A DNA stretch of 54,029 bases from positions 1 through 54,029 of the forward strand of contig JAJFLB010000067.1 of NCBI GenBank assembly GCA_021772915.1, in the 5' to 3' direction. The notes beneath the pieces were generated by a model, which was not told where the DNA came from, made no database searches, and saw only the letters and a list, made by a program, of their open reading frames with translations. Within the stretch, counting starts at the first letter, position 1; each line of letters starts with the position of its first letter. Of this stretch, positions 1 through 54,029 are shown in pieces. The translations under genes were made by a program, and so were the position numbers. This DNA is from Gammaproteobacteria bacterium (GTDB lineage Bacteria > Pseudomonadota > Gammaproteobacteria > Xanthomonadales > SZUA-36).

Positions 1-205
<205 letters not shown>

Positions 206-220
206 ATAACACCAAAACCC

Positions 221-350
221 TTTTTGGCGTCGTCATTTACGCGTGGACGGCACCAGAGCACTCCACCGACTGCGGTCATGTACTTTATGTACACTCCCTT
301 GTCGGTTCCGTGTTCTGGCGCCAGCCACACAAAAATGACTTAGCCAAAAA
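221..350. other. Long imperfect hairpin in the 23S-5S spacer
   Basis: The spacer between 23S and 5S is about 250 bases, longer than the roughly 90 bases in E. coli. Most of it folds on itself. TTTTTGGC (221-228) pairs with GCCAAAAA (343-350), GTCATTT (232-238) pairs with AAATGAC (333-339), a CCAGA/TCTGG stem lies further in, and CCGAC/GTCGG pairs near the tip. This may be an RNase III processing stalk or a small palindromic element inserted in the spacer. The open frame of 70 codons on the minus strand here is not a gene. Confidence 0.7.
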
Positions 351-455
351 TCATATTCCAATTTCGCAGACACATACGCTTTTGACAGAATCCCAAATGT
401 AGGGGGTGGGCTCCGGCTTGCTCCTGTGGTTGATGGCAACATCAACCAACCAGCT

Positions 456-574
456 TGTCTGGCGGCATTAGAGTATTAGAACCACCTGATTCCATACCGA
501 ACTCAGCAGTGAAATGATACATCGCCGATGGTAGTGTGGGGTTTCCCATGCAAGAGTAGGTCACTGCCAGGCAT
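456..574 (+). rRNA. rrf: 5S ribosomal RNA
   Basis: A full-length 5S rRNA of about 118 bases. The closing stem is visible as TGTCTGGCGG at the start and CTGCCAGGCAT at the end. The internal ACCGAACTCAG and GCCGATGGTAGTGTGGGG segments match gammaproteobacterial 5S. It follows the 23S gene and precedes a strong intrinsic terminator, so it is the last gene of the rRNA operon. No tRNA gene is seen between 5S and the terminator. Confidence 0.96.
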
Positions 575-582
575 TAATCAGA

Positions 583-614
583 AAGCCTCGCCCTTTTGGG
601 CGGGGCTTTTTTTT
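583..614 (+). terminator. Intrinsic terminator of the rRNA operon
   Basis: An 11-bp stem (AAGCCTCGCCC pairing with GGGCGGGGCTT, one G-T pair) with a TTTT loop is followed by a run of T up to 614. The last eight T are one copy of the target duplication of the IS1595-family element that begins at 615. The insertion therefore left the terminator with a full T-tract. Confidence 0.93.
607..614. repeat. Left copy of the 8-bp target duplication (T8)
   Basis: Eight T directly left of the left inverted repeat at 615. The matching eight T lie at 3098-3105 directly right of the right inverted repeat. Eight bases is the usual duplication length of IS1595-family elements. Homopolymer ends leave a small uncertainty about the exact junction. 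Confidence 0.75.
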
Positions 615-627
615 GGGACTTATATAC

Positions 628-656
628 TTGACAAACCCACTGTAAGTATATACACT
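628..656 (+). promoter_or_regulatory. Probable transposase promoter reading out of the left inverted repeat
   Basis: A perfect -35 box TTGACA (628-633) lies partly inside the left inverted repeat. It is followed after 17 bp by TACACT (651-656) as -10. Transcription would begin near 663, just before the AGGAG ribosome-binding site at 665-669. This would drive the transposase and possibly the passenger genes. Confidence 0.55.
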
Positions 657-677
657 TAGGTCATAGGAGATATGACC

Positions 678-1595
678 ATGTGTGATGTAACAGCAGAATA
701 CTTCCAAAACGCAGACAAGGCTCGCGAGCGGCTTGAGGCATTACGTTGGCCTGATGGTCCGTTTTGTCCTCATTGTGGCTCTACCAAGACACCCATGAGG
801 TTACAGGGCGAGAAGTGCCGCCCAGGTTTATACAAGTGCAGCGAGTACCAGTGCCGCAGGCAGTTCACAGTAACAGTCGGCACTGTGTTTGAACGATCAA
901 AGGTTCCTTTGAATAAATGGCTGATGGCAGTTTACTTGATGTGTGCCAGCAAAAAAGGCATGAGTGCACATCAGATACACAGAATGTTAGGCGTTACCTA
1001 CAAGACAGCGTGGTTTATGTGTCACCGTATCCGTGAGGCCATGCAGGATGATGGTTCCATATTGGGCGGTGGTGGTGGCACGGTAGAGGTTGACGAAACG
1101 TTTTGGGGCAACATCAAGCCCAAAGGCGAGAAGAAAGGCCGTGGCTACCATCACAAGATGAAGGTTCTTTCTCTTATTGATCGCGCTGGCAAAAAGCGGT
1201 CTTTCAAGGTTGATCGGGTCAATGCTAAGACCCTGAAACCGTATCTGGAGCAGCACATATCCGCTGATGCTAACCTGATGACGGATGAAGCCAGCGCATA
1301 TACCAAGGTTGGTAGAAGTTTTGCAACGCATGGTGTTGTCCGGCATGGAATTGGTGAATACGCGATTGGCAAAATCAATACAAATAGCGCAGAATCCAGT
1401 TTCAGCCTATTAAAACGCGGGTTACGTGGTGTGTTTCACCATGTAGCAGAACACCATTTACAACGATATGTCACTGAGTTTGATTTCCGTTGGAACTACC
1501 GCGTAAAGAATGGGTACAGCGACAGGGAACGCGCTGATGCTTTGTTGGGTCAAATCGGTGGCAAGAGATTAATGTATGCAAGACCTTCGGCATGA
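678..1595 (+). CDS. IS1595-family transposase
   Basis: A 305-residue DDE-type transposase. The N-terminal zinc ribbon shows CPHCG near residue 31 and a second Cys pair in YKCSEYQCRRQF near residue 55. A helix-turn-helix-like stretch (GMSAHQIHRMLGVTYKTAW) follows. The catalytic core has VEVDETFWGN, MTDEASAY and NSAESSFSLLKRG, matching the IS1595/ISXO2 pattern. Length is normal for the family. The ATG at 678 is preferred over the one at 672 because AGGAG (665-669) is then 8 bases away. No frameshift is seen. It is the mobility gene of the surrounding element and is read in the same direction as the passenger toxin-antitoxin pair. Confidence 0.93.
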   Translation: MCDVTAEYFQNADKARERLEALRWPDGPFCPHCGSTKTPMRLQGEKCRPGLYKCSEYQCRRQFTVTVGTVFERSKVPLNKWLMAVYLMCASKKGMSAHQIHRMLGVTYKTAWFMCHRIREAMQDDGSILGGGGGTVEVDETFWGNIKPKGEKKGRGYHHKMKVLSLIDRAGKKRSFKVDRVNAKTLKPYLEQHISADANLMTDEASAYTKVGRSFATHGVVRHGIGEYAIGKINTNSAESSFSLLKRGLRGVFHHVAEHHLQRYVTEFDFRWNYRVKNGYSDRERADALLGQIGGKRLMYARPSA

Positions 1596-1637
1596 AAGCC
1601 AAACGATATTTGGTTATTGGAATGGAGGGAAATGGAA

Positions 1638-2183
1638 ATGAAAATTAGCATTCGAAATGGTCAGACCGATAAATTTGAGGCACTTGTGCATTATGTGTGC
1701 GCAACAGCAGATGGCGATCATCTTGGGGCCACTAAGCTGAACAAGATTTTGTGGTTGTCTGATGTGTTGTGGTATTTGGATGAGGGCGAGTCACTTACTG
1801 ACGAAAGTTACGTTAAGCGCCAGTATGGCCCCGTGCCCGCACATATTTTAGCCTCATTGACGTCGTTGCAAGCCGCCGACAAGCTAACCATTCAGGACGA
1901 CCATTCTTTCGGCTATCGGTTCAGGCGATTTATTTCAAATGAAGACCCTACGATCGATTTGTTTAGTGCCGACGAAATCAGTTTTGTGGATACAATAATT
2001 CGTTTTGTTTGCGAAGACCACACTGCAACCTCTATTTCAGAAATGACCCATGACCAAGCGTGGAAGATTGCCCACATCGGGGAAACCATCCCTTATGAGG
2101 CTATTTATATTAGCAGCGAAGGAGAATTGACCGAAAAAGACATGCAATGGGCGCATGATGTATTAGGTGCAAAAGCGGCATAA
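1638..2183 (+). CDS. Panacea-domain (SocA/DUF4065) antitoxin
   Basis: A 181-residue protein carrying the Panacea/DUF4065 signature: LGATKLNKILWLSDVLWY near residue 25 and YVKRQYGPVP near residue 60, with an acidic helical C-terminal half. Panacea proteins are antitoxins paired with many unrelated toxins, and related SocA proteins act as proteolytic adaptors. The ATG at 1638 is chosen because GGAGG (1624-1628) lies 9 bases upstream; an ATG at 1632 is too close. The next gene begins 2 bases after the stop with TTG, a typical toxin-antitoxin arrangement. Cargo of the IS1595 element, which may help to stabilise that element. The family call is firm; the antitoxin role is inferred from family and neighbour. 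Confidence 0.8.
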   Translation: MKISIRNGQTDKFEALVHYVCATADGDHLGATKLNKILWLSDVLWYLDEGESLTDESYVKRQYGPVPAHILASLTSLQAADKLTIQDDHSFGYRFRRFISNEDPTIDLFSADEISFVDTIIRFVCEDHTATSISEMTHDQAWKIAHIGETIPYEAIYISSEGELTEKDMQWAHDVLGAKAA

Positions 2184-2185
2184 CA

Positions 2186-2464
2186 TTGATTTTCCATGCC
2201 CGAACAGTTGTCGAAGAACAAGGGGTATCCGGTTTCATTAAGGGGAATCTGCGGGACTGGCCGAGGATCGAAGATGTTTATGAAGGCGTTAAGTGGGGGA
2301 TTGCGAGGGAGCCTGAAATTGGGCATGAACTTAAAAATGGGGTTTGGATATACAAATCCTATCCTTGGGATGCGAAAGGAACCCCAAGCCTAGTTGTTCT
2401 GTACACCTTTAACGATGATGAGGCGAACATTCTTCACATAAACATTGGACATGTCGAAATCTAA
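2186..2464 (+). CDS. Putative RelE/ParE-like toxin partner of the Panacea protein
   Basis: A 92-residue basic protein starting with TTG, 2 bases after the antitoxin stop and with no clear Shine-Dalgarno site, so translation is probably coupled. The pattern VYEGVKWGIAREPEIG followed by GVWIYKSYPW and PSLVVLYTFNDDEANILHI resembles the strand order of small RelE/ParE-fold toxins: a helix with E and R, then paired strands ending in a hydrophobic strand. I cannot identify catalytic residues. The position beside a Panacea antitoxin supports a toxin role by inference. The gene overlaps a 35-codon ORF at its 3' end. Confidence 0.6.
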   Translation: MIFHARTVVEEQGVSGFIKGNLRDWPRIEDVYEGVKWGIAREPEIGHELKNGVWIYKSYPWDAKGTPSLVVLYTFNDDEANILHINIGHVEI

Positions 2465-2558
2465 AAGCACAAATCGCAAGTTTGACGAGACACTTCGCCG
2501 AATGCTAAACACACCACCGCCGAAACCGGCGAAAAAGGAAAAGAAGAAGCCCGCTTAA
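2451..2558 (+). CDS. Small basic protein, 35 residues, overlapping the toxin gene
   Basis: An ATG at 2451 opens 35 codons that overlap the toxin gene by 14 bases and end at 2558. The product starts MSKSKSTNRKFDETLRRML and ends in a Pro/Lys-rich tail (PPPKPAKK... KKKPA). I recall similar short proteins with the DETLRRML core in proteobacterial genomes, but I have no function for them. The stop codon lies inside the terminator hairpin that follows, so the terminator overlaps the 3' end of this ORF. Whether it is translated is uncertain; the overlapping start suggests coupling. Confidence 0.45.
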   Translation: MSKSKSTNRKFDETLRRMLNTPPPKPAKKEKKKPA

Positions 2559-2569
2559 TGCGGGCTTTT
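2547..2569 (+). terminator. Intrinsic terminator of the passenger toxin-antitoxin unit
   Basis: AAGCCCGC (2547-2554), loop TTAAT, GCGGGCTT (2560-2567) followed by TT. The T-run is short. It overlaps the last codons of the 35-residue ORF. Confidence 0.65.
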
Positions 2570-2583
2570 CGTTTAGGGACTAA

Positions 2584-2820
2584 ATGATGTTAGATAACCT
2601 TGAAAATGCACTGAACACAGCTTTTGGTGAAGACGTACAGACAAGGCGTACGCCCCATCAAAAAATGGCAATCCGAACAGGCAATATCGAACTGATCATA
2701 AATGGGCTCGGTGAGCTTTGTATGGTGTCAGGGGTCGGTACTAGATGTTTTGATGTAAATGTAGACCGTCATTGTCGAACTGTCTCCGCCACCGGGACCA
2801 CCGTCGAATCCATGGCCTAG
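2584..2820 (+). CDS. Doubtful ORF, 78 residues
   Basis: An open frame from ATG 2584 downstream of the terminator. The first 45 codons (MLDNLENALNTAFGEDVQ...) could be protein-like. The last third runs antisense to the 3' part of the better-supported minus-strand gene at 2728-3024, so at least that part is unlikely to be coding. It may be the remains of another passenger gene truncated by the antisense gene. No family recognised. Confidence 0.2.
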   Translation: MMLDNLENALNTAFGEDVQTRRTPHQKMAIRTGNIELIINGLGELCMVSGVGTRCFDVNVDRHCRTVSATGTTVESMA

Positions 2821-3024
2821 AAAATGTTGTTCAACTGATCGAGCTATTGCAGAAGTATCTGCTGGGGCGTGAGCCCAGTCACCACCATCTTTGATCACGT
2901 TGTGATCACTGAACAATCTAGCGTCAACATCTGAAGCAATACCCACATACCACTGCGAATTGCTAGTGCCTGGATATTGATTAGCGTAGTCAGTTAAGTC
3001 GTTGATAATTTCTTGTGCATTCAT
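2728..3024 (-). CDS. Unknown passenger protein with a GIY-YIG-like segment
   Basis: A 98-residue protein on the strand opposite to the transposase. The ATG at 3024 is preceded by AAGGAAA about 8 bases upstream. The segment QWYVGIASDVDARLFSDH looks like the YIG half of a GIY-YIG nuclease domain (YVGIASD...RL..H), followed by a Glu in SVEQHF and a distinctive DGGPGGGD stretch. The first GIY strand is not obvious and the protein is short, so a nuclease role is only a suggestion. It is the last gene before the right inverted repeat. I recall homologous small hypothetical proteins ending in the same GGPGGGD and KTSSTDP features. Confidence 0.55.
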   Translation of the reverse strand: MNAQEIINDLTDYANQYPGTSNSQWYVGIASDVDARLFSDHNVIKDGGDWAHAPADTSAIARSVEQHFLGHGFDGGPGGGDSSTMTVYIYIKTSSTDP

Positions 3025-3097
3025 AGGCAATTTCCTTCTACATGAATCGCTTACATTATAACCTCACGGGACTGGGTTTGTTAGGTATATAAGTCCC

Positions 3098-3105
3098 TTT
3101 TTTTT
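3098..3105. repeat. Right copy of the 8-bp target duplication (T8)
   Basis: Eight T directly after the right inverted repeat, equal to the eight T at 607-614. This marks the site where the IS1595-family element split the rRNA terminator T-tract. Confidence 0.75.
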
Positions 3106-3127
3106 GATACTTATATAGGTGACATAC
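3106..3127 (+). repeat. Sequence resembling a second IS1595 inverted repeat, directly beside the T8
   Basis: GATACTTATATAGGTGACATAC matches the element's left inverted repeat at 17 of 22 positions and in the same orientation (read as GATACTTATATA plus GGTGACATAC). It sits immediately right of the target duplication. It could be the left end of an older, mostly lost relative that had used the same T-tract. No matching right end was found nearby. Confidence 0.4.
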
Positions 3128-3187
3128 CTAGATGGATCAAGTGGTTTCTTTGTCACAAAGCCCTACTTACATCGAGTCGTGGCCAGG

Positions 3188-3272
3188 TTGAACTGAATCA
3201 AGTTGGTGGTTTACATCATTTGTACACAAGAGCGGCTGCATGAAATGCCGTGTCGATTAAATGGGAAGGACA
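3188..3272 (+). repeat. Dispersed ~85-bp repeat, copy 1
   Basis: TTGAACTGAATCAAG through GGAAGGACA is nearly identical to 15593-15677, with only a few base differences over 85 bases. Read in one frame it gives a peptide-like end, NQVGGLHHLYTRAAA followed by stop, which looks like the C-terminus of a lost transposase or other gene. The flanks of the two copies differ. Possibly the shared end of a decayed insertion element; family not identified. Confidence 0.6.
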
Positions 3273-3379
3273 GCTCGGCCATCGAGATGACCGCCGATTT
3301 TGATGACTGCATGAAGCTGGTAACAGACGATGTCACGAATGACAGTCCTGAATTAAATCCCAAACATGTTCATTTCTGG

Positions 3380-5845
3380 TTATTCATATCTCAACGCATG
3401 GATCGGATTCGTTCGGGCCACTTTTAAAACCAGCCCCCCTACAGTTATCCAAGCGATAAAAAGTGCCACGAGCCCGGCGGTAAAAAAATAGAATGGGCTT
3501 AAGTTGATGCGTTCGGCAAAGCCCAATAGCCAGTCATTGATGAAATACCAAGCAACCGGCCAGGCAACCAGGTTGGCGATAAACACCGGCTTGGACAATT
3601 GCCAGATTAGCAATCTCACCAATTCAGGCACGGACGCCCCCATGACCTTTCGAATACCAATTTCCTTGGTTTTGAGTTCTACCGAATAGGACGAAAGTCC
3701 GAAAAGGCCAAGGGCAGAGACCGCCACTGCCAGCCCGGCAAAAACTGCCAGCATTAGGCCGAGGTTGGCATCCGCCTGGTACAGGGCATCGATATTTGCG
3801 TCCAAAAACTGGTGGGCAAGGGGCAGGTCCGGGAAAACCTCTGCCCAGGTGGTATCTATGAAATTCAGGAGTTTCTGCAGGTCTTCGGTGTGATAACGGA
3901 TGGAAATTGTGCCACCGTTCTCATTGATATTGAAAACCTCAGGACGAATATTTTGGCGGACGGTGGCAAAATTCATATCGGGAACTACCCCGACAATCGT
4001 AAAATCTGTCTTGAAGTTGATTCCTGCGGTGAACCTTTTGTCGAGTGCTTCTTGCGCAGTGTCAAAGCCAAAAAATCGAACAGCGGTCTCGTTGAGGATG
4101 GCGTTTGCTTCTGCCCTTTGCCCCTGTTCCCCGGAGCCGACGGCCGGATCCTGGGAAAACTCACGGGAAAACAATCGACCGGCAACGGGCTCAACATGAT
4201 AGGTTGCGAAAAAATTGAAACCAATAGGTACGTATCCCACCATCCGTGCTTCCGCTTCACCAGAGAGGGTCACTTGGGTCGAAATAGGTAGCCCGTCGGA
4301 GGGGACAACGGTAGAGTTTGTAACATTGAGGACATCGGGCTGGCGCCCAATCTGGCGTATAAAATTTTCCCGTTGCTGCGGTGTTGCGTTGCCGGCGCCT
4401 CTCACCAGCAGAATACTTGCTCGGTCAAAGCCAAGGTCGATGTCTCTGGCGAATTTGGTCTGGTTGAAAATCACCGCTGTAGCAATAATGAGGCCAATGG
4501 AAATGGAAAACTGAATGATGACCAGGGCAGTGCGCAACCTCGGTGAACCTTTTGAAGATGACTGGTTTGATTTCAAAACTTTAGCTGGGTTGAAAGATGA
4601 GAGGTAAAATGCCGGGTACATGCCCGCCCCGATGCCTACCACGGTTGCCAACCCGGCCAAGGCTGTGAGAAGACCCGCTTCAGCGAAATAATTGGCTGAA
4701 ATCATCTTGTCGATGAGGTGGTTGTAAACAGGAAGCATCATTTCCACCAGAGCCAGAGCCAAGACCATAGAAATACCGCTCAACAGGGTCGCTTCACCAA
4801 GAAATAGTATGACCAGCTGCCTGCGTTTGGCACCCAGCGTCTTGCGAATAGCCACCTCCTTGGCCCTCAGCGAAGAACGGGCAGTGGCGAGATTCATGAA
4901 GTTTATTGAAGCTATAGAAAGGATAAGCAATGCTAGAGCCCCCAACAAGATCAAAGTATTCGGGTTGACGGCTGGAACCCCGGCCAAGCCTCCAGCGTCG
5001 GAATTCAGATGAATTCTGGAAAGAGGCAAGAATTTGAATTCCATGTATTGGTGTGGCTTGACGTCTAGGGATTGAGTGACGTAGTCAGGAACGATCCGGT
5101 CCAACAATGCGGGAATTTTGCTTTCCACTGACGCGGGATCGCTGCCAGGAAGTAGCTTGACGTAGGTGTTAAATGTTAAGGAGACCCAGTTCTCCATGAT
5201 CGGACGTGAAGAAAAGGGGCTGGGGGGGAAATATTCCTCTTTCATGCGCAGAAGGAAATCAAACTGTTGGTTGGAGGTGTCAGGCAAGTCATAAAAGACG
5301 GCTTCCACGCGATATGTTCTCTCCTCGTTGTTGATGATCCCGGGGATGGTTTTTCCCAATGCGGAAGCGCTGCCAAAATATTTCACGGCCATGGCTTCAG
5401 AAATAGCGATTGAAAAGTTGTCGCCAAGGACACGCCTCAAATCCCCTTCCTTCACTGGGTATTGTAAAATCTTATCAAAGCTGGGATCGGCAAATAGGAT
5501 ATTTTCTGCAAATAGTACATCTTCTTTTCGGATATTGATGTTGGCGTTGGCAACTGTAGTTATTTCATCGATCTCGGGGAATTCGGGTTTCAGGAAATCG
5601 GATAATATAGCCGGTGCAAACATACCCCGTATCGGATCTCGCCCAGGCGTGTTAAACGTTGCATCAAGAATATAAACGTCTTGGCTATCCGGCAAAAAGC
5701 TGTCATAGCTCAGCTCATCCTTGACGTAGAGAAATATCAGGATGCAGGCGGCCATGCCGATCGCCAGGCCGCCAATGTTGATTAGGGAAAAAAGTTTGTT
5801 TTTCCCAAGGCTCCTAATTGTTGTCAATAAGTAATTCTTGAACAT
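3380..5845 (-). CDS. FtsX/MacB-type ABC transporter permease (821 aa)
   Basis: A large permease with two MacB periplasmic-core/FtsX modules. The N-terminus has the MFKNYLLTTIRSLGKNKLF amphipathic start and a first membrane segment INIGGLAIGMAACILIFLYV. The mid-protein FtsX block contains NFMNLATARSSLRAKEVAIR, and the C-terminal block has ELKTKEIGIRKVMGAS. It ends NPIHALRYE, the typical end of this family. Such proteins export peptides, antibiotics or lipids, or transmit mechanical force, using a separate ATPase. The only ATPase gene nearby (5898-6116) is a 72-codon stub, so the permease is probably orphaned. It closely resembles the permease at 39907-42408. Start at ATG 5845; the frame is intact. 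Confidence 0.9.
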   Translation of the reverse strand: MFKNYLLTTIRSLGKNKLFSLINIGGLAIGMAACILIFLYVKDELSYDSFLPDSQDVYILDATFNTPGRDPIRGMFAPAILSDFLKPEFPEIDEITTVANANINIRKEDVLFAENILFADPSFDKILQYPVKEGDLRRVLGDNFSIAISEAMAVKYFGSASALGKTIPGIINNEERTYRVEAVFYDLPDTSNQQFDFLLRMKEEYFPPSPFSSRPIMENWVSLTFNTYVKLLPGSDPASVESKIPALLDRIVPDYVTQSLDVKPHQYMEFKFLPLSRIHLNSDAGGLAGVPAVNPNTLILLGALALLILSIASINFMNLATARSSLRAKEVAIRKTLGAKRRQLVILFLGEATLLSGISMVLALALVEMMLPVYNHLIDKMISANYFAEAGLLTALAGLATVVGIGAGMYPAFYLSSFNPAKVLKSNQSSSKGSPRLRTALVIIQFSISIGLIIATAVIFNQTKFARDIDLGFDRASILLVRGAGNATPQQRENFIRQIGRQPDVLNVTNSTVVPSDGLPISTQVTLSGEAEARMVGYVPIGFNFFATYHVEPVAGRLFSREFSQDPAVGSGEQGQRAEANAILNETAVRFFGFDTAQEALDKRFTAGINFKTDFTIVGVVPDMNFATVRQNIRPEVFNINENGGTISIRYHTEDLQKLLNFIDTTWAEVFPDLPLAHQFLDANIDALYQADANLGLMLAVFAGLAVAVSALGLFGLSSYSVELKTKEIGIRKVMGASVPELVRLLIWQLSKPVFIANLVAWPVAWYFINDWLLGFAERINLSPFYFFTAGLVALFIAWITVGGLVLKVARTNPIHALRYE

Positions 5846-5897
5846 TTTTTGTATCCTCGTTATCTTGGACTGTCATTCCTAAGGCTCCAAATTTTCC

Positions 5898-6116
5898 TCA
5901 GTTTTTCAGCGACCACATGACCGTCAAAAAGGTTAATGCTGCGCCGAGCGCGTTCAGCAGCTTCGACTTGCCGTACCCGAACGGGCCCATGACAGCGACA
6001 AACTCACCCTTTTCGACCTCGATATTTATCGCATTTAGTGCGGTCGTTTCAACGCTTTCGGTGCGATAAACCTTAGAAAGATTCTTCAGATTGATCAGGC
6101 ATTCTGCGGTATTCAC
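5898..6116 (-). pseudogene. ABC transporter ATPase stub (internal deletion)
   Basis: A 72-codon remnant of a MacB/LolD-type ATPase. The first 55 codons are normal (LINLKNLSKVYRTESVETTALN, GEFVAVMGP). The Walker A motif reads GPFGYGKSKLLN instead of the usual GPSGSGKSTLLN. The frame then jumps to an unrelated 15-residue tail (TFLTVMWSLKN) and stops. Q-loop, signature, Walker B and H-loop are all missing, so it cannot work as an ATPase. It starts with GTG overlapping the esterase stop (GTGA), so it was translationally coupled, and it lies 52 bases upstream of the permease. An in-place internal deletion is the simplest explanation. Confidence 0.85.
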
Positions 6117-7357
6117 TCTGACCCGGATTGATCCGGTTTACCCAGGGTAATTGTCACTCGCTCAAGTCCACTCTGTAAGCGTCCCAGGTGGATTTCATTG
6201 GGGTGTAGGCCGTCTCGCCGGGCGATCATGATGGCCCTTCTGTATTCGTCGGCGGCTTCTGACAACTGTTTGTTTTGCTCGAATACATACGCTGAATATG
6301 CGGCCACGTACGGGTTGTCAGGATGGTATCTGCGCAAGTGCTGCATCGTGACCAGGGCCGCCTGTGCATGACCGGTGCGTATCATTTTCATGGCGGCAAC
6401 GCCGAGATCGAACCAGGCCGGTATGAAGCGGTAACCCAACACCGATTCTTTCTCTGCAAACCAGCGGTTGACCCCTGCCTCACCCTCAGCGGTGGCCAGT
6501 ACGCTGAGTTGTTCGGCAAAACCCCAGGCCGGGAACAGGGCCATGAAAGCATCATGAAGGCCCGAGACGGTATTTTTGAAGTGGTCGGTTCGGGGTGTGA
6601 CGTCGAAAGTCCATTCCAGGGAATCAGGCGCTTCCGCCTCGAACAGGGCCGCCAGGTCGCGACCGGACGGTGTCGTTGGTCCACCATCACCTTCGCCTAC
6701 CGCCATGTAAACAAACGCATCGGTGTTACGCGGTTCCCGAAACCAGGCCTCTGCTTCTTTGAACAACAAGCGGTCTGCAATCCATGCACTGGAACCCAGT
6801 GCAATGTAGGCATTGAACAGATCGGATTGGGTAAAAAAGGTATGCAAGGTAAAAACACCACCGAACGAATGACCGAGCAATACACGATCGAGGGCTGAAG
6901 CGTAATGGTCAGCTATGAAAGGAACCCATTCCTCTCGGACGAAGGCAAGGAACCGATCGGCTCCGCCCGTGTCATCAAAGTCTGCGTCCACGCCCGGTAC
7001 ATAGTCCCGGTTGCGGTTAACGTTGGTCACGCCCGTTACGATCAGCCCGGGGTACACGCCATTGTCGGCCATGTAGTCGAGGTAACTGGCAACCAGTTCG
7101 AAATTCCACTCTCCATCGCTGACATACACCACCGGGTAACTCCGGGCGGAGTCGTATCCGGGAGGTGTTCGGACGATAATGGTGCGTTGCTCACCCAGCG
7201 CCTTGGAGGTGATCGTGAGGGTAACAGTCCTTTCTGCTGAATTAAAAGTATCGGCCAACACCGGAACGGGTGTTGCCCACAGCAACATGACGCTTATCAC
7301 CAGGGTTTGCAGACGCATATAGAGGCTCCAGAGCATTTTAAATGCGGTGATTATCAT
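6113..7357 (-). CDS. Secreted esterase of the IroE/esterase D family with C-terminal helical region
   Basis: 414 residues with an N-terminal signal peptide (LQTLVISVMLLWATPVPVLA). The alpha/beta-hydrolase domain (PF00756 type) shows PVVYVSDGEWNF near the first strands and the nucleophile elbow GHSFGG near residue 165; a His in PRTDHFKN fits the catalytic His. After about residue 280 there is a helical TPR-like tail (YVAAYSAYVFEQNKQLSEAADEYRRA). Related enzymes hydrolyse ester bonds of siderophores or other small substrates; the substrate here is unknown. ATG 7357 is used, but ATGs at codons 8 and 14 are equally possible. The stop overlaps the ATPase stub start. Confidence 0.85.
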   Translation of the reverse strand: MIITAFKMLWSLYMRLQTLVISVMLLWATPVPVLADTFNSAERTVTLTITSKALGEQRTIIVRTPPGYDSARSYPVVYVSDGEWNFELVASYLDYMADNGVYPGLIVTGVTNVNRNRDYVPGVDADFDDTGGADRFLAFVREEWVPFIADHYASALDRVLLGHSFGGVFTLHTFFTQSDLFNAYIALGSSAWIADRLLFKEAEAWFREPRNTDAFVYMAVGEGDGGPTTPSGRDLAALFEAEAPDSLEWTFDVTPRTDHFKNTVSGLHDAFMALFPAWGFAEQLSVLATAEGEAGVNRWFAEKESVLGYRFIPAWFDLGVAAMKMIRTGHAQAALVTMQHLRRYHPDNPYVAAYSAYVFEQNKQLSEAADEYRRAIMIARRDGLHPNEIHLGRLQSGLERVTITLGKPDQSGSE

Positions 7358-7586
7358 AAACTGCCGAGGCTATCCGGGCAGACCATCTGTCTCTTGCAAG
7401 GCCCGGGAGGCCTCTACAAAAGCTTCCACTGCGCCCGTCAAATTTGACTTTGCCTTTATAAACGACTCACCGCCATTTCTGAATCCCTTGAGCAGTTCAG
7501 TCTAGGGAGGTTGGCCAGGGTCAAGCGCTGTGTACGGTCTCAGATGACCAGGGAGTCGTTTCACTGCAGAGCCAAACAGGATTAAA

Positions 7587-7626
7587 TATAAGCTAGTATA
7601 GATTATAATAGTAGTATAAGCTACTA
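7587..7626 (+). promoter_or_regulatory. Direct repeats and -10 box in front of the TrmB-type regulator
   Basis: TATAAGCTAGTA (7587-7598) and TATAAGCTACTA (7615-7626) are near-identical direct repeats 28 bp apart. Between them lies TATAAT (7604-7609), a consensus -10; a good -35 is not seen (ATTAAA at 7581-7586). Transcription would start near 7616, giving a leader of about a dozen bases before ATG 7629, which has no Shine-Dalgarno site. The repeats may be an autoregulatory operator. Confidence 0.45.
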
Positions 7627-7628
7627 AC

Positions 7629-8507
7629 ATGTTGACCATCGAAACAAGTTCGACCGTCGGATCGGAACCCGATTGTATTGAAGCCCTTGTGGCCATGGGT
7701 TTCACCTGCCTTGAGTCTGAGGTATACGCTCACTTGGCAAAAATTCACATGGCCACCGGCTACAAGATTGCGCAGGCTTTGACGAAGCCCGCTGCCAACA
7801 CGTACAAAGCACTGGAATCGCTTGAAAAAAAGGGTGCCATCCAGGTAGAAGAGGGCAAGAACAGATTGTGCAGCGCGGTCCCACTTAATGAATTGATCAG
7901 CGCTCTTGATGCCAATTTTCAAACCAACAAAGCAGCATTAGCCAAGTCCTTCGCAAAACGCGCTCGGCCAACCAGCGCTGAGGGCATTTATCGCCTGCGG
8001 TCTTACACACAAGTGTTGGAGCGTGCTCGTGCGATGTTGGAACGATGCCGTGAAGTCGTGATAATTGATGCATTTCCAAGGCCACTGGAAGCACTCAGTG
8101 CGGATGTTATTGCCGCGTTGGAGCGCGGTGTCACCGTTGGTGTATTGACCTATGCGCCGACAAAGATAAGTGGTGCACATACAGTTGTCAGCCCGGTAGC
8201 TGGGTCTACTCTTAAGCGATGGTCCGGCGAGTGGCTTAACTTGGTAATCGATGGCGTCGAATATGTCCATTCCTATGTCGATGGTCAAAATCATGAGGTG
8301 GTGGAGGCGGCCTGGACCAACAATGTACAACTTGCCTTGGTTTATTACAGCGCGGTGTTGTCAGAGCTGATGTTAGCGACCGTGGAACAACAAGCAAAGG
8401 CTGATTCATCGCTGGCGCAACAAATTCGCAAACTCAGATCGAAGTTTATGCCTGATTGCCTGCCTGCCCATGCCGACCTGAATGTCATGGAAACTAGAGA
8501 GGTTTGA
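7629..8507 (+). CDS. TrmB-family transcriptional regulator
   Basis: 292 residues. Residues 15-95 form a TrmB-type winged helix (ALVAMGFTCLESEVYAHLAK, then KPAANTYKALESLEKKGAI), which binds DNA. Residues 110-250 match the TrmB sugar/effector domain, which is related to the PLD fold (YRLRSYTQVLERARAMLERC, VVIIDAFPRPLEAL). TrmB-like regulators in bacteria usually control neighbouring transport or hydrolase genes; the effector is unknown. It opens a co-directional group with the NTF2-like protein, the S10 remnant and the phosphatase. ATG 7629 is preceded by possible operator repeats and no clear ribosome-binding site. Confidence 0.85.
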   Translation: MLTIETSSTVGSEPDCIEALVAMGFTCLESEVYAHLAKIHMATGYKIAQALTKPAANTYKALESLEKKGAIQVEEGKNRLCSAVPLNELISALDANFQTNKAALAKSFAKRARPTSAEGIYRLRSYTQVLERARAMLERCREVVIIDAFPRPLEALSADVIAALERGVTVGVLTYAPTKISGAHTVVSPVAGSTLKRWSGEWLNLVIDGVEYVHSYVDGQNHEVVEAAWTNNVQLALVYYSAVLSELMLATVEQQAKADSSLAQQIRKLRSKFMPDCLPAHADLNVMETREV

Positions 8508-8668
8508 TCAATGGGTAAACCCGGAACTCGATGCAGGGGCGCGCAGGACAAGACGATACAAACCACATACCCATCGCCGCGCCAGCAACTGGATATTGGT
8601 TGGGACGAAGGCCCAAATGGTATCAAGTTTTACACTCCATCCGTGAGCACTTCTTTGGAGGCGTCGTG

Positions 8669-9157
8669 ATGCGACTATCAATATTAATGTTGGCCGTTTT
8701 GCTTTTGCCAGCCGCTGCAATGGCCCTTGACGACGCGGATCGCCTTGCCATCTCCGCAGCCGCGCTAGACTACGGTGAAGGTTGGTATCAGGGGGACAGT
8801 GCAAGGATGGAACGGGCCCTTCACCCCGACCTGGTCAAGCGAATGATTTACACGGATCCCACCACAAAAGGCAGCCAACTTCATCACATGGACGCGCCGA
8901 CCTTGATCGAGCTCACTAGCAAAGGCGGGGGGAGTTCGGTTCCTGGTGCAGTTGGCACCAGCCAGGTCGAGATCTTGGACGTTTTTGAAAATGCAGCCGT
9001 CGTGAAGGTCAGTGGACCAGAGTGGGTGGACTACTTGCATCTTGCTCAATGGAACGGGCAATGGCTGATTATTAACGTACTTTGGGAATTTGCTCCCGAG
9101 CACCGGCAGAAATTCCAGACCCGCAACCGATCTCATGACGAGGAGAGCGACAAATGA
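8669..9157 (+). CDS. Secreted NTF2-like (putative lumazine-binding type) protein
   Basis: 162 residues with a clear signal peptide (MRLSILMLAVLLLPAAAMA). The mature part has the cone-shaped NTF2-like pattern: a first helix with ALDYGEGWYQGDSARMERAL, the HPDLVKRMIY strand, then VEILDVFENAAVVKVSGPEW and a final strand QWLIINVLWEF. This fits the putative lumazine-binding (PF12893) group often encoded beside peptidases or hydrolases. ATG 8669 is chosen over longer in-frame extensions because GGAGG (8656-8660) precedes it and a signal peptide follows. Its stop overlaps the start of the next gene (ATGA). Confidence 0.8.
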   Translation: MRLSILMLAVLLLPAAAMALDDADRLAISAAALDYGEGWYQGDSARMERALHPDLVKRMIYTDPTTKGSQLHHMDAPTLIELTSKGGGSSVPGAVGTSQVEILDVFENAAVVKVSGPEWVDYLHLAQWNGQWLIINVLWEFAPEHRQKFQTRNRSHDEESDK

Positions 9158-9660
9158 AGTATTTGGTAAATACCTTGGGGAAGAGGGGCACGTTTTGTAA
9201 GTTCCTGCTGTTGTTGCTGGTGGTCCTGAGTACGTCGGCATGGGGCTGTGAGGATCGTGAGCCGGAATTTGGGGGGCGCATGGTAGCCGACAGCGCGAGT
9301 CTGTCATACACCGTGCGATTGGAATGCCTGACAGTGACCCTCGAGGACGATTTCCAAGCGAACCGTAGTTGGCGCCGCGCCAATGGCAGCGACTCCGTTT
9401 TCAGTGGGTTCCTGAATGTGTCCTCCAGTCTCCGCGGAGCAATGGCCAGGAACCGGGACCTACGGGTACTCGTAATCAGCGGATACCACGACCTGACAAC
9501 GGCGTTCTTCGGGGCGGAGTACCTCATCGACCACGCCAACCTTGATCCCAAACGTGTCCTGCTACGCAGTTACCAAGGGGGACACATGATGTACCTGGAT
9601 CCGCAGTCGTTCGAACACAGGAGTCGCGAGCTGGCGCATTTTGTCAAAACTGGCGCATGA
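9154..9660 (+). pseudogene. Collapsed serine carboxypeptidase (S10) remnant with signal peptide
   Basis: 168 codons, start overlapping the previous stop. A hydrophobic signal-like segment (FCKFLLLLLVVLSTSAWGC) is followed directly by the C-terminal part of a peptidase S10: FLNVSSSLRGAMARN, the catalytic Asp in ISGYHDLTTAFF and the catalytic His in GGHMMYL. Intact bacterial S10 enzymes are near 450-500 residues and carry the nucleophile Ser in a G-x-S-Y-G elbow well upstream; that region is missing. The protein therefore cannot be a normal peptidase. An internal deletion that fused the secretion signal to the last third is likely. The frame stays open, so it may still be made. Confidence 0.8.
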
Positions 9661-9679
9661 TGAGTACCGTAGTTTAGCC

Positions 9680-11212
9680 ATGAAGTGTTTACCAATGACA
9701 AGCCATATTTCGTGCCACGCTTTATTGGCAGCGGCATTGCTTGCGCTTGCGCTTTCCTCCTGTTCGGATCACAAAACACCGGATGACAATCCGGTTTTGG
9801 ACAACGAGTGGTACCAAGCTGGAAATGAGGCCTTGCAGCGAAGGCTGGATGTGACCACCACGGAAAAGCCCGCCAAAAACGTCATTCTTTTTATAGGCGA
9901 CGGCATGGGATTGACCACCATCTCGGCCGCTCGAATTTTCGCCGGCCAGTCCAAAGGCATGGAAGGTGAGGAAAATCTGCTGGCCTTCGAAAATTTTCCT
10001 CATATCGCCCTGGTCAAAACCTACGCAGCCAACGCCCAGATTCCGGATTCGGCTGCGACCGCCAGCGCCATCAATACAGGCATCAAAACCAACAACGATG
10101 TCATCAGCGTGCCGGCCTCTGTGCCCGTGGGCGATTGCAGCGCCCAGCTTAACAATCCCGTCCCAAAATCCATTGCCCAGTACGCCGAAGAAGCTGGCAG
10201 GTCGACGGGTGTGATAACCACCACGGTTATCCAGGATGCGACTCCATCAGCTGTTTACGCCCATTCCGCCGCCCGTGATTGGATTTCGGATCAGCATATC
10301 AGCGATCAGGCGAGAGAGGCCGGCTGCATCGACATTTCCGTTCAATTGGCCGAAAGCGGTCTTGAAGTGGCAATGGGTGGCGGCCGGGCGGTGGTCTTTA
10401 CCGAGGACGTGCCCGACCCAGAAGCAGGTAGAGGCGGCCTCCGCCTGGATGGACGCAATTTGGTGGCTGAATGGATGGCGAATTTCACCAGTCCGGCCTA
10501 CGTGACAAGCGCCGAAGAGCTCGCCGCCCTCGATCTAGACAGTGTGGATTCCCTGATGGGGTTGTACGCTTTCGGCTCAATGGTGTTTGAGGAGGAGGAC
10601 GGCTCCGATGGATCCTCCAACCCGACGCTCGCTGAAATGACGGCAGCGGCGATCAATGTGCTTTCAAGAAATCCGAACGGATATTTCCTCATGGTCGAGC
10701 ATGAAGGGTCCGACGACATGCAGCATGCGGGCTTCTTGCGCAAGACCTTCGAGGCCATTCAGGAAATTTCCGACGCCGTAGCGCAGGCTGCCAAGATGTC
10801 CGACCTGAGTGAAACATTGATTGTCGTCACTGCTGATCATGGCCAAGGGCTCGTGTTCGCCGGCCCCAGTGTGGTTAAGGGCAATCCGATCCTCGGTCTC
10901 GCCAATAGCCAGGACGAGGAGGGCCATATAAGCGCAGAGACGGGCCTTGCTGGGGACGGCAAGCCTTATACCACTCTCGGTTTTTACGGTGGGCCGAATG
11001 CGGTTTCCGGCGGGCGCGAGGATTTGACTGGCGTCGACACCATGTCAAGTGAATTTATTCCCCAGGCAGCGGTGCTGCTCGAAGCCGTGCCCCATTCAGG
11101 GGAGGACGTACCCCTCTATGCCATTGGACCTCGGGCGCAGATTTTCGGCGGTGTGATTGAGCAGAACGCCATCCACCACTTTATTCTCCATGCTTTGGGC
11201 CTGAAGGAGTAG
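9680..11212 (+). CDS. Alkaline phosphatase, lipoprotein
   Basis: About 510 residues. The N-terminus is a lipoprotein signal (LLAAALLALALSSC) with the acylated Cys followed by Ser-Asp. The PhoA-type domain (PF00245) is complete: metal ligands in LFIGDGMG, the nucleophile Ser in IPDSAATASAINTG, EHEGSDDMQHAG with the Glu/Asp/His metal-binding set, VTADHGQG, and the last ligand His in PHSGEDVPLYAIG. It releases phosphate from monoesters, probably at the outer membrane. ATG 9680 or 9695 are both possible starts; no strong ribosome-binding site is seen for either, and longer frames overlap the S10 remnant. Confidence 0.9.
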   Translation: MKCLPMTSHISCHALLAAALLALALSSCSDHKTPDDNPVLDNEWYQAGNEALQRRLDVTTTEKPAKNVILFIGDGMGLTTISAARIFAGQSKGMEGEENLLAFENFPHIALVKTYAANAQIPDSAATASAINTGIKTNNDVISVPASVPVGDCSAQLNNPVPKSIAQYAEEAGRSTGVITTTVIQDATPSAVYAHSAARDWISDQHISDQAREAGCIDISVQLAESGLEVAMGGGRAVVFTEDVPDPEAGRGGLRLDGRNLVAEWMANFTSPAYVTSAEELAALDLDSVDSLMGLYAFGSMVFEEEDGSDGSSNPTLAEMTAAAINVLSRNPNGYFLMVEHEGSDDMQHAGFLRKTFEAIQEISDAVAQAAKMSDLSETLIVVTADHGQGLVFAGPSVVKGNPILGLANSQDEEGHISAETGLAGDGKPYTTLGFYGGPNAVSGGREDLTGVDTMSSEFIPQAAVLLEAVPHSGEDVPLYAIGPRAQIFGGVIEQNAIHHFILHALGLKE

Positions 11213-11411
11213 GGCGAGGAAATGAAAAGGGTACCGTCAAGTTTACGGATAACTACGTTCGGCCAGCAAGCTGGTTGCACCGGACGCTGCTTTGCAGCGC
11301 CGTTTAACTCAAAAGTCGGGCATCTATTCGTACTGGCCCAATATTATGCTCAGTCATTATCATAGGCCCTGTTCATTGGTATTGTCTTTGATTGGAAAGG
11401 AAGAAGTCTAA

Positions 11412-11913
11412 ATGCAAAAGTTGTCCTGCCTGACGCTTTTATGCGCTGTCATTGGGGCCACTGTTTCAGCTCAAGAGTTAGACCTATCGCACGCTGCTGT
11501 GAAAAGCGAGGCCTCGCTCACCAGCGCCATGCTGGGACTTGCGAAGCAGGCGATTGCTGTCTATCAGGAGCCAGATCGTAGCCGCTACCTAAACGCTCTA
11601 TTTCGGCTGCAAATTGTGGCGGGTCAGTATCCGGAAGCGGCTGCTACGCTTCGAAGTCTGATCGAGTTGCGGCAAGCGACAGACCCCGCCTCCGCATTGC
11701 CTCTCTTGCCATTCGAGATGTTGGCGAAGGCCAGGATGAAGCAGACCAAAAGCGGACTGCCCCTGGACGAAGCATTCAAGCAGGAATTCCTTGAAACATT
11801 CAACCAGATGGACAATAAGCGTACGAGCGAGGCACTATTCTGGTTTGGTAGTGACCTGAGCCGCGCGCGCGTCGACTTTCTCGCGGCGCTGGAGAGACAA
11901 AAGGGCAAGGACA
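11412..11913 (+). pseudogene. Secreted helical-repeat protein truncated by an IS6 fragment
   Basis: ATG 11412 follows AAGGAAGAAG. The product has a signal peptide (MQKLSCLTLLCAVIGATVSA) and a TPR-like helical region (FRLQIVAGQYPEAAATLRSL). The native reading stops near codon 168. From about 11915 the sequence is an antisense piece of an IS6-family transposase, and the open frame runs on into it by chance to 12038. I recall similar N-termini on secreted alpha/beta-hydrolases, in which case the whole catalytic domain has been lost; this is a weak inference. Confidence 0.75.
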
Positions 11914-11914
11914 G

Positions 11915-12317
11915 GATCGCGCTGCTTGGTGACGAATACTTCAAGCACCTCACCCTCGTGGTCGACGGTCCGCCAAAGGTAGTACGTTTCGCCATTGATC
12001 CGCACGAAAACCTCGTCGAGATGCCACCTCCACTGTAGCAATTGTAGAAGTGACGCAGAGCGCTTCTTTTTAATCTCGTTCGCGAACATCGGTCCGAACC
12101 GATTCCACCAGACGCACACGGCCTCATAGCTGATGTCGATTCCGCGCTAGTGCAGCAAATCTTCGACCTGCCGCAATGACAGCGGGAACCGGACATACAT
12201 CATGACAGCTAAGCGAACTATCTCGGGTGAGGTCTTAAAATATCGAAATGGACTACGCATCAGGCGAGATTATGAAACGTGCATTACCGACGCAAACTGT
12301 TTTACCCTGACTGTCCG
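11915..12317 (-). mobile_element. IS6-family element, 5' fragment (decayed)
   Basis: About 400 bases closely matching the 5' part of the element at 13799-14604 but on the opposite strand. The end at 12300-12317 matches the inverted repeat region (GTTTTACCCTGACTGTCC). The transposase starts at ATG 12260 on the minus strand, has a nonsense codon in the LLH*RGIDISYE region, and continues to WRWHLDEVFVRINGETYYLW, carrying the first catalytic Asp. Homology then ends near EVLEVFVT, where the truncated gene at 11412 begins. The 3' half is absent. Confidence 0.85.
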
Positions 12318-12327
12318 GAAGGTAATC

Positions 12328-13293
12328 ATGAATGTAGTACGGCGGCTGACCGATACTATGTGTGACCGAGCGATGGTCATTGAGTTGCGCGAATGTTTAA
12401 ATGAGGGGAGGTTGCAGGCCAATAAGGTATGTAGAAAGATATTTGCTCGCTCACCAGCACCCCCATTCAAAGAATCTGTTGAGTACTTGTATCCTCATTT
12501 GGTGGAAGAGTGTGATTATGATTCGATGCGCCTTTGCAACCAAAAATGTTTATACCAGGTTCTAAACAGATAATTAACTGGGTTTGCCGTGAGTGTGGTT
12601 ACAAGTGGCCCGCCCGAATCAATAGCAGGGCTGGTTCCAAAAGCCACAGAGGAACCGGATGTCCGGCTTGTTATGGCGCAGCAACCACTCCAGACCACAG
12701 CCTGAAAGCAAAGTTTCATGAGATTGCGAGGGAGTATCACCCCAAAAAAACTGCCCGTAGAAGAGGTCGCTCCGCATAGCCATGAGGCTGCCTGGTGGAT
12801 TTGCAAGAGCGGGCATGAGTGGGAAAACAAGGTTATAACCTGCACACAAAACAGTAACAATTTGGGGTGTGTGACATGTCGGTCAGTTGGTTTTTCCGCC
12901 CCTGATCTTGTCAAGGAATGGGATTACAAACGCAATTAAGACACACCTTTCGCTATACTCCTTCACGATAATGAGGGACGATGGTGGGAGTGTCCCAACG
13001 GTCACCCAAGCTACAAAGCTACTGTTAGTCGTCGATTAAGACTCAACAGTGCTAGAAAGAGAAGCGGATGTAGGCCTTGTGGTTACGAAATTAGCCGTGC
13101 TGCTGGGCAAACAAGGCGTAGGAAATGGATGACTGTTGTCAACTACATCAAGGCCGAGGGAAAGTCGTCACTTCGTGAAATTGCAGATGAATTGAATTTA
13201 AGAGAAGTAGCGCCCCATAAAGCTAAGAAATGGACTGCCAAGAATCTTGAGCAGATGATAAGAAAGGTAAAATCTGAATATAGAACTGACTAA
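12328..13293 (+). pseudogene. Zinc-ribbon (DUF4379-like) protein, frameshifted
   Basis: Reading across frames gives one protein of roughly 320 residues with repeated treble-clef zinc motifs: VCRECGYKW...GTGCPAC, WWICKSGHEWENKV...GCVTC and WWECPNGHPSYKA...GCRPCGYE. These match the DUF4379 (PF14311) type. Damage is visible: a frame change near 12530, another in the A7 run at 12745-12751, and an in-frame TAA at 12937-12939 after EWDYKRN. The C-terminal 60 residues (SLREIADELNLREVAPHKAKKWTAKNLEQMI) resemble the small helical segment at the end of serine recombinases. Function of the family is not established. It lies between two IS6-family copies. Confidence 0.75.
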
Positions 13294-13497
13294 TATCCCA
13301 CACTTTCGTAAACACGCATGGCGGTGAGTGACCGCTACGTGCTGGAACGGGTCTTCGTTTGCTTTTCTGCCATTGCTGATCTAGGTTACCAATCAATTGG
13401 GAGAACCAAGCAGGTGAGATCATCAAAAGGGTTGTTTTGGCGTGTTACATCACCGTTTTCGACATAAATATAGATATGAATCTTTGAGGAATAGTTG

Positions 13498-13761
13498 ATG
13501 ACGCAGTATATGGTGATTGAAAAATTCTTCGATAATTGTCTTGAAAAGATCTATGAAAGATTCCATGAAAAAGGAAGGATGTTGCCAGAGGGATTGCACT
13601 ATCTCGATAGTTGGTTATCGAAAGATGGGGCTTGTTGTTTTCAATTAATGGAAACGGAACGATTCGAGCTGTTTCAAGAGTGGATAAATAACTGGGAAGA
13701 CCTTACCCATTTTGAAATATTGGAGATTGGTGAAAAACCAGTAAAAGGTGGCGGCACTTAA
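13498..13761 (+). CDS. DUF3303-family small protein
   Basis: 87 residues starting at ATG 13498, with GAGGA 10 bases upstream (13484-13488). The motifs YMVIEKFF, YERFHEKGRMLPEGLHYLDSW and CFQLMETERFELFQEWINNW are characteristic of DUF3303 (ABM/dimeric alpha-beta barrel-like small proteins). The last residues (KPVKGGGT) look normal. Function is unknown for the family. The gene is intact between a decayed zinc-ribbon gene and an IS6 element, and ends 37 bases before the IS6 inverted repeat. Confidence 0.85.
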   Translation: MTQYMVIEKFFDNCLEKIYERFHEKGRMLPEGLHYLDSWLSKDGACCFQLMETERFELFQEWINNWEDLTHFEILEIGEKPVKGGGT

Positions 13762-13798
13762 ATTGAAACAGATTCATAATAAGGACATGCAGTCGGAC

Positions 13799-14604
13799 GG
13801 CACTGTCAGAGTAAAACAGCTTGCGCCGGCAGAGCGTTTCGTAGTCTCCGCCGATGCGTAATCCATTCCGATATTTTAAGACCTCGCCCGAGATTATTCG
13901 CTTGACTGTCATGATGTATGTCCGCTTCCCGCTGTCGTTGCGGCGGGTCGAAGATTTGCTCCATGAACGTGGTATAGATATCAGCTACGAGACGGTGCGT
14001 GTTTGGTGGAATCGGTTCGGACCGATGTTCGCGAACGAGATCAAGCGGAAGCGGTCAGCATCGATGCACGGATTGACGCAATGGAGGTGGCACCTGGACG
14101 AGGTTTTCGTGCGGATCAATGGCGAGACGCACTACCTTTGGAGGGCCGTTGACCACGAGGGTGAGGTTCTTGAGGTGTTCGTCACCAACAGGCGAGATCG
14201 CAAGGCTGCATCGCGGTTCTTAAAGAAGGCGATGAAAAGCCACGGTAGTCCGCGAGTAGTCGTAACGGATCGTCTCAGATCCTACCGAGTTGCACTGCGT
14301 GAGATCGGGAACGAAGCGCGTCAGGAGACCGGTCGTTGGCTTAACAACCGAGCCGAAAACTCACACCAGCCATTCCGGCGACAAGAACGAGCGATGACGA
14401 AATTCAGGAAGGCAAAGTCGCTACAGTTGTCGCTGCCGTACATGCTTCAGTTCACAACCACTTCAACCAACAACGCCATTTTTACAGCCGCAAAAATTTC
14501 AAGCTCAATCGCTCCATTGCTCTAACCGAGTGGCGTCAACTTGCTGCCTGACAACGGGCACTTTGCGGTTTTCGGAGACCCGATCATTTTAGTCTGACAG
14601 CGCC
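13799..14604 (+). mobile_element. IS6-family element, near complete
   Basis: 806 bp, a normal length for IS6. The ends are inverted repeats: GGCACTGTCAGAGTAAAA (13799-13816) and the complement of GGCGCTGTCAGACTAAAA ending at 14604, with 16 of 18 positions matching. The 8 bases outside the two ends (AGTCGGAC and CTTTTGGC) are not equal, so there is no target duplication; recombination or later deletion is likely. A second, truncated copy lies inverted at 11915-12317. The right edge touches the beginning of direct repeat A. Confidence 0.88.
13854..14551 (+). pseudogene. IS6-family transposase, frameshifted near the C-terminus
   Basis: ATG 13854 opens a frame of 223 codons to 14525 with the IS6 pattern: helix-turn-helix region RFPLSLRRVEDLLHERGIDI, first Asp in WHLDEVFVRING, second Asp in VVTDRLRSY and Glu in NNRAENSHQPFRRQE. 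After SLQLSLPYM the open frame becomes unlike the family. A different frame encodes the expected end (HASVHNHFNQQRHFYSRKNF ... EWRQLAA) and stops at 14551. A one-base change near 14435-14450 is therefore likely. The catalytic triad is upstream of the damage, so activity may be reduced rather than lost. Confidence 0.82.
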
Positions 14605-14820
14605 CTTTTGGCCCGAAAAAGTCACGTTACTCAGCCTGCACTTGACTTTTATTCCCGGTTTTGCTTGCAATTTCAAACCATCGAATATATAAGTATATCC
14701 CATTAAGTTTATATATTCGCGAGAAACTACTTGTTGCCTCTGGTCCGGAATACTTGCTCTACATTGTTGCTTGCTGCAACGGCCTTATGCACCACAGGAA
14801 TCGGTGTCGGTGGTTCAATT
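14605..14820 (+). repeat. Direct repeat A (~213 bp)
   Basis: Almost identical to 17073-17288, offset by 2468 bases and with roughly 10 substitutions. It contains a perfect 11-bp inverted repeat, CGAATATATAA (14682-14692) and TTATATATTCG (14709-14719), with a 16-base loop. It begins exactly at the right edge of the IS6 element. It lies upstream of the membrane-protein gene at 14908 and probably holds a promoter, though none is clear. No open reading frame of note. Confidence 0.9.
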
Positions 14821-14907
14821 CCCCCTTGGGCACCACTTTTTTCAGTAGGAACATGCATGTTCGTAAAGTTTTACTATGCTCGCCCCTAAAGAACTAAGGG
14901 GGAAACG

Positions 14908-15531
14908 ATGAACCTTCAAACATTTAGCGGATTTTCGACAGCGGTCGGCGGCGTACTTGTGATAATAGTCAACGCGGTCTTTACACCACTTTTGCCCACC
15001 GATCTCCCATTCCCCGAGATGATGGCCTCATCTGCCTTTGTGTGGCGGTTAAGCTTTGCGGCCTTAAGCGTTTTCCTTCTGATGGTTGGCTCATTTGGAC
15101 TTTTCAAATACCAATCCGGTGCTACCGGAAAATTTGGCACAATTGCTTTTGTCATGGCATTTTTAGGCAGTGCTTTTGTTTTCGCCCATGAATGGGGTCA
15201 GGTTTTTTATATCCACAATATGGCGATATTAGCCCCCGAAGGGCTTGTTGCAATGGGGGAAGCGGAGGGTTTGACCATGTCCGGTATCGAAGCCATAATT
15301 GCTCTCGGTACTTTTGTCCTGGGCTGGATTGTGTTCGCCATTTCGATGTTGGTTGCCAAAGTATTTCCCCGTCTTGGCCCGGCCCTTGTAATCGCCGGCT
15401 TTTTTGCCATCCCGCTGTTTTCAACCGTTTTCTCGGACATCCTGGGCGGCGCTCTTGGCAACGCGGTTTTGGGATCAGGGTTTATTTTACTTGGTCGCGA
15501 GCTCATCAAAAACGCTGCGAGCGCGAGGTAA
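14908..15531 (+). CDS. Integral membrane protein of unknown function
   Basis: 207 residues with about six predicted membrane segments, among them VGGVLVIIVNAVFTPLL, LSFAALSVFLLMVGSFGLF, FGTIAFVMAFLGSAFVFAHEW, AIIALGTFVLGWIVFAISML and LVIAGFFAIPLFSTVFSDIL. The second and third segments are joined by a short loop (KYQSGATGKFG). The ATG at 14908 follows AAGGGGGAAA. I do not recognise the family; a four-to-six-helix sensory or stress protein is conceivable. The gene lies alone between direct repeat A and the dispersed repeat at 15593, convergent with the M23 peptidase gene. Confidence 0.75.
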   Translation: MNLQTFSGFSTAVGGVLVIIVNAVFTPLLPTDLPFPEMMASSAFVWRLSFAALSVFLLMVGSFGLFKYQSGATGKFGTIAFVMAFLGSAFVFAHEWGQVFYIHNMAILAPEGLVAMGEAEGLTMSGIEAIIALGTFVLGWIVFAISMLVAKVFPRLGPALVIAGFFAIPLFSTVFSDILGGALGNAVLGSGFILLGRELIKNAASAR

Positions 15532-15592
15532 TTAGAGCAGTGGACTAACAATCTGAGCCTTTCCTTTCCATAGTTTGAAAAGGGCAGGGTGG

Positions 15593-15677
15593 TTGAGCTG
15601 AATCAAGTCGGTGGTTTACATCATTTGTACACAAGAGCGGCTGCATGAAATGCCGTGTCGATTAAATAGGAAGGACA
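15593..15677 (+). repeat. Dispersed ~85-bp repeat, copy 2
   Basis: Nearly identical to 3188-3272. The flank after this copy (15678-15800) differs and reads on the minus strand as a short protein-like stretch (TVGLFIAVEDVPDKQW) that I cannot place. It sits downstream of both neighbouring genes, in a convergent intergenic region. Confidence 0.6.
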
Positions 15678-15798
15678 CCGGTGTGGTACCAGTTGTGGGT
15701 CCACTGCTTATCAGGAACATCCTCGACGGCGATGAACAGCCCAACAGTACGCTGCCAGTGAGCGTTGGCCGATTCGATCACCTTGGTCTGACACTAAA

Positions 15799-17046
15799 CT
15801 AATGTTGCTTAGACACATCCAATTTGTCGGTGCTCTTGCCCGGCGCAAGCGTGTCTACGAATTCACCTGACAAAAACAACCGCTTGGGGTTAACGTCGAG
15901 CGTGCTTGAAAAGCCAACCGGTTTCACATTTGTGAAAGTAACCGGAAGACCGTGTCCGTAGTTCATGTCCGGTGTATCGGTGACCGAGAAATGCAAATGG
16001 GGTTCAAAGCCATCGCCTGAGATTCCGACTTGACCAATTGCTTGACCCTGTCTGACTCTATCACCAGCCTTCACTTTGACACTTCCGTGCCGCAGATGGA
16101 CATATACGGAATACTCGTTGTGATCATGTTTGATGACAACGTAGTTGCCACCAGCAACACGACCCGAAGGATCCTTCTTCCACATGGCCCCCAAAACTCG
16201 CTTGGCGAAATCCTTGCGTGCCTCACCCGGTTTGGGCATCTCGGTTTCCGCGATACTCGCTTCGGCGTCGATTATTGTGCCGTCCGCTATGGCTATGACT
16301 TTCTGGCCGAAGGCGTAATAGTCTGCCGGGGTTGCCCCGTCGGTTTTAAAGCTTTTGCCGCCTGCGCCTATTTTCATTATATCCAGAGCAAATTCATGCG
16401 CCACGCGGGCCCGATGATGGCTACGGATTGATGATGATGAACTCAGGTACCAGCGTCCGGTTACCGGGAAAATGTAGACATTTTTGTTTTGAAATCGAAC
16501 GACTGGAAGACTGCTTTCGGCAGTTATTACCTTGCCCTCCGGGTCTACTGCCCGAGTGGTAACACGCACTTTGTCGGGCAAAATATAGCCGGAAAAAGCC
16601 AACAGCCGATTTCTAACCAATATGGCCGTAGACGGTTCAAGCGTGAGTTTTGGTGAAATAGTCACACCCTCAGGAACCGCCAGGCTGTAGAGGGTAATGG
16701 TGTCGTGTGCAGCCTGTACTTTCGGATCGCTATAATTGGGATAAATAGCATCCCAAACTGCCTGGTAGTTAGAGACCGTAAGACGGTCAGTCAGAATTAC
16801 ATTGCCTTCCTTCAAAGCCTCAATAAGAATTTCCCTAAGTTTTAGGGAACTCGCGGATCGGTTCACTATCGCAATGGTCTGAACCATGATGTCGTATATG
16901 CCGATTCGCCGGTTGTTTTCATTAACATAGATAAGATCTGAAGGTGCCACTCGGACCTCAAACCCTTCAGCCTTTGCAAGTGCTGTTCCTAACAGTGTCA
17001 ACAGCACTAATCCTGCCGTGACCAGTCTCTTTGTTATGGAGTTCAT
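15799..17046 (-). CDS. Secreted M23-family metallopeptidase
   Basis: 415 residues with a signal peptide (LVTAGLVLLTLLGTALAKA). The N-terminal 180 residues form a beta-rich region. The peptidase domain shows the metal ligands His and Asp in VAHEFALDI near residue 215 and HLHFSV near residue 358, plus YVHLRHGSVKVKAGDRVRQG, the usual LytM/M23 core. Such enzymes cut peptidoglycan cross-links or other Gly-rich peptides in the periplasm or outside. ATG 17046 is preferred over 17052 because AGGAAG is then 7 bases upstream. Its promoter region overlaps direct repeat B, from which the molybdenum-enzyme genes diverge. Confidence 0.85.
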   Translation of the reverse strand: MNSITKRLVTAGLVLLTLLGTALAKAEGFEVRVAPSDLIYVNENNRRIGIYDIMVQTIAIVNRSASSLKLREILIEALKEGNVILTDRLTVSNYQAVWDAIYPNYSDPKVQAAHDTITLYSLAVPEGVTISPKLTLEPSTAILVRNRLLAFSGYILPDKVRVTTRAVDPEGKVITAESSLPVVRFQNKNVYIFPVTGRWYLSSSSSIRSHHRARVAHEFALDIMKIGAGGKSFKTDGATPADYYAFGQKVIAIADGTIIDAEASIAETEMPKPGEARKDFAKRVLGAMWKKDPSGRVAGGNYVVIKHDHNEYSVYVHLRHGSVKVKAGDRVRQGQAIGQVGISGDGFEPHLHFSVTDTPDMNYGHGLPVTFTNVKPVGFSSTLDVNPKRLFLSGEFVDTLAPGKSTDKLDVSKQH

Positions 17047-17072
17047 TAGCATACTTCCTTTAACCCGTACAA

Positions 17073-17288
17073 CTCTTGGCCCGAAAAAGTTACGTTACTC
17101 AGCCTGCACTTAACCTTTATTCCCGGTTTTGCTTGCAATTTCAAACCATCGAATATATAAGTATATCCCATTAAGTTTATATATTCGCGAGAAACTACTT
17201 GTTGCCTCTGGTCCGGAATACTTACTCTGCATTGTTGCTTGCTGCAACGGCCTTATGTACCACAGGAATCGGTCTCAGTGATTCAACT
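17073..17288 (+). repeat. Direct repeat B (~213 bp)
   Basis: Second copy of the repeat at 14605-14820. It keeps the same 11-bp hairpin (17150-17160 with 17177-17187). It lies between the divergent M23 gene and the molybdenum hydroxylase genes. The two copies enclose about 2.25 kb with the membrane-protein and M23 genes, as expected for a tandem duplication product or a segment inserted by recombination between repeats. Confidence 0.9.
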
Positions 17289-17317
17289 GCAATCGAATTT
17301 CGGACGGACAATAGACC

Positions 17318-17785
17318 ATGATTTTTTTCCATATCAATCAACGAAATGTTAGTTTTGATGATGCACCCGACACCCCCCTTTTGTGGGTGCTAAGAGATTA
17401 TTTCCAACTCACCGGCACACGCTTTGGATGTGGTATCGGCCAGTGTGGTGCCTGCACGGTACATATTGATGGCCGGGCAAGGCGCAGTTGCATAATACCG
17501 GTCTCCGCTGTGGCAGGAAAAACCATTGTTACGATCGAGGGACTGGCACCGGATGATGAACACCTGCATCCGGTGCAACAGGCCTGGCTGGAGGAAGATG
17601 TGCCGCAGTGTGGTTACTGCCAGGCCGGCCAAATTATGGCGACCGTGGAGTTTTTGCAACGTCATCCTGACCCCAATGATGAAGACATCAACAACAACAT
17701 GACCAATCTTTGCCGTTGCGGTACCTACATGCGAATTCGCAAAGCCATTCATCGTGCGGCTGGGTTATCGGTGCAGGCTAAATAA
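17318..17785 (+). CDS. 2Fe-2S subunit of an isoquinoline 1-oxidoreductase-type molybdenum hydroxylase
   Basis: 155 residues, the standard length of the small subunit (IorA-like). The N-terminal plant-type ferredoxin centre is [15 protein letters not shown] with a fourth Cys in RRSC. The C-terminal four-helix cluster has CGYCQAGQI and [14 protein letters not shown]. It passes electrons from the molybdenum cofactor in the large subunit (18054-20231) to an acceptor. No signal peptide is needed: such subunits travel with the Tat-targeted partner. ATG 17318 has only a weak ribosome-binding site. A 268-base gap separates it from the large subunit; it holds an 8-bp inverted repeat (TGGCCAGG 17790, CCTGGCCA 17863) but no gene. 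Confidence 0.92.
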
Positions 17786-18053
17786 ATATTGGCCAGGAGT
17801 TGCTACACAAACACAGATTCTTGCGTTGATCTGTCACGGTACCAGTTGTTACAACATTTTTGCCTGGCCATTGATATGCCCAACCGGCATTTATCGATTT
17901 AACAAATGAACCGGGGCGTAACTGTATCTTGTAAGTAGTTCGATGCCGACTTGGAAAACAGTGAATCTAGAAGGTGCAAATCAACATGAAGACCATCACA
18001 ACATTACAATCAAAGGTAACCACCGAAATGCTACGAACAGGGCGGGCGCCTCG

Positions 18054-20231
18054 ATGAAAAGTCGCCGTGAATTTCTCCGCATAACTGCAACTGTCGCTGG
18101 AGGTTTATTGGCTGAATTCACATGGCTGCCGGCTCGGGGATCACAGGCAAGTGTTCGGTTTGGTGCCTTTGTGGTGATAGAACCCAACAGCAAGGTAACG
18201 TTTAGTATTCCAGTGCCGGAAATTGGCCAGGGCGTACGCACTGCAATGGCCGCCATCCTGGCTGACGAAATAGGCCTGGATTTGTCTCATGTCGTCACCA
18301 AACAAGCACCAGCCGATTCGATTTATGGCGGCATGGCCGCCGCCGGTAGTGACAGCATGGCGGACTATTATGATCGTCTGCGCCAGGTTGGGGCAGAAAT
18401 TCGCCAACGATTTGAACTGGTAGCCTGTCAACGGCAAAATTCACCATTGGCAGCCATTAAAATAGAACAAAGCTTTGCACACGATTCAACTTCGGGAAGG
18501 AAAGTCAGCATATTCGAGTTAGCTTCCGCAGCCGCCTCATTACCAATCGCCGAACAAACAAGGTTGAGACCTAAGCATACGCTGCTGGGGAAAGCGATTC
18601 CGAATGTGGATGCCAAATCCTTGATCGACGGTAGTGCCGAGTATGGTCTCGATATCCGCTTGCCAGGACAATGTTACGCGGTGATTGAGCGTAGCCCGGT
18701 GTTTGCTAGTGAGGTAGCCGTCATTAATGATTCTGCCGCCAGAAAGGTAAAAGGTGTTATTGATGTCATTGAGCTTCGAGCCATAAGTGTTTCAGGAGAC
18801 AATTATGCGTCAACCCGAGGTGGTGTGGCGGTCATCGCCAAATCCACCTGGGCCGCGATCCTCGGTCGGCGTCTATTAAGAATTGAGTGGCATCAAGGCG
18901 CTCACGCGACCGAGTCATCACCATCCATATCCAAAAGGTTACACGCAGCATTTGTTCCACGGCCCGATCAAATTGTCCGCCGCATTGGCGAACCGGAGAA
19001 GGCTTTTCAAACAGCCACCAAACGGGTTGAAGCAAGTTATGAATTGCCATTATTGGCGCACGCCTGCATGGAACCCATGAATTTTACGGCGTGGGTAAAA
19101 GCTGATGGTGCTGAGCTTTTTGGGCCCGTACAAGTTCCTCGATCCGTACAGTCACTAGCGGCTGCTTTGTTGGGCATGGATAAGGACAGAATTAAGGTGA
19201 CGGCCAGCCGTTGTGGGGGCGGATACGGTCGCCGACTGGCATATGACTACGCAGTCGAAGCCATCCAATTATCAAGACGCCTGAAGCGACCGGTACAAGT
19301 GGTCTGGTCTCGGGAAGATGACTTAAGCCAGGATTACTACCGACCCCCAAGTGTTCACAGGTTGACCGCAGCGATCGATGCAATGGGTCAAGTTACGGCC
19401 TGGCGACACCATCTGGTCACCAGCTCGTTGCGAAGCCATGTCTCTGGCGCCGCTACGGATCTGAAACCGCTTTACGATGTTCAGGGCGCATTTGAGTTAC
19501 CTTTTTCTATTCCAAATCTTGAACTTGCCTATAGTCACATACCCATTGGAACGCAATGCGGATCCTGGCGTTCAGTGTCTCATTCTTCTAATGTATTTGT
19601 GGTCAACGCCTTCATTGACCAACTGGCTCAGGAAGTGGGTGTTGATGCGATCACAATGCATAAGCGATTATTTGCGGGTAGAGAAGCACTAACTGTACGT
19701 TTGCCGCTTCCGGGACGAAGAGGAAATGAGGTCACGGACCTGGCGAGATACCACAAAGTATGCGATGCGGTGGCGGCGGCGAGCAGATGGGGCAAGCAGG
19801 GCAAGCAGCGTTATCAAGGCTTCGCTGCTTGTCGATACAAAAAAAGTTATTGTGCCACTATTGCAGAAGTGGTCTTATTAAAAGGAAAACCCAAGGTACG
19901 AAGAATCACCACGGCGATTGATTGCGGTCGGGTGATTAATACAAATGGTGTAAAGGCACAGGTGGAAGGCGCTGCTATGGATGGTTGGGCGACGGTTTTC
20001 CAGTGGGGTCTGGTAATCCAAAACGGTCGCGCCACCCAGCGCAATTTCGATGCTTGGCGGATGCCTCGGATGGCAGACGCGCCAGACATTCATACTATTT
20101 TTGTGGGCAACGATAATGCCCCTTCAGGTGCGGGTGAACCACCTTATCCTGCCGTCGTGCCTGCCATCATTAACGCCCTGGCTGCGCTAACCGGACAACG
20201 ATATAGAACGCTTCCTGTTGAGAATGGCTAA
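18054..20231 (+). CDS. Molybdopterin-binding subunit of an isoquinoline 1-oxidoreductase-type enzyme
   Basis: 725 residues. ATG 18054 is chosen because it gives a Tat signal (MKSRREFLRITATVAGG). Motifs of the xanthine dehydrogenase-family large subunit are present: EIGQGVRTAMAAILADEIG, ACMEPMNFTA, CGGGYGRRLAYDYAVEA near residue 385 and the active-site Glu region GAGEPPYPAVVPAI near the end. It would hydroxylate N-heteroaromatics or oxidise aldehydes in the periplasm; the true substrate is unknown. No FAD subunit or maturation gene (XdhC type) lies nearby, as usual for the IorAB type that passes electrons to a cytochrome. The stop overlaps the next start (TAATG). Confidence 0.9.
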   Translation: MKSRREFLRITATVAGGLLAEFTWLPARGSQASVRFGAFVVIEPNSKVTFSIPVPEIGQGVRTAMAAILADEIGLDLSHVVTKQAPADSIYGGMAAAGSDSMADYYDRLRQVGAEIRQRFELVACQRQNSPLAAIKIEQSFAHDSTSGRKVSIFELASAAASLPIAEQTRLRPKHTLLGKAIPNVDAKSLIDGSAEYGLDIRLPGQCYAVIERSPVFASEVAVINDSAARKVKGVIDVIELRAISVSGDNYASTRGGVAVIAKSTWAAILGRRLLRIEWHQGAHATESSPSISKRLHAAFVPRPDQIVRRIGEPEKAFQTATKRVEASYELPLLAHACMEPMNFTAWVKADGAELFGPVQVPRSVQSLAAALLGMDKDRIKVTASRCGGGYGRRLAYDYAVEAIQLSRRLKRPVQVVWSREDDLSQDYYRPPSVHRLTAAIDAMGQVTAWRHHLVTSSLRSHVSGAATDLKPLYDVQGAFELPFSIPNLELAYSHIPIGTQCGSWRSVSHSSNVFVVNAFIDQLAQEVGVDAITMHKRLFAGREALTVRLPLPGRRGNEVTDLARYHKVCDAVAAASRWGKQGKQRYQGFAACRYKKSYCATIAEVVLLKGKPKVRRITTAIDCGRVINTNGVKAQVEGAAMDGWATVFQWGLVIQNGRATQRNFDAWRMPRMADAPDIHTIFVGNDNAPSGAGEPPYPAVVPAIINALAALTGQRYRTLPVENG

Positions 20232-20815
20232 TGAAAAAAGAACAGAGACCTTATCAAGTCATCGAGCAACTACGGGCCATCCGTTTTCCCATTCGCCAGG
20301 AGATCATGGATTGCTTATATGCCAACGGTTCATCCACGGTGCCGCAATTGGCCAAACACCTTGGGGTTACGCCAGAGTCCCTATATCCCCATATTCGTTA
20401 TCTGCAGAAAGTCAGGCTGATTCAAGTCACAGGAGAGCGGCAAACACCCCGGCGTCCGGCCACTTTATATAACATAGCAATTCGTAAACAGCCCATGCGC
20501 TACGACCTTACTGATCCCGAAAAACGGGCTTGCTACGTGGACATCGCCCAGGCCATCCTCAGGCTGACCGCACGTGACTGGGAAGCTGCGGTCCTTGCAG
20601 GTGACGTGACTGTGGAAGGATCCAAGCGCGACCTCAATGTCGGCAGGCTTACTGCATGGCTGAGTGACTCCGAACTGATCCTGTTCAATCAGAAAATTAG
20701 AGAAATCGTCCAGTTAATTCAGAAAAGTAAACCTGCTCCTGATAAGCGGTTGCTGGCGGTGACCTTCGCAATAGCACCATTAGGCCATCGTCATAAATCG
20801 GGAGATGAATCATGA
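20231..20815 (+). CDS. Winged-helix (ArsR-like) transcriptional regulator
   Basis: 194 residues. Residues 5-75 form a winged helix: IRFPIRQEIMDCLYANGSSTVPQLAKHLG, then TPESLYPHIRYLQKVRLI and a basic wing GERQTPRRPATLY. The C-terminal half is helical and of unknown ligand specificity (DIAQAILRLTARDWEAAV). It starts inside the stop codon of the molybdenum-enzyme gene and overlaps the following secreted-protein gene (ATGA), so all belong to one transcript. A local autoregulator of the operon is likely. Family assignment is by fold pattern only. Confidence 0.8.
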   Translation: MKKEQRPYQVIEQLRAIRFPIRQEIMDCLYANGSSTVPQLAKHLGVTPESLYPHIRYLQKVRLIQVTGERQTPRRPATLYNIAIRKQPMRYDLTDPEKRACYVDIAQAILRLTARDWEAAVLAGDVTVEGSKRDLNVGRLTAWLSDSELILFNQKIREIVQLIQKSKPAPDKRLLAVTFAIAPLGHRHKSGDES

Positions 20816-21375
20816 GACTCGCAGGCATGAGTACGTTCATTTCGGCACTTTTAGTTACTGTCAGTAGTGCAGAATCGCTGCCGGGATCAAGCTGTCGGGC
20901 TACGCCAAAGCTGGAGCTCGTTTCCGTGATCGCACCGGCCGCAGGTAGCTATCCGGTGTGGGTTGTAGATGGATCATATGGCCACTGGCGGGGGGCTGAG
21001 GTCCGCGTCAAGACTGCCTGGATATTGGCCAGGGACAAGCCGGGCGATCTGATGGTCGTGGCCAGGAAACTGGACGGTGAAGGCCAGGCACTGTTTGCGT
21101 CGAGGTTAAGTGCAAACCTATCCGCACGGCTTTTCATCGCCGATGCCGATCGGACGCAGATGATACCAGGCGGTATTGAGCCAGGAATACTACGCCAGTA
21201 CTCGTTCAGATCCAGTGGCGTGACATACCCAAGTGCTGGCTGTTGGGAGTTCCAGATCCGCTACGGAAATACCGAAAGCCGAATTGTGCTTGAACTCACT
21301 GACCGTCCCTTTAATTCAAGCTGGAAGCAACAGGATGACAAAGTGCTGGCAGACCCCGAGCCCAAAGAACATTAG
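20812..21375 (+). CDS. Secreted protein of unknown function
   Basis: 187 residues starting in an ATGA overlap with the regulator gene. A signal peptide is likely (MSTFISALLVTVSSAES). The mature part is beta-rich: PVWVVDGSYGHWRGAEVRVK, ILARDKPGDLMVVARKLDGEG and a last motif YPSAGCWEFQIRYG resembling the end strand of small Ig-like secreted domains. There are two Cys, which could form a disulphide. The family is not recognised. Its tight coupling with the regulator and the CPBP protease (12 bases) suggests a shared envelope-related task. Confidence 0.7.
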   Translation: MRLAGMSTFISALLVTVSSAESLPGSSCRATPKLELVSVIAPAAGSYPVWVVDGSYGHWRGAEVRVKTAWILARDKPGDLMVVARKLDGEGQALFASRLSANLSARLFIADADRTQMIPGGIEPGILRQYSFRSSGVTYPSAGCWEFQIRYGNTESRIVLELTDRPFNSSWKQQDDKVLADPEPKEH

Positions 21376-21387
21376 AAGGGTAAGGAC

Positions 21388-22335
21388 ATGCAAGTGATCA
21401 AGAATCCTGTTTTCCTGTCATTTGTAGTGCTCTATGTGGTGTCGCTGGCTTTTCTCGCATCCACCGGCATCTATGATCTAACTGAAGGCCTACTGATACT
21501 CTTTATTATCGGTTTTGGTTTATCCGCCTTAGCTGTCTTGTCCACAATTGGTGCTAAGCCGTTAGCTGTGAAACCGCGCACCACGCACAGCGAATTGATA
21601 ACTCTGGTGGCTTGCCTGGCATTGGTCACCAGTTACCTGGCTTGGGGAAGGGGACCGCTGGACACGATCTTCAAATCTGTGTTTGACGACAGCGTGAGTG
21701 CTGTACGATTCGCCGACGTGGTCTGGAAAGCTGTGCTGTTCGTTGCTGTTCCATTGTTGATCTTTAAACGGTGGTTTGGCTACAAAACAGCCGACTTTGG
21801 TTTGAGCTTCAACCTTCGGGAGATGCTGCAAGCGCGTCATGTTTTGACGATCATTGTGGTCGGTGGCGCAATCCTGGCGTTTCAGTATTTCGTCGGTAAC
21901 GCGGCGTCCGGGTTTCGCGATGGATCCTACACGGAACCACTGTTGTGGATGGGATTGTTGTTTTCGTTTTTGTGGTTATTTTTCGAAGTTGGTCTGGTAG
22001 AGGAGTTCTTCTTCCGTGGTCTTTTGCAGGGGCGGCTGGCGGCATTTTTCGGTAACGAGATTTCGGGATTATTTGGCGCTGCATTACTGTTTGGACTAGC
22101 CCATGCTCCGGGTCTTTATTTGCGGTCGGCTAACACGGCTATTCTCGGCGAGGACCCCTCATTGATTGGGGCGCTCGCTTATTCCATCGCTGTGCTTTCT
22201 GTGGCCGGCATCTTTTTTGGCGTCATCTGGATGCGAACCAGAAGCTTGTGGGTATTAATGGCGATACACGCAGTGGGTGATTTGCTGCCAAATTACGGAG
22301 ACTTTAGGGAAGGCTTTGGGTTCTTGTGGTTGTAA
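21388..22335 (+). CDS. CPBP-family intramembrane metalloprotease
   Basis: 315 residues with about eight membrane segments. The CPBP (Abi) motifs are present: EEFFFRGLLQGRL near residue 208, FGLAHAPG near residue 237 and MAIHAVGD near residue 293, which give the Glu-Glu-Arg and two His residues of this membrane glutamic/metallo-protease family. Members process prenylated or membrane proteins, or protect against bacteriocins. ATG 21388 follows AAGGGTAAGGAC, 12 bases after the secreted-protein stop, so it is the last gene of the operon begun at 17318 or 20231. Confidence 0.9.
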   Translation: MQVIKNPVFLSFVVLYVVSLAFLASTGIYDLTEGLLILFIIGFGLSALAVLSTIGAKPLAVKPRTTHSELITLVACLALVTSYLAWGRGPLDTIFKSVFDDSVSAVRFADVVWKAVLFVAVPLLIFKRWFGYKTADFGLSFNLREMLQARHVLTIIVVGGAILAFQYFVGNAASGFRDGSYTEPLLWMGLLFSFLWLFFEVGLVEEFFFRGLLQGRLAAFFGNEISGLFGAALLFGLAHAPGLYLRSANTAILGEDPSLIGALAYSIAVLSVAGIFFGVIWMRTRSLWVLMAIHAVGDLLPNYGDFREGFGFLWL

Positions 22336-22475
22336 ACTTGGCGCGTTATCACGGGTTGAACGTAGACACTAGAAAGGGGCGGTAAATCTCTAAAGATAGT
22401 AACAATAGACAATACTGCCTTCGGGTAACCAGCCTAACAGTAGTGGGGAGGGCCATCCTTGCTTTATTTGGTACT

Positions 22476-23477
22476 TTAGCCCTGCTTCACAAAGCGGATG
22501 TTGGTGACCCGCGGATCATCAGGTCGGAAACCGCTAACTGCCGAGTCGTCCGCCCGATGGAACCGGATGCTCGTCTTGCTCCCATCGGAAAACTCATCGC
22601 TACTCATGGTTATCAGAGGCTTTGGGAAGACCTCATATTTGGCTATGTCGTTCAAACGGATACGAAGGCGCTCCTCCTCCATTGATATGTGATATAGCAC
22701 ATCTAACTCTTCGTTGTAATACTGTCCGGCAAACTCATTGGCTTCTGAATCCGACAGTGTCTGTGGCAAAGTGAAGGTTAAAATTTCCGGGTTGCCTTCT
22801 ATCTCTAGGCTGACGGACTCCACCCTCGATATGCCGTCGCGCTGGAACACCAGTTGCCAAGCTCGGCCCAACACGTGGAATTGATCCTCGCCAAGAGGCC
22901 GTAGGGTGCGCCTCGTCGTCCCGTTTAAAGTAGCGGTCAAGGCGCCTCCAGCTAGAGCAATCTCCAGGACGTCGCTATCAACCACGTAAACACCTGTCAA
23001 GGTTTGTGATTCGCTTGCCAGAAGGTCGACTTCGGAATTGGAGGGTTTGGCAACCTCCACGGACTTTGGCCTGGTAAACTCACTCTCTAGATAGATGTCC
23101 GCAACATCAAAGCAACGCTGGTCAGCTGGCCCGCGGTGCAGGTTGCACAGGACGATCACTGTGAACTTCTGTTCGGGAAATCGAAGAATTTGCGAAGTGA
23201 AGCCTCTGCCTCTGCCGGAATGCTCGACGATTGCCAGACCACGATAACGATCAACAATGAGGCCCGGTGCCTCACGGCTCACAGTACCGTCATTAAACTG
23301 CCCAGGTGTAAGAAGTTGATTCAAGACCTCTCGCCCGCCAACCTTAGGATGGCAAAAATTTCGATCCCAAAGGAGCAGGTCCTCGAGTGTGCGTATGACA
23401 CCGCCCGGTCCGACGTTAGGTGGGGGTGAGTCCTTCACCACTATGCCGCCGTCAGCGTGTCTTTCGTAGCCTTGCAC
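22476..23477 (-). pseudogene. Serine hydrolase (class C beta-lactamase type) missing its N-terminal half
   Basis: 333 codons open from a GTG at 23477. The sequence begins in the middle of the fold (GPGGVIRTLEDLLLWDRNF, then the strand region VEHSGRGRGFTSQILRFPEQ with the third-motif HSG). The SxxK nucleophile motif and YxN motif, which lie N-terminal, are absent. After about residue 150 there is a beta-rich C-terminal domain (LTGVYVVDSDVLEIALAGG, FAGQYYNEELDVLYHISMEE) usual in secreted serine hydrolases of this type. The 5' end abuts an integrase scrap, so the gene was cut by a rearrangement. It should be inactive. Confidence 0.8.
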
Positions 23478-23570
23478 ACGGCTCTTTTAGCTTTGCGGCA
23501 ACAATTGGCGGTTCTGAAGCATCGCCATCCTCGGCCGAGGTTGACGGATGCAGATCGATTACTTTGGGTT
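23478..23570 (+). mobile_element. Integrase/transposase scrap
   Basis: About 30 codons in one frame read ALLALRQQLAVLKHRH, PRPRLTDADRLLWV, the familiar N-terminal segment of rve-type integrases that have an LALRQQLAVL helix. Nothing else of that gene remains. It is squeezed between the broken serine hydrolase and the IS91 half. Confidence 0.65.
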
Positions 23571-24190
23571 TGTGCCGCTCTATCACCGGACCGGCGGTAT
23601 CCACAAAGTGGTTATCAATGACCCGAACGGGCAGGGTGCGCTATGAGCTGAAAACACCCTGGCGCAACGGTACGACCCATGTGATTTTTGAGCCGTTGGA
23701 TTTTGTGTTCAGGACGAACGGTATGCCGCGGGCGCAGGGATGCGCAGGAGCGGCCATCTCCAGGTTGATTGCCTTGGTTCCAAGCCCCAGAGTAAATCTC
23801 ACCAGATTTCACGGTGTGTTCGCACCCAATAGCAGGTGTCGGGCAAAGGTGACACCGGCTAGGCGGGGTAAAGGTAAAAAGTACCACTCAGCTGACGAGG
23901 CCGATCAAACTCCTGCAGAAAAACGGGCTTGGCCCATGCCAGCCTCTCGACCGCTGTGTGGTCTCACCTTCTCGATGACCTGGGCAAAACGATTGAAGCG
24001 TGTGTTCAACATCGACATTACAACTTGCGACAAGTGTGGCGCTGACGTCAGGATCGTTGCCAGTATTGAAGATCGGGCAGTTATTCAGAATATACTCGCT
24101 CATCTGGATAACACGGCAAGTTCTTCAGTAACGGCGCTGTTACCGGATAGCAGGGCTTCTCCAAGCCTGCCGATGGGTTTATTCGACTGA
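23571..24190 (+). mobile_element. IS91-family transposase, C-terminal half
   Basis: Open to TGA at 24190. It begins at CRSITGPAVSTKWLS and continues with RVRYELKTPWRNGTTHVIF, EPLDF, VNLTRFHGVFAPNSR, SMTWAKRLKRVFNIDI, TCDKCGADVRIVA and a final MGLFD, the usual C-terminal half of IS91/IS801-like Y2 transposases. A 17-codon insertion (23708-23758) lies between EPLDF and SRLIALVPSPR. The N-terminal neighbour part lies on the opposite strand at 25812-26105. The 220 bases after the stop show no gene. Confidence 0.85.
23725..23754. repeat. REP-like hairpin inserted in frame in the IS91 half
   Basis: GCCGC (23725-23729) pairs with GCGGC (23750-23754), and GCGCA (23732-23736) pairs with TGCGC (23741-23745) around a GGGA loop. 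Just before it stands GGAC, as at the head of many REP elements. The insertion adds about 51 bases and keeps the transposase frame open. Confidence 0.55.
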
Positions 24191-24414
24191 GGAAATAAGC
24201 TCAATTATGGCACTGGGTTACTGTCCTTATTTTGGTGACGGTACGGCTGATCTCGTTCTGGGCGTAAAAATTGGCATGAAGTACAGATGAACCCGGCTGG
24301 AATTCAGACCTGAGCGCTTAAAGTTGATCAAATTGCGTAGCAATGCGGCTGAACACCTGATTTGAATAGCTGCTCAATACTTTGGGTTTTCTGGAAATAT
24401 AGTGTCTAAATTAC

Positions 24415-24903
24415 TTATACTCTTTCCCGATTGTTTTTACTTAAATGGTCCTGCTCAAAGCGCGGACGGACCACGCCACTGGTTTCCTGGCGGATGATGG
24501 AGAGTATCCAGGCGGGGGCAATTTTGAGGTCTTTCTCATCCGTCATGGAGTCGATGGCCTTAAAAACCGCCGTCTTGTAGTGTTCAAATATCTGCTGATA
24601 GTTACAGTCATAACACAAGGTCTTGCGGTTGGATGCTGATACCAGTTGATGATCCACCTGAAACTGGGTCACACCACGATTGGTTCCCCTGCGGAAATCA
24701 CCATCAACCGCATAGGACCCACCGGAGAAAGTGGAATAACCCAGAAAGATCAATAAGCGTTGAAGAGCCCTGATCACAGATTCGCTACCCAGGTGGCGTG
24801 ACATGCGTATCTGCCCTTCCTCGACTCTGGAGAATACCTCCAACACCTGGGGATCGGGTTCCTCTGGAAACAGTACAGGCTGAATCAATTCGTACCCGAG
24901 CAT
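24415..24903 (-). pseudogene. Peptidoglycan-binding/N-acetylmuramidase-like protein, 3' truncated
   Basis: 162 codons from ATG 24903. Residues 35-95 look like a peptidoglycan-binding domain (VIRALQRLLIFLGYSTF, AVDGDFRRGTNRGVTQFQ). The end (APAWILSIIRQETSGVVRPRFEQDHLSK) resembles the start of an N-acetylmuramidase domain, with the E of the ETSGVVRPRFE segment as a possible catalytic residue. The rest of that domain is missing and the frame ends after NNRERV. It lies inside the segment that appears to have been inverted. The call as a truncated gene is fairly safe; the enzyme class is tentative. Confidence 0.6.
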
Positions 24904-25171
24904 AATTTAGTCTCAATTTTTGGGCTTGAAATAAATGCGAATTTATTGCGGTGGAAATGAAACTGAACCAACTCCGGTCATTACGATATACCTTAAGCCT
25001 TCATGTCGAGGACAAAAATGCTTTATCGAGATCATCCGGATCAAATTCAATCTGAGTACAGGACAAAAATAATGCCTTACTCGTCTTGTCCTCAAATATT
25101 CCGTCGAAACTATCACTATCAACAGAAAATTTTTGTGTATGCTGGATGATTTGAAATCAGCCGTATCAACC

Positions 25172-25720
25172 ATGCTAGGAAAACTCTGGATTACCATACT
25201 TTGCCTGCTACTTAGTGGGCCTGTGGCAGCTATCGGTCTCGCTGAAACCAGGTCGCTTGCCGAGCAGGGTGATGCCTGGTATCAGACTGAACTGGCGTTG
25301 ATGTACCACCGTGGTAAAGATTTGCCCAGAGACTACCAGCGGGCTATCAGGTGGTATCGCCTGGCTGCCGAGCAGGAATTCTCCCGGGCCCAGGCCAACC
25401 TCGGCGTCATGTATGGTGAAGGACAGGGCGTACCACAGGACTACCAAATAGCGGCTTTCTGGTTTCGCAAGGCGGCTGATCAGGGCAATGTACTTGCCCA
25501 GCACAATTTGGGTCTGCTCTACGGCAGGGGACAGGGTGTTGAGCAGGACTATGCCGAGGCTTATGTGTGGGAAAGCCTCGCAGCCATTTCCGGTCATCAA
25601 GAAGCGATCAAAAACCGGGATATAGTTTTGAGCAAACTCAGCGACGAAGAATTAAAAGCGGCACAGCGGCGCGAGACCTTTTTGCTTCTGAAAATCGAGC
25701 ACCGCAAGACAAGTCAATAA
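25172..25720 (+). CDS. Sel1-repeat secreted protein
   Basis: About 182 residues. A signal peptide (MLGKLWITILCLLLSGPVAA) favours ATG 25172, although an ATG at 25139 is in frame; neither has a ribosome-binding site. Three to four SEL1-like repeats follow: LALMYHRGKDLPRDYQRAIR, LGVMYGEGQGVPQDYQIAA and LGLLYGRGQGVEQDYAEAYV. Such repeats mediate protein binding in the periplasm or outside. The 268 bases upstream hold two AGGACAAAAAT copies (25012, 25061) but no gene. It lies within the putative inverted segment between the IS91 halves. Confidence 0.85.
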   Translation: MLGKLWITILCLLLSGPVAAIGLAETRSLAEQGDAWYQTELALMYHRGKDLPRDYQRAIRWYRLAAEQEFSRAQANLGVMYGEGQGVPQDYQIAAFWFRKAADQGNVLAQHNLGLLYGRGQGVEQDYAEAYVWESLAAISGHQEAIKNRDIVLSKLSDEELKAAQRRETFLLLKIEHRKTSQ

Positions 25721-25811
25721 ATGGCTGACTTTGCGTTTTCAATGATCTTGCCGTTGTAGCCAATCGTAACCAAATTATTTCTCACATCCCCACTATCTCA
25801 GTCAAATTCCT

Positions 25812-26105
25812 GCTAATCTCGCTCGTTCATTGGCTCTGGTGGTAACCCCTGCATGGAGTGAAAAGCCGGCTGTTTCACCAACGGGACTTGATAACGAGTT
25901 GTCTGATCCAACGTCAGGCAGGGTTTGCAGTGTAAAGACTTTTCGACCTTGCTGTGGCCCCACGGCAATACGATAAGTAATAGAACTTCCCAGTAGTTGA
26001 TTCATCGGTGATTCAGGGTCTTCATCCATGCCATCGGCTGTCAGGTAAGTGTGCCCGGTATCCCGTTCCAACAAACCTTGGCGCTCCATGATCGCTTTTA
26101 TCAAA
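25812..26105 (-). mobile_element. IS91-family transposase, middle part, on the minus strand
   Basis: The minus-strand frame reads IMERQGLLERDTGHTYL, SITYRIAVGPQQGRKVFTLQ and GFSLHAGVTTRANERARL, which is the stretch directly N-terminal to LCRYI in IS91-family transposases. It ends exactly where the plus-strand half at 23571 begins (CRSITGPAVS), with only about two residues missing between them. The 5' part of the transposase is replaced by the lyase gene ending at 26112. The last codons (AGI then stop) are not transposase sequence. Confidence 0.8.
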
Positions 26106-26111
26106 TGTCGC

Positions 26112-27317
26112 TCACCAATCACCCAACACAGCCAGCGCCTGTTGCAAATCAGCTACGATCTCGGCGACTGGCTCGATGCCGATGGATAAACGTACATGTC
26201 CAAGATCCACTCTGTTTTGATCGGGTTCATTTGCGGAGCGGGCTTTCTCAACCCAATCCAGATCGTAGGGAAGCTCAATTACGGTTTCAACACCGCCCAA
26301 ACTTGACGCTATCTGTATAAAGCGTAGTGCATCGAGAAATACACGTGCCGCATCCCGGCCACCATTGATGGAAAACACCACCACGCATCCCCCGCCCTGC
26401 ATTTGCCGTAAAGCCATTGGGAATTGCGGATGTTTGCCGTGCAATGGGTAACGAACCCCACTGACAAGATGCTGGCCTGAGAGAAATTCAGCAACCTCGA
26501 TCGCGGATTTGAAGATACGCTCAGTGCGCAGGCCCAGAGTCTTCATACCCCGTAAGGCCAACCACGCTGCATGGGAATCTAAAACACCACCGAGCAGTTT
26601 TTGCATCCCCTGGATTCTATTGATTAACGGTGTATCACCAGCCACAAATCCACACATGACATCCATATGTCCATTTAATAATTTGGTGCCTGAATGCAAC
26701 ACCAGTGAGGCGCCTAGATCGAGCGGAGACTGACCAAAAGGGGTTGCAAACGTGCTGTCGATGACCAAAAGCGCACCGACATTTCGGCACACCCCCGCAA
26801 TCGCCTCAATATCGGATACCTCCAGGTGAGGATTTGAGGGTGTTTCCACGTAAACGAGACAAGTATCAGGTCTTGCTACACTCTTTACGTCCTCAACCTG
26901 GGTGGTATCAACACGTGAAACCTCCAAGCCCAATTGATCCTGAAGATGGGCCAGCAAAGTTTCTGTCTGATCAAATATCTGCCGTCCGACAACTATATGC
27001 TGCCCGGCACCCAGCAAGCCCAGAAGCGTGGTCGAAACGGCGGCCATCCCGCTGCTAAAGGCCAATGCTGATTCAGCATTCTCAAGCGCCGCCACTTTGG
27101 CAGCAGCAGCATTGGAAGTTGGATGACCAAAGCGCTGATAAAAGGTCGGCTGACCCGCCTGGAAGAGATTGGCGTGCGCATCTGCCGACGCAGCCGTAAA
27201 TATAGTCCCCTGAATAATCGGTTCGCTCAACGGCCGGTTCTTGCGCAAACCGTCCATATAAGTTCGCACCGCAATGGTATATTTGCTTATTTCTGCGTCT
27301 TCGATCTTTTCACTCAT
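26112..27317 (-). CDS. Cys/Met-metabolism PLP-dependent lyase or synthase
   Basis: 401 residues from ATG 27317; an upstream GTG (27377) is possible but less likely. It has the fold type I gamma-family features: TFYQRFGHPTSNAAAAKVAAL with the Tyr/Arg phosphate-binding pair of the neighbouring subunit, FSSGMAAVSTTLL, VYVETPSNPHLEVSDI, the PLP-Asp in LLVIDSTFATP and the PLP-Lys in LHSGTKLLNGH. The C-terminal RLSIGIEPVAEIVADLQQAL is typical. It could be a cystathionine gamma-synthase, gamma-lyase or methionine gamma-lyase; I cannot tell which. It is divergent from the aminotransferase gene across a region with a perfect palindrome. It has no Met-biosynthesis neighbours, which favours a catabolic role. 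Confidence 0.9.
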   Translation of the reverse strand: MSEKIEDAEISKYTIAVRTYMDGLRKNRPLSEPIIQGTIFTAASADAHANLFQAGQPTFYQRFGHPTSNAAAAKVAALENAESALAFSSGMAAVSTTLLGLLGAGQHIVVGRQIFDQTETLLAHLQDQLGLEVSRVDTTQVEDVKSVARPDTCLVYVETPSNPHLEVSDIEAIAGVCRNVGALLVIDSTFATPFGQSPLDLGASLVLHSGTKLLNGHMDVMCGFVAGDTPLINRIQGMQKLLGGVLDSHAAWLALRGMKTLGLRTERIFKSAIEVAEFLSGQHLVSGVRYPLHGKHPQFPMALRQMQGGGCVVVFSINGGRDAARVFLDALRFIQIASSLGGVETVIELPYDLDWVEKARSANEPDQNRVDLGHVRLSIGIEPVAEIVADLQQALAVLGDW

Positions 27318-27359
27318 TTCGGTCACCGGATCAGTTGCTACTGGATGATCAAGACTACG

Positions 27360-27431
27360 CGATTGAAACCGGCCCACCAGATACAGTCATGTGGAATCTG
27401 CTTACAAACTGTAGATGTACAGTTTCAATCG
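27360..27431. promoter_or_regulatory. Operator-like inverted repeats between the lyase and aminotransferase genes
   Basis: A perfect palindrome AAACTGTA (27406-27413), GATG, TACAGTTT (27418-27425) lies in the divergent intergenic region. Around it is a second perfect inverted repeat of 10 bp, CGATTGAAAC (27360-27369) and GTTTCAATCG (27422-27431). The CTGTA core also occurs in the motifs at 30709, 30733 and 32897. A dimeric regulator, perhaps the MocR protein encoded at 29274-30686, could bind here. Confidence 0.6.
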
Positions 27432-27519
27432 AAAACTGAACGGGTTGTGTATTGGCCGTCTGGTTCAACAGATTCACAATTACCACTCAAAACCTGATCC
27501 ATCCCATGAAGGAGGCCTC

Positions 27520-28632
27520 GTGTTACCTGAATTCGAGATCGAGCACTATTACGATGCTTACTCACAAGAAGCCGAAATCGACCTGAGCTCCTCAGATTGT
27601 GAAACCATGTCCACAGAAGAGTTACTTGCCTTGCAAGGGCTGGACACGGGTGCGCTAAACACGATGACACTGGAATATACAAGCACACTCGGAAGTCTTG
27701 AACTGCGGCAATTAATTGCCAGCAGGTATGATGATCTTGGTGCAGACAACGTCCTGCTGTTCAATTCCAGTGGCGAAGCCATATACGCGATCTTTACCAC
27801 GTTGGTCGATCGCAACGACCATGTCATTGCACACGTTCCTGCATACCAGTCGTTGTATCAGGTCGCCCGCCAACAGACTCAGCAACTTTCGTTTTGGCAC
27901 GCACGAGAAGCCAATGACTGGCAACCGGACATCCATGATCTGAAACGGCTGCTTAGGCCAAACACAAAATATGTTGTCATCAATTCACCGAACAACCCGA
28001 CTGGACACGTGTTTTCCCAGGCATTTGCCAGTGAATTGAACAGCTTGGCTGAGCAACACGGCTTTGTTCTGATCTCAGATGAATTGTTCCGGGACCTGGA
28101 ATTCGAACCAAGCCTCGCTTCCTCATCAATGTGTGACCTATCAGACACGGCACTCAGTATTTCAGGCTTGGCCAAATCTTATGGATTACCGGGGTTGCGT
28201 CTGGGCTGGCTGGCGACCAAAAATATGAATACCTACCAAAAAATACTTCGTATGAAGCGATACCTGTCGCGCTGTGTGGCCACGCCAAGTGAATTTCTGG
28301 CCACCATCGCGCTCAAATCCCACGCACAAATTATGGCTCGGAGTCACTCAATTTTGCGACAAAACCTGTCTCTGCTTGACGCATTTTTTGGAGACTACCC
28401 GGATGTTTTCTCCGTGGTGCCACCCCAGGCAGGCAATACGGTGTTTCCCCATCTATTGGGCGATGAGGACATCGACCATTTTTGTTGCCGGATCAGATCG
28501 AGGAGCGGCCTTTTCCTGTTACCAGGCCACGTTTTTGCCCCCCACTACCGGAATTTTCGCCTCGGATTCGCACACGCCGATATGTCAAAAGCTCTGGTGC
28601 AATTACGCATGGCGCTCGATGATGACAGCTAG
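27520..28632 (+). CDS. Class I/II PLP-dependent aminotransferase
   Basis: 370 residues from GTG 27520, chosen because AAGGAGG (27509-27515) precedes it and the family N-terminus follows (PEFEIEHYYD, IDLSSSDCETMSTEELLAL). PLP-binding features: NSSGEAIYAIFTTLVD, VINSPNNPTGHVF with the Asn, LISDELFRDLEF with the Asp/Tyr-region, and the Lys in SISGLAKSYGLPGLRLGW. The SSSDCE start resembles the capreomycidine-synthase/VioD-like branch rather than aspartate aminotransferases, though the amino donor is unknown. It is the first gene after the palindrome and probably co-transcribed with the isomerase gene 43 bases downstream. Confidence 0.9.
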   Translation: MLPEFEIEHYYDAYSQEAEIDLSSSDCETMSTEELLALQGLDTGALNTMTLEYTSTLGSLELRQLIASRYDDLGADNVLLFNSSGEAIYAIFTTLVDRNDHVIAHVPAYQSLYQVARQQTQQLSFWHAREANDWQPDIHDLKRLLRPNTKYVVINSPNNPTGHVFSQAFASELNSLAEQHGFVLISDELFRDLEFEPSLASSSMCDLSDTALSISGLAKSYGLPGLRLGWLATKNMNTYQKILRMKRYLSRCVATPSEFLATIALKSHAQIMARSHSILRQNLSLLDAFFGDYPDVFSVVPPQAGNTVFPHLLGDEDIDHFCCRIRSRSGLFLLPGHVFAPHYRNFRLGFAHADMSKALVQLRMALDDDS

Positions 28633-28675
28633 TCCGTCACCACTCCCAATTGCCTGACCGCCGCGGGTTCTGAAC

Positions 28676-29314
28676 ATGCAACCGATTGAGTTCTGGCTTT
28701 CTTTGACCAGCCCCTACAGCTACCTCACTGCCATGCGTGTGTTTGACCTGCAGTGGGATTTCGGACTTGACATCAACTGGCGGCCGATTTTCATGCCACC
28801 GCTATTTAAAGCCCTGGGCTGGAAAGTCAATCCGTTTGCAGACCATCCACCCAAACTGGAATACATGTTCAAGGATGTGAAAAGAGAGGCAGGCTTAACC
28901 GGTATTGAATTTCACCGTCCGGCCATATTTCCACAAAATGCACAACTCGCAACCCAGCTCGCCATGCTGGCATTTGAGCAAGGCTTTGGCGTCGAATTCT
29001 GTTACGAAGCCCTGGTTGCGAATTACCAGGAGCGATGCGATATCGCGTGTAAGGATGATTTATGCAGAATTTTGGAACGTGTGTGTCCACCCGCTGAAGC
29101 TGCCAGGTTGATGCGACGGTGTGATGCGAAAAAAGTGGCTGAAGCAGTTCAGCAAGAAGGCCTGGCAGCGATTGAACGTGGTGTATTCGGTGTACCTACG
29201 TTTTTTGTGGATCGGGAACAGTTCTGGGGAAATGATCGGCTTGACCGGGCCCTGGATTATTCACGAAGAAAATCTACTTCAACAGCTTTTTACACAAATC
29301 CCCCAGTACCTTGA
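28676..29314 (+). CDS. 2-hydroxychromene-2-carboxylate isomerase-like DsbA-fold protein
   Basis: 212 residues of the HCCA isomerase/GST-kappa type: IEFWLSLTSPYSYLTAMRV with the Ser that activates glutathione, WRPIFMPPLFKALGW, a helical insertion (AQLATQLAMLAFEQGFG) and the C-terminal GVFGVPTFFVDREQFWGNDRLD, the cis-Pro thioredoxin-fold end. Such enzymes use glutathione for cis-trans isomerisation in aromatic catabolism or act as glutathione transferases. Weak ribosome-binding site at ATG 28676. The 3' end overlaps the convergent MocR gene by 41 bases. Its presence here suggests that an aromatic or thiol-containing substrate is handled by the locus. Confidence 0.88.
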   Translation: MQPIEFWLSLTSPYSYLTAMRVFDLQWDFGLDINWRPIFMPPLFKALGWKVNPFADHPPKLEYMFKDVKREAGLTGIEFHRPAIFPQNAQLATQLAMLAFEQGFGVEFCYEALVANYQERCDIACKDDLCRILERVCPPAEAARLMRRCDAKKVAEAVQQEGLAAIERGVFGVPTFFVDREQFWGNDRLDRALDYSRRKSTSTAFYTNPPVP

Positions 29315-30686
29315 CGCCATTGCCCACTGCCTCATTCCAGTAACCACCCCAGCCCACACGCAGATAGTTGTCATATTGACCCTTTGCGGAAAAGGTTTTA
29401 CCCGGTGCAATGCTGATATTGGCTTCCAGTGCCCGGTCACGTAGGATCGTGCCACTCACACTGGCTGGCAATCGAGTCCAGACAGTAAAGCCGCCAGTGG
29501 GTAACATGGGCAGCGTTCCGTCCGGAAAGCAGGTAGTGATGGATGCAGTCAGTTTTTGGACGGCGTCAGCATGCGCCGCTCGCATTTTGATTAAATCCTT
29601 GTGAAAACGCCTCTCCGCCAGATATTTTGCCACCGTTAACTGCGGCAATGTTGCGCACCCCATATCGATGGTGTATTTGGAATCGATGATCTGCTCGGTG
29701 GCACGCTCAGCGATGATCCAACCCACACGTAATGCAGGCGCTATGGACTTGGAAAAAGATGAGCAGTAAATCACTCGCTGCTCCTTGTCAAAGGATTTGA
29801 GCGAAGGCGCATCATTGGCATTGAATTTCAATCCCCAATTGGTGTCGTCCTCGACCAGCATAAAATCAAACTCACAAGCCAGTTCATAAAGCGCTTTGAG
29901 GGATTCAACTGACATCGACGACCCCAAAGGGTTGGAGCAACGCGGCATCACATAGCAGGCAGATAGTTTGTGCGTTTGGGCTGCCGTCCTCAACGCCTCC
30001 AGATCCAACCCACTGGCGGACCGGGATGGAATCTCAATGACTTCCTGACGCAAATGCTTGAGCACCTGCAGCGCGCCCGGGTAACAGGGGGTTTCCAATG
30101 CAACGACAGCCTTTTTCAGCGCCACGTGTTCAAATGTCAGGAACAAAGCATCCTGGCAGCCATTGGTAATGACGATGTCGTTAATGTTGACGGCTACACC
30201 ACGATTCAGCATCAAATCTACAATCCGGCGGCGCAGTGCGAACATACCTTGAGGATCGCCGTAGGATGTGATCGAACCACTATTCGTGCGCAAAATCTGG
30301 CGGGTAATCCTCCCAAGTGTATCAACCGGAAGAACTTCTGGATCAGGATTTGCAGCACTCAAATTGAGAAGTTTTTCATTCCCAACCTCCCGCAGGATTT
30401 GCGGCATCGTATCGGACCCCAGGATAATGCCAGGATCGAGCCAGCCAGGCGGTGCCATCCGGTGATTCGCAGGATCAGGCCGAAACGCAACGTAATAACC
30501 TGAACGCGGCCGCGCTTCGATGAGGTCCCGGGATTCCAGCACGCGAAAGGCTTCCAGCACAGTCGTCGAACTCACGCCACGGGACTTGCTGAGTGATCGT
30601 ACCGAGGGCAGTTTGTCACCATATAACAATGATCGGTTTACGATCATCGATTCAATCTGAGTGGCCAGGGTCTGATAAAGACTCAT
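29274..30686 (-). CDS. MocR-type (GntR-aminotransferase fusion) regulator
   Basis: 470 residues. Residues 1-70 are a GntR winged helix (YGDKLPSVRSLSKSRGVSSTTVLEAFRVLESRDLI). A linker follows, then an aminotransferase-like domain (LSAANPDPEVLPVD, VITNGCQDALFLTF, VMPRCSNPLGSSMS, LVEDDTNWGL and the PLP-Lys in YCSSFSKSIAPALRVGW). MocR proteins bind an amino acid-PLP adduct and control nearby PLP-enzyme genes. It is divergent from the enoyl-CoA hydratase gene, and the 115-base gap between them holds two AATCTGTAT direct repeats. It may govern the whole 26-33 kb locus. Start at ATG 30686. Confidence 0.93.
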   Translation of the reverse strand: MSLYQTLATQIESMIVNRSLLYGDKLPSVRSLSKSRGVSSTTVLEAFRVLESRDLIEARPRSGYYVAFRPDPANHRMAPPGWLDPGIILGSDTMPQILREVGNEKLLNLSAANPDPEVLPVDTLGRITRQILRTNSGSITSYGDPQGMFALRRRIVDLMLNRGVAVNINDIVITNGCQDALFLTFEHVALKKAVVALETPCYPGALQVLKHLRQEVIEIPSRSASGLDLEALRTAAQTHKLSACYVMPRCSNPLGSSMSVESLKALYELACEFDFMLVEDDTNWGLKFNANDAPSLKSFDKEQRVIYCSSFSKSIAPALRVGWIIAERATEQIIDSKYTIDMGCATLPQLTVAKYLAERRFHKDLIKMRAAHADAVQKLTASITTCFPDGTLPMLPTGGFTVWTRLPASVSGTILRDRALEANISIAPGKTFSAKGQYDNYLRVGWGGYWNEAVGNGVKVLGDLCKKLLK

Positions 30687-30708
30687 TCACTTATTATGCA
30701 AGACTCAC

Positions 30709-30741
30709 AATCTGTATGCCAGTTTCCTGCAAAATCTGTAT
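30709..30741 (+). promoter_or_regulatory. Direct repeats, candidate MocR operator
   Basis: AATCTGTAT at 30709-30717 and again at 30733-30741, start to start 24 bp, in the divergent gap between the MocR and enoyl-CoA hydratase genes. MocR-type regulators typically bind direct repeats with this sort of spacing. A third ATCTGTATG lies at 32897-32905 between the class V and ABM genes. Confidence 0.6.
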
Positions 30742-30801
30742 CTGTTCGTGTAGGGGCTGTGAAAGTACAATTGACCATACTTTCCAATCGGAGCCATACC
30801 A

Positions 30802-31590
30802 ATGAGTGATTCTGTTCTAATCCAGATATCGGACGGTGTTGCAACCATCAGGATTAATCGTCCACAGCACAACAATGCCATTAATGTCACCGTCGCCCGG
30901 GAGTTGGCGCAAGCTGCATTTCGCTGTGACAGCGACCCTCGCATCCGAGCTGTGATTCTGACAGGGGTGGGTGAATCCTTTTGCGTTGGCGGTGATCTCA
31001 AGGCCTTTCGCTCGGCAGACACGAACACATCCAGATACATCCAGCAAGTGGTATTCAACCTGCATGCGGCGTTGTCACATTTCATGCGCATGGATGCCCC
31101 ACTGGTGGTCGCTGTCAACGGTCGCACGGGTGGCGGCGGGACCAGCATCATGCTGGCCGGCGATCTGATTATCGCCGCTGAGTCTTCCTCATTTGTACTG
31201 GGCTATACCGCGGTTGGACTGGTTCCGGATGGCGGGTCTACCTTTATGCTACCGCGCCGCGTGGGATGGCCTGTTGCCCGGGAGCTGATGCTGACCAATA
31301 AGCGCCTGGATGCTCACAAAGCACTCGACATCGGATTGGTTAACAGAGTGGTCGAGGATGCGAATTTGCTCGAGCAAGCCTACGGTACAGCGACACGGTT
31401 TGCACAGGGGCCCACTGCAGTTTTTGGGGCAACCAAACGGCTGTTGCTGAACAGTGCAACAGAATCCTTCGAAACACAAATGGAGCTGGAGGCACGAGCG
31501 ATCGTCAAATCAGCTGACCATCCACATGCCAGGGAAGGAATCTCCGCCTTTCTGGACAAACGCGCACCCTGTTTCGAGGCCGGCGAGTAA
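30802..31590 (+). CDS. Enoyl-CoA hydratase/isomerase family protein
   Basis: 262 residues, a normal length for the crotonase fold. Features: VATIRINRPQHNNAINVTVAREL, the first oxyanion segment ESFCVGGDLKAF, the second oxyanion and Gly-rich segment NGRTGGGGTSIMLAGDLIIA, and SFVLGYTAVGLVPDGGSTFMLPRRVG with Asp where many hydratases carry Glu. The Asp suggests an isomerase or a hydratase like PaaG/PaaF; the substrate is not known. GGAG lies before ATG 30802. Divergent from MocR and preceded by the direct repeats. The neighbouring class V gene is convergent with only 40 bases between the stops. Confidence 0.9.
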   Translation: MSDSVLIQISDGVATIRINRPQHNNAINVTVARELAQAAFRCDSDPRIRAVILTGVGESFCVGGDLKAFRSADTNTSRYIQQVVFNLHAALSHFMRMDAPLVVAVNGRTGGGGTSIMLAGDLIIAAESSSFVLGYTAVGLVPDGGSTFMLPRRVGWPVARELMLTNKRLDAHKALDIGLVNRVVEDANLLEQAYGTATRFAQGPTAVFGATKRLLLNSATESFETQMELEARAIVKSADHPHAREGISAFLDKRAPCFEAGE

Positions 31591-31630
31591 GGCTGATCTA
31601 TAGCTTCCATCGGGTTTTAGCCTGGCTAAC

Positions 31631-32785
31631 TCAGCTTTTACTGACGATGGCTGACAGGGCATTTGTCAGGGTTTGCAAGTCTTCTGCATCATTGTAAAGA
31701 TGCGGCGCGACACGCATGGAATCACCCCGCTGGCTGGTAAAAACACCGTGTTTTGTCAACTCCCCGACCAGGTTGGCAGGAAAGGCGGCCGGAATTTTCA
31801 TACCCTGGAAATGCGGTGCACGTGCGTTAAGCTGCGGCACTAAAAACCCGAACTCCTGAAATATTTCCGCAATCGCCACATTATTGGTATTCAGTTGACT
31901 GGCGATATCGTCCACTTGCCAGTCCAGCAGCAACTCGAGTGCTGCTATCGCACCTGAAACATTCGCAAAACTGGCACGCTCCCCGACATCAAAACGTCGC
32001 GCACCGCGTTGGTAGTGGGGCACATAATCAACCAACCGTGAAAAGTCTTCACTACCCAGGCGGCTGACCCAGTTTTCCTCCAAAGGCACGCCACTCCAAT
32101 GTTCTTCTGCCACATACAAAAAACTAACCCCATAGGGGCAGAACAGCCACTTGTAACCCGCCGATATCAGGTAATCCGGCGCAATGGCATCCAGATCAAA
32201 TGGACACGCACCCAATGTCTGTGTGACATCCAGCACGACCTTGGTGCCCTGCTGACGAAATTGTTTGCTGATCAGTTCCAAATCTAGCGGCGCGCCGTTG
32301 GACCAATGGTGGTTGGGCAAGGCTGCAATGGCAAGGGCCTCTCCATGTTGTTCGATGGCCTTCATTACCACTGCCGTCCAGTCCAGGTCTGAAGGTTCTT
32401 TGACAATGCAAAGTTTGGCTCCACTTTCATTGGCCAGCCGTTCCCACGCGTAGTAATGAGATGGAAATTGCTCCTCCAGCAGCAAAATTTTTTGACCGGG
32501 ATCCGCGGAAAGGTTTTTCGCAGCACAGGCAATTCCGTAACTCGCGGCCGGTATGATCGCGATGTGATCAGTGGAAGTACCCAGCAACCTGGCAAACAAT
32601 TGACGCAACAATTCGACGTTGGTAAAAAAGTCGGCCGCCGAGATATGCCACGCATTTCCACGCTGCCGGGCTCCCCGAATGGAGGCCTCAACCGCAGATT
32701 TTGGTTGTGGTGTCATATACGCCGCATTCAGATAGCAGACGTCTCTGGGCAAAGTAAACTGTGATCGGATTGTGTTAGCTGTCAT
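31631..32785 (-). CDS. Class V PLP-dependent enzyme (aminotransferase/epimerase-like)
   Basis: 384 residues of the aminotransferase class V fold: CYLNAAYMTPQPKSAVEA near the start, IAIIPAASYGIACAA, the PLP-Asp region GTKVVLDVTQTLGACPFDL and the Lys in LISAGYKWLFCPYGVSF near residue 215; RRFDVGERASFANVSGAIAAL follows. This pattern resembles isopenicillin N epimerase or cysteine-lyase-like proteins. It does not have a desulfurase active-site Cys loop that I can identify. Start ATG 32785. It is divergent from the ABM gene across 156 bases that contain the ATCTGTATG motif. Confidence 0.9.
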   Translation of the reverse strand: MTANTIRSQFTLPRDVCYLNAAYMTPQPKSAVEASIRGARQRGNAWHISAADFFTNVELLRQLFARLLGTSTDHIAIIPAASYGIACAAKNLSADPGQKILLLEEQFPSHYYAWERLANESGAKLCIVKEPSDLDWTAVVMKAIEQHGEALAIAALPNHHWSNGAPLDLELISKQFRQQGTKVVLDVTQTLGACPFDLDAIAPDYLISAGYKWLFCPYGVSFLYVAEEHWSGVPLEENWVSRLGSEDFSRLVDYVPHYQRGARRFDVGERASFANVSGAIAALELLLDWQVDDIASQLNTNNVAIAEIFQEFGFLVPQLNARAPHFQGMKIPAAFPANLVGELTKHGVFTSQRGDSMRVAPHLYNDAEDLQTLTNALSAIVSKS

Positions 32786-32896
32786 GCGACAACCCCCGCT
32801 TGTATGTGTATGCGCATCTTTAACCCGCAGCCACTAAATGACAATAAACAGAAAATCAATAAATTTACCGGTACAGCAGGACGCGAGTTTTCAGCG

Positions 32897-32905
32897 ATCT
32901 GTATG
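32897..32905 (+). promoter_or_regulatory. Third copy of the ATCTGTAT motif
   Basis: ATCTGTATG in the gap between the divergent class V and ABM genes, matching the core of the pair at 30709 and 30733. A single site, so weaker support than the pair. It may extend control by MocR to both genes. Confidence 0.35.
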
Positions 32906-32941
32906 TAGGCACGGCCGATAGCATATGGTGTACTGAACCGT

Positions 32942-33286
32942 ATGATCAATCCCAAAACGCAAGCCGGACGAGGCGGAGCGATAACCGCTGCCAACTACAT
33001 AGTCGCTTTTGAGGCAAAATTGAGTAGCGATGATACCGGCTACAGCGAAGCGTCTGAATATCTGAATGAAAAAGTCAAAGAGCTTCCCGGGTATTTGGGT
33101 GAAAAAACCTACTACGATGGCGATTCAATTGTATCCATCACCTACTGGCAGGATTTGGGTTCTATCAGACAGTGGCGTTTACAGCCGGATCATCGAAGAA
33201 TACAGCATGAGGCTCGGCAACGATGGTACAGCGCATACGCGGTAACCGTCTGCAAAATTGAACGTGCCTATCATTATCCTGATTAG
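32942..33286 (+). CDS. Antibiotic biosynthesis monooxygenase (ABM) domain protein
   Basis: 114 residues with the dimeric alpha-beta barrel pattern of ABM proteins: NYIVAFEAKLSSDD, GYSEASEYLNEKVKELPGYLG, DSIVSITYWQDLGSIRQWR with the conserved WQ/D and W, and HRRIQHEARQRWY. Such small proteins oxidise aromatic or haem-like substrates without cofactor, or serve as heme-degrading or quinol monooxygenases. The ATG at 32942 has no ribosome-binding site; a start a few codons later is possible. It ends the PLP-rich locus and is convergent with the beta-propeller gene. Confidence 0.8.
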   Translation: MINPKTQAGRGGAITAANYIVAFEAKLSSDDTGYSEASEYLNEKVKELPGYLGEKTYYDGDSIVSITYWQDLGSIRQWRLQPDHRRIQHEARQRWYSAYAVTVCKIERAYHYPD

Positions 33287-33326
33287 GCGTTACAAACCAT
33301 CGCGCTGGCATCTGCCCCGGCAATAA

Positions 33327-34679
33327 TTACCGGGCGTCCAACGCTTCACACAATGCGATATTGTCATTGGCCACGCGTTGAATGGGTACGCTGCCCTGCC
33401 GACCAATGGATGGGATATTGTAATCAACGGAGCCTGAATTACAATTCTCGAACCTCAGCGTAATCGTGCCATCACTGACCCGCTCAATATTGGTGGATGT
33501 ATCAAAAATACCGCCAGACGTAATGGTAATATTCATCACTGACTGATGCCCGTCAATGGTACCCAGTGCCGTTAACCAGCGGTGCCCAGGGTCACCCAAA
33601 TTGGCTGTTGCATCACCATCGGGCAGTGCTGTGTCATAGGTAAACCAGGCCAGCGTCACCACTCCCAATTCCGGAAATACCGTGATAAAAAACCCCTGGC
33701 CGTTTGTAGCCGGGTTGAACCAGGCATCATTCAAACCCGCATTGATCTTCAATCGGTGATCGTGCAGCACAATTTCCCGAACGATATTGGGCGTTGAGGA
33801 GCCATCCGAATCCGGAAATTCGACATCGTTGATATAAAGAATCCGGCCGTCCGGACTGTGATCAACACCATTGGGGCGAAAGTGGGTGGCAATTTCACCT
33901 GCCCCGTCAAGGTTGCCACCTGTACCGGTGCCGGAGATCAGTGATCGCTGACCGTCGAGATCAAGCTGCCACATCTGGTGTCCGGCCAGCCCCGCCACAT
34001 ACAAGACACCGTTGGCGAAAGTGATGTGTCCATTATTATTGCCGGGAATGTTTGCAAACACAGCCGCCTCACCGGCGGGCGTAATTTTGATCACATTGCC
34101 GTTGTTGAAATTGGCAACATAAATATTGTCCTGATCATCTACCGTGATGCCGTTCGGGCATTGAAACAGGTTGCCTGAGGCAAACACGGTGCCTTGCAAC
34201 GGCCCGGGATGCCGGGTAATGGTTTGATTACCGCAATTGGCAACATACACCACCCCACTGCTGTCCAACGTGACACCAACCGGCGCGACTATCCCGTTGG
34301 CCGGACCAGCAAAGGTTGAAATTTGCCCGTCCGGGGTAATCAGGCTGATCTGGTTACTATTAAAATTGGATTGGTAGAGGTTGTCATCCGGATCAAATTC
34401 GTTACCGGATGCGCCATTAATTCCACTGTTGATAAAGATACTGGTTTCACCGCTGGGAGAAACCCGGGTGATGGTGGAACTGAAAAAATTGGCAACAAAT
34501 ATATCGCCCTTTGAATCGACTGCCAGATCGCCTGCCCCGTTAAATACAGGACCGATTGTTGTGACGGAAACGGCCTGGGCAATTGCAATAGCAGGTATCA
34601 TCATCAAGAACAACAGGCAAACAACATGTTGCTGTCGACAGTTCTTCAAAATCAATGCGCTAAAGATGGACGAATACAT
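33327..34679 (-). CDS. Secreted NHL/SMP-30 beta-propeller protein with C-terminal WFTYD domain
   Basis: 450 residues, signal peptide (VVCLLFLMMIPAIAIAQA). Residues 40-320 are a beta-propeller of NHL/SMP-30 type, with repeats such as GDLAVDSKGDIFVANFFSSTITRV, GVTLDSSGVVYVANCGNQ and GITVDDQDNIYVANFNNG. Residues 325-445 form a separate domain with WFNPATNGQGFFITVFPE, VTLAWFTYD, a Trp-Leu pair and an F-x-x-C near the end, which resembles the tail of the caspase-like protein at 49708-51876. A binding or surface role is likely; no enzyme motif is apparent. ATG 34679 follows TAAGG. Confidence 0.82.
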   Translation of the reverse strand: MYSSIFSALILKNCRQQHVVCLLFLMMIPAIAIAQAVSVTTIGPVFNGAGDLAVDSKGDIFVANFFSSTITRVSPSGETSIFINSGINGASGNEFDPDDNLYQSNFNSNQISLITPDGQISTFAGPANGIVAPVGVTLDSSGVVYVANCGNQTITRHPGPLQGTVFASGNLFQCPNGITVDDQDNIYVANFNNGNVIKITPAGEAAVFANIPGNNNGHITFANGVLYVAGLAGHQMWQLDLDGQRSLISGTGTGGNLDGAGEIATHFRPNGVDHSPDGRILYINDVEFPDSDGSSTPNIVREIVLHDHRLKINAGLNDAWFNPATNGQGFFITVFPELGVVTLAWFTYDTALPDGDATANLGDPGHRWLTALGTIDGHQSVMNITITSGGIFDTSTNIERVSDGTITLRFENCNSGSVDYNIPSIGRQGSVPIQRVANDNIALCEALDAR

Positions 34680-34776
34680 AATTGACCTTAAGATATCTTT
34701 TTAAATGTAGACGAAGCCGTCGTGAAACTGTCCAGTCAGACCGGTCCATCAACTATTTTCTTGCATATCTTGTGTA

Positions 34777-34856
34777 GAAGGGGGGCAGAGTAAAAATAGG
34801 GTCAGAGCAAAGTGACAATACTCACTCACTTATTTATTTTTACTCTGACCCCCTTC
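34777..34856. repeat. MITE/REP-like inverted repeat with GGGTCAGAGTAAAAATA arms
   Basis: Arms 34777-34798 and 34835-34856 match at 21 of 22 positions as inverted copies (arm core CAGAGTAAAAATA). The loop is 36 bases and contains GGGTCAGAGCAAAGTGAC. I recall this GGGTCAGAGTAAAA type around REP-associated Y1 transposases in many proteobacteria. It has no coding content and forms a stable hairpin in RNA on either strand. It lies between the propeller gene and the sigma-54-like region. Confidence 0.75.
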
Positions 34857-34982
34857 CTCCATAAAAGACAGTGCGAGGCTATAAACGAGTACTCCCGTGG
34901 GTCCTGAACGGACAAGGTACTGTTGCGTGGCCAGGTAAACGTTTACAGATATGAAACCGGCAAAGTTTGCGAGACCGACGGC

Positions 34983-35020
34983 ATGTACGTTTTCGTACAT
35001 TTGTGTCCGAATGTGGACAC
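34983..35020. promoter_or_regulatory. Paired palindromes, candidate upstream activator sites
   Basis: Two perfect inverted repeats stand side by side: ATGTACG-TTTT-CGTACAT (34983-35000) and GTGTCC-GAATGT-GGACAC (35003-35020). They lie about 75-110 bases upstream of the sigma-54-like promoter at 35094, the usual distance for enhancer-binding protein sites. No regulator gene of that type lies in the window. Confidence 0.55.
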
Positions 35021-35093
35021 CTGGCCGTGAGAGACAGCTTCGTCGCGACCACTTATGCTTCGAAACAATTGGTTTTTCCTCTCAAGAGCCAAA

Positions 35094-35109
35094 TGGCATG
35101 CTTCATGCA
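35094..35109 (+). promoter_or_regulatory. Sigma-54-type promoter (-24/-12) for the orphan permease
   Basis: TGGCATGCTTCATGCA has GG at 35095-35096 and GC at 35107-35108, exactly 10 bases apart as sigma-54 promoters require, and the flanking bases fit TGGCAc...TGCa. Transcription would begin near 35120, about 50 bases before ATG 35170. No strong sigma-70 promoter is apparent here. Confidence 0.6.
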
Positions 35110-35169
35110 TTAATTCAAAAGGTAACCGGCACATGTGCCGAGTCTACCCAATGACCCAGAGGCAAGAGC

Positions 35170-37617
35170 ATGATCAAGAATTTATTCATTACCGGGTATC
35201 GGTTCGCCGTCCAAAATTCTCGCATTGTTGTCTTGAATATATTGGGTCTGAGCATTGGATTGTTTACTTATCTTATGGCCGATGCAGTTGCGCGCCATGA
35301 ACGCAGTTATGACACATTCTTTGCGGACGCCGGTCGTATTTACGGGGTATACACCCATGTCACGCCAGCTTCGGGGTTTGGGGTTGACCAAGTTAACGGC
35401 GTAGCGCCAGTTGTTGCGACGTTGATGGAATCAAACGTTGCCGGAATTGAAGCCTCCGCGCGCTACATAGAAAGAAGGCGGGTTGTGGGTCGAGAAGACC
35501 GGAGCTTCTACGAGTCTGTCAAATTTGTCGACCCGGCCTTTCTCGAGGTGTTCAATTTTGAAGTGCTGGCAGGCGATCTTGACGGCGCCCTACAAGACGG
35601 CAGCAGCATGGTGATCACCCGTGAAGCAGCTGAACGATATTTCGAAAGTATCGATGTAGTAGGTCAAACACTGGTGCTAGCTAGCCAGGTAGAACTCCGG
35701 ATTGAAGCAGTCATTGAAGATCTTCCCTTAAATAGTCATTTTAGCTATCGATTCGGTACTGGCGATCGCTTGCAAATCCTGGCCCCTGCGCAGGCTCTGG
35801 AAATGTTGGGCCAGGGAAATACGCTGACGAATTGGCTGGGCATTTCTGACAAGAATCGAATTTATATCAAATTGTTTGAGGGCGTGGCGCCTGCAAACGT
35901 CGCCTCTGATCTCTCGGGCCTGATTAATATCCACGCGAATGAACGAGGTCGGGAGGTCACGGCAGCATTTGGCCTGCGAGAACTGACTCTATGGAATGCT
36001 ACGGCGCTTGAAGCCAACGGCATATCGCTCATCAGTGTCGGCATTTTCCTGGCCGGGCTGGTGTTGTTCATCACCGTGCTGAACTATTCAAATCTCTTTA
36101 CAGCAATTGTGATCGGGCGTATGCGGGAACTGGCCCTTCGAAAGACACTTGGAGCGTCAAAGCTTCACCTTGCTTTGCAGCTTTACTCGGAGAGCTTGCT
36201 AATTATTACAGTGGCTGTTTTATTGGCGTTGGCAGGACTTGAATTGGTTCTACCGACCTTGGGTGCTGCTTTACAAAAAGACATCTCCCTGCAGGCACTC
36301 ATGGGTTTTGACATGGTTGCTCATATCACTCTTGTCATATTGATGGCGACACTTCTTTCGGTTGCCTACCCGGTAGCAGTTCTCATTAGTGTTCCGGCTG
36401 TGAGGATTTTTCGTGGCCAGTCAACTCGCGGTAAAAGTGGTGCACGCATACGCTCCGCGCTGGTGATAACACAGTTTGCCATTACCGGCTTTCTTGTTTT
36501 ATTGATGATTACAACGCTCCAGCAAAATCGCCACATGGTGAATATCGATCCTGGATTTAACGGTGAAAACATTATTATTGTAAAGGGACTTGGCGATCAG
36601 GCCATCGCCAGGCAGCGCCAGGTACTGGAAATAGCTCTTACAAAGCTCGATGGCGTGATTTCTGTATCAGCTGCCAGCCAGCAACCTTACGAAGGCAGAC
36701 ATAACACGGCGTCTTATGCCACCACTGCCGGCGACAGTTCTGGCGGACTTTCTCTTTACCGGTTCGACGTCGGCTTTGATTTCTTCACCACATACCAGGT
36801 AGCAATGCTTTCTGGTCGAATGTTTGACAGGGCATTTGCAGAAGACGTCTACCCACCACCCGGTGATGCCCGCAGCACAGCCAATATATTGATCAACCAG
36901 AGCGCCGCTCGCAAGCTGGGTTTTGCGAACGCGGGCGAGGCTCAGGGTCAAGTTATTTTTCCGCTCGCCAATGATTCAGCAGGTATGGCATATGCCATAG
37001 TCGGGGTTGTCGAGGACGCGAATTTTCTTGGTCTGACTGATAACATCAAACCGGCGATATTCCGCGTGCGACCGGCAGGGTTCAGAAGCCTGGCAATCCG
37101 TACTACGGGCACAAACCCCGAAGGCACGCTGATGGCGGTAAACCAGACTTGGAAATCTCTATTCCCCGATCTGCCCGTACTGAGCGGGTATCTGGCTGAT
37201 GATTTTGCAGCCCGGTTTGCAGCTTTTGCAATGTCAAATCAGGTGCTTATGGCCTTGTCTCTGATTGCTATTACCATCGCTGTATTTGGGCTTTTTGGCC
37301 TCGTCTCGCTTTTCGCCGAACGACGGCGAAAGGAGATTGGCATTCGCAAGGTGCTTGGAGCGAGCGTAGGCGACCTTTACCGTTTCTTGTGCTGGCAATT
37401 TACCCGACCGGTGGTCATCTCGCTATTGATTGGTGTGCCGCTCGGATATTTTGCTTCAAGCCGATACCTGATGATCTTTACTGATCGGGTTTCAGGGCTG
37501 CCCTGGCATGCACTCGGGGTCAGTGTGGCCATTCTGGGTCTGGCGATAGTTACTGTCGTTGGTCATGTCTGGTTTATGGCCCATGAAAACCCGGTTTGTT
37601 CACTTAGGTACGAGTAA
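35170..37617 (+). CDS. FtsX/MacB-type ABC transporter permease (815 aa), orphan
   Basis: 815 residues, two MacB-core/FtsX modules. First membrane segment IVVLNILGLSIGLFTYLMAD, first FtsX block RMRELALRKTLGASK, second module from ITQFAITGFLVLLMITTL, and C-terminal RRRKEIGIRKVLGASVGDLY. It ends NPVCSLRYE. It is more diverged than the other two permeases in the window (4-5.8 kb and 39.9-42.4 kb). No ATPase gene is adjacent. ATG 35170 has a GAGGCAAGAG site. The upstream sigma-54-like promoter and palindromes suggest activation by an enhancer-binding protein, perhaps in response to envelope stress or a peptide signal. Confidence 0.9.
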   Translation: MIKNLFITGYRFAVQNSRIVVLNILGLSIGLFTYLMADAVARHERSYDTFFADAGRIYGVYTHVTPASGFGVDQVNGVAPVVATLMESNVAGIEASARYIERRRVVGREDRSFYESVKFVDPAFLEVFNFEVLAGDLDGALQDGSSMVITREAAERYFESIDVVGQTLVLASQVELRIEAVIEDLPLNSHFSYRFGTGDRLQILAPAQALEMLGQGNTLTNWLGISDKNRIYIKLFEGVAPANVASDLSGLINIHANERGREVTAAFGLRELTLWNATALEANGISLISVGIFLAGLVLFITVLNYSNLFTAIVIGRMRELALRKTLGASKLHLALQLYSESLLIITVAVLLALAGLELVLPTLGAALQKDISLQALMGFDMVAHITLVILMATLLSVAYPVAVLISVPAVRIFRGQSTRGKSGARIRSALVITQFAITGFLVLLMITTLQQNRHMVNIDPGFNGENIIIVKGLGDQAIARQRQVLEIALTKLDGVISVSAASQQPYEGRHNTASYATTAGDSSGGLSLYRFDVGFDFFTTYQVAMLSGRMFDRAFAEDVYPPPGDARSTANILINQSAARKLGFANAGEAQGQVIFPLANDSAGMAYAIVGVVEDANFLGLTDNIKPAIFRVRPAGFRSLAIRTTGTNPEGTLMAVNQTWKSLFPDLPVLSGYLADDFAARFAAFAMSNQVLMALSLIAITIAVFGLFGLVSLFAERRRKEIGIRKVLGASVGDLYRFLCWQFTRPVVISLLIGVPLGYFASSRYLMIFTDRVSGLPWHALGVSVAILGLAIVTVVGHVWFMAHENPVCSLRYE

Positions 37618-37788
37618 AAGCAAAGAACAGTCTGCGCAATGTCTATGTGGCACGAGTTGCCTGTACTTGAGTACCGCCCCTTTTATGGGGGTTGCTTCAC
37701 CGGCCTAAAAGATTTTGAAAGTGTTTAGTCGGTGGTGTAGATTAGATACATCTGGCCATACCCGTTCATTTAACTAAGGAAAACCAGC

Positions 37789-39147
37789 ATGGATCTGACC
37801 ACACATTGGGCCGGGTTTCTGGCGATTGCCATCTTCATAGGGGCCTACATCCTGGTCATCCTTGAAGAAAACATACACTTACGCAAGTCAAAGCCGGTGA
37901 TCGTTGCAGCCGGCATTATCTGGGTGCTGGTTGCCTTCACCTATTCCTCCATGGGGGACACCCACACTGCCGAGGAACTTGTGCGTCACAACCTGCTCGA
38001 GTTTGTCGAGTTGTTTCTGTTCCTGTTGGCTGCAATGACCTTTATCAACACCATGGAGGAGCGGGGTGTGTTCGAGGTATTGCGTGCGTGGCTGGTCAAC
38101 CAGGGGTTCTCACTACGCCAGGTCTTCTGGATAACCGGCATTATCGCCTTCGTGATGTCACCCATCGCGGATAACCTGGCCACGGCGCTGTTGATGGCCA
38201 CCGTTGTAATGGCCGTGGGCGGCAGCAACCACCGTTTCGTGGCACTGGCCTGCATCAACATCGTGGTGGCCGCCAATGCCGGCGGCGCGTTCAGTCCGTT
38301 CGGTGACATCACGACGCTGATGGTCTGGCAGCATGGGCACCTGCAGTTCACGGAATTCTTTGCCCTGTTCGTACCGTCAGTTGTCAACTGGGTCATAACG
38401 GCAGGTCTGTTGTCCTTTGGCCTCTCGAGCGGAAATCCTGAGCCCATGCATGAGGAAGCCCACCTGAAGCACGGTGCCGTGATTGTGGTTAGCCTGTTTA
38501 TCCTGACCATCATGATGGCGGTCAGCATGCATAACTACCTGCACTTGCCACCGGTGATCGGCATGATGACCGGTCTTGGTTTCCTCAAGTTATTCGGCTA
38601 CTACCTCCAACGCCGTAAGGACGAAGAATTACCCAGGGCGGCGAGGCAAGACTCAGCACTGGGCAGTGAGGCCATCCACCCGGCACCGGGCAGTTTTCCT
38701 GCAAAGAACTACGACATCTATGCAAACCTGCAAAAGGCCGAGTGGGACACGCTGATGTTCTTTTATGGTGTGATCCTGTGTGTAGGCGGTCTCGGCGCTT
38801 TCGGCTATCTGGCAATTGGTTCAGAGTTGATGTACACCGGGGTTGGCCCCACCATATCGAACATTCTGGTGGGTGTGGCATCCGCGCTTGTCGATAACAT
38901 CCCGGTGATGTTCGCAGTGCTGGCCATGGAGCCTGAAATGAGCCAGGGACAGTGGCTGCTGGTGACGCTGACAGCCGGTGTGGGTGGATCGATGTTGTCA
39001 ATCGGGTCTGCTGCCGGCGTTGCCGTCATGGGCCAGGCACGGGGTGTGTATACTTTCTTCGCACACCTCAAATGGACCTGGGCAATCGCCATTGGCTATG
39101 CGGCCAGTATCGCCGTGCACTTCCTAATTAACGCCGACTTATCTTAG
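37789..39147 (+). CDS. nhaD: NhaD-type sodium:proton antiporter
   Basis: 452 residues with about 12 membrane segments. The family signatures are VMSPIADNLATALLMATVVMA near residue 125 and NIVVAANAGGAFSPFGDITTLMVW near residue 160, with further conserved Asp residues in LVDNIPVMFAVLAM. NhaD exchanges Na+ or Li+ for protons and is common in marine and haloalkaliphilic gammaproteobacteria. ATG 37789 follows AAGGAAAA. It is transcribed alone; the flanking permease and pseudogene are unrelated. The ~170 bases before it contain no other gene. Confidence 0.95.
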   Translation: MDLTTHWAGFLAIAIFIGAYILVILEENIHLRKSKPVIVAAGIIWVLVAFTYSSMGDTHTAEELVRHNLLEFVELFLFLLAAMTFINTMEERGVFEVLRAWLVNQGFSLRQVFWITGIIAFVMSPIADNLATALLMATVVMAVGGSNHRFVALACINIVVAANAGGAFSPFGDITTLMVWQHGHLQFTEFFALFVPSVVNWVITAGLLSFGLSSGNPEPMHEEAHLKHGAVIVVSLFILTIMMAVSMHNYLHLPPVIGMMTGLGFLKLFGYYLQRRKDEELPRAARQDSALGSEAIHPAPGSFPAKNYDIYANLQKAEWDTLMFFYGVILCVGGLGAFGYLAIGSELMYTGVGPTISNILVGVASALVDNIPVMFAVLAMEPEMSQGQWLLVTLTAGVGGSMLSIGSAAGVAVMGQARGVYTFFAHLKWTWAIAIGYAASIAVHFLINADLS

Positions 39148-39367
39148 ATGATTATAAAGCGCTCGCCATTCGACCCTCGTCTTCGGTCAACTCGCGTGGT
39201 CGGTACTGGAATGGGATTGCAGTAGACCAGGATCGAATTGCGGTTGTAGTCGCATTCGGTTTTCGGCGATCTCGTGTTTAAACCGCTTATAATCTGGTTT
39301 TTGTTTACCAGTAGATGTGCTGACTTCAGCCAAAAAGTAAACGGTTACCATTTAAACGGAGAAGAAT

Positions 39368-39681
39368 ATGAAGGCTCTGTCATTGTTCTGCACAGGGTTG
39401 CTCGCTTGTTTCAGTCTGCAAGTTTCGGCACAGCAACCTGGAACCGAAACCAACCCGTACCAGAGACCTGGCCATTCCCCATGGTTACATACAACCGAAT
39501 TGCAGCTACAAAAATCGCCCTGCGAGAAATGCTGCACTATCTGACAACAGTTAGAGGGTTGCCCGTCATCGACGCGTATCCACTCATGAGCATCGCGGTG
39601 GATTTGAGTATTACCCAGCTCGTGGATGGCAGAAAGGGCGTGCATGCTATGTTGCCAAAGGCGATCTTTGTTGTGCAGTAA
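39368..39681 (+). pseudogene. Collapsed acetamidase/formamidase-family gene with signal peptide
   Basis: An ATG at 39368 encodes a signal peptide (MKALSLFCTGLLACFSLQVS, then AQ). After about 40 codons the meaningful frame shifts by one base. The next stretch, ATKIALREMLHYLTT, GLPVIDAYPLMSIAVDLSIT and QLVDGRKGVHAMLPKAIF, is the C-terminal end of the acetamidase/formamidase family (PF03069). Intact members have 300 or more residues and bind metal in the missing part. A large internal deletion plus a frameshift is the simplest reading. An open frame from 39274 to 39681 crosses the region by chance. Confidence 0.75.
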
Positions 39682-39906
39682 TGAGGCGGCCTCAGCTCTT
39701 TTTTTAGGCGGTTTTTTTGTTTAAATAGGGTCTGCTTACGCTTTACCGTTTTTTACCCTGCGTTCGACTGTTGGCGGCGGGTATTGTGTTGACAGCTGTT
39801 GTCTCAGAAACCTATATTGGTGCAATTCAGGTAAGCGGTGCATGGAAGGCTCCGCGACACGGAATGAGTCACCATCGGGGGCAAGACAACAACGGTGAGG
39901 CAGGTA

Positions 39907-42408
39907 ATGTTCAAGAATTATATCTCTGTCGCTTGGCGCAACATCATTCGCCACAAGCTTTACGCGTTTATCAATGTATTTGGGTTGGCAATTGGTCTGA
40001 CTGCCTGCATGTTGATCATTTTGGTGATCCGTCATGAAACCAGCTATGACAATTTTGTTCCCAACGCAAACAATATCTATCGGATGGAAGCCACCGGCAA
40101 TATTCCCGGCCGTGATCCATTTGATACCGCGACTTACGTAGGACCCACCAAAGAACTCTTGCCACAAGATTATCCTGAAGTTCTAGAGGTTTTGCGCATT
40201 ACGCAACGTGGTGGCAACGTTGTGCAGGCCGGTGAAACATTTGAGCAGCAAATTGATTATGTGGACACCAACCTTTTTAAAGTTTTTCAACTGGAGATGG
40301 TAGAAGGCACCCGTGATAGTGCTTTTGCGTCGCTTTCCAATGTTGTTCTGAGTGAAACTACAGCTCGTAAGTACTTGGGGAATGCTCCCTATTTGGGCCG
40401 CGAGATTGTAGTCAATCACATCTACGAGCGCACCCATATTGTGTCCGGCGTAATCAGGGACATTCCTGACAATTCCCACATGGATATGGAGTTCATGATC
40501 CCCCATGACCGCCAGGTTTACGAGGCAAATAATTTTGGGGGGGCCAGCGACCTGGAACGTTGGAACGGGCTGCCGTTTTTTGTCTACGTGTTGCTGCAAG
40601 ATGGTGTATCTATTGAGCCGATGGAAAAAACCATAAATGCCTGGGTCGATCGTTATTTCCCGGCAGAAGTCAGCGCGCTGGTAAATATTCCCGGCAGTGA
40701 GCTTTGGACACCCCGCTTTGTGCAGGTACCGAATATTCATCTTTTCAGCCCGGCGCAAGGTGGTATGAAACCACCAGGTAGCATTACAACACTCCTGTCA
40801 TTTGGTGCGATTGCTGCCATGATTTTACTGATTGCCTGCATTAACTTCATGAACCTGGCAACCGCGCGTTCAACGCTGCGAACGCGCGAAGTTGCAGTGC
40901 GTAAAGTTATGGGGGCGGCCAGGGGTCAATTGTTTGCGCAGTTCGAAACGGAATCAATGGTTTTCACCATCGTATCGCTGTTGTTGGCCATCGTCATGAC
41001 GCGATCAGTTTTGCCGTTTTTTAATGAATACACAAACCTTGCTGTACCATTCAGCCTGATTCTTGATCCGGTCACATTTTCAAATGTCCTGGCGCTGACC
41101 TTGTTTGTAGGATTGGGCGCGGGTCTTCACCCTGCTCTGATGCTTTCCTCCGTCCGTCCTGCCCGCGTCTTGGCGGCTAATCAGTCTGGTGGGTCAGCAA
41201 ATTCGAAGTTGAGGGTAAGTTTGGTGATATTGCAATTTGCAATATCGGCGGTGCTGATTATCAGTACAGCAATCATCTACCTGCAGACTGATTTTGCCCG
41301 TTCGCGTGAACTGGGATATGACACCGGGAATACGATTTTGGTACGTGGTTTGACCGATCCACAAGTGGCAAGCTCGCAGGAATCTTTCAAAGACAGGGTC
41401 ATTCAGCTGCCCGGCGTGACAGAAGTGGCTTTATCAAGCCAGGCGCCTGGCGATGGTAATGGCTCTGGCATCTCAATGCGAGTACCAGGTGAGGCAGATC
41501 GTGTGGTGATTTTTTACCAGGCGGTTGATTATGATTTTTTCAATCTTTATGATGTCGGGCCCGTGGCTGGGCGTTTATTTGCTGAAGAATTCGCCAGTGA
41601 TGTCTTCTACTCTCAAACGGTACCTGGCTATGAAGATGTGACTGAAGACGCCATAATTCCGCAACAAATTGGTGCGGTCATTAATGTTTCTGCCGCTCGC
41701 CGTCTCGGGTTTGAAAACCCGGAAGAATCTGTTGGCCTGACGGTGCGCCGTGGTCGTGAAGACAGCATAGAAATAACCGTTGTTGGCGTCATTCCGGATA
41801 TATTGTTTTCGGATCCTCGCGCCACGTTCCAGCCAGAAATGTATTTCCTGTCACCACAGGAGTATGGAACCTTGAATGTTGTTTACAGAGCGGATGACCC
41901 CGAGGCACTGGCGCTTCAGATCGATGCACTGTGGACTGAAATGTTCCCGGGTGTACGCCCTTTCCGCAATTATCTGGACGAAAACATTGCCCAGAGTTTC
42001 GAGTTTGAAACCATCATGGGTCAACTACTGGCTATTTTCTCAGGTCTTGCCATGTTGGTCGCTGCGATGGGTTTGTTTGGATTATCAAGTTTCACCGTCG
42101 CCAGACGCACCAGGGAAATTGGTATTCGCAAGGTGCTGGGTGCATCGTCTGTTAATATAATTAAGCTCTTGATGCGTCAAATGTCGATCCCGGTGATTGT
42201 CGCCAACCTGGTGGCCTGGCCTATTGTCTGGTACGTGGCAAGTGAATGGCTGAATACCTTTGTTTACCGCATTGACCTACCCGTTTATTTCATCGGGGTT
42301 TCTGTCATGTCCATTCTGATTACGCTATTCATTGCGTGGGGTACGATAGGTGGGCATGCATTGAGGGTGTCACGCACAAACCCCATCCATGCTCTGCGCT
42401 ACGAATAA
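39907..42408 (+). CDS. FtsX/MacB-type ABC transporter permease (833 aa), orphan
   Basis: 833 residues from ATG 39907, chosen because GAGGCAGG lies 3-10 bases upstream and the family start MFKNYISVAWRNIIRHKLYA follows. First segment FINVFGLAIGLTACMLIILV, central NFMNLATARSTLRTREVAVRK, C-terminal RTREIGIRKVLGASSVNIIK, final NPIHALRYE. It is a close paralogue of the minus-strand permease at 3380-5845 (shared NLVAWPIVWY-like segment). No ATPase gene is nearby. It would have to borrow an ATPase encoded elsewhere or be nonfunctional. Confidence 0.9.
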   Translation: MFKNYISVAWRNIIRHKLYAFINVFGLAIGLTACMLIILVIRHETSYDNFVPNANNIYRMEATGNIPGRDPFDTATYVGPTKELLPQDYPEVLEVLRITQRGGNVVQAGETFEQQIDYVDTNLFKVFQLEMVEGTRDSAFASLSNVVLSETTARKYLGNAPYLGREIVVNHIYERTHIVSGVIRDIPDNSHMDMEFMIPHDRQVYEANNFGGASDLERWNGLPFFVYVLLQDGVSIEPMEKTINAWVDRYFPAEVSALVNIPGSELWTPRFVQVPNIHLFSPAQGGMKPPGSITTLLSFGAIAAMILLIACINFMNLATARSTLRTREVAVRKVMGAARGQLFAQFETESMVFTIVSLLLAIVMTRSVLPFFNEYTNLAVPFSLILDPVTFSNVLALTLFVGLGAGLHPALMLSSVRPARVLAANQSGGSANSKLRVSLVILQFAISAVLIISTAIIYLQTDFARSRELGYDTGNTILVRGLTDPQVASSQESFKDRVIQLPGVTEVALSSQAPGDGNGSGISMRVPGEADRVVIFYQAVDYDFFNLYDVGPVAGRLFAEEFASDVFYSQTVPGYEDVTEDAIIPQQIGAVINVSAARRLGFENPEESVGLTVRRGREDSIEITVVGVIPDILFSDPRATFQPEMYFLSPQEYGTLNVVYRADDPEALALQIDALWTEMFPGVRPFRNYLDENIAQSFEFETIMGQLLAIFSGLAMLVAAMGLFGLSSFTVARRTREIGIRKVLGASSVNIIKLLMRQMSIPVIVANLVAWPIVWYVASEWLNTFVYRIDLPVYFIGVSVMSILITLFIAWGTIGGHALRVSRTNPIHALRYE

Positions 42409-42541
42409 GCCCACGATCCTTTGCGCTCCAGATACCAGTCTGGGATTGCATTGGCTTCGTGTTACAAGTCAGCTTGCTACTCAACTCTGAGAATGGCACC
42501 AGGGTGGCAACTGAACGATCCACTCATGTTCTTTTCGATGA

Positions 42542-43108
42542 TCAGGCCCGGGACATGTATTCGCCTGTTTCGGTGTTAACCTTGATAGTTTCACCCTGGA
42601 CAAGATACTCAGGAATCTGAACTTCAAGCCCACCCGCCAGGGTCGCTCGCTTGTTGCGCTTGGTGGCCGTTCCACCCTTGAGTACGGGCGTGGTTTCTAC
42701 GATTTCCAGATCTACCGAGGCTGGCAATTGAATGCCTGCGGCGGTACCGTCAATGACCGTAACAAAGATGCCGCCCAGTCCTTCGCTCAGGTACTCCAGC
42801 TGGCCCTCCAGGTCCAATGCATTGAACGAGTACTGACTAAAGTCTTCGTCGTCCATGAATACATACAGGTCGCCGTCAAGATATGAATAGCTCGCCTGGC
42901 GACGTACGAAATCTACGTCCCCCAACAGGTCTTCGCCTTTGAACGTCTCGTCCAGGTTCTGCCGTGTCTGCACATCCTGAAATTTGATCCGGTACAGTGT
43001 GTTACTCCCGCGTGACGAAGGAGTCCTTATTTCGATCCTGCGCACCGTACACACCCTGTTTTTATGGCGGACAACTTCACCTTTTCTTACATCGCTGGCC
43101 CTGGGCAT
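42542..43108 (-). CDS. efpL: EF-P paralogue EfpL (YeiP)
   Basis: 188 residues with the three beta-barrel domains of elongation factor P: KGEVVRHKNRVCTVRRIEIRTP at the start, FMDDEDFSQYSFNALDLEGQL in domain II and an ending VQGETIKVNTETGEYMSRA. The loop that carries the modified Lys or Arg in EF-P reads TPSSRGSNTLYRIKF, which matches the EfpL/YeiP pattern with Arg and no beta-lysine site. It helps ribosomes stalled at proline-rich and other difficult stretches. Start at ATG 43108, with GAGGA about 8 bases upstream. The downstream neighbour is convergent. Confidence 0.92.
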   Translation of the reverse strand: MPRASDVRKGEVVRHKNRVCTVRRIEIRTPSSRGSNTLYRIKFQDVQTRQNLDETFKGEDLLGDVDFVRRQASYSYLDGDLYVFMDDEDFSQYSFNALDLEGQLEYLSEGLGGIFVTVIDGTAAGIQLPASVDLEIVETTPVLKGGTATKRNKRATLAGGLEVQIPEYLVQGETIKVNTETGEYMSRA

Positions 43109-43140
43109 TAGTCTGGTCCTCTAATTCAAGTCTGCCTGCT

Positions 43141-44901
43141 TCAGTCTGCACCCGCGCGTTGCGCGTCTCGCTTGGCCTTGAATTCTGTGCCTTCGCGCCA
43201 GTTGGGCCATTTTTCACTATTGGCGACACCGAGGCCGGTTCTGAAGAATATTTTCAGGTCTTCCATGGCGCCGCTGACATCCCAGCTGAGATCGTATTCA
43301 TCGGAGACGCGGTGATAATCTTCTGAAACGTATTCCTGGGCTTTCAACATACCGTATTCCAGACCCTTTTCGCGGTGGTCATAACCGCCACCCGGGTACA
43401 ACATTGGCACGCCCTGCTTGGCCAACTCGAAGTGATCGGAGCGATAGTAATAACCTTTCTCCGCTTCGCGGTCTGCTTCCAGTACCCGTTCCTGGGATGC
43501 CGCTGCTGCGGCCAGGTAGTCATCGAGTTCGCTCATCCCCAGCCCCACCACGGTAATATCAAGGGTTGGGCCAATATTGTTGATGCCGTCCATATTCAAG
43601 CCACCAACGGTGTTGGCAAGTGGTACGAGTGGGTTCGCGGCATAGTGTAACGAGCCCAGCAGACCCTGTTCTTCTGCGGTGACCGCCAGGAACAGTATGC
43701 TGCGCCGCGGTGCCACTGGCAGGCTTGCATACGCTTTGGCCAGTTCCAGCAAAGCGGCCGTACCGGTGGCATTATCCAGTGCACCGTTGAAAATATTGTC
43801 ACCTTCCAGGGTGGGGTCCATGCCGAAGTGGTCCCAATGCGCCATGTAAATGAAGAATTCATCAGGCGCTTCACTGCCCTTCAATATAGCGGCCACGTTG
43901 CGGGAATTAACCGTCTCGGTTGTATTGATCAGCCTGGCAGAAGCGCTCAATCCCATGGGGACAGCAGTAAATCCGGGTTTTTGTGCGCGGGCATACATCT
44001 CGTCCAGGTCCAGCCCTGCTTTGCCAAACAGAATTTCAGCGCTGGCACGTGAAATCCACCCTTCAACGGAGGCCAGTGTTTTGCCTTTGTCCGGCAAGAC
44101 CATGTCAAATTGCCGACCTGTCCAGCTATTGGCGACGGTGGACCAACCGTAGGCTGCGGGCAGGGTGTCGTGAACCATGATTGCCCCCACCGCGCCTTGA
44201 CGGGCCGCTTCATCCAGCTTGTAATCCCAGCGTCCGTAATAGGTCATGGCATTGCCGTTAAAAAGTTTCGGGTCCTGGGTCGCAAAGCCCGGATCGTTGA
44301 TCAACATGATGACAGTCTTGCCTTTTACATTCACAGTGGCGTAATCGTTCCAGTTACGCTCAGGCGCATTGATGCCGTAACCAACAAATACCAATTCAGT
44401 ATTATCAATGGCAGCTTCTGTTACCTGTTGCCGTGTCCAGATCACGTGCCCCTCGGTGTAGGCGAGTGTCAGGTCATTACCTTCACCCCCTCTGAATGTC
44501 AGCTCGGGATTGTTAGTGACACTGACCCATGCCAAAGGCACGTCCTGGGTGTAGCTGCCACGGTTGGCCGGTTCCAGGCCAAGGCCGGAAAAAGCCTGAC
44601 TAAGGTAATCCACGGTCAATTGCTCCCCCTCCGAGGCTGGAGCCCGTCCCCCAAATTCGTCCGAAGCCAGTGTTTCAACATGTCGGCGGTAGTCGGCTTC
44701 GGTCATTGCGTCTTCACCTGTAGCCACCACCTTGGCCGCCGGCGCTTCGGTCACCGATGGGGCTTTCGACCTGGCGTCAGTGGCCCGTTCAGCATCGCAT
44801 GCGGTCAACAGTGCAATGCTGAGCACGAAGGTGACCTTGGAGAAGTTGAAGAATCCGCCAAATGAGCGGCCAAATAAGAATGGTTTATGACTGATTTTCA
44901 T
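43141..44901 (-). CDS. M28-family peptidase lipoprotein with PA domain
   Basis: 586 residues. Lipobox LSIALLTAC, then Asp. The M28 catalytic domain is split by a PA-like insert (about residues 160-300, VKGKTVIMLINDPGF). Zinc ligands are visible: His in YMAHWDHFGMD, Asp in NGALDNATGTAALLELA, the Glu pair in AVTAEEQGLLGS, Asp in NMDGINN and His in YYRSDHFELAKQGVP. It should be an aminopeptidase anchored to the inner or outer membrane. ATG 44901 follows AGGAAA. It is co-directional with EfpL downstream and the Ig-like protein upstream, 95 bases away, but they need not form an operon. Confidence 0.93.
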   Translation of the reverse strand: MKISHKPFLFGRSFGGFFNFSKVTFVLSIALLTACDAERATDARSKAPSVTEAPAAKVVATGEDAMTEADYRRHVETLASDEFGGRAPASEGEQLTVDYLSQAFSGLGLEPANRGSYTQDVPLAWVSVTNNPELTFRGGEGNDLTLAYTEGHVIWTRQQVTEAAIDNTELVFVGYGINAPERNWNDYATVNVKGKTVIMLINDPGFATQDPKLFNGNAMTYYGRWDYKLDEAARQGAVGAIMVHDTLPAAYGWSTVANSWTGRQFDMVLPDKGKTLASVEGWISRASAEILFGKAGLDLDEMYARAQKPGFTAVPMGLSASARLINTTETVNSRNVAAILKGSEAPDEFFIYMAHWDHFGMDPTLEGDNIFNGALDNATGTAALLELAKAYASLPVAPRRSILFLAVTAEEQGLLGSLHYAANPLVPLANTVGGLNMDGINNIGPTLDITVVGLGMSELDDYLAAAAASQERVLEADREAEKGYYYRSDHFELAKQGVPMLYPGGGYDHREKGLEYGMLKAQEYVSEDYHRVSDEYDLSWDVSGAMEDLKIFFRTGLGVANSEKWPNWREGTEFKAKRDAQRAGAD

Positions 44902-44996
44902 GGAATTTCCTGTTTTGGGTGGTGCGTGTCTGCGGGTGCCACCGGCACATATTGCAATTGGCGATCAATGCCCAGATCGCTGGTCATGACTTCAGG

Positions 44997-47435
44997 TTAA
45001 CTGCTAAACAAAAAACGTGGGCGGATTTGGATCTGGATCGTGGCACTCGACTCCGGATAGTTTTCGTAGGTCGCGATGATCCTGTACTCCACGAGGTCGC
45101 TTTCCTCCATCATGAACCCGCTAATCTCACCAGTCACAGGATCAAAGCGCAGACCGGGTGGTAACTTCGGACTGACACTGAACGATACAGGTGTTGGCCC
45201 GTAGATCGTCGGCGCCAGTAAATTGAACTTCTGCCCAACGAAGAGCTTGTGTTCGATCGACGTATACTCTACGAAAGGACGGCTGACCCGGATGTTGATT
45301 GTCGTGTTGTCGGTTGCACCGCCGGGAAAGTTCGCCGTGACGACGTAGTCGGTTGCGGGATACTCTTTCTCGGATAGACCGGTAATCTGTCCAGTCTTTG
45401 TGTCAAAGGCAAGACCGCTCGGCAGACCGGGTTCGATTCGGAACGAATCCGGCTTCTCCACTATGACGATCGGATCGTTCGGCTCGATCTCTTGGCCGGT
45501 GATGTAGATGGTCTGGCCCTTTGCGTAACCCGTGATCGAAGGTACCGGAAAGCTGGTATCGTCGGTCGGATCCGTTTGCATCGAGACCTCCTCGCCGTCA
45601 CCGAAGCCGTCGCCGTCCGTATCCGCATTCCCGGGATTGGTACCGGTGTGGCGCGGACCGGCGAAATAACCCGTATCCGTCTCGACCGCGTCAGACAGGC
45701 CGTCGTCATCGCTGTCTTTGTGAACCGTGCCGATACGAAGGTAGTCGACCTCAAACTTCGAACCGGGACCACCGCCGGGGTCGATGCGGATGCCACTCAG
45801 GGGACTCAAGAGCGCGGGCCCCAGTTCAAACTGCAGGACGTGAAACTCGCCGTCCATCGGCGGTGCGGCATAATTGAAGCTTCGGGCTCCTGCAAATCCA
45901 ATAACTTGCTGCTCAATCCAGAAGAGTTGCCAACCACCGCCGTCGTTTGCGACGAGCTTGATCCGTAATTCCACCTTGGTGAATCCCGGCGGGTTATTAA
46001 GAATTGCGCTTCTGAAGAAGTAGGGGTCGCTGCCTGTTGTCATAGCTTCCAGGATACCGTTGTTGGCTTTAAGGGCGATGGAGTTACTGCCCCAGAGCTC
46101 GGATTTTTTCTCCCAGACCCTAAGCTCGGAATCGGTGTTGAACTCGTTGACACTCACGAATTCGTTGAGGAGTTCGGGAGGATCGAGTACCACCACCGGT
46201 TCCCCGAGCACCGTGATGGCGATCGTGGTTTTCACCGCCGGGAAATTACCGTAGCCGGCGGTGATTACGTATTCCGTTCGGTGACTGGTTGCCAGTGGAA
46301 TCCCTTCGATGGCACCATTGCCTTCATTAATAGTGAGGTTCGCGGGAAGGTCTGGCTTGACGTCACCGATAATGTCGGGATTGGGGCCGAAAAACGTGGG
46401 TTTCAGCGAGATGGTCTGATTGGTCTTGAAGATCACTTCCTTGACCGGGTAAGTGAAAAGCGGGTTACGCACGTCAAGGTGGATGTAGGTCTCCGAGCTT
46501 AGCTCGCCAGGAAATGTCGCGGTGACCAGGTAATCTCTGGCCTCGACCGCAATTTCGGGCCTTCCGGTGATGGTCCCGGTCGTAATATCCAGATTGAGCC
46601 CGGTGGGTAATTCGGGCGTGATCGAGAAAGCAGTTGGCGTTCCACCACTCACGCTGGGCTCGTTCGGTTCGATCTCTTCACCCACAAAATGGCGAGCACG
46701 GCTTTTGGAATACCAATTGAGCGCAGGAACGGGAAATTCGTTCGCGTTATTGGGGTCGGTTCCCAGATCAACCTCTTTGTCATCGGAAAAGCCATCGCCG
46801 TCCGTATCCGCGTTCGCAGGATCCGTACCCGCATCGCGTTTTCCTTTGAAAGTTCCGGTTAGTGTCTCAACCACGTCCGGTAAACCGTCGCCATCGGCGT
46901 CTGCGCTGATCATTCCGATCCGGATGTAGTCGACCTCGAACTGTGTCCCCGCCCCCGCCCCCGGGTCCAGGCGAATGTCAGTGAGGCGACTTGTAATCAC
47001 CTTCCCGAGGTCGTACTGGTAGACGTGAAATTTGTTATCCCCCTCTGGACGGTGGGCGAAGCGACGTGTGCCGGTGAATCCCAAGGCGGAATCCTCTCCC
47101 CAGTAGAGATTCCAGTCGGCTCCATCATCTGAGATAACCCGGATACGAAACTCGACGAACGTCATCTCCGCTTTGGTGTCACTGATGCCTCTCCGGAAGA
47201 TGAATGGGTCGTGGCCGAATGTGTCGACCTCGAGAACCCCGCTTGCAACGCTTAGATTACAAGAGTTCCGGTTCCAGAGCTCAAAGTCGCCAGTCTGGTT
47301 GAAGTCGCCGGCGGCGATATAGTCGTTGAGGATTTCTGGAGGATCGATCTGAAGGTCTTGAGCAAGGGACACCCGTGCAAGGAGCGTCATAACCAGTACG
47401 AGGCCTGAGAATGTTATGAAGGGACTGGAACGCAT
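44997..47435 (-). CDS. Secreted two-fold repeated protein with calcium-binding and Ig-like domains
   Basis: 812 residues with a signal peptide (FSGLVLVMTLLARVSLAQ). The chain is a duplication. Each half has a beta-sandwich module (DPPEILNDYIAAGDFNQTGD; DPPELLNEFVSVNEFN), with sandwich ends EVDYIRIGMI and EVDYLRIGTV; a thrombospondin type 3-like calcium segment (DADGDGLPDVVET and DTDGDGFSDDKEVDLGTDP; DSDDDGLSDAVET and DTDGDGFGDGEEV); and two putative Ig-like (He_PIG) domains, each marked by ITPELPTGLNLDITTGTITG-like strands. It is probably a surface or matrix protein. G+C looks higher than in the neighbours. No enzyme motif. Start at ATG 47435; weak ribosome-binding site. Confidence 0.85.
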   Translation of the reverse strand: MRSSPFITFSGLVLVMTLLARVSLAQDLQIDPPEILNDYIAAGDFNQTGDFELWNRNSCNLSVASGVLEVDTFGHDPFIFRRGISDTKAEMTFVEFRIRVISDDGADWNLYWGEDSALGFTGTRRFAHRPEGDNKFHVYQYDLGKVITSRLTDIRLDPGAGAGTQFEVDYIRIGMISADADGDGLPDVVETLTGTFKGKRDAGTDPANADTDGDGFSDDKEVDLGTDPNNANEFPVPALNWYSKSRARHFVGEEIEPNEPSVSGGTPTAFSITPELPTGLNLDITTGTITGRPEIAVEARDYLVTATFPGELSSETYIHLDVRNPLFTYPVKEVIFKTNQTISLKPTFFGPNPDIIGDVKPDLPANLTINEGNGAIEGIPLATSHRTEYVITAGYGNFPAVKTTIAITVLGEPVVVLDPPELLNEFVSVNEFNTDSELRVWEKKSELWGSNSIALKANNGILEAMTTGSDPYFFRSAILNNPPGFTKVELRIKLVANDGGGWQLFWIEQQVIGFAGARSFNYAAPPMDGEFHVLQFELGPALLSPLSGIRIDPGGGPGSKFEVDYLRIGTVHKDSDDDGLSDAVETDTGYFAGPRHTGTNPGNADTDGDGFGDGEEVSMQTDPTDDTSFPVPSITGYAKGQTIYITGQEIEPNDPIVIVEKPDSFRIEPGLPSGLAFDTKTGQITGLSEKEYPATDYVVTANFPGGATDNTTINIRVSRPFVEYTSIEHKLFVGQKFNLLAPTIYGPTPVSFSVSPKLPPGLRFDPVTGEISGFMMEESDLVEYRIIATYENYPESSATIQIQIRPRFLFSS

Positions 47436-47795
47436 GGCTAAACCCTGCCTGATTTGAACTGATTTCTTTTAGTCTGCGACGGAAAAAACACCGTCTTCAC
47501 ATTTCGGCTTCCAGGGGTGAGGCTATCACCGGCCAGCGACGTGATCAAGCAAACCCTCAAGACGGAGACCCGGTAGAAAAACGAAGCGTCGTAGTGACTA
47601 TGCACAGTTTTGTAACACGCGGATCAAGTCCACCGGTGCCCAACTACCCGACAGGTCCAAAGCTGAGTCAATAAATATCCACCAGGGTATTTCCAGGCTA
47701 TAAACCGCTAGATAAAGCGTTGCGACAAAATGGCAATAACCACGTTCTGACGGGTCCAAAAATTTTCTGATTCAGCTATTCAGCAACTCGGATTT
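47436..47795. other. Gene-free stretch of 360 bases
   Basis: No open frame of note, no tRNA and no clear terminator. The stretch holds the promoter region of the minus-strand protein ending at 44997 (around 47440-47560) and the 3' flank of the DUF4126 gene. A few T- and A-rich tracts near 47640-47760 are the only remarkable feature. Confidence 0.6.
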
Positions 47796-48539
47796 TCATT
47801 TTAGTAACTTTTTCTTTAGATCTTGGAATTCCTGCTCACTGATTGATCCCTGGTCTAGTAGCCTGGCCAACTTTTCAAGCTCGGCTATCGCGCTCGATTC
47901 TGCCACTGTGGTTTCAATATTGACCTCTCTATCAACGAACCCGAACAATTGGCCGATCTTCCTGAAGATGAGCTTAACCCCCCGCCAGATTTTTGGCAGC
48001 ATCCATATCGCCAGTGCCAGGAACAGAATCATCAGACCGAGGAAAATCCAGGGATGATTTAGCGCGGCCCACAAACCAGCAAACACCGCAACATCCTCGG
48101 TGATTGACAGTCCCCAATTGGAGAAGGGCTCGGGTGACGTATTCACGGCCAATCGGGTTCCCGCCTTGGTCGCATGGCTGGTCGCTGCCATACCGCCACC
48201 AAGGATTGCTGCCGTCAGCTCAATGGCAGGACCAACTTCACCAACGGCACCCATTGCAAGAAGTACGCCGGCTGGAATTCGTATAAATGTGTGTATCGCA
48301 TCCCAGGTGCTGTCAACGCCGGGTATCTTGTCTGCGAAGAATTCCGTCACATACATAATTCCTGCCGCTGCAATCACCAGGGGGTTGTCGAGAATCTCAA
48401 GTCCAGGGGGCAGTTCCAGGTTTCCAGTGACACTGGCTATCCCAAGCATCAACATGGCAGCGTACAGGTTTATGCCACTCGCCCAGGCGACACCCATGGT
48501 CATTGAAATGATGCCGATTACTGACTGGTACTCTTCCAT
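47796..48539 (-). CDS. DUF4126 membrane protein with C-terminal SHOCT domain
   Basis: 247 residues. The first 190 match DUF4126: SMTMGVAWASGINLYAAMLMLGIAS, LEILDNPLVIAAAGIMYVTEFFADKIPGVD and GGGMAATSHATKAGTRLAVNTSPEPFSNW, with five or so membrane segments. The last 35 residues (AIAELEKLARLLDQGSISEQEFQDLKKKLL) form a SHOCT domain, a short oligomerisation helix pair. Function of DUF4126 is not established. AAGGAGA precedes ATG 48539 (8 bases). It stands alone between gene-free stretches. Confidence 0.88.
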   Translation of the reverse strand: MEEYQSVIGIISMTMGVAWASGINLYAAMLMLGIASVTGNLELPPGLEILDNPLVIAAAGIMYVTEFFADKIPGVDSTWDAIHTFIRIPAGVLLAMGAVGEVGPAIELTAAILGGGMAATSHATKAGTRLAVNTSPEPFSNWGLSITEDVAVFAGLWAALNHPWIFLGLMILFLALAIWMLPKIWRGVKLIFRKIGQLFGFVDREVNIETTVAESSAIAELEKLARLLDQGSISEQEFQDLKKKLLK

Positions 48540-48693
48540 TATTTTCTCCTTAGACAGTTCCCATGACGTTGCTTTTTGTTATCTCAGTTTGATCGATAAC
48601 TGAGTCTTGCAAAAAACCACGATCATTTCCGATTCAGGTTGTTGCCCTCAAGTCTGCGGATTTTTAGGTGACAATAGAACCATATTGCCATAA

Positions 48694-49007
48694 ATGTCTG
48701 AAAGGGGCCTGAAAACGTCTGCGGGCCGCCGCACTATTTTTGGACAGTCGCTCGGCGGACAATTTGTTGTGTATTCAGCACTCACAAATCCCGACCTGTT
48801 CTGGGGTCACATTGCGAGCAAGCCGTGGGAATTCAAAGCGATGGAGCTTGTCGGTCACAACCACTTTTCGGCGCCACCAGCCTCGCTCCGCCAGGGCATG
48901 CGTTGGCCAATTTCCTCGCGATAGAATTTGGCGAATCCGGGAAATTCCCGTTCAATCATCTATACTCTGGCCTGAGCGGGCCACTTCCCGAGAAGGTGCT
49001 GGATTGA
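48694..49007 (+). pseudogene. Alpha/beta-hydrolase (esterase) remnant
   Basis: From 48694 the frame reads RRTIFGQSLGGQFVVYSALTNPDLFWGHIAS, which is the nucleophile-elbow region of an IroE/esterase-D-type enzyme, like that at 6113-7357. It then jumps to KPWEFKAMELVGHNHFS, a segment around the catalytic His. The regions before and between are lost. A one-base shift near 48868 leads to a frame that ends VLD and TGA at 49007, overlapping the aldolase start (TTGA). So an upstream gene once coupled to the aldolase has collapsed. Confidence 0.65.
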
Positions 49008-49606
49008 CAATCGACGAAGGCTATATCAAGTACGTCAGTCATTGGACGCCGGGCCCCGCTACCCATGTTCAGGCGGCACGTGAACTCGATACCTGGCGCA
49101 AGCCGTTGATTGAGGCGGGGTTGATCGGCCAGTACGAGGATCTTGGCATTGGTTACGGCAACATAAGCGTGCGTCGTGGCTCACGTGACCTGTTTCTGAT
49201 TAGCGGCACACAAACTGGCCATTTGCGCGCCACAGATGAACGACACTACTCGTTGGTCACTGATTGTGACATCCGCAACGGCATCGTCAGGTGTAGCGGA
49301 CCTGTCCAGGCCTCATCGGAAGCCATGACACACGCGGCAATCTACGCGTTGGGTGACGCAATCGGTGCAGTTGTACACGTACACAGTGAAGAGCTCTGGC
49401 AGCGCAATCTCGGCAAGCTGCCGACCACCGACCCGGAAATTGCCTACGGCACACCTGGTATGGCTCGTGAACTCGATAGACTTTACCGGCTGGCGGGCTT
49501 CAGGGAAGCCGGAGTCGCTGTTCTCGCCGGACATGACGAGGGATTGATCAGTTTCGGTACAACGCTGGAACAGGCAGCTACCCGAGTACTAAGTATTGGT
49601 CCCTAA
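49004..49606 (+). CDS. Class II aldolase/adducin-family protein
   Basis: 200 residues from TTG 49004; AGAAGG (48991-48996) lies 7 bases upstream and no in-frame ATG exists near the domain start. Features of the FucA/AraD fold: IGYGNISVRRGSRDLFLISGTQTGHL, SSEAMTHAAIYALG and the zinc-binding VVHVHSEELWQRNLG with two His; a third ligand could be the His in VAVLAGHDEGLISFGTTLEQA. The enzyme would cleave or isomerise a sugar phosphate or related aldol. Length is normal. The overlapping stop of the esterase remnant suggests former translational coupling. Confidence 0.85.
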   Translation: MTIDEGYIKYVSHWTPGPATHVQAARELDTWRKPLIEAGLIGQYEDLGIGYGNISVRRGSRDLFLISGTQTGHLRATDERHYSLVTDCDIRNGIVRCSGPVQASSEAMTHAAIYALGDAIGAVVHVHSEELWQRNLGKLPTTDPEIAYGTPGMARELDRLYRLAGFREAGVAVLAGHDEGLISFGTTLEQAATRVLSIGP

Positions 49607-49707
49607 CACGTCTTCAGTCCGTCCCGAACTTAGCGAAAAAAATGCGACGCCGGTAGTAGTGTAGAATTTCCCATGTGAGAGTATCTGATTTTCTTTAACA
49701 CTTGCCA

Positions 49708-51876
49708 ATGAACGTAGTACCGATCACACTCTGTAAGCAAGGCAAGAGCCTAAGTAATCCAATTGTGACCGATCAAGTGATTAACAAATGCTACAGCAAG
49801 GTGCTCCCACTGCTGTGCATTGCCGTATTACTCAGTCCAGCAGATGGGCTTTCACTGGATGAGCCAACTGCAGATATCCCTGCTCCCATTCAAGGGGACG
49901 ATCAACATTCGCAAATCAAAACGACTACTGGCAAAATTCGCGACGATGAATTGCTAAACTTTATTTGTGAGCAGATCAAGGCAACCTGGGGACAGGATGT
50001 AAAGTTGATGGTTAACTCTTGTTATGGTGGCGGTCTTCTGGATGACATGGAGCGGGTTTTTGGAGCTGGTGGCGATTGTGAAGGCATGCCCTGGATTGGA
50101 GGGTCGGCCAGTACATGGAAACAACGGGCTATAGGATCCAGCGATAAAGACGTCATAGAATCAGCTCGAAACGAAGCCATACCAAAGTTGGGATCAACAT
50201 GGACGGACTCACTGGCAGGTCATAGCAAGTTAAATTTAAGCAGCGAACCTGGGGTAATTCGTAATGGCAGCACAAGCGACAATGTAATGACAGATCTGCA
50301 AGCTGCCGGGCCGAATGACCAGCATGGTCCAGACGGTACGGGAAAGGAAACGCCCCAGGTGGCTTCCGGTAATGATGGCTACAAAATTCAGTGGAATGCA
50401 GAAAATACCAAACATGAGGCTGTACTCTTTAGCGGGTCAAAGCATTTACGTCATACCCACAACGTTGAAAACGTGGAGGCGGCGCTGGAAAAGACCTGGG
50501 AAAACGAAACCTACAATATAAAAGCCATTACCGAAGGATCAAAGAAGGACCTGACAGATGCGATAAAAGATGCTGCTACTCGGCTTGATGATAACACTCA
50601 ATTGTTACTCTATTTCAGCGGCCATGGCGACAAGCTGAAGAGCGGTTTTAAACCAAAGTGTCTTGGTTTCTTCGACAAGGAGATTTTGGAAACCGAGACT
50701 TGTGCATTTGTCATTGATGATGGTTGGTCCGGTGATTTTTTTGGGAATTATTTTTCCCTGCCGGACGAAATGCCAACACCGACACTCGACCTGCACATCG
50801 AAACATGTGGGGCTTGTGAGACGTGGAGTTATTCACTCAATGGGTACCCATTGGAATTTCCTGTAGTCGACGGCCCGGCGGGTGAACCCTTTATTGCCCA
50901 GCTACCGATTCAGTTTTACCAGCTACGACCGGGGTCACCTGATGCTAACGTGATTGAAATTACCCCACCGCCAATCATCAAGAGCATGACCTTGGGTCAT
51001 GATGCGATATTGCCAAGTACGTCACTGGTACTCTCCGATATGGATCTCGACAGTGGCCCAATCAATGAATTGATACCCGACCAGGTACTGTTACCAGGGC
51101 AAAGTGCGGCATTTTTTGATATTACCCGAGCAGGTGAAGGTGTATTTGTGGAACTGCTTGAAAATGGATTGGCCGTGGTATACGTGTTCTCCCACAACCG
51201 CGATGGTACTGGTCAGTTCTGGATGGCGGGTTTGGGTCGCCAGGAGGGCGCCGGGATTATTGTGCACGACATGCAAATGCCAATCGGAGCGAGCTTTGGT
51301 CCGGCGTTTGACCCCGCAGATGTGGTACGAACTGATTTCGGCTCGCTGTTCTTCCGGCTACCTACCTGTGGGACCAGTGAGGTTCCTGGTCAGCTGTATA
51401 TTTATCCGGAAACTTCTACCAATTACGAGGACTTGCTGAACTTCAAATACAGCCAGCTGGATTTACTCGCGGACTGTACAACGGGTGTGGGCTCAACCAA
51501 TGTCACGCGTTCCGGTTCCTATTTTGATCCCAGCCACAGTGGCGAAGGGATTATCGTCCAGGTATTAACCAATGGTCTGGTCGTTGTGATGTGGTTCACC
51601 TACGACAAAAACGGGAACCAGATGTGGATGCAAGGTACCGGTTCAATCGTTGGTAATACCCTGACAATTGACAACCTCACGACAACCACTGGAACCAAGT
51701 GGGGCTCCGGCTTTGATTCTGCCTCTACTGTGGCAATGCCATGGGGTAAATTGACCATCGTGTTTAGTGGATGTGGACAGGCCACGTTGAGCTATATGTC
51801 CACCGCCGGCTTTGGTAATGGCACGCTCAACATGATTCGATTGACCAACCTTATGGGGCTTACCTGCACGCAATGA
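49708..51876 (+). CDS. Secreted caspase-like protein with reversed Cys/His order and C-terminal WFTYD domains
   Basis: 722 residues from ATG 49708. A hydrophobic signal region lies at residues 30-48 (VLPLLCIAVLLSPADG). Residue 105 is the Cys in VKLMVNSCYGGGLLDD, which resembles the caspase/metacaspase Cys motif. Residue 306 is the His in QLLLYFSGHGD, the His motif, after a beta-strand/helix/strand set (HEAVLFSGSK, VENVEAALEKTWE, YNIKAITEGSKKDLTDAIKD). In ordinary caspase-like peptidases His precedes Cys; here the Cys half comes first, so the fold may be circularly permuted, or two half-domains are joined. A second Cys-rich spot, HIETCGACETW, follows 55 residues after the His. The C-terminal half holds two WFTYD-type beta domains (FFDITRAGEGVFVELL and YFDPSHSGEGIIVQVL, then VVVMWFTYDKNGNQMWMQG). 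Unusual and not assigned to a named family. Confidence 0.75.
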   Translation: MNVVPITLCKQGKSLSNPIVTDQVINKCYSKVLPLLCIAVLLSPADGLSLDEPTADIPAPIQGDDQHSQIKTTTGKIRDDELLNFICEQIKATWGQDVKLMVNSCYGGGLLDDMERVFGAGGDCEGMPWIGGSASTWKQRAIGSSDKDVIESARNEAIPKLGSTWTDSLAGHSKLNLSSEPGVIRNGSTSDNVMTDLQAAGPNDQHGPDGTGKETPQVASGNDGYKIQWNAENTKHEAVLFSGSKHLRHTHNVENVEAALEKTWENETYNIKAITEGSKKDLTDAIKDAATRLDDNTQLLLYFSGHGDKLKSGFKPKCLGFFDKEILETETCAFVIDDGWSGDFFGNYFSLPDEMPTPTLDLHIETCGACETWSYSLNGYPLEFPVVDGPAGEPFIAQLPIQFYQLRPGSPDANVIEITPPPIIKSMTLGHDAILPSTSLVLSDMDLDSGPINELIPDQVLLPGQSAAFFDITRAGEGVFVELLENGLAVVYVFSHNRDGTGQFWMAGLGRQEGAGIIVHDMQMPIGASFGPAFDPADVVRTDFGSLFFRLPTCGTSEVPGQLYIYPETSTNYEDLLNFKYSQLDLLADCTTGVGSTNVTRSGSYFDPSHSGEGIIVQVLTNGLVVVMWFTYDKNGNQMWMQGTGSIVGNTLTIDNLTTTTGTKWGSGFDSASTVAMPWGKLTIVFSGCGQATLSYMSTAGFGNGTLNMIRLTNLMGLTCTQ

Positions 51877-51978
51877 GGGTCGCTTAGCCCGCCTATATAG
51901 TTGCTCTTGTGTATCGGTGCTTGCGTAGTCCGTACAGCCATCGCATCATGTTCGCCTGAAATCAGGAAAAGCTGAAAA

Positions 51979-52368
51979 GTGAATCTAGTTTTGCCATTCG
52001 TTTACGTCGGGCTCGGCAGTATGCTGGGTGGTGTCAGTCGTTATGGACTGACTCTGGTTACGCAAAGTTATGCCGTATTCAGCATTCCCTTTGGAACCCT
52101 GGTGTCCAATCTGGTGGGTTGTTTGATCATTGGTTTGATAGCCGGGATTGGAGTAAAAACCGAAATTCTATCTTCTGAGATGCGCTTGTTGCTGGCCACC
52201 GGATTTTGCGGCGGCTTTACTACGATGTCTTCCTTTGTCTACGAATTAGGTCAGTTTGTTCAGGACAAGGAATACTTTTACGCCTCGTCATACTTTGTCG
52301 CCACGCTGGCTGGAGCCGGTCTGGTATTTGTGTTGGGCTTGTGGTTGAGTGAGTTACTGTTGAGGTGA
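51979..52368 (+). CDS. crcB: CrcB-type fluoride channel/exporter
   Basis: 129 residues from GTG 51979. Four membrane segments; family motifs GSMLGGVSRYGLTL, GTLVSNLVGCLIIGL with the conserved Asn, and LATGFCGGFTTMSSFVYE with the Gly-Phe-x-x-Gly-Phe-x-x-x-Ser/Thr fluoride-path pattern. It forms dimeric Fluc channels that let fluoride leave the cell. GGAAAAG lies about 12 bases upstream. The next gene begins 3 bases after its stop. No fluoride riboswitch pattern was seen in the 100 bases upstream. Confidence 0.95.
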   Translation: MNLVLPFVYVGLGSMLGGVSRYGLTLVTQSYAVFSIPFGTLVSNLVGCLIIGLIAGIGVKTEILSSEMRLLLATGFCGGFTTMSSFVYELGQFVQDKEYFYASSYFVATLAGAGLVFVLGLWLSELLLR

Positions 52369-52371
52369 TGA

Positions 52372-52725
52372 ATGGAAATTTCCGGTCAGGCCGTTTTGTT
52401 AAGAATATTTGTCGGTGAAAGTGATAAGTTGGGACACCTGCCCCTGTATGAGGCCATAGTCAAGCAGGCGCGCGATACTGGTCTGGCAGGGGCGACTGTT
52501 CTCAAAGGCGTGCTGGGTTATGGCGCAAGTGCGCGGATCCGAACACATAAAATTCTGGACCTGTCGTCCGACCTATCCATGGTGATAGAGATTGTCGATG
52601 AAGAAGAAAAAATAGCAACTTTTCAGCAGTGTCTGTCTCGCCTGTTTGCACAGGCTGGAAGTGGCGGTTTAGTGACCCTGGAAAACATCCGTGTTATTCA
52701 CTATCTGCCGGAGAATAAGAACTAA
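52372..52725 (+). CDS. DUF190-family protein
   Basis: 117 residues, beginning 3 bases after the CrcB stop. It matches DUF190 (PF02641): QAVLLRIFVGESDKLGHLPLYEAIVKQARDTGLAGATVLKGVLGYG, then SSDLSMVIEIVDEEEKI, and is often encoded beside CrcB. The dimeric alpha-beta barrel fold suggests a regulatory or binding role in fluoride resistance, though this is inferred from neighbourhood. The gene ends at the terminator hairpin 52725-52748. Confidence 0.92.
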   Translation: MEISGQAVLLRIFVGESDKLGHLPLYEAIVKQARDTGLAGATVLKGVLGYGASARIRTHKILDLSSDLSMVIEIVDEEEKIATFQQCLSRLFAQAGSGGLVTLENIRVIHYLPENKN

Positions 52726-52748
52726 AAGGGGTCGGATCCAACCCCTTT
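52725..52748. terminator. Bidirectional terminator between the DUF190 and TPR genes
   Basis: AAAGGGGT (52725-52732), loop CGGATCCA, ACCCCTTT (52741-52748), an 8-bp perfect stem with A-rich and T-rich flanks. It lies between convergent genes and can serve both strands. Confidence 0.8.
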
Positions 52749-52750
52749 AA

Positions 52751-54029
52751 TTATGAATTGGCTTTCAGAATATCGTCAATATCACGGGGTTTCATTGTAG
52801 GCAGAGTTTGTTCCAGTGTGTCACGACGGCGAATTTCACTGTCGACATACTTGATCCACTGCCCGGCGGCACGTTGGCTGCGTTTGTCTTTACGCGCCGC
52901 CACAAAAACACGTCTTGCCTGTTCCAGTTTTTTCTGGTTGAACAATGCCATGCCGTACATGATATTGGCGGTGTCTCCACGTTTAAGGTCGCCCATATCT
53001 ATGCCTTTTTTGGCTGCTACAGCGGCTTCGGCCCATTTTTCAAGGTTGATATAGGACTGCGCCAAACGGATATACAACTCACCTTCTTCGCCTGCCTCGG
53101 CGGCCTGGCTAAGCGGCGGAATGGCTTTCAGGTCTTCTCTGGCTGAATACCAGGCCTGTGACAACAGACGCAAATTTCTGACATTGGACTCTACAGCCTT
53201 GGAGGCGATTTCCTTTTCGAGTACTCTTGCTGCTTTGTAAGGGAGACCATGTAGCAAATACAGATTTGCCAGGTTTACAGCGTGTGATTTACCGTCGATA
53301 TAACCTTTTTCGTAAAGTGACTCGGTGAGTGAAAGTTGTTTCTTGGTGTCGCCCAACTCGCTGTGTACACCGGCAAGCGTCAGGACATAAGTATCCTTGG
53401 GGTAGGCATGGATCAGTTCTTCAAGTACGAGCAGCATACTGGGAAAGTCTTTGAGCTCCCAGTAGCACACGCGCAACAGCAACAGCCAATTCTCCCGCGG
53501 TACCTTTCCCTGCGTCTTGAACATGTCAACGGCCGTGGTAATTGGCGGTATGGCGGCCTGGTAGTCCTCCATCTGGAAATGCGCCTGACCCAGCAGCATG
53601 TATACATCTGCGGCGGGCTCGGGGACGATGGCCATTAAACGCTTGATGGTGTCCAGCGCCAGCTTGTAGTTCTCGACGGTGAAGTGCAGTTGTGCAAGTG
53701 TTTTGAGTGTGCTTTGTTGCAAGGCTTCGGGTAGCTCGGGCTGTTGCAAGACCCGCTCGTAGGAGCGTATCGCATCTGGATAACGTTCCTGCAAGTAGTA
53801 AGCATAGCCGGACAGGTTCCAGATCTGGGCGGCTTCATAGGGTGACAGTTTCTTTTTGCCTTGCTGGATGGCTCTGATTTTTTCCTGCGATGCTACAAAG
53901 TCCTCAGCTTCAACCAGCTCCTGGATTTCCATCAGCTTTTCATACACCTGCTGACTCATGGCCACCGTTTGTCTGGTCTTGCGTTCTTCCTTGTCCTTGC
54001 TATTTCTCTGTGCGGCTGCGGGTGTAGCT
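52751..54029 (-). CDS. TPR-repeat protein (5' end outside window)
   Basis: At least 425 codons; the frame stays open through the window edge, so the true start lies beyond 54029. An internal ATG at 53965 is probably not the start, since the sequence upstream (RKTRQTVAMSQQVYEKLMEIQEL) is protein-like. TPR-type repeats follow: IWNLSGYAYYLQERYPDAIRSY, ADVYMLLGQAHFQMEDYQAAIPP and LYIRLAQSYINLEKWAEAAVAAKKG, about eight in all. I recall such proteins encoded with TonB-ExbBD clusters in gammaproteobacteria, which would place a TonB system just outside the window. A role as scaffold or co-chaperone is inferred. Confidence 0.85.
   Translation of the reverse strand, partial: ATPAAAQRNSKDKEERKTRQTVAMSQQVYEKLMEIQELVEAEDFVASQEKIRAIQQGKKKLSPYEAAQIWNLSGYAYYLQERYPDAIRSYERVLQQPELPEALQQSTLKTLAQLHFTVENYKLALDTIKRLMAIVPEPAADVYMLLGQAHFQMEDYQAAIPPITTAVDMFKTQGKVPRENWLLLLRVCYWELKDFPSMLLVLEELIHAYPKDTYVLTLAGVHSELGDTKKQLSLTESLYEKGYIDGKSHAVNLANLYLLHGLPYKAARVLEKEIASKAVESNVRNLRLLSQAWYSAREDLKAIPPLSQAAEAGEEGELYIRLAQSYINLEKWAEAAVAAKKGIDMGDLKRGDTANIMYGMALFNQKKLEQARRVFVAARKDKRSQRAAGQWIKYVDSEIRRRDTLEQTLPTMKPRDIDDILKANS

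Follow-up and report, generated by a model that had tools for sequence, protein, structure and literature searches.

The protein encoded at positions 49702-51876 on the forward strand of the window, by which we mean the whole stretch of 54,029 nucleotides that was analysed, is most likely a secreted or surface-associated, circularly permuted caspase-fold cysteine peptidase. The Cys-before-His order, the homology of both halves of the domain and the conservation of both residues are established by the results presented below. The juxtaposition of the two residues in a dyad, catalysis and export are inferred, and there are no biochemical data. Among ordinary enzymes, those closest to the permuted domain are of the C13/C14 type. 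A circularly permuted caspase-like domain had been predicted from sequence alone, and this claim is supported by rotation tests, by Pfam searches with de-permuted constructs, by half-domain HMMs and by 25 members with the same order. The order is not due to chance, since the 25 aligned members are alike and the halves score far above column-shuffled controls.

Gene and domain layout

Read from a TTG codon, the reading frame of the gene extends over 724 codons. The original prediction had used an ATG in the same frame (49708), and a GTG at 49777 is possibly the true start, with a more classical signal peptide if it is used. The signal was read by eye and the choice among the three codons remains uncertain. 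We number residues from the TTG, so that the proposed nucleophile is Cys107 (50020-50022, motif NSCYGGG) and the proposed catalytic base is His308 (50623-50625, motif YFSGHGD), with the Cys first and a spacing of 201 residues. Counted from the ATG these are Cys105 and His306, and locating the codons confirmed the residues, the motifs, their order and the gap of about 200 residues that had been predicted. All features given here lie on the forward strand unless stated otherwise. A paralogue in the same genome is 65% identical across residues 17-724. Elsewhere in the window (44997-47435, reverse strand) an 812-residue secreted-looking protein is encoded which, as judged by eye, is made up of two halves that resemble one another, both of them containing DxDxDGxxD calcium-binding-like repeats and Ig-like segments.

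The protein carries a signal-peptide-like hydrophobic segment (residues about 26-48, 49777-49845) that has equivalents in relatives; it was identified by eye only, and the predicted secretion is to this extent an inference. It is followed by the short N-terminal peptide APIQ (residues 61-64, 49882-49893), and a P-x-Q-like motif is found immediately before the Cys half in several relatives, both again by eye. The Cys half (residues 68-223, 49903-50370) is defined by AlphaFold2 secondary structure, by hhalign alignment to ordinary caspase-like proteins and by a half-domain HMM, and comprises an L3-like hairpin, alpha3 (RDDELLNFICEQI), beta4 (KLMVNS-Cys), alpha4, beta5 (WIGGS), an alpha5-like helix and a beta6-like strand in PQVASG. 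The His half (residues 233-316, 50398-50649), defined by AlphaFold2 and by a Pfam C14 match when scanned alone, comprises beta1 (KHEAVLFS), alpha1, beta2, alpha2, beta3 (QLLLYFSG) and the His-Gly pair.

Directly C-terminal of the His half lies a beta segment (residues about 360-425, 50779-50976), Ig-like by eye, which contains a CxxC pair (Cys369 and Cys372) and is mostly strands in the low-confidence full-length AlphaFold2 model. The two C-terminal beta domains of the original prediction are found behind it in tandem (residues about 440-595 and 600-724, 51019-51873), likewise mostly strands at low confidence, so that the CxxC segment has to be added to the predicted layout. Pfam returned no match to the tandem module of the window protein. 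Beyond the paralogue the C-terminal beta module (SGSYFDPSHSGEGI...QMWMQGTG) has 23 more matches in the genome, several of them two per ORF, and in six ORFs that share it, read over their first 420 residues, the partners resemble, by eye, beta-helix or FG-GAP surface proteins. Such surface-type partners are consistent with export of the window protein to the cell surface, and we can tentatively regard the module as an uncharacterised secretion or anchoring module. PEP-CTERM-like anchors, which end some of the Phycisphaerae members (above the NCBIfam cut-off in L018, and with weak Pfam matches in L018, L030 and L031), again indicate the cell surface. In four Phycisphaerae genomes (L078-L081) an open frame of at least 480 residues precedes the permuted caspase-like domain, with EACC-type cysteine motifs in several of them.

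Order and homology of the two halves

In the rotation test the permuted alignment was rotated in five-column steps and aligned by hhalign with ordinary-order caspase-like proteins. The hhalign probability is meaningless with a single target, and only score contrasts were used. With 10 permuted against 34 ordinary rows, the native order scored 69.7 (profile positions 7-88), whereas the arrangement with the His half moved first scored 106.2 (positions 7-145) and aligned the His with the ordinary His and the Cys with the ordinary Cys. Taken alone, the Cys half scored 42.5 and the His half 68.0, as compared to maxima of 17.7 and 16.0 in 100 column shuffles each, and the His half joined to a shuffled Cys half did not exceed 74.4 (100 shuffles). 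The 34 rows were extracted by a His-then-Cys pattern from 38 ordinary loci, of which three (L037, L045 and L055) failed the pattern and one (L057) duplicates L042. This ordinary set of 34/41 had been fetched partly by the His half; a set of 20 fetched with PF01650 only is free of that bias. With 25 permuted against these 20 rows the native order scored 49.3, over the His half only, and the rotated order 76.1; the Cys half alone reached 36.6 (shuffle maximum 20.9) and the His half alone 49.9 (16.2; 60 shuffles each), and 50.0 was the most that the His half reached when joined to a shuffled Cys half (60 shuffles).

Six-frame translations of 44 loci were searched with HMMs of the two half-domains that had been built from the 10 members. 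Of the 15 other loci called permuted, 12 were matched by both HMMs, with the Cys half ahead of the His half, and three (L085, L087 and L098) by that of the Cys half only (iE 0.05). Most other ordinary loci gave the His half only, and two, L094 and L096, gave both halves in the opposite order (iE 0.016 and 0.0005 for the Cys half, 0.0003 and 0.007 for the His half, respectively). HMMs built from all 25 members find both halves in L085, L087 and L098 too, but were built with them. They also detect the two halves in L042, L052 and L097, there with the His half ahead of the Cys half, and they exposed one more permuted protein, L089, in which Cys and DHG are present; this 26th protein is not included in the alignments, the tree and the counts of 25.

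The scanned members either escaped the Pfam and NCBIfam models or were matched over one half only. Pfam Peptidase_C14 matched the whole window protein with 19.2 bits, below the cut-off of 21.4, and over the His half only (profile positions 27-96 of 233); the His region alone (residues 230-351) reached 23.5 bits (positions 26-98) and passed the cut-off. NCBIfam NF047832 likewise covered only the His half of the whole protein (E 0.0005, 19.7 bits, cut-off 140). Among seven whole proteins in native order (window, L013, L011, L018, L030, L031 and L032), C14 was matched by the window protein only and C13 by L032 only, in its Cys half (positions 154-193, E 0.009); the window protein in native order has no C13 match. 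None of five Cys halves (window, L002, L010, L013 and L011) had a caspase-type match in Pfam when scanned on its own. When the halves were swapped back, four of six constructs matched Pfam C13 across the junction (window, E 0.0017; L002, 0.0028; L013, 0.0039; L031, 0.0011), and those of L018 and L030 gave nothing in Pfam at E <= 1. Every C13 match of the permuted family stays below the Pfam cut-off (18.4 bits as compared to 22.8 for the de-permuted window protein). Against the PDB, the best match of the de-permuted profile was the large subunit of caspase-6 (E 0.2), aligned via the HG and Cys region, and the native-order profile matched metacaspase-1 at E 0.47; a PDB sequence search with the whole protein returned no caspase.

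An AlphaFold model of the core (258 residues, six sequences) has a mean pLDDT of 69.6 and a pTM of 0.76, with pLDDT values of about 70 near the Cys, about 59 near the His and below 50 in several loops. Its Cys half shows a hairpin (70-73/78-80), alpha3 (81-95), beta4 (101-106), alpha4 (110-120), beta5 (131-135), a helix (195-205) and a beta6-like strand (219-223), from which 13 residues lead to the His half with beta1 (237-244), alpha1 (255-265), beta2 (271-277), alpha2 (281-292) and beta3 (299-306). Strands are predicted directly ahead of both HG and Cys. The strand and helix pattern sketched in the original prediction agrees with this model, with helix, strand and Cys first and then beta1-alpha1-beta2-alpha2-beta3-His. 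The core shared by caspases and haemoglobinases of clan CD comprises beta1-beta4 and alpha1-alpha3, and caspases have a small sheet between beta3 and alpha3 (PMC4357240). As predicted by the model, which provides no Cys-His distance, the elements correspond to the caspase list including the small beta3-alpha3 sheet, opened in L3. The full-length AlphaFold2 model is poor (pTM 0.40). A Foldseek search of the PDB with the core model returned nothing at E <= 0.001; lumazine synthase-derived capsids, themselves circularly permuted, came first (E 0.28), and caspases appeared within 50 rows only at E 3.6-4.3. With the full-length model the PDB matches were to beta-domain and other unrelated proteins. 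Low scores are to be expected when a permutant is compared by a sequential aligner.

Relatives and origin of the permutation

The aligned permuted set consists of 25 members from 22 genomes of Gammaproteobacteria and Planctomycetota, and the Cys position precedes the His position in all of them, at a spacing of 156-220 residues. His-Gly is invariant and the Cys is present in 24 of the 25; the glycines of CxGG are kept in 23 and 25 and the Ser-Ala after beta5 in 21 and 23 members, respectively. Fifteen loci were added from the 397-genome class search by an ORF scan that required HG and reported the Cys motif, and their conservation is partly due to selection. The 10 members found without a motif filter retain HG in all and the Cys in nine cases, at identities of 21-40% to L018. 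Homologues keeping only one of the two residues, which the original prediction had named as refuting it, amount to one in 25, L017 (L017:2945-5632, Lysobacterales), where Pro replaces the catalytic Cys. This protein, the same as L011, has a Laminin_G_3 domain in front and is a likely pseudoenzyme of the permuted family.

Close relatives are rare, being found in 3 of 61 relatives' genomes and 4 of 39 genomes in the family, with the window genome counted in both. They include the Gammaproteobacteria MAGs OFTM312 and Co_bin.328, one Lysobacterales MAG and one Phycisphaeraceae MAG. In a class sample around the window genome (n=369) seven genomes matched, of which only the window's own has the permuted order; among the six weak loci five have the ordinary order, and the sixth, L037, has no caspase-like ORF and was matched by neither half HMM. 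Around the Phycisphaeraceae genome, itself counted, Cys-half-first proteins were found in 3 of 51 family, 2 of 392 phylum and 18 of 397 class genomes. In the phylum sample 12 genomes matched, two of them with permuted proteins, and 10 of the 11 other loci are ordinary-order as read by eye (L051 is cut off by a contig edge). The 28 matches of the class sample were divided by the motif scan into 17 permuted, seven ordinary and four unclear ones (L089, L091, L095 and L097), and on rechecking into 18 permuted and 10 ordinary ones, with L089 permuted and the other three ordinary-order. In L091 and L095, both from Phycisphaerae, the Cys is apparently replaced (LDTGYYG and FTSSSGM), and these are probable pseudoenzymes. 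The 25 members were gathered with permuted-order profiles and are uninformative on relative frequency. No relatives turned up in one viral-contig scan, one plasmid search or a single-sequence genome contig scan, and no family is common to 10 flanking ORFs from five loci.

We built a tree from the 25 permuted rows, swapped back, and 29 ordinary rows, leaving out twelve near-copies from G586. This Planctomycetota genome has 17 Pfam C13 matches (L053 and L059-L074) in frames of 1,384 to 2,945 codons, and the sequences used from it were extracted by the His-then-Cys pattern. The permuted rows together with L094 and L096 split from the other 27 ordinary rows with a support of 99/96. The permuted or ordinary label needs two changes on the tree (bootstrap range 1-2, with a single change in 7% of 200 bootstrap trees), as compared to a mean of 18.1 after shuffling. 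The AU test does not reject a grouping of all permuted rows in one clade (p-AU 0.45), and L085, L087 and L090 sit on long branches. A single permutation near proteins like L094 and L096 is the simplest reading, and two are also possible. L094 and L096 share DHG and QCFSGGM motifs with the permuted family and are matched by both of its half HMMs, but are ordinary-order Phycisphaerae proteins with their own His ahead of the Cys by 67 and 52 residues, respectively. We regard them as the probable nearest unpermuted kin among the proteins found.

Proposed mechanism, alternatives and known systems

In the arrangement that we propose, the chain would have been opened in loop L3, right after the strand of the catalytic His, and a short linker would connect the old C-terminus (beta6) to the former beta1. 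The resulting order would be alpha3-beta4(Cys)-alpha4-beta5-alpha5-beta6-beta1-alpha1-beta2-alpha2-beta3(His). In the folded protein beta3 and beta4 would still be adjacent, Cys107 and His308 would form the usual dyad, and peptides would be cleaved as in clan CD enzymes, which are marked by a strict P1 preference; both the juxtaposition and the catalysis are inferred. That the two conserved residues form a clan-CD-type dyad appears most likely to us, with the folding together of the halves, hydrolysis and secretion being inferences. The substrate preference is unpredictable from the present data. More speculatively, the mature N-terminus would lie beside the active site, and the P-x-Q segment may serve as a propeptide or regulatory strap, which is no more than a guess. 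A bolder reading, which we offer merely as a possibility, is that of a separate class of caspase-fold peptidases in Planctomycetota and Gammaproteobacteria that would be activated by export and signal-peptide removal or by P-x-Q trimming, and not by p20/p10 cleavage.

Could the permuted caspase fold be real and yet be no peptidase, but a pseudoenzyme or binding domain, as known for pseudo-orthocaspases (PMC6426788)? In favour of this, there are no activity data, L017 keeps the domain with Pro for Cys, the ordinary-order L091 and L095 lack the Cys as well, and one survey found the dyad intact in just 64% of the metacaspases of planctomycetes (PMC3501461). Against it, the members found without a motif filter show near-complete retention of both residues (Cys 9/10, HG 10/10) despite their low identity to L018, as does the larger set (24/25 and 25/25), and we consider this alternative unlikely. 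Less likely still is a domain-swapped dimer, in which the half-domains would pair between chains. There are no data on the oligomeric state and caspases themselves dimerise; however, AlphaFold2 gives one domain from a single chain (pTM 0.76), in which 13 residues separate the beta6-like strand from beta1. An ordinary-order enzyme using His308 with Cys369 or Cys372, with the Cys half as an unrelated domain, is all but excluded: the CxxC at +61/+64 would recall the Cys found about 38-61 residues after the His in most rows of ordinary relatives, but it sits in a predicted strand segment, a Cys at +30 to +95 is absent from 12 of the 25 members and lies in differing contexts in the others, and both hhalign and the half HMMs match the Cys half to the Cys region of ordinary proteins.

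A CxxC follows the His at +58 to +64 in the six gammaproteobacterial members. Of the others, seven have a single Cys at +55 to +71 and twelve have none; Cys369 and Cys372 were rejected as catalytic Cys because of the 12 members without a Cys at +30 to +95. An upstream HG as an alternative His was found in only one of the 25 (L031, 37 residues ahead of the Cys).

The permuted peptidase remains the preferred reading. The order of His and Cys in the sequence is one feature for assigning proteins to clan CD, and it is reversed here. A natural permutant opened inside p20 would illustrate the tolerance of the caspase fold, and would be a single-chain caspase-like protease, its activity being inferred, in which one terminus lies free at the loop of the active site. 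The presence of the ordinary-order kin L094 and L096 in the same bacterial class offers a testable evolutionary route, and caspase homologues of prokaryotes may be undercounted in surveys built on the usual order. No natural permutant with Cys before His was found in a partial search of the literature that covered few subscription journals, which is no proof of novelty; permutation is unmentioned in the main text of two clan CD reviews (PMC4357240, PMC12445089).

How does the family compare with known systems? Permuted papain-like enzymes and cpRAS GTPases are natural precedents for permutation in enzyme superfamilies, in unrelated folds (PMC10318531, PMC2430557). The engineered cpCasp2 demonstrates that a permuted caspase can be active as a single chain (PMC7760212), but it is man-made and places the small subunit ahead of a whole large subunit (residues 170-333), with His still before Cys. 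With the C13 (legumain) and C14 (caspase/metacaspase) families of clan CD, the permuted family has in common that each half aligns, that the core elements are predicted and that His-Gly and Cys follow hydrophobic strands (HG is present in 25/25 members and Cys in 24/25, the strands before them being predicted for the window protein). It differs from them in the opposite order of the halves, the dyad order of the clan, His and then Cys, being reversed throughout the alignment of 25 (the Cys position holds Cys in 24 and Pro in one). The closest natural parallel in kind is provided by the type III metacaspases of algae, in which the caspase-family domains are reordered with a p10-like domain at the N-terminus (PMC5756287). 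The p20 of type III metacaspases stays whole, with His before Cys. An N-terminal p10 with an intact p20 is not what the permuted family shows. Here the chain is broken between the His and Cys strands, p20 itself is split and the dyad order is reversed, and the members are secreted-looking bacterial proteins. The original proposal of a new arrangement for the clan therefore stands, qualified by the different natural rearrangement of the type III metacaspases.
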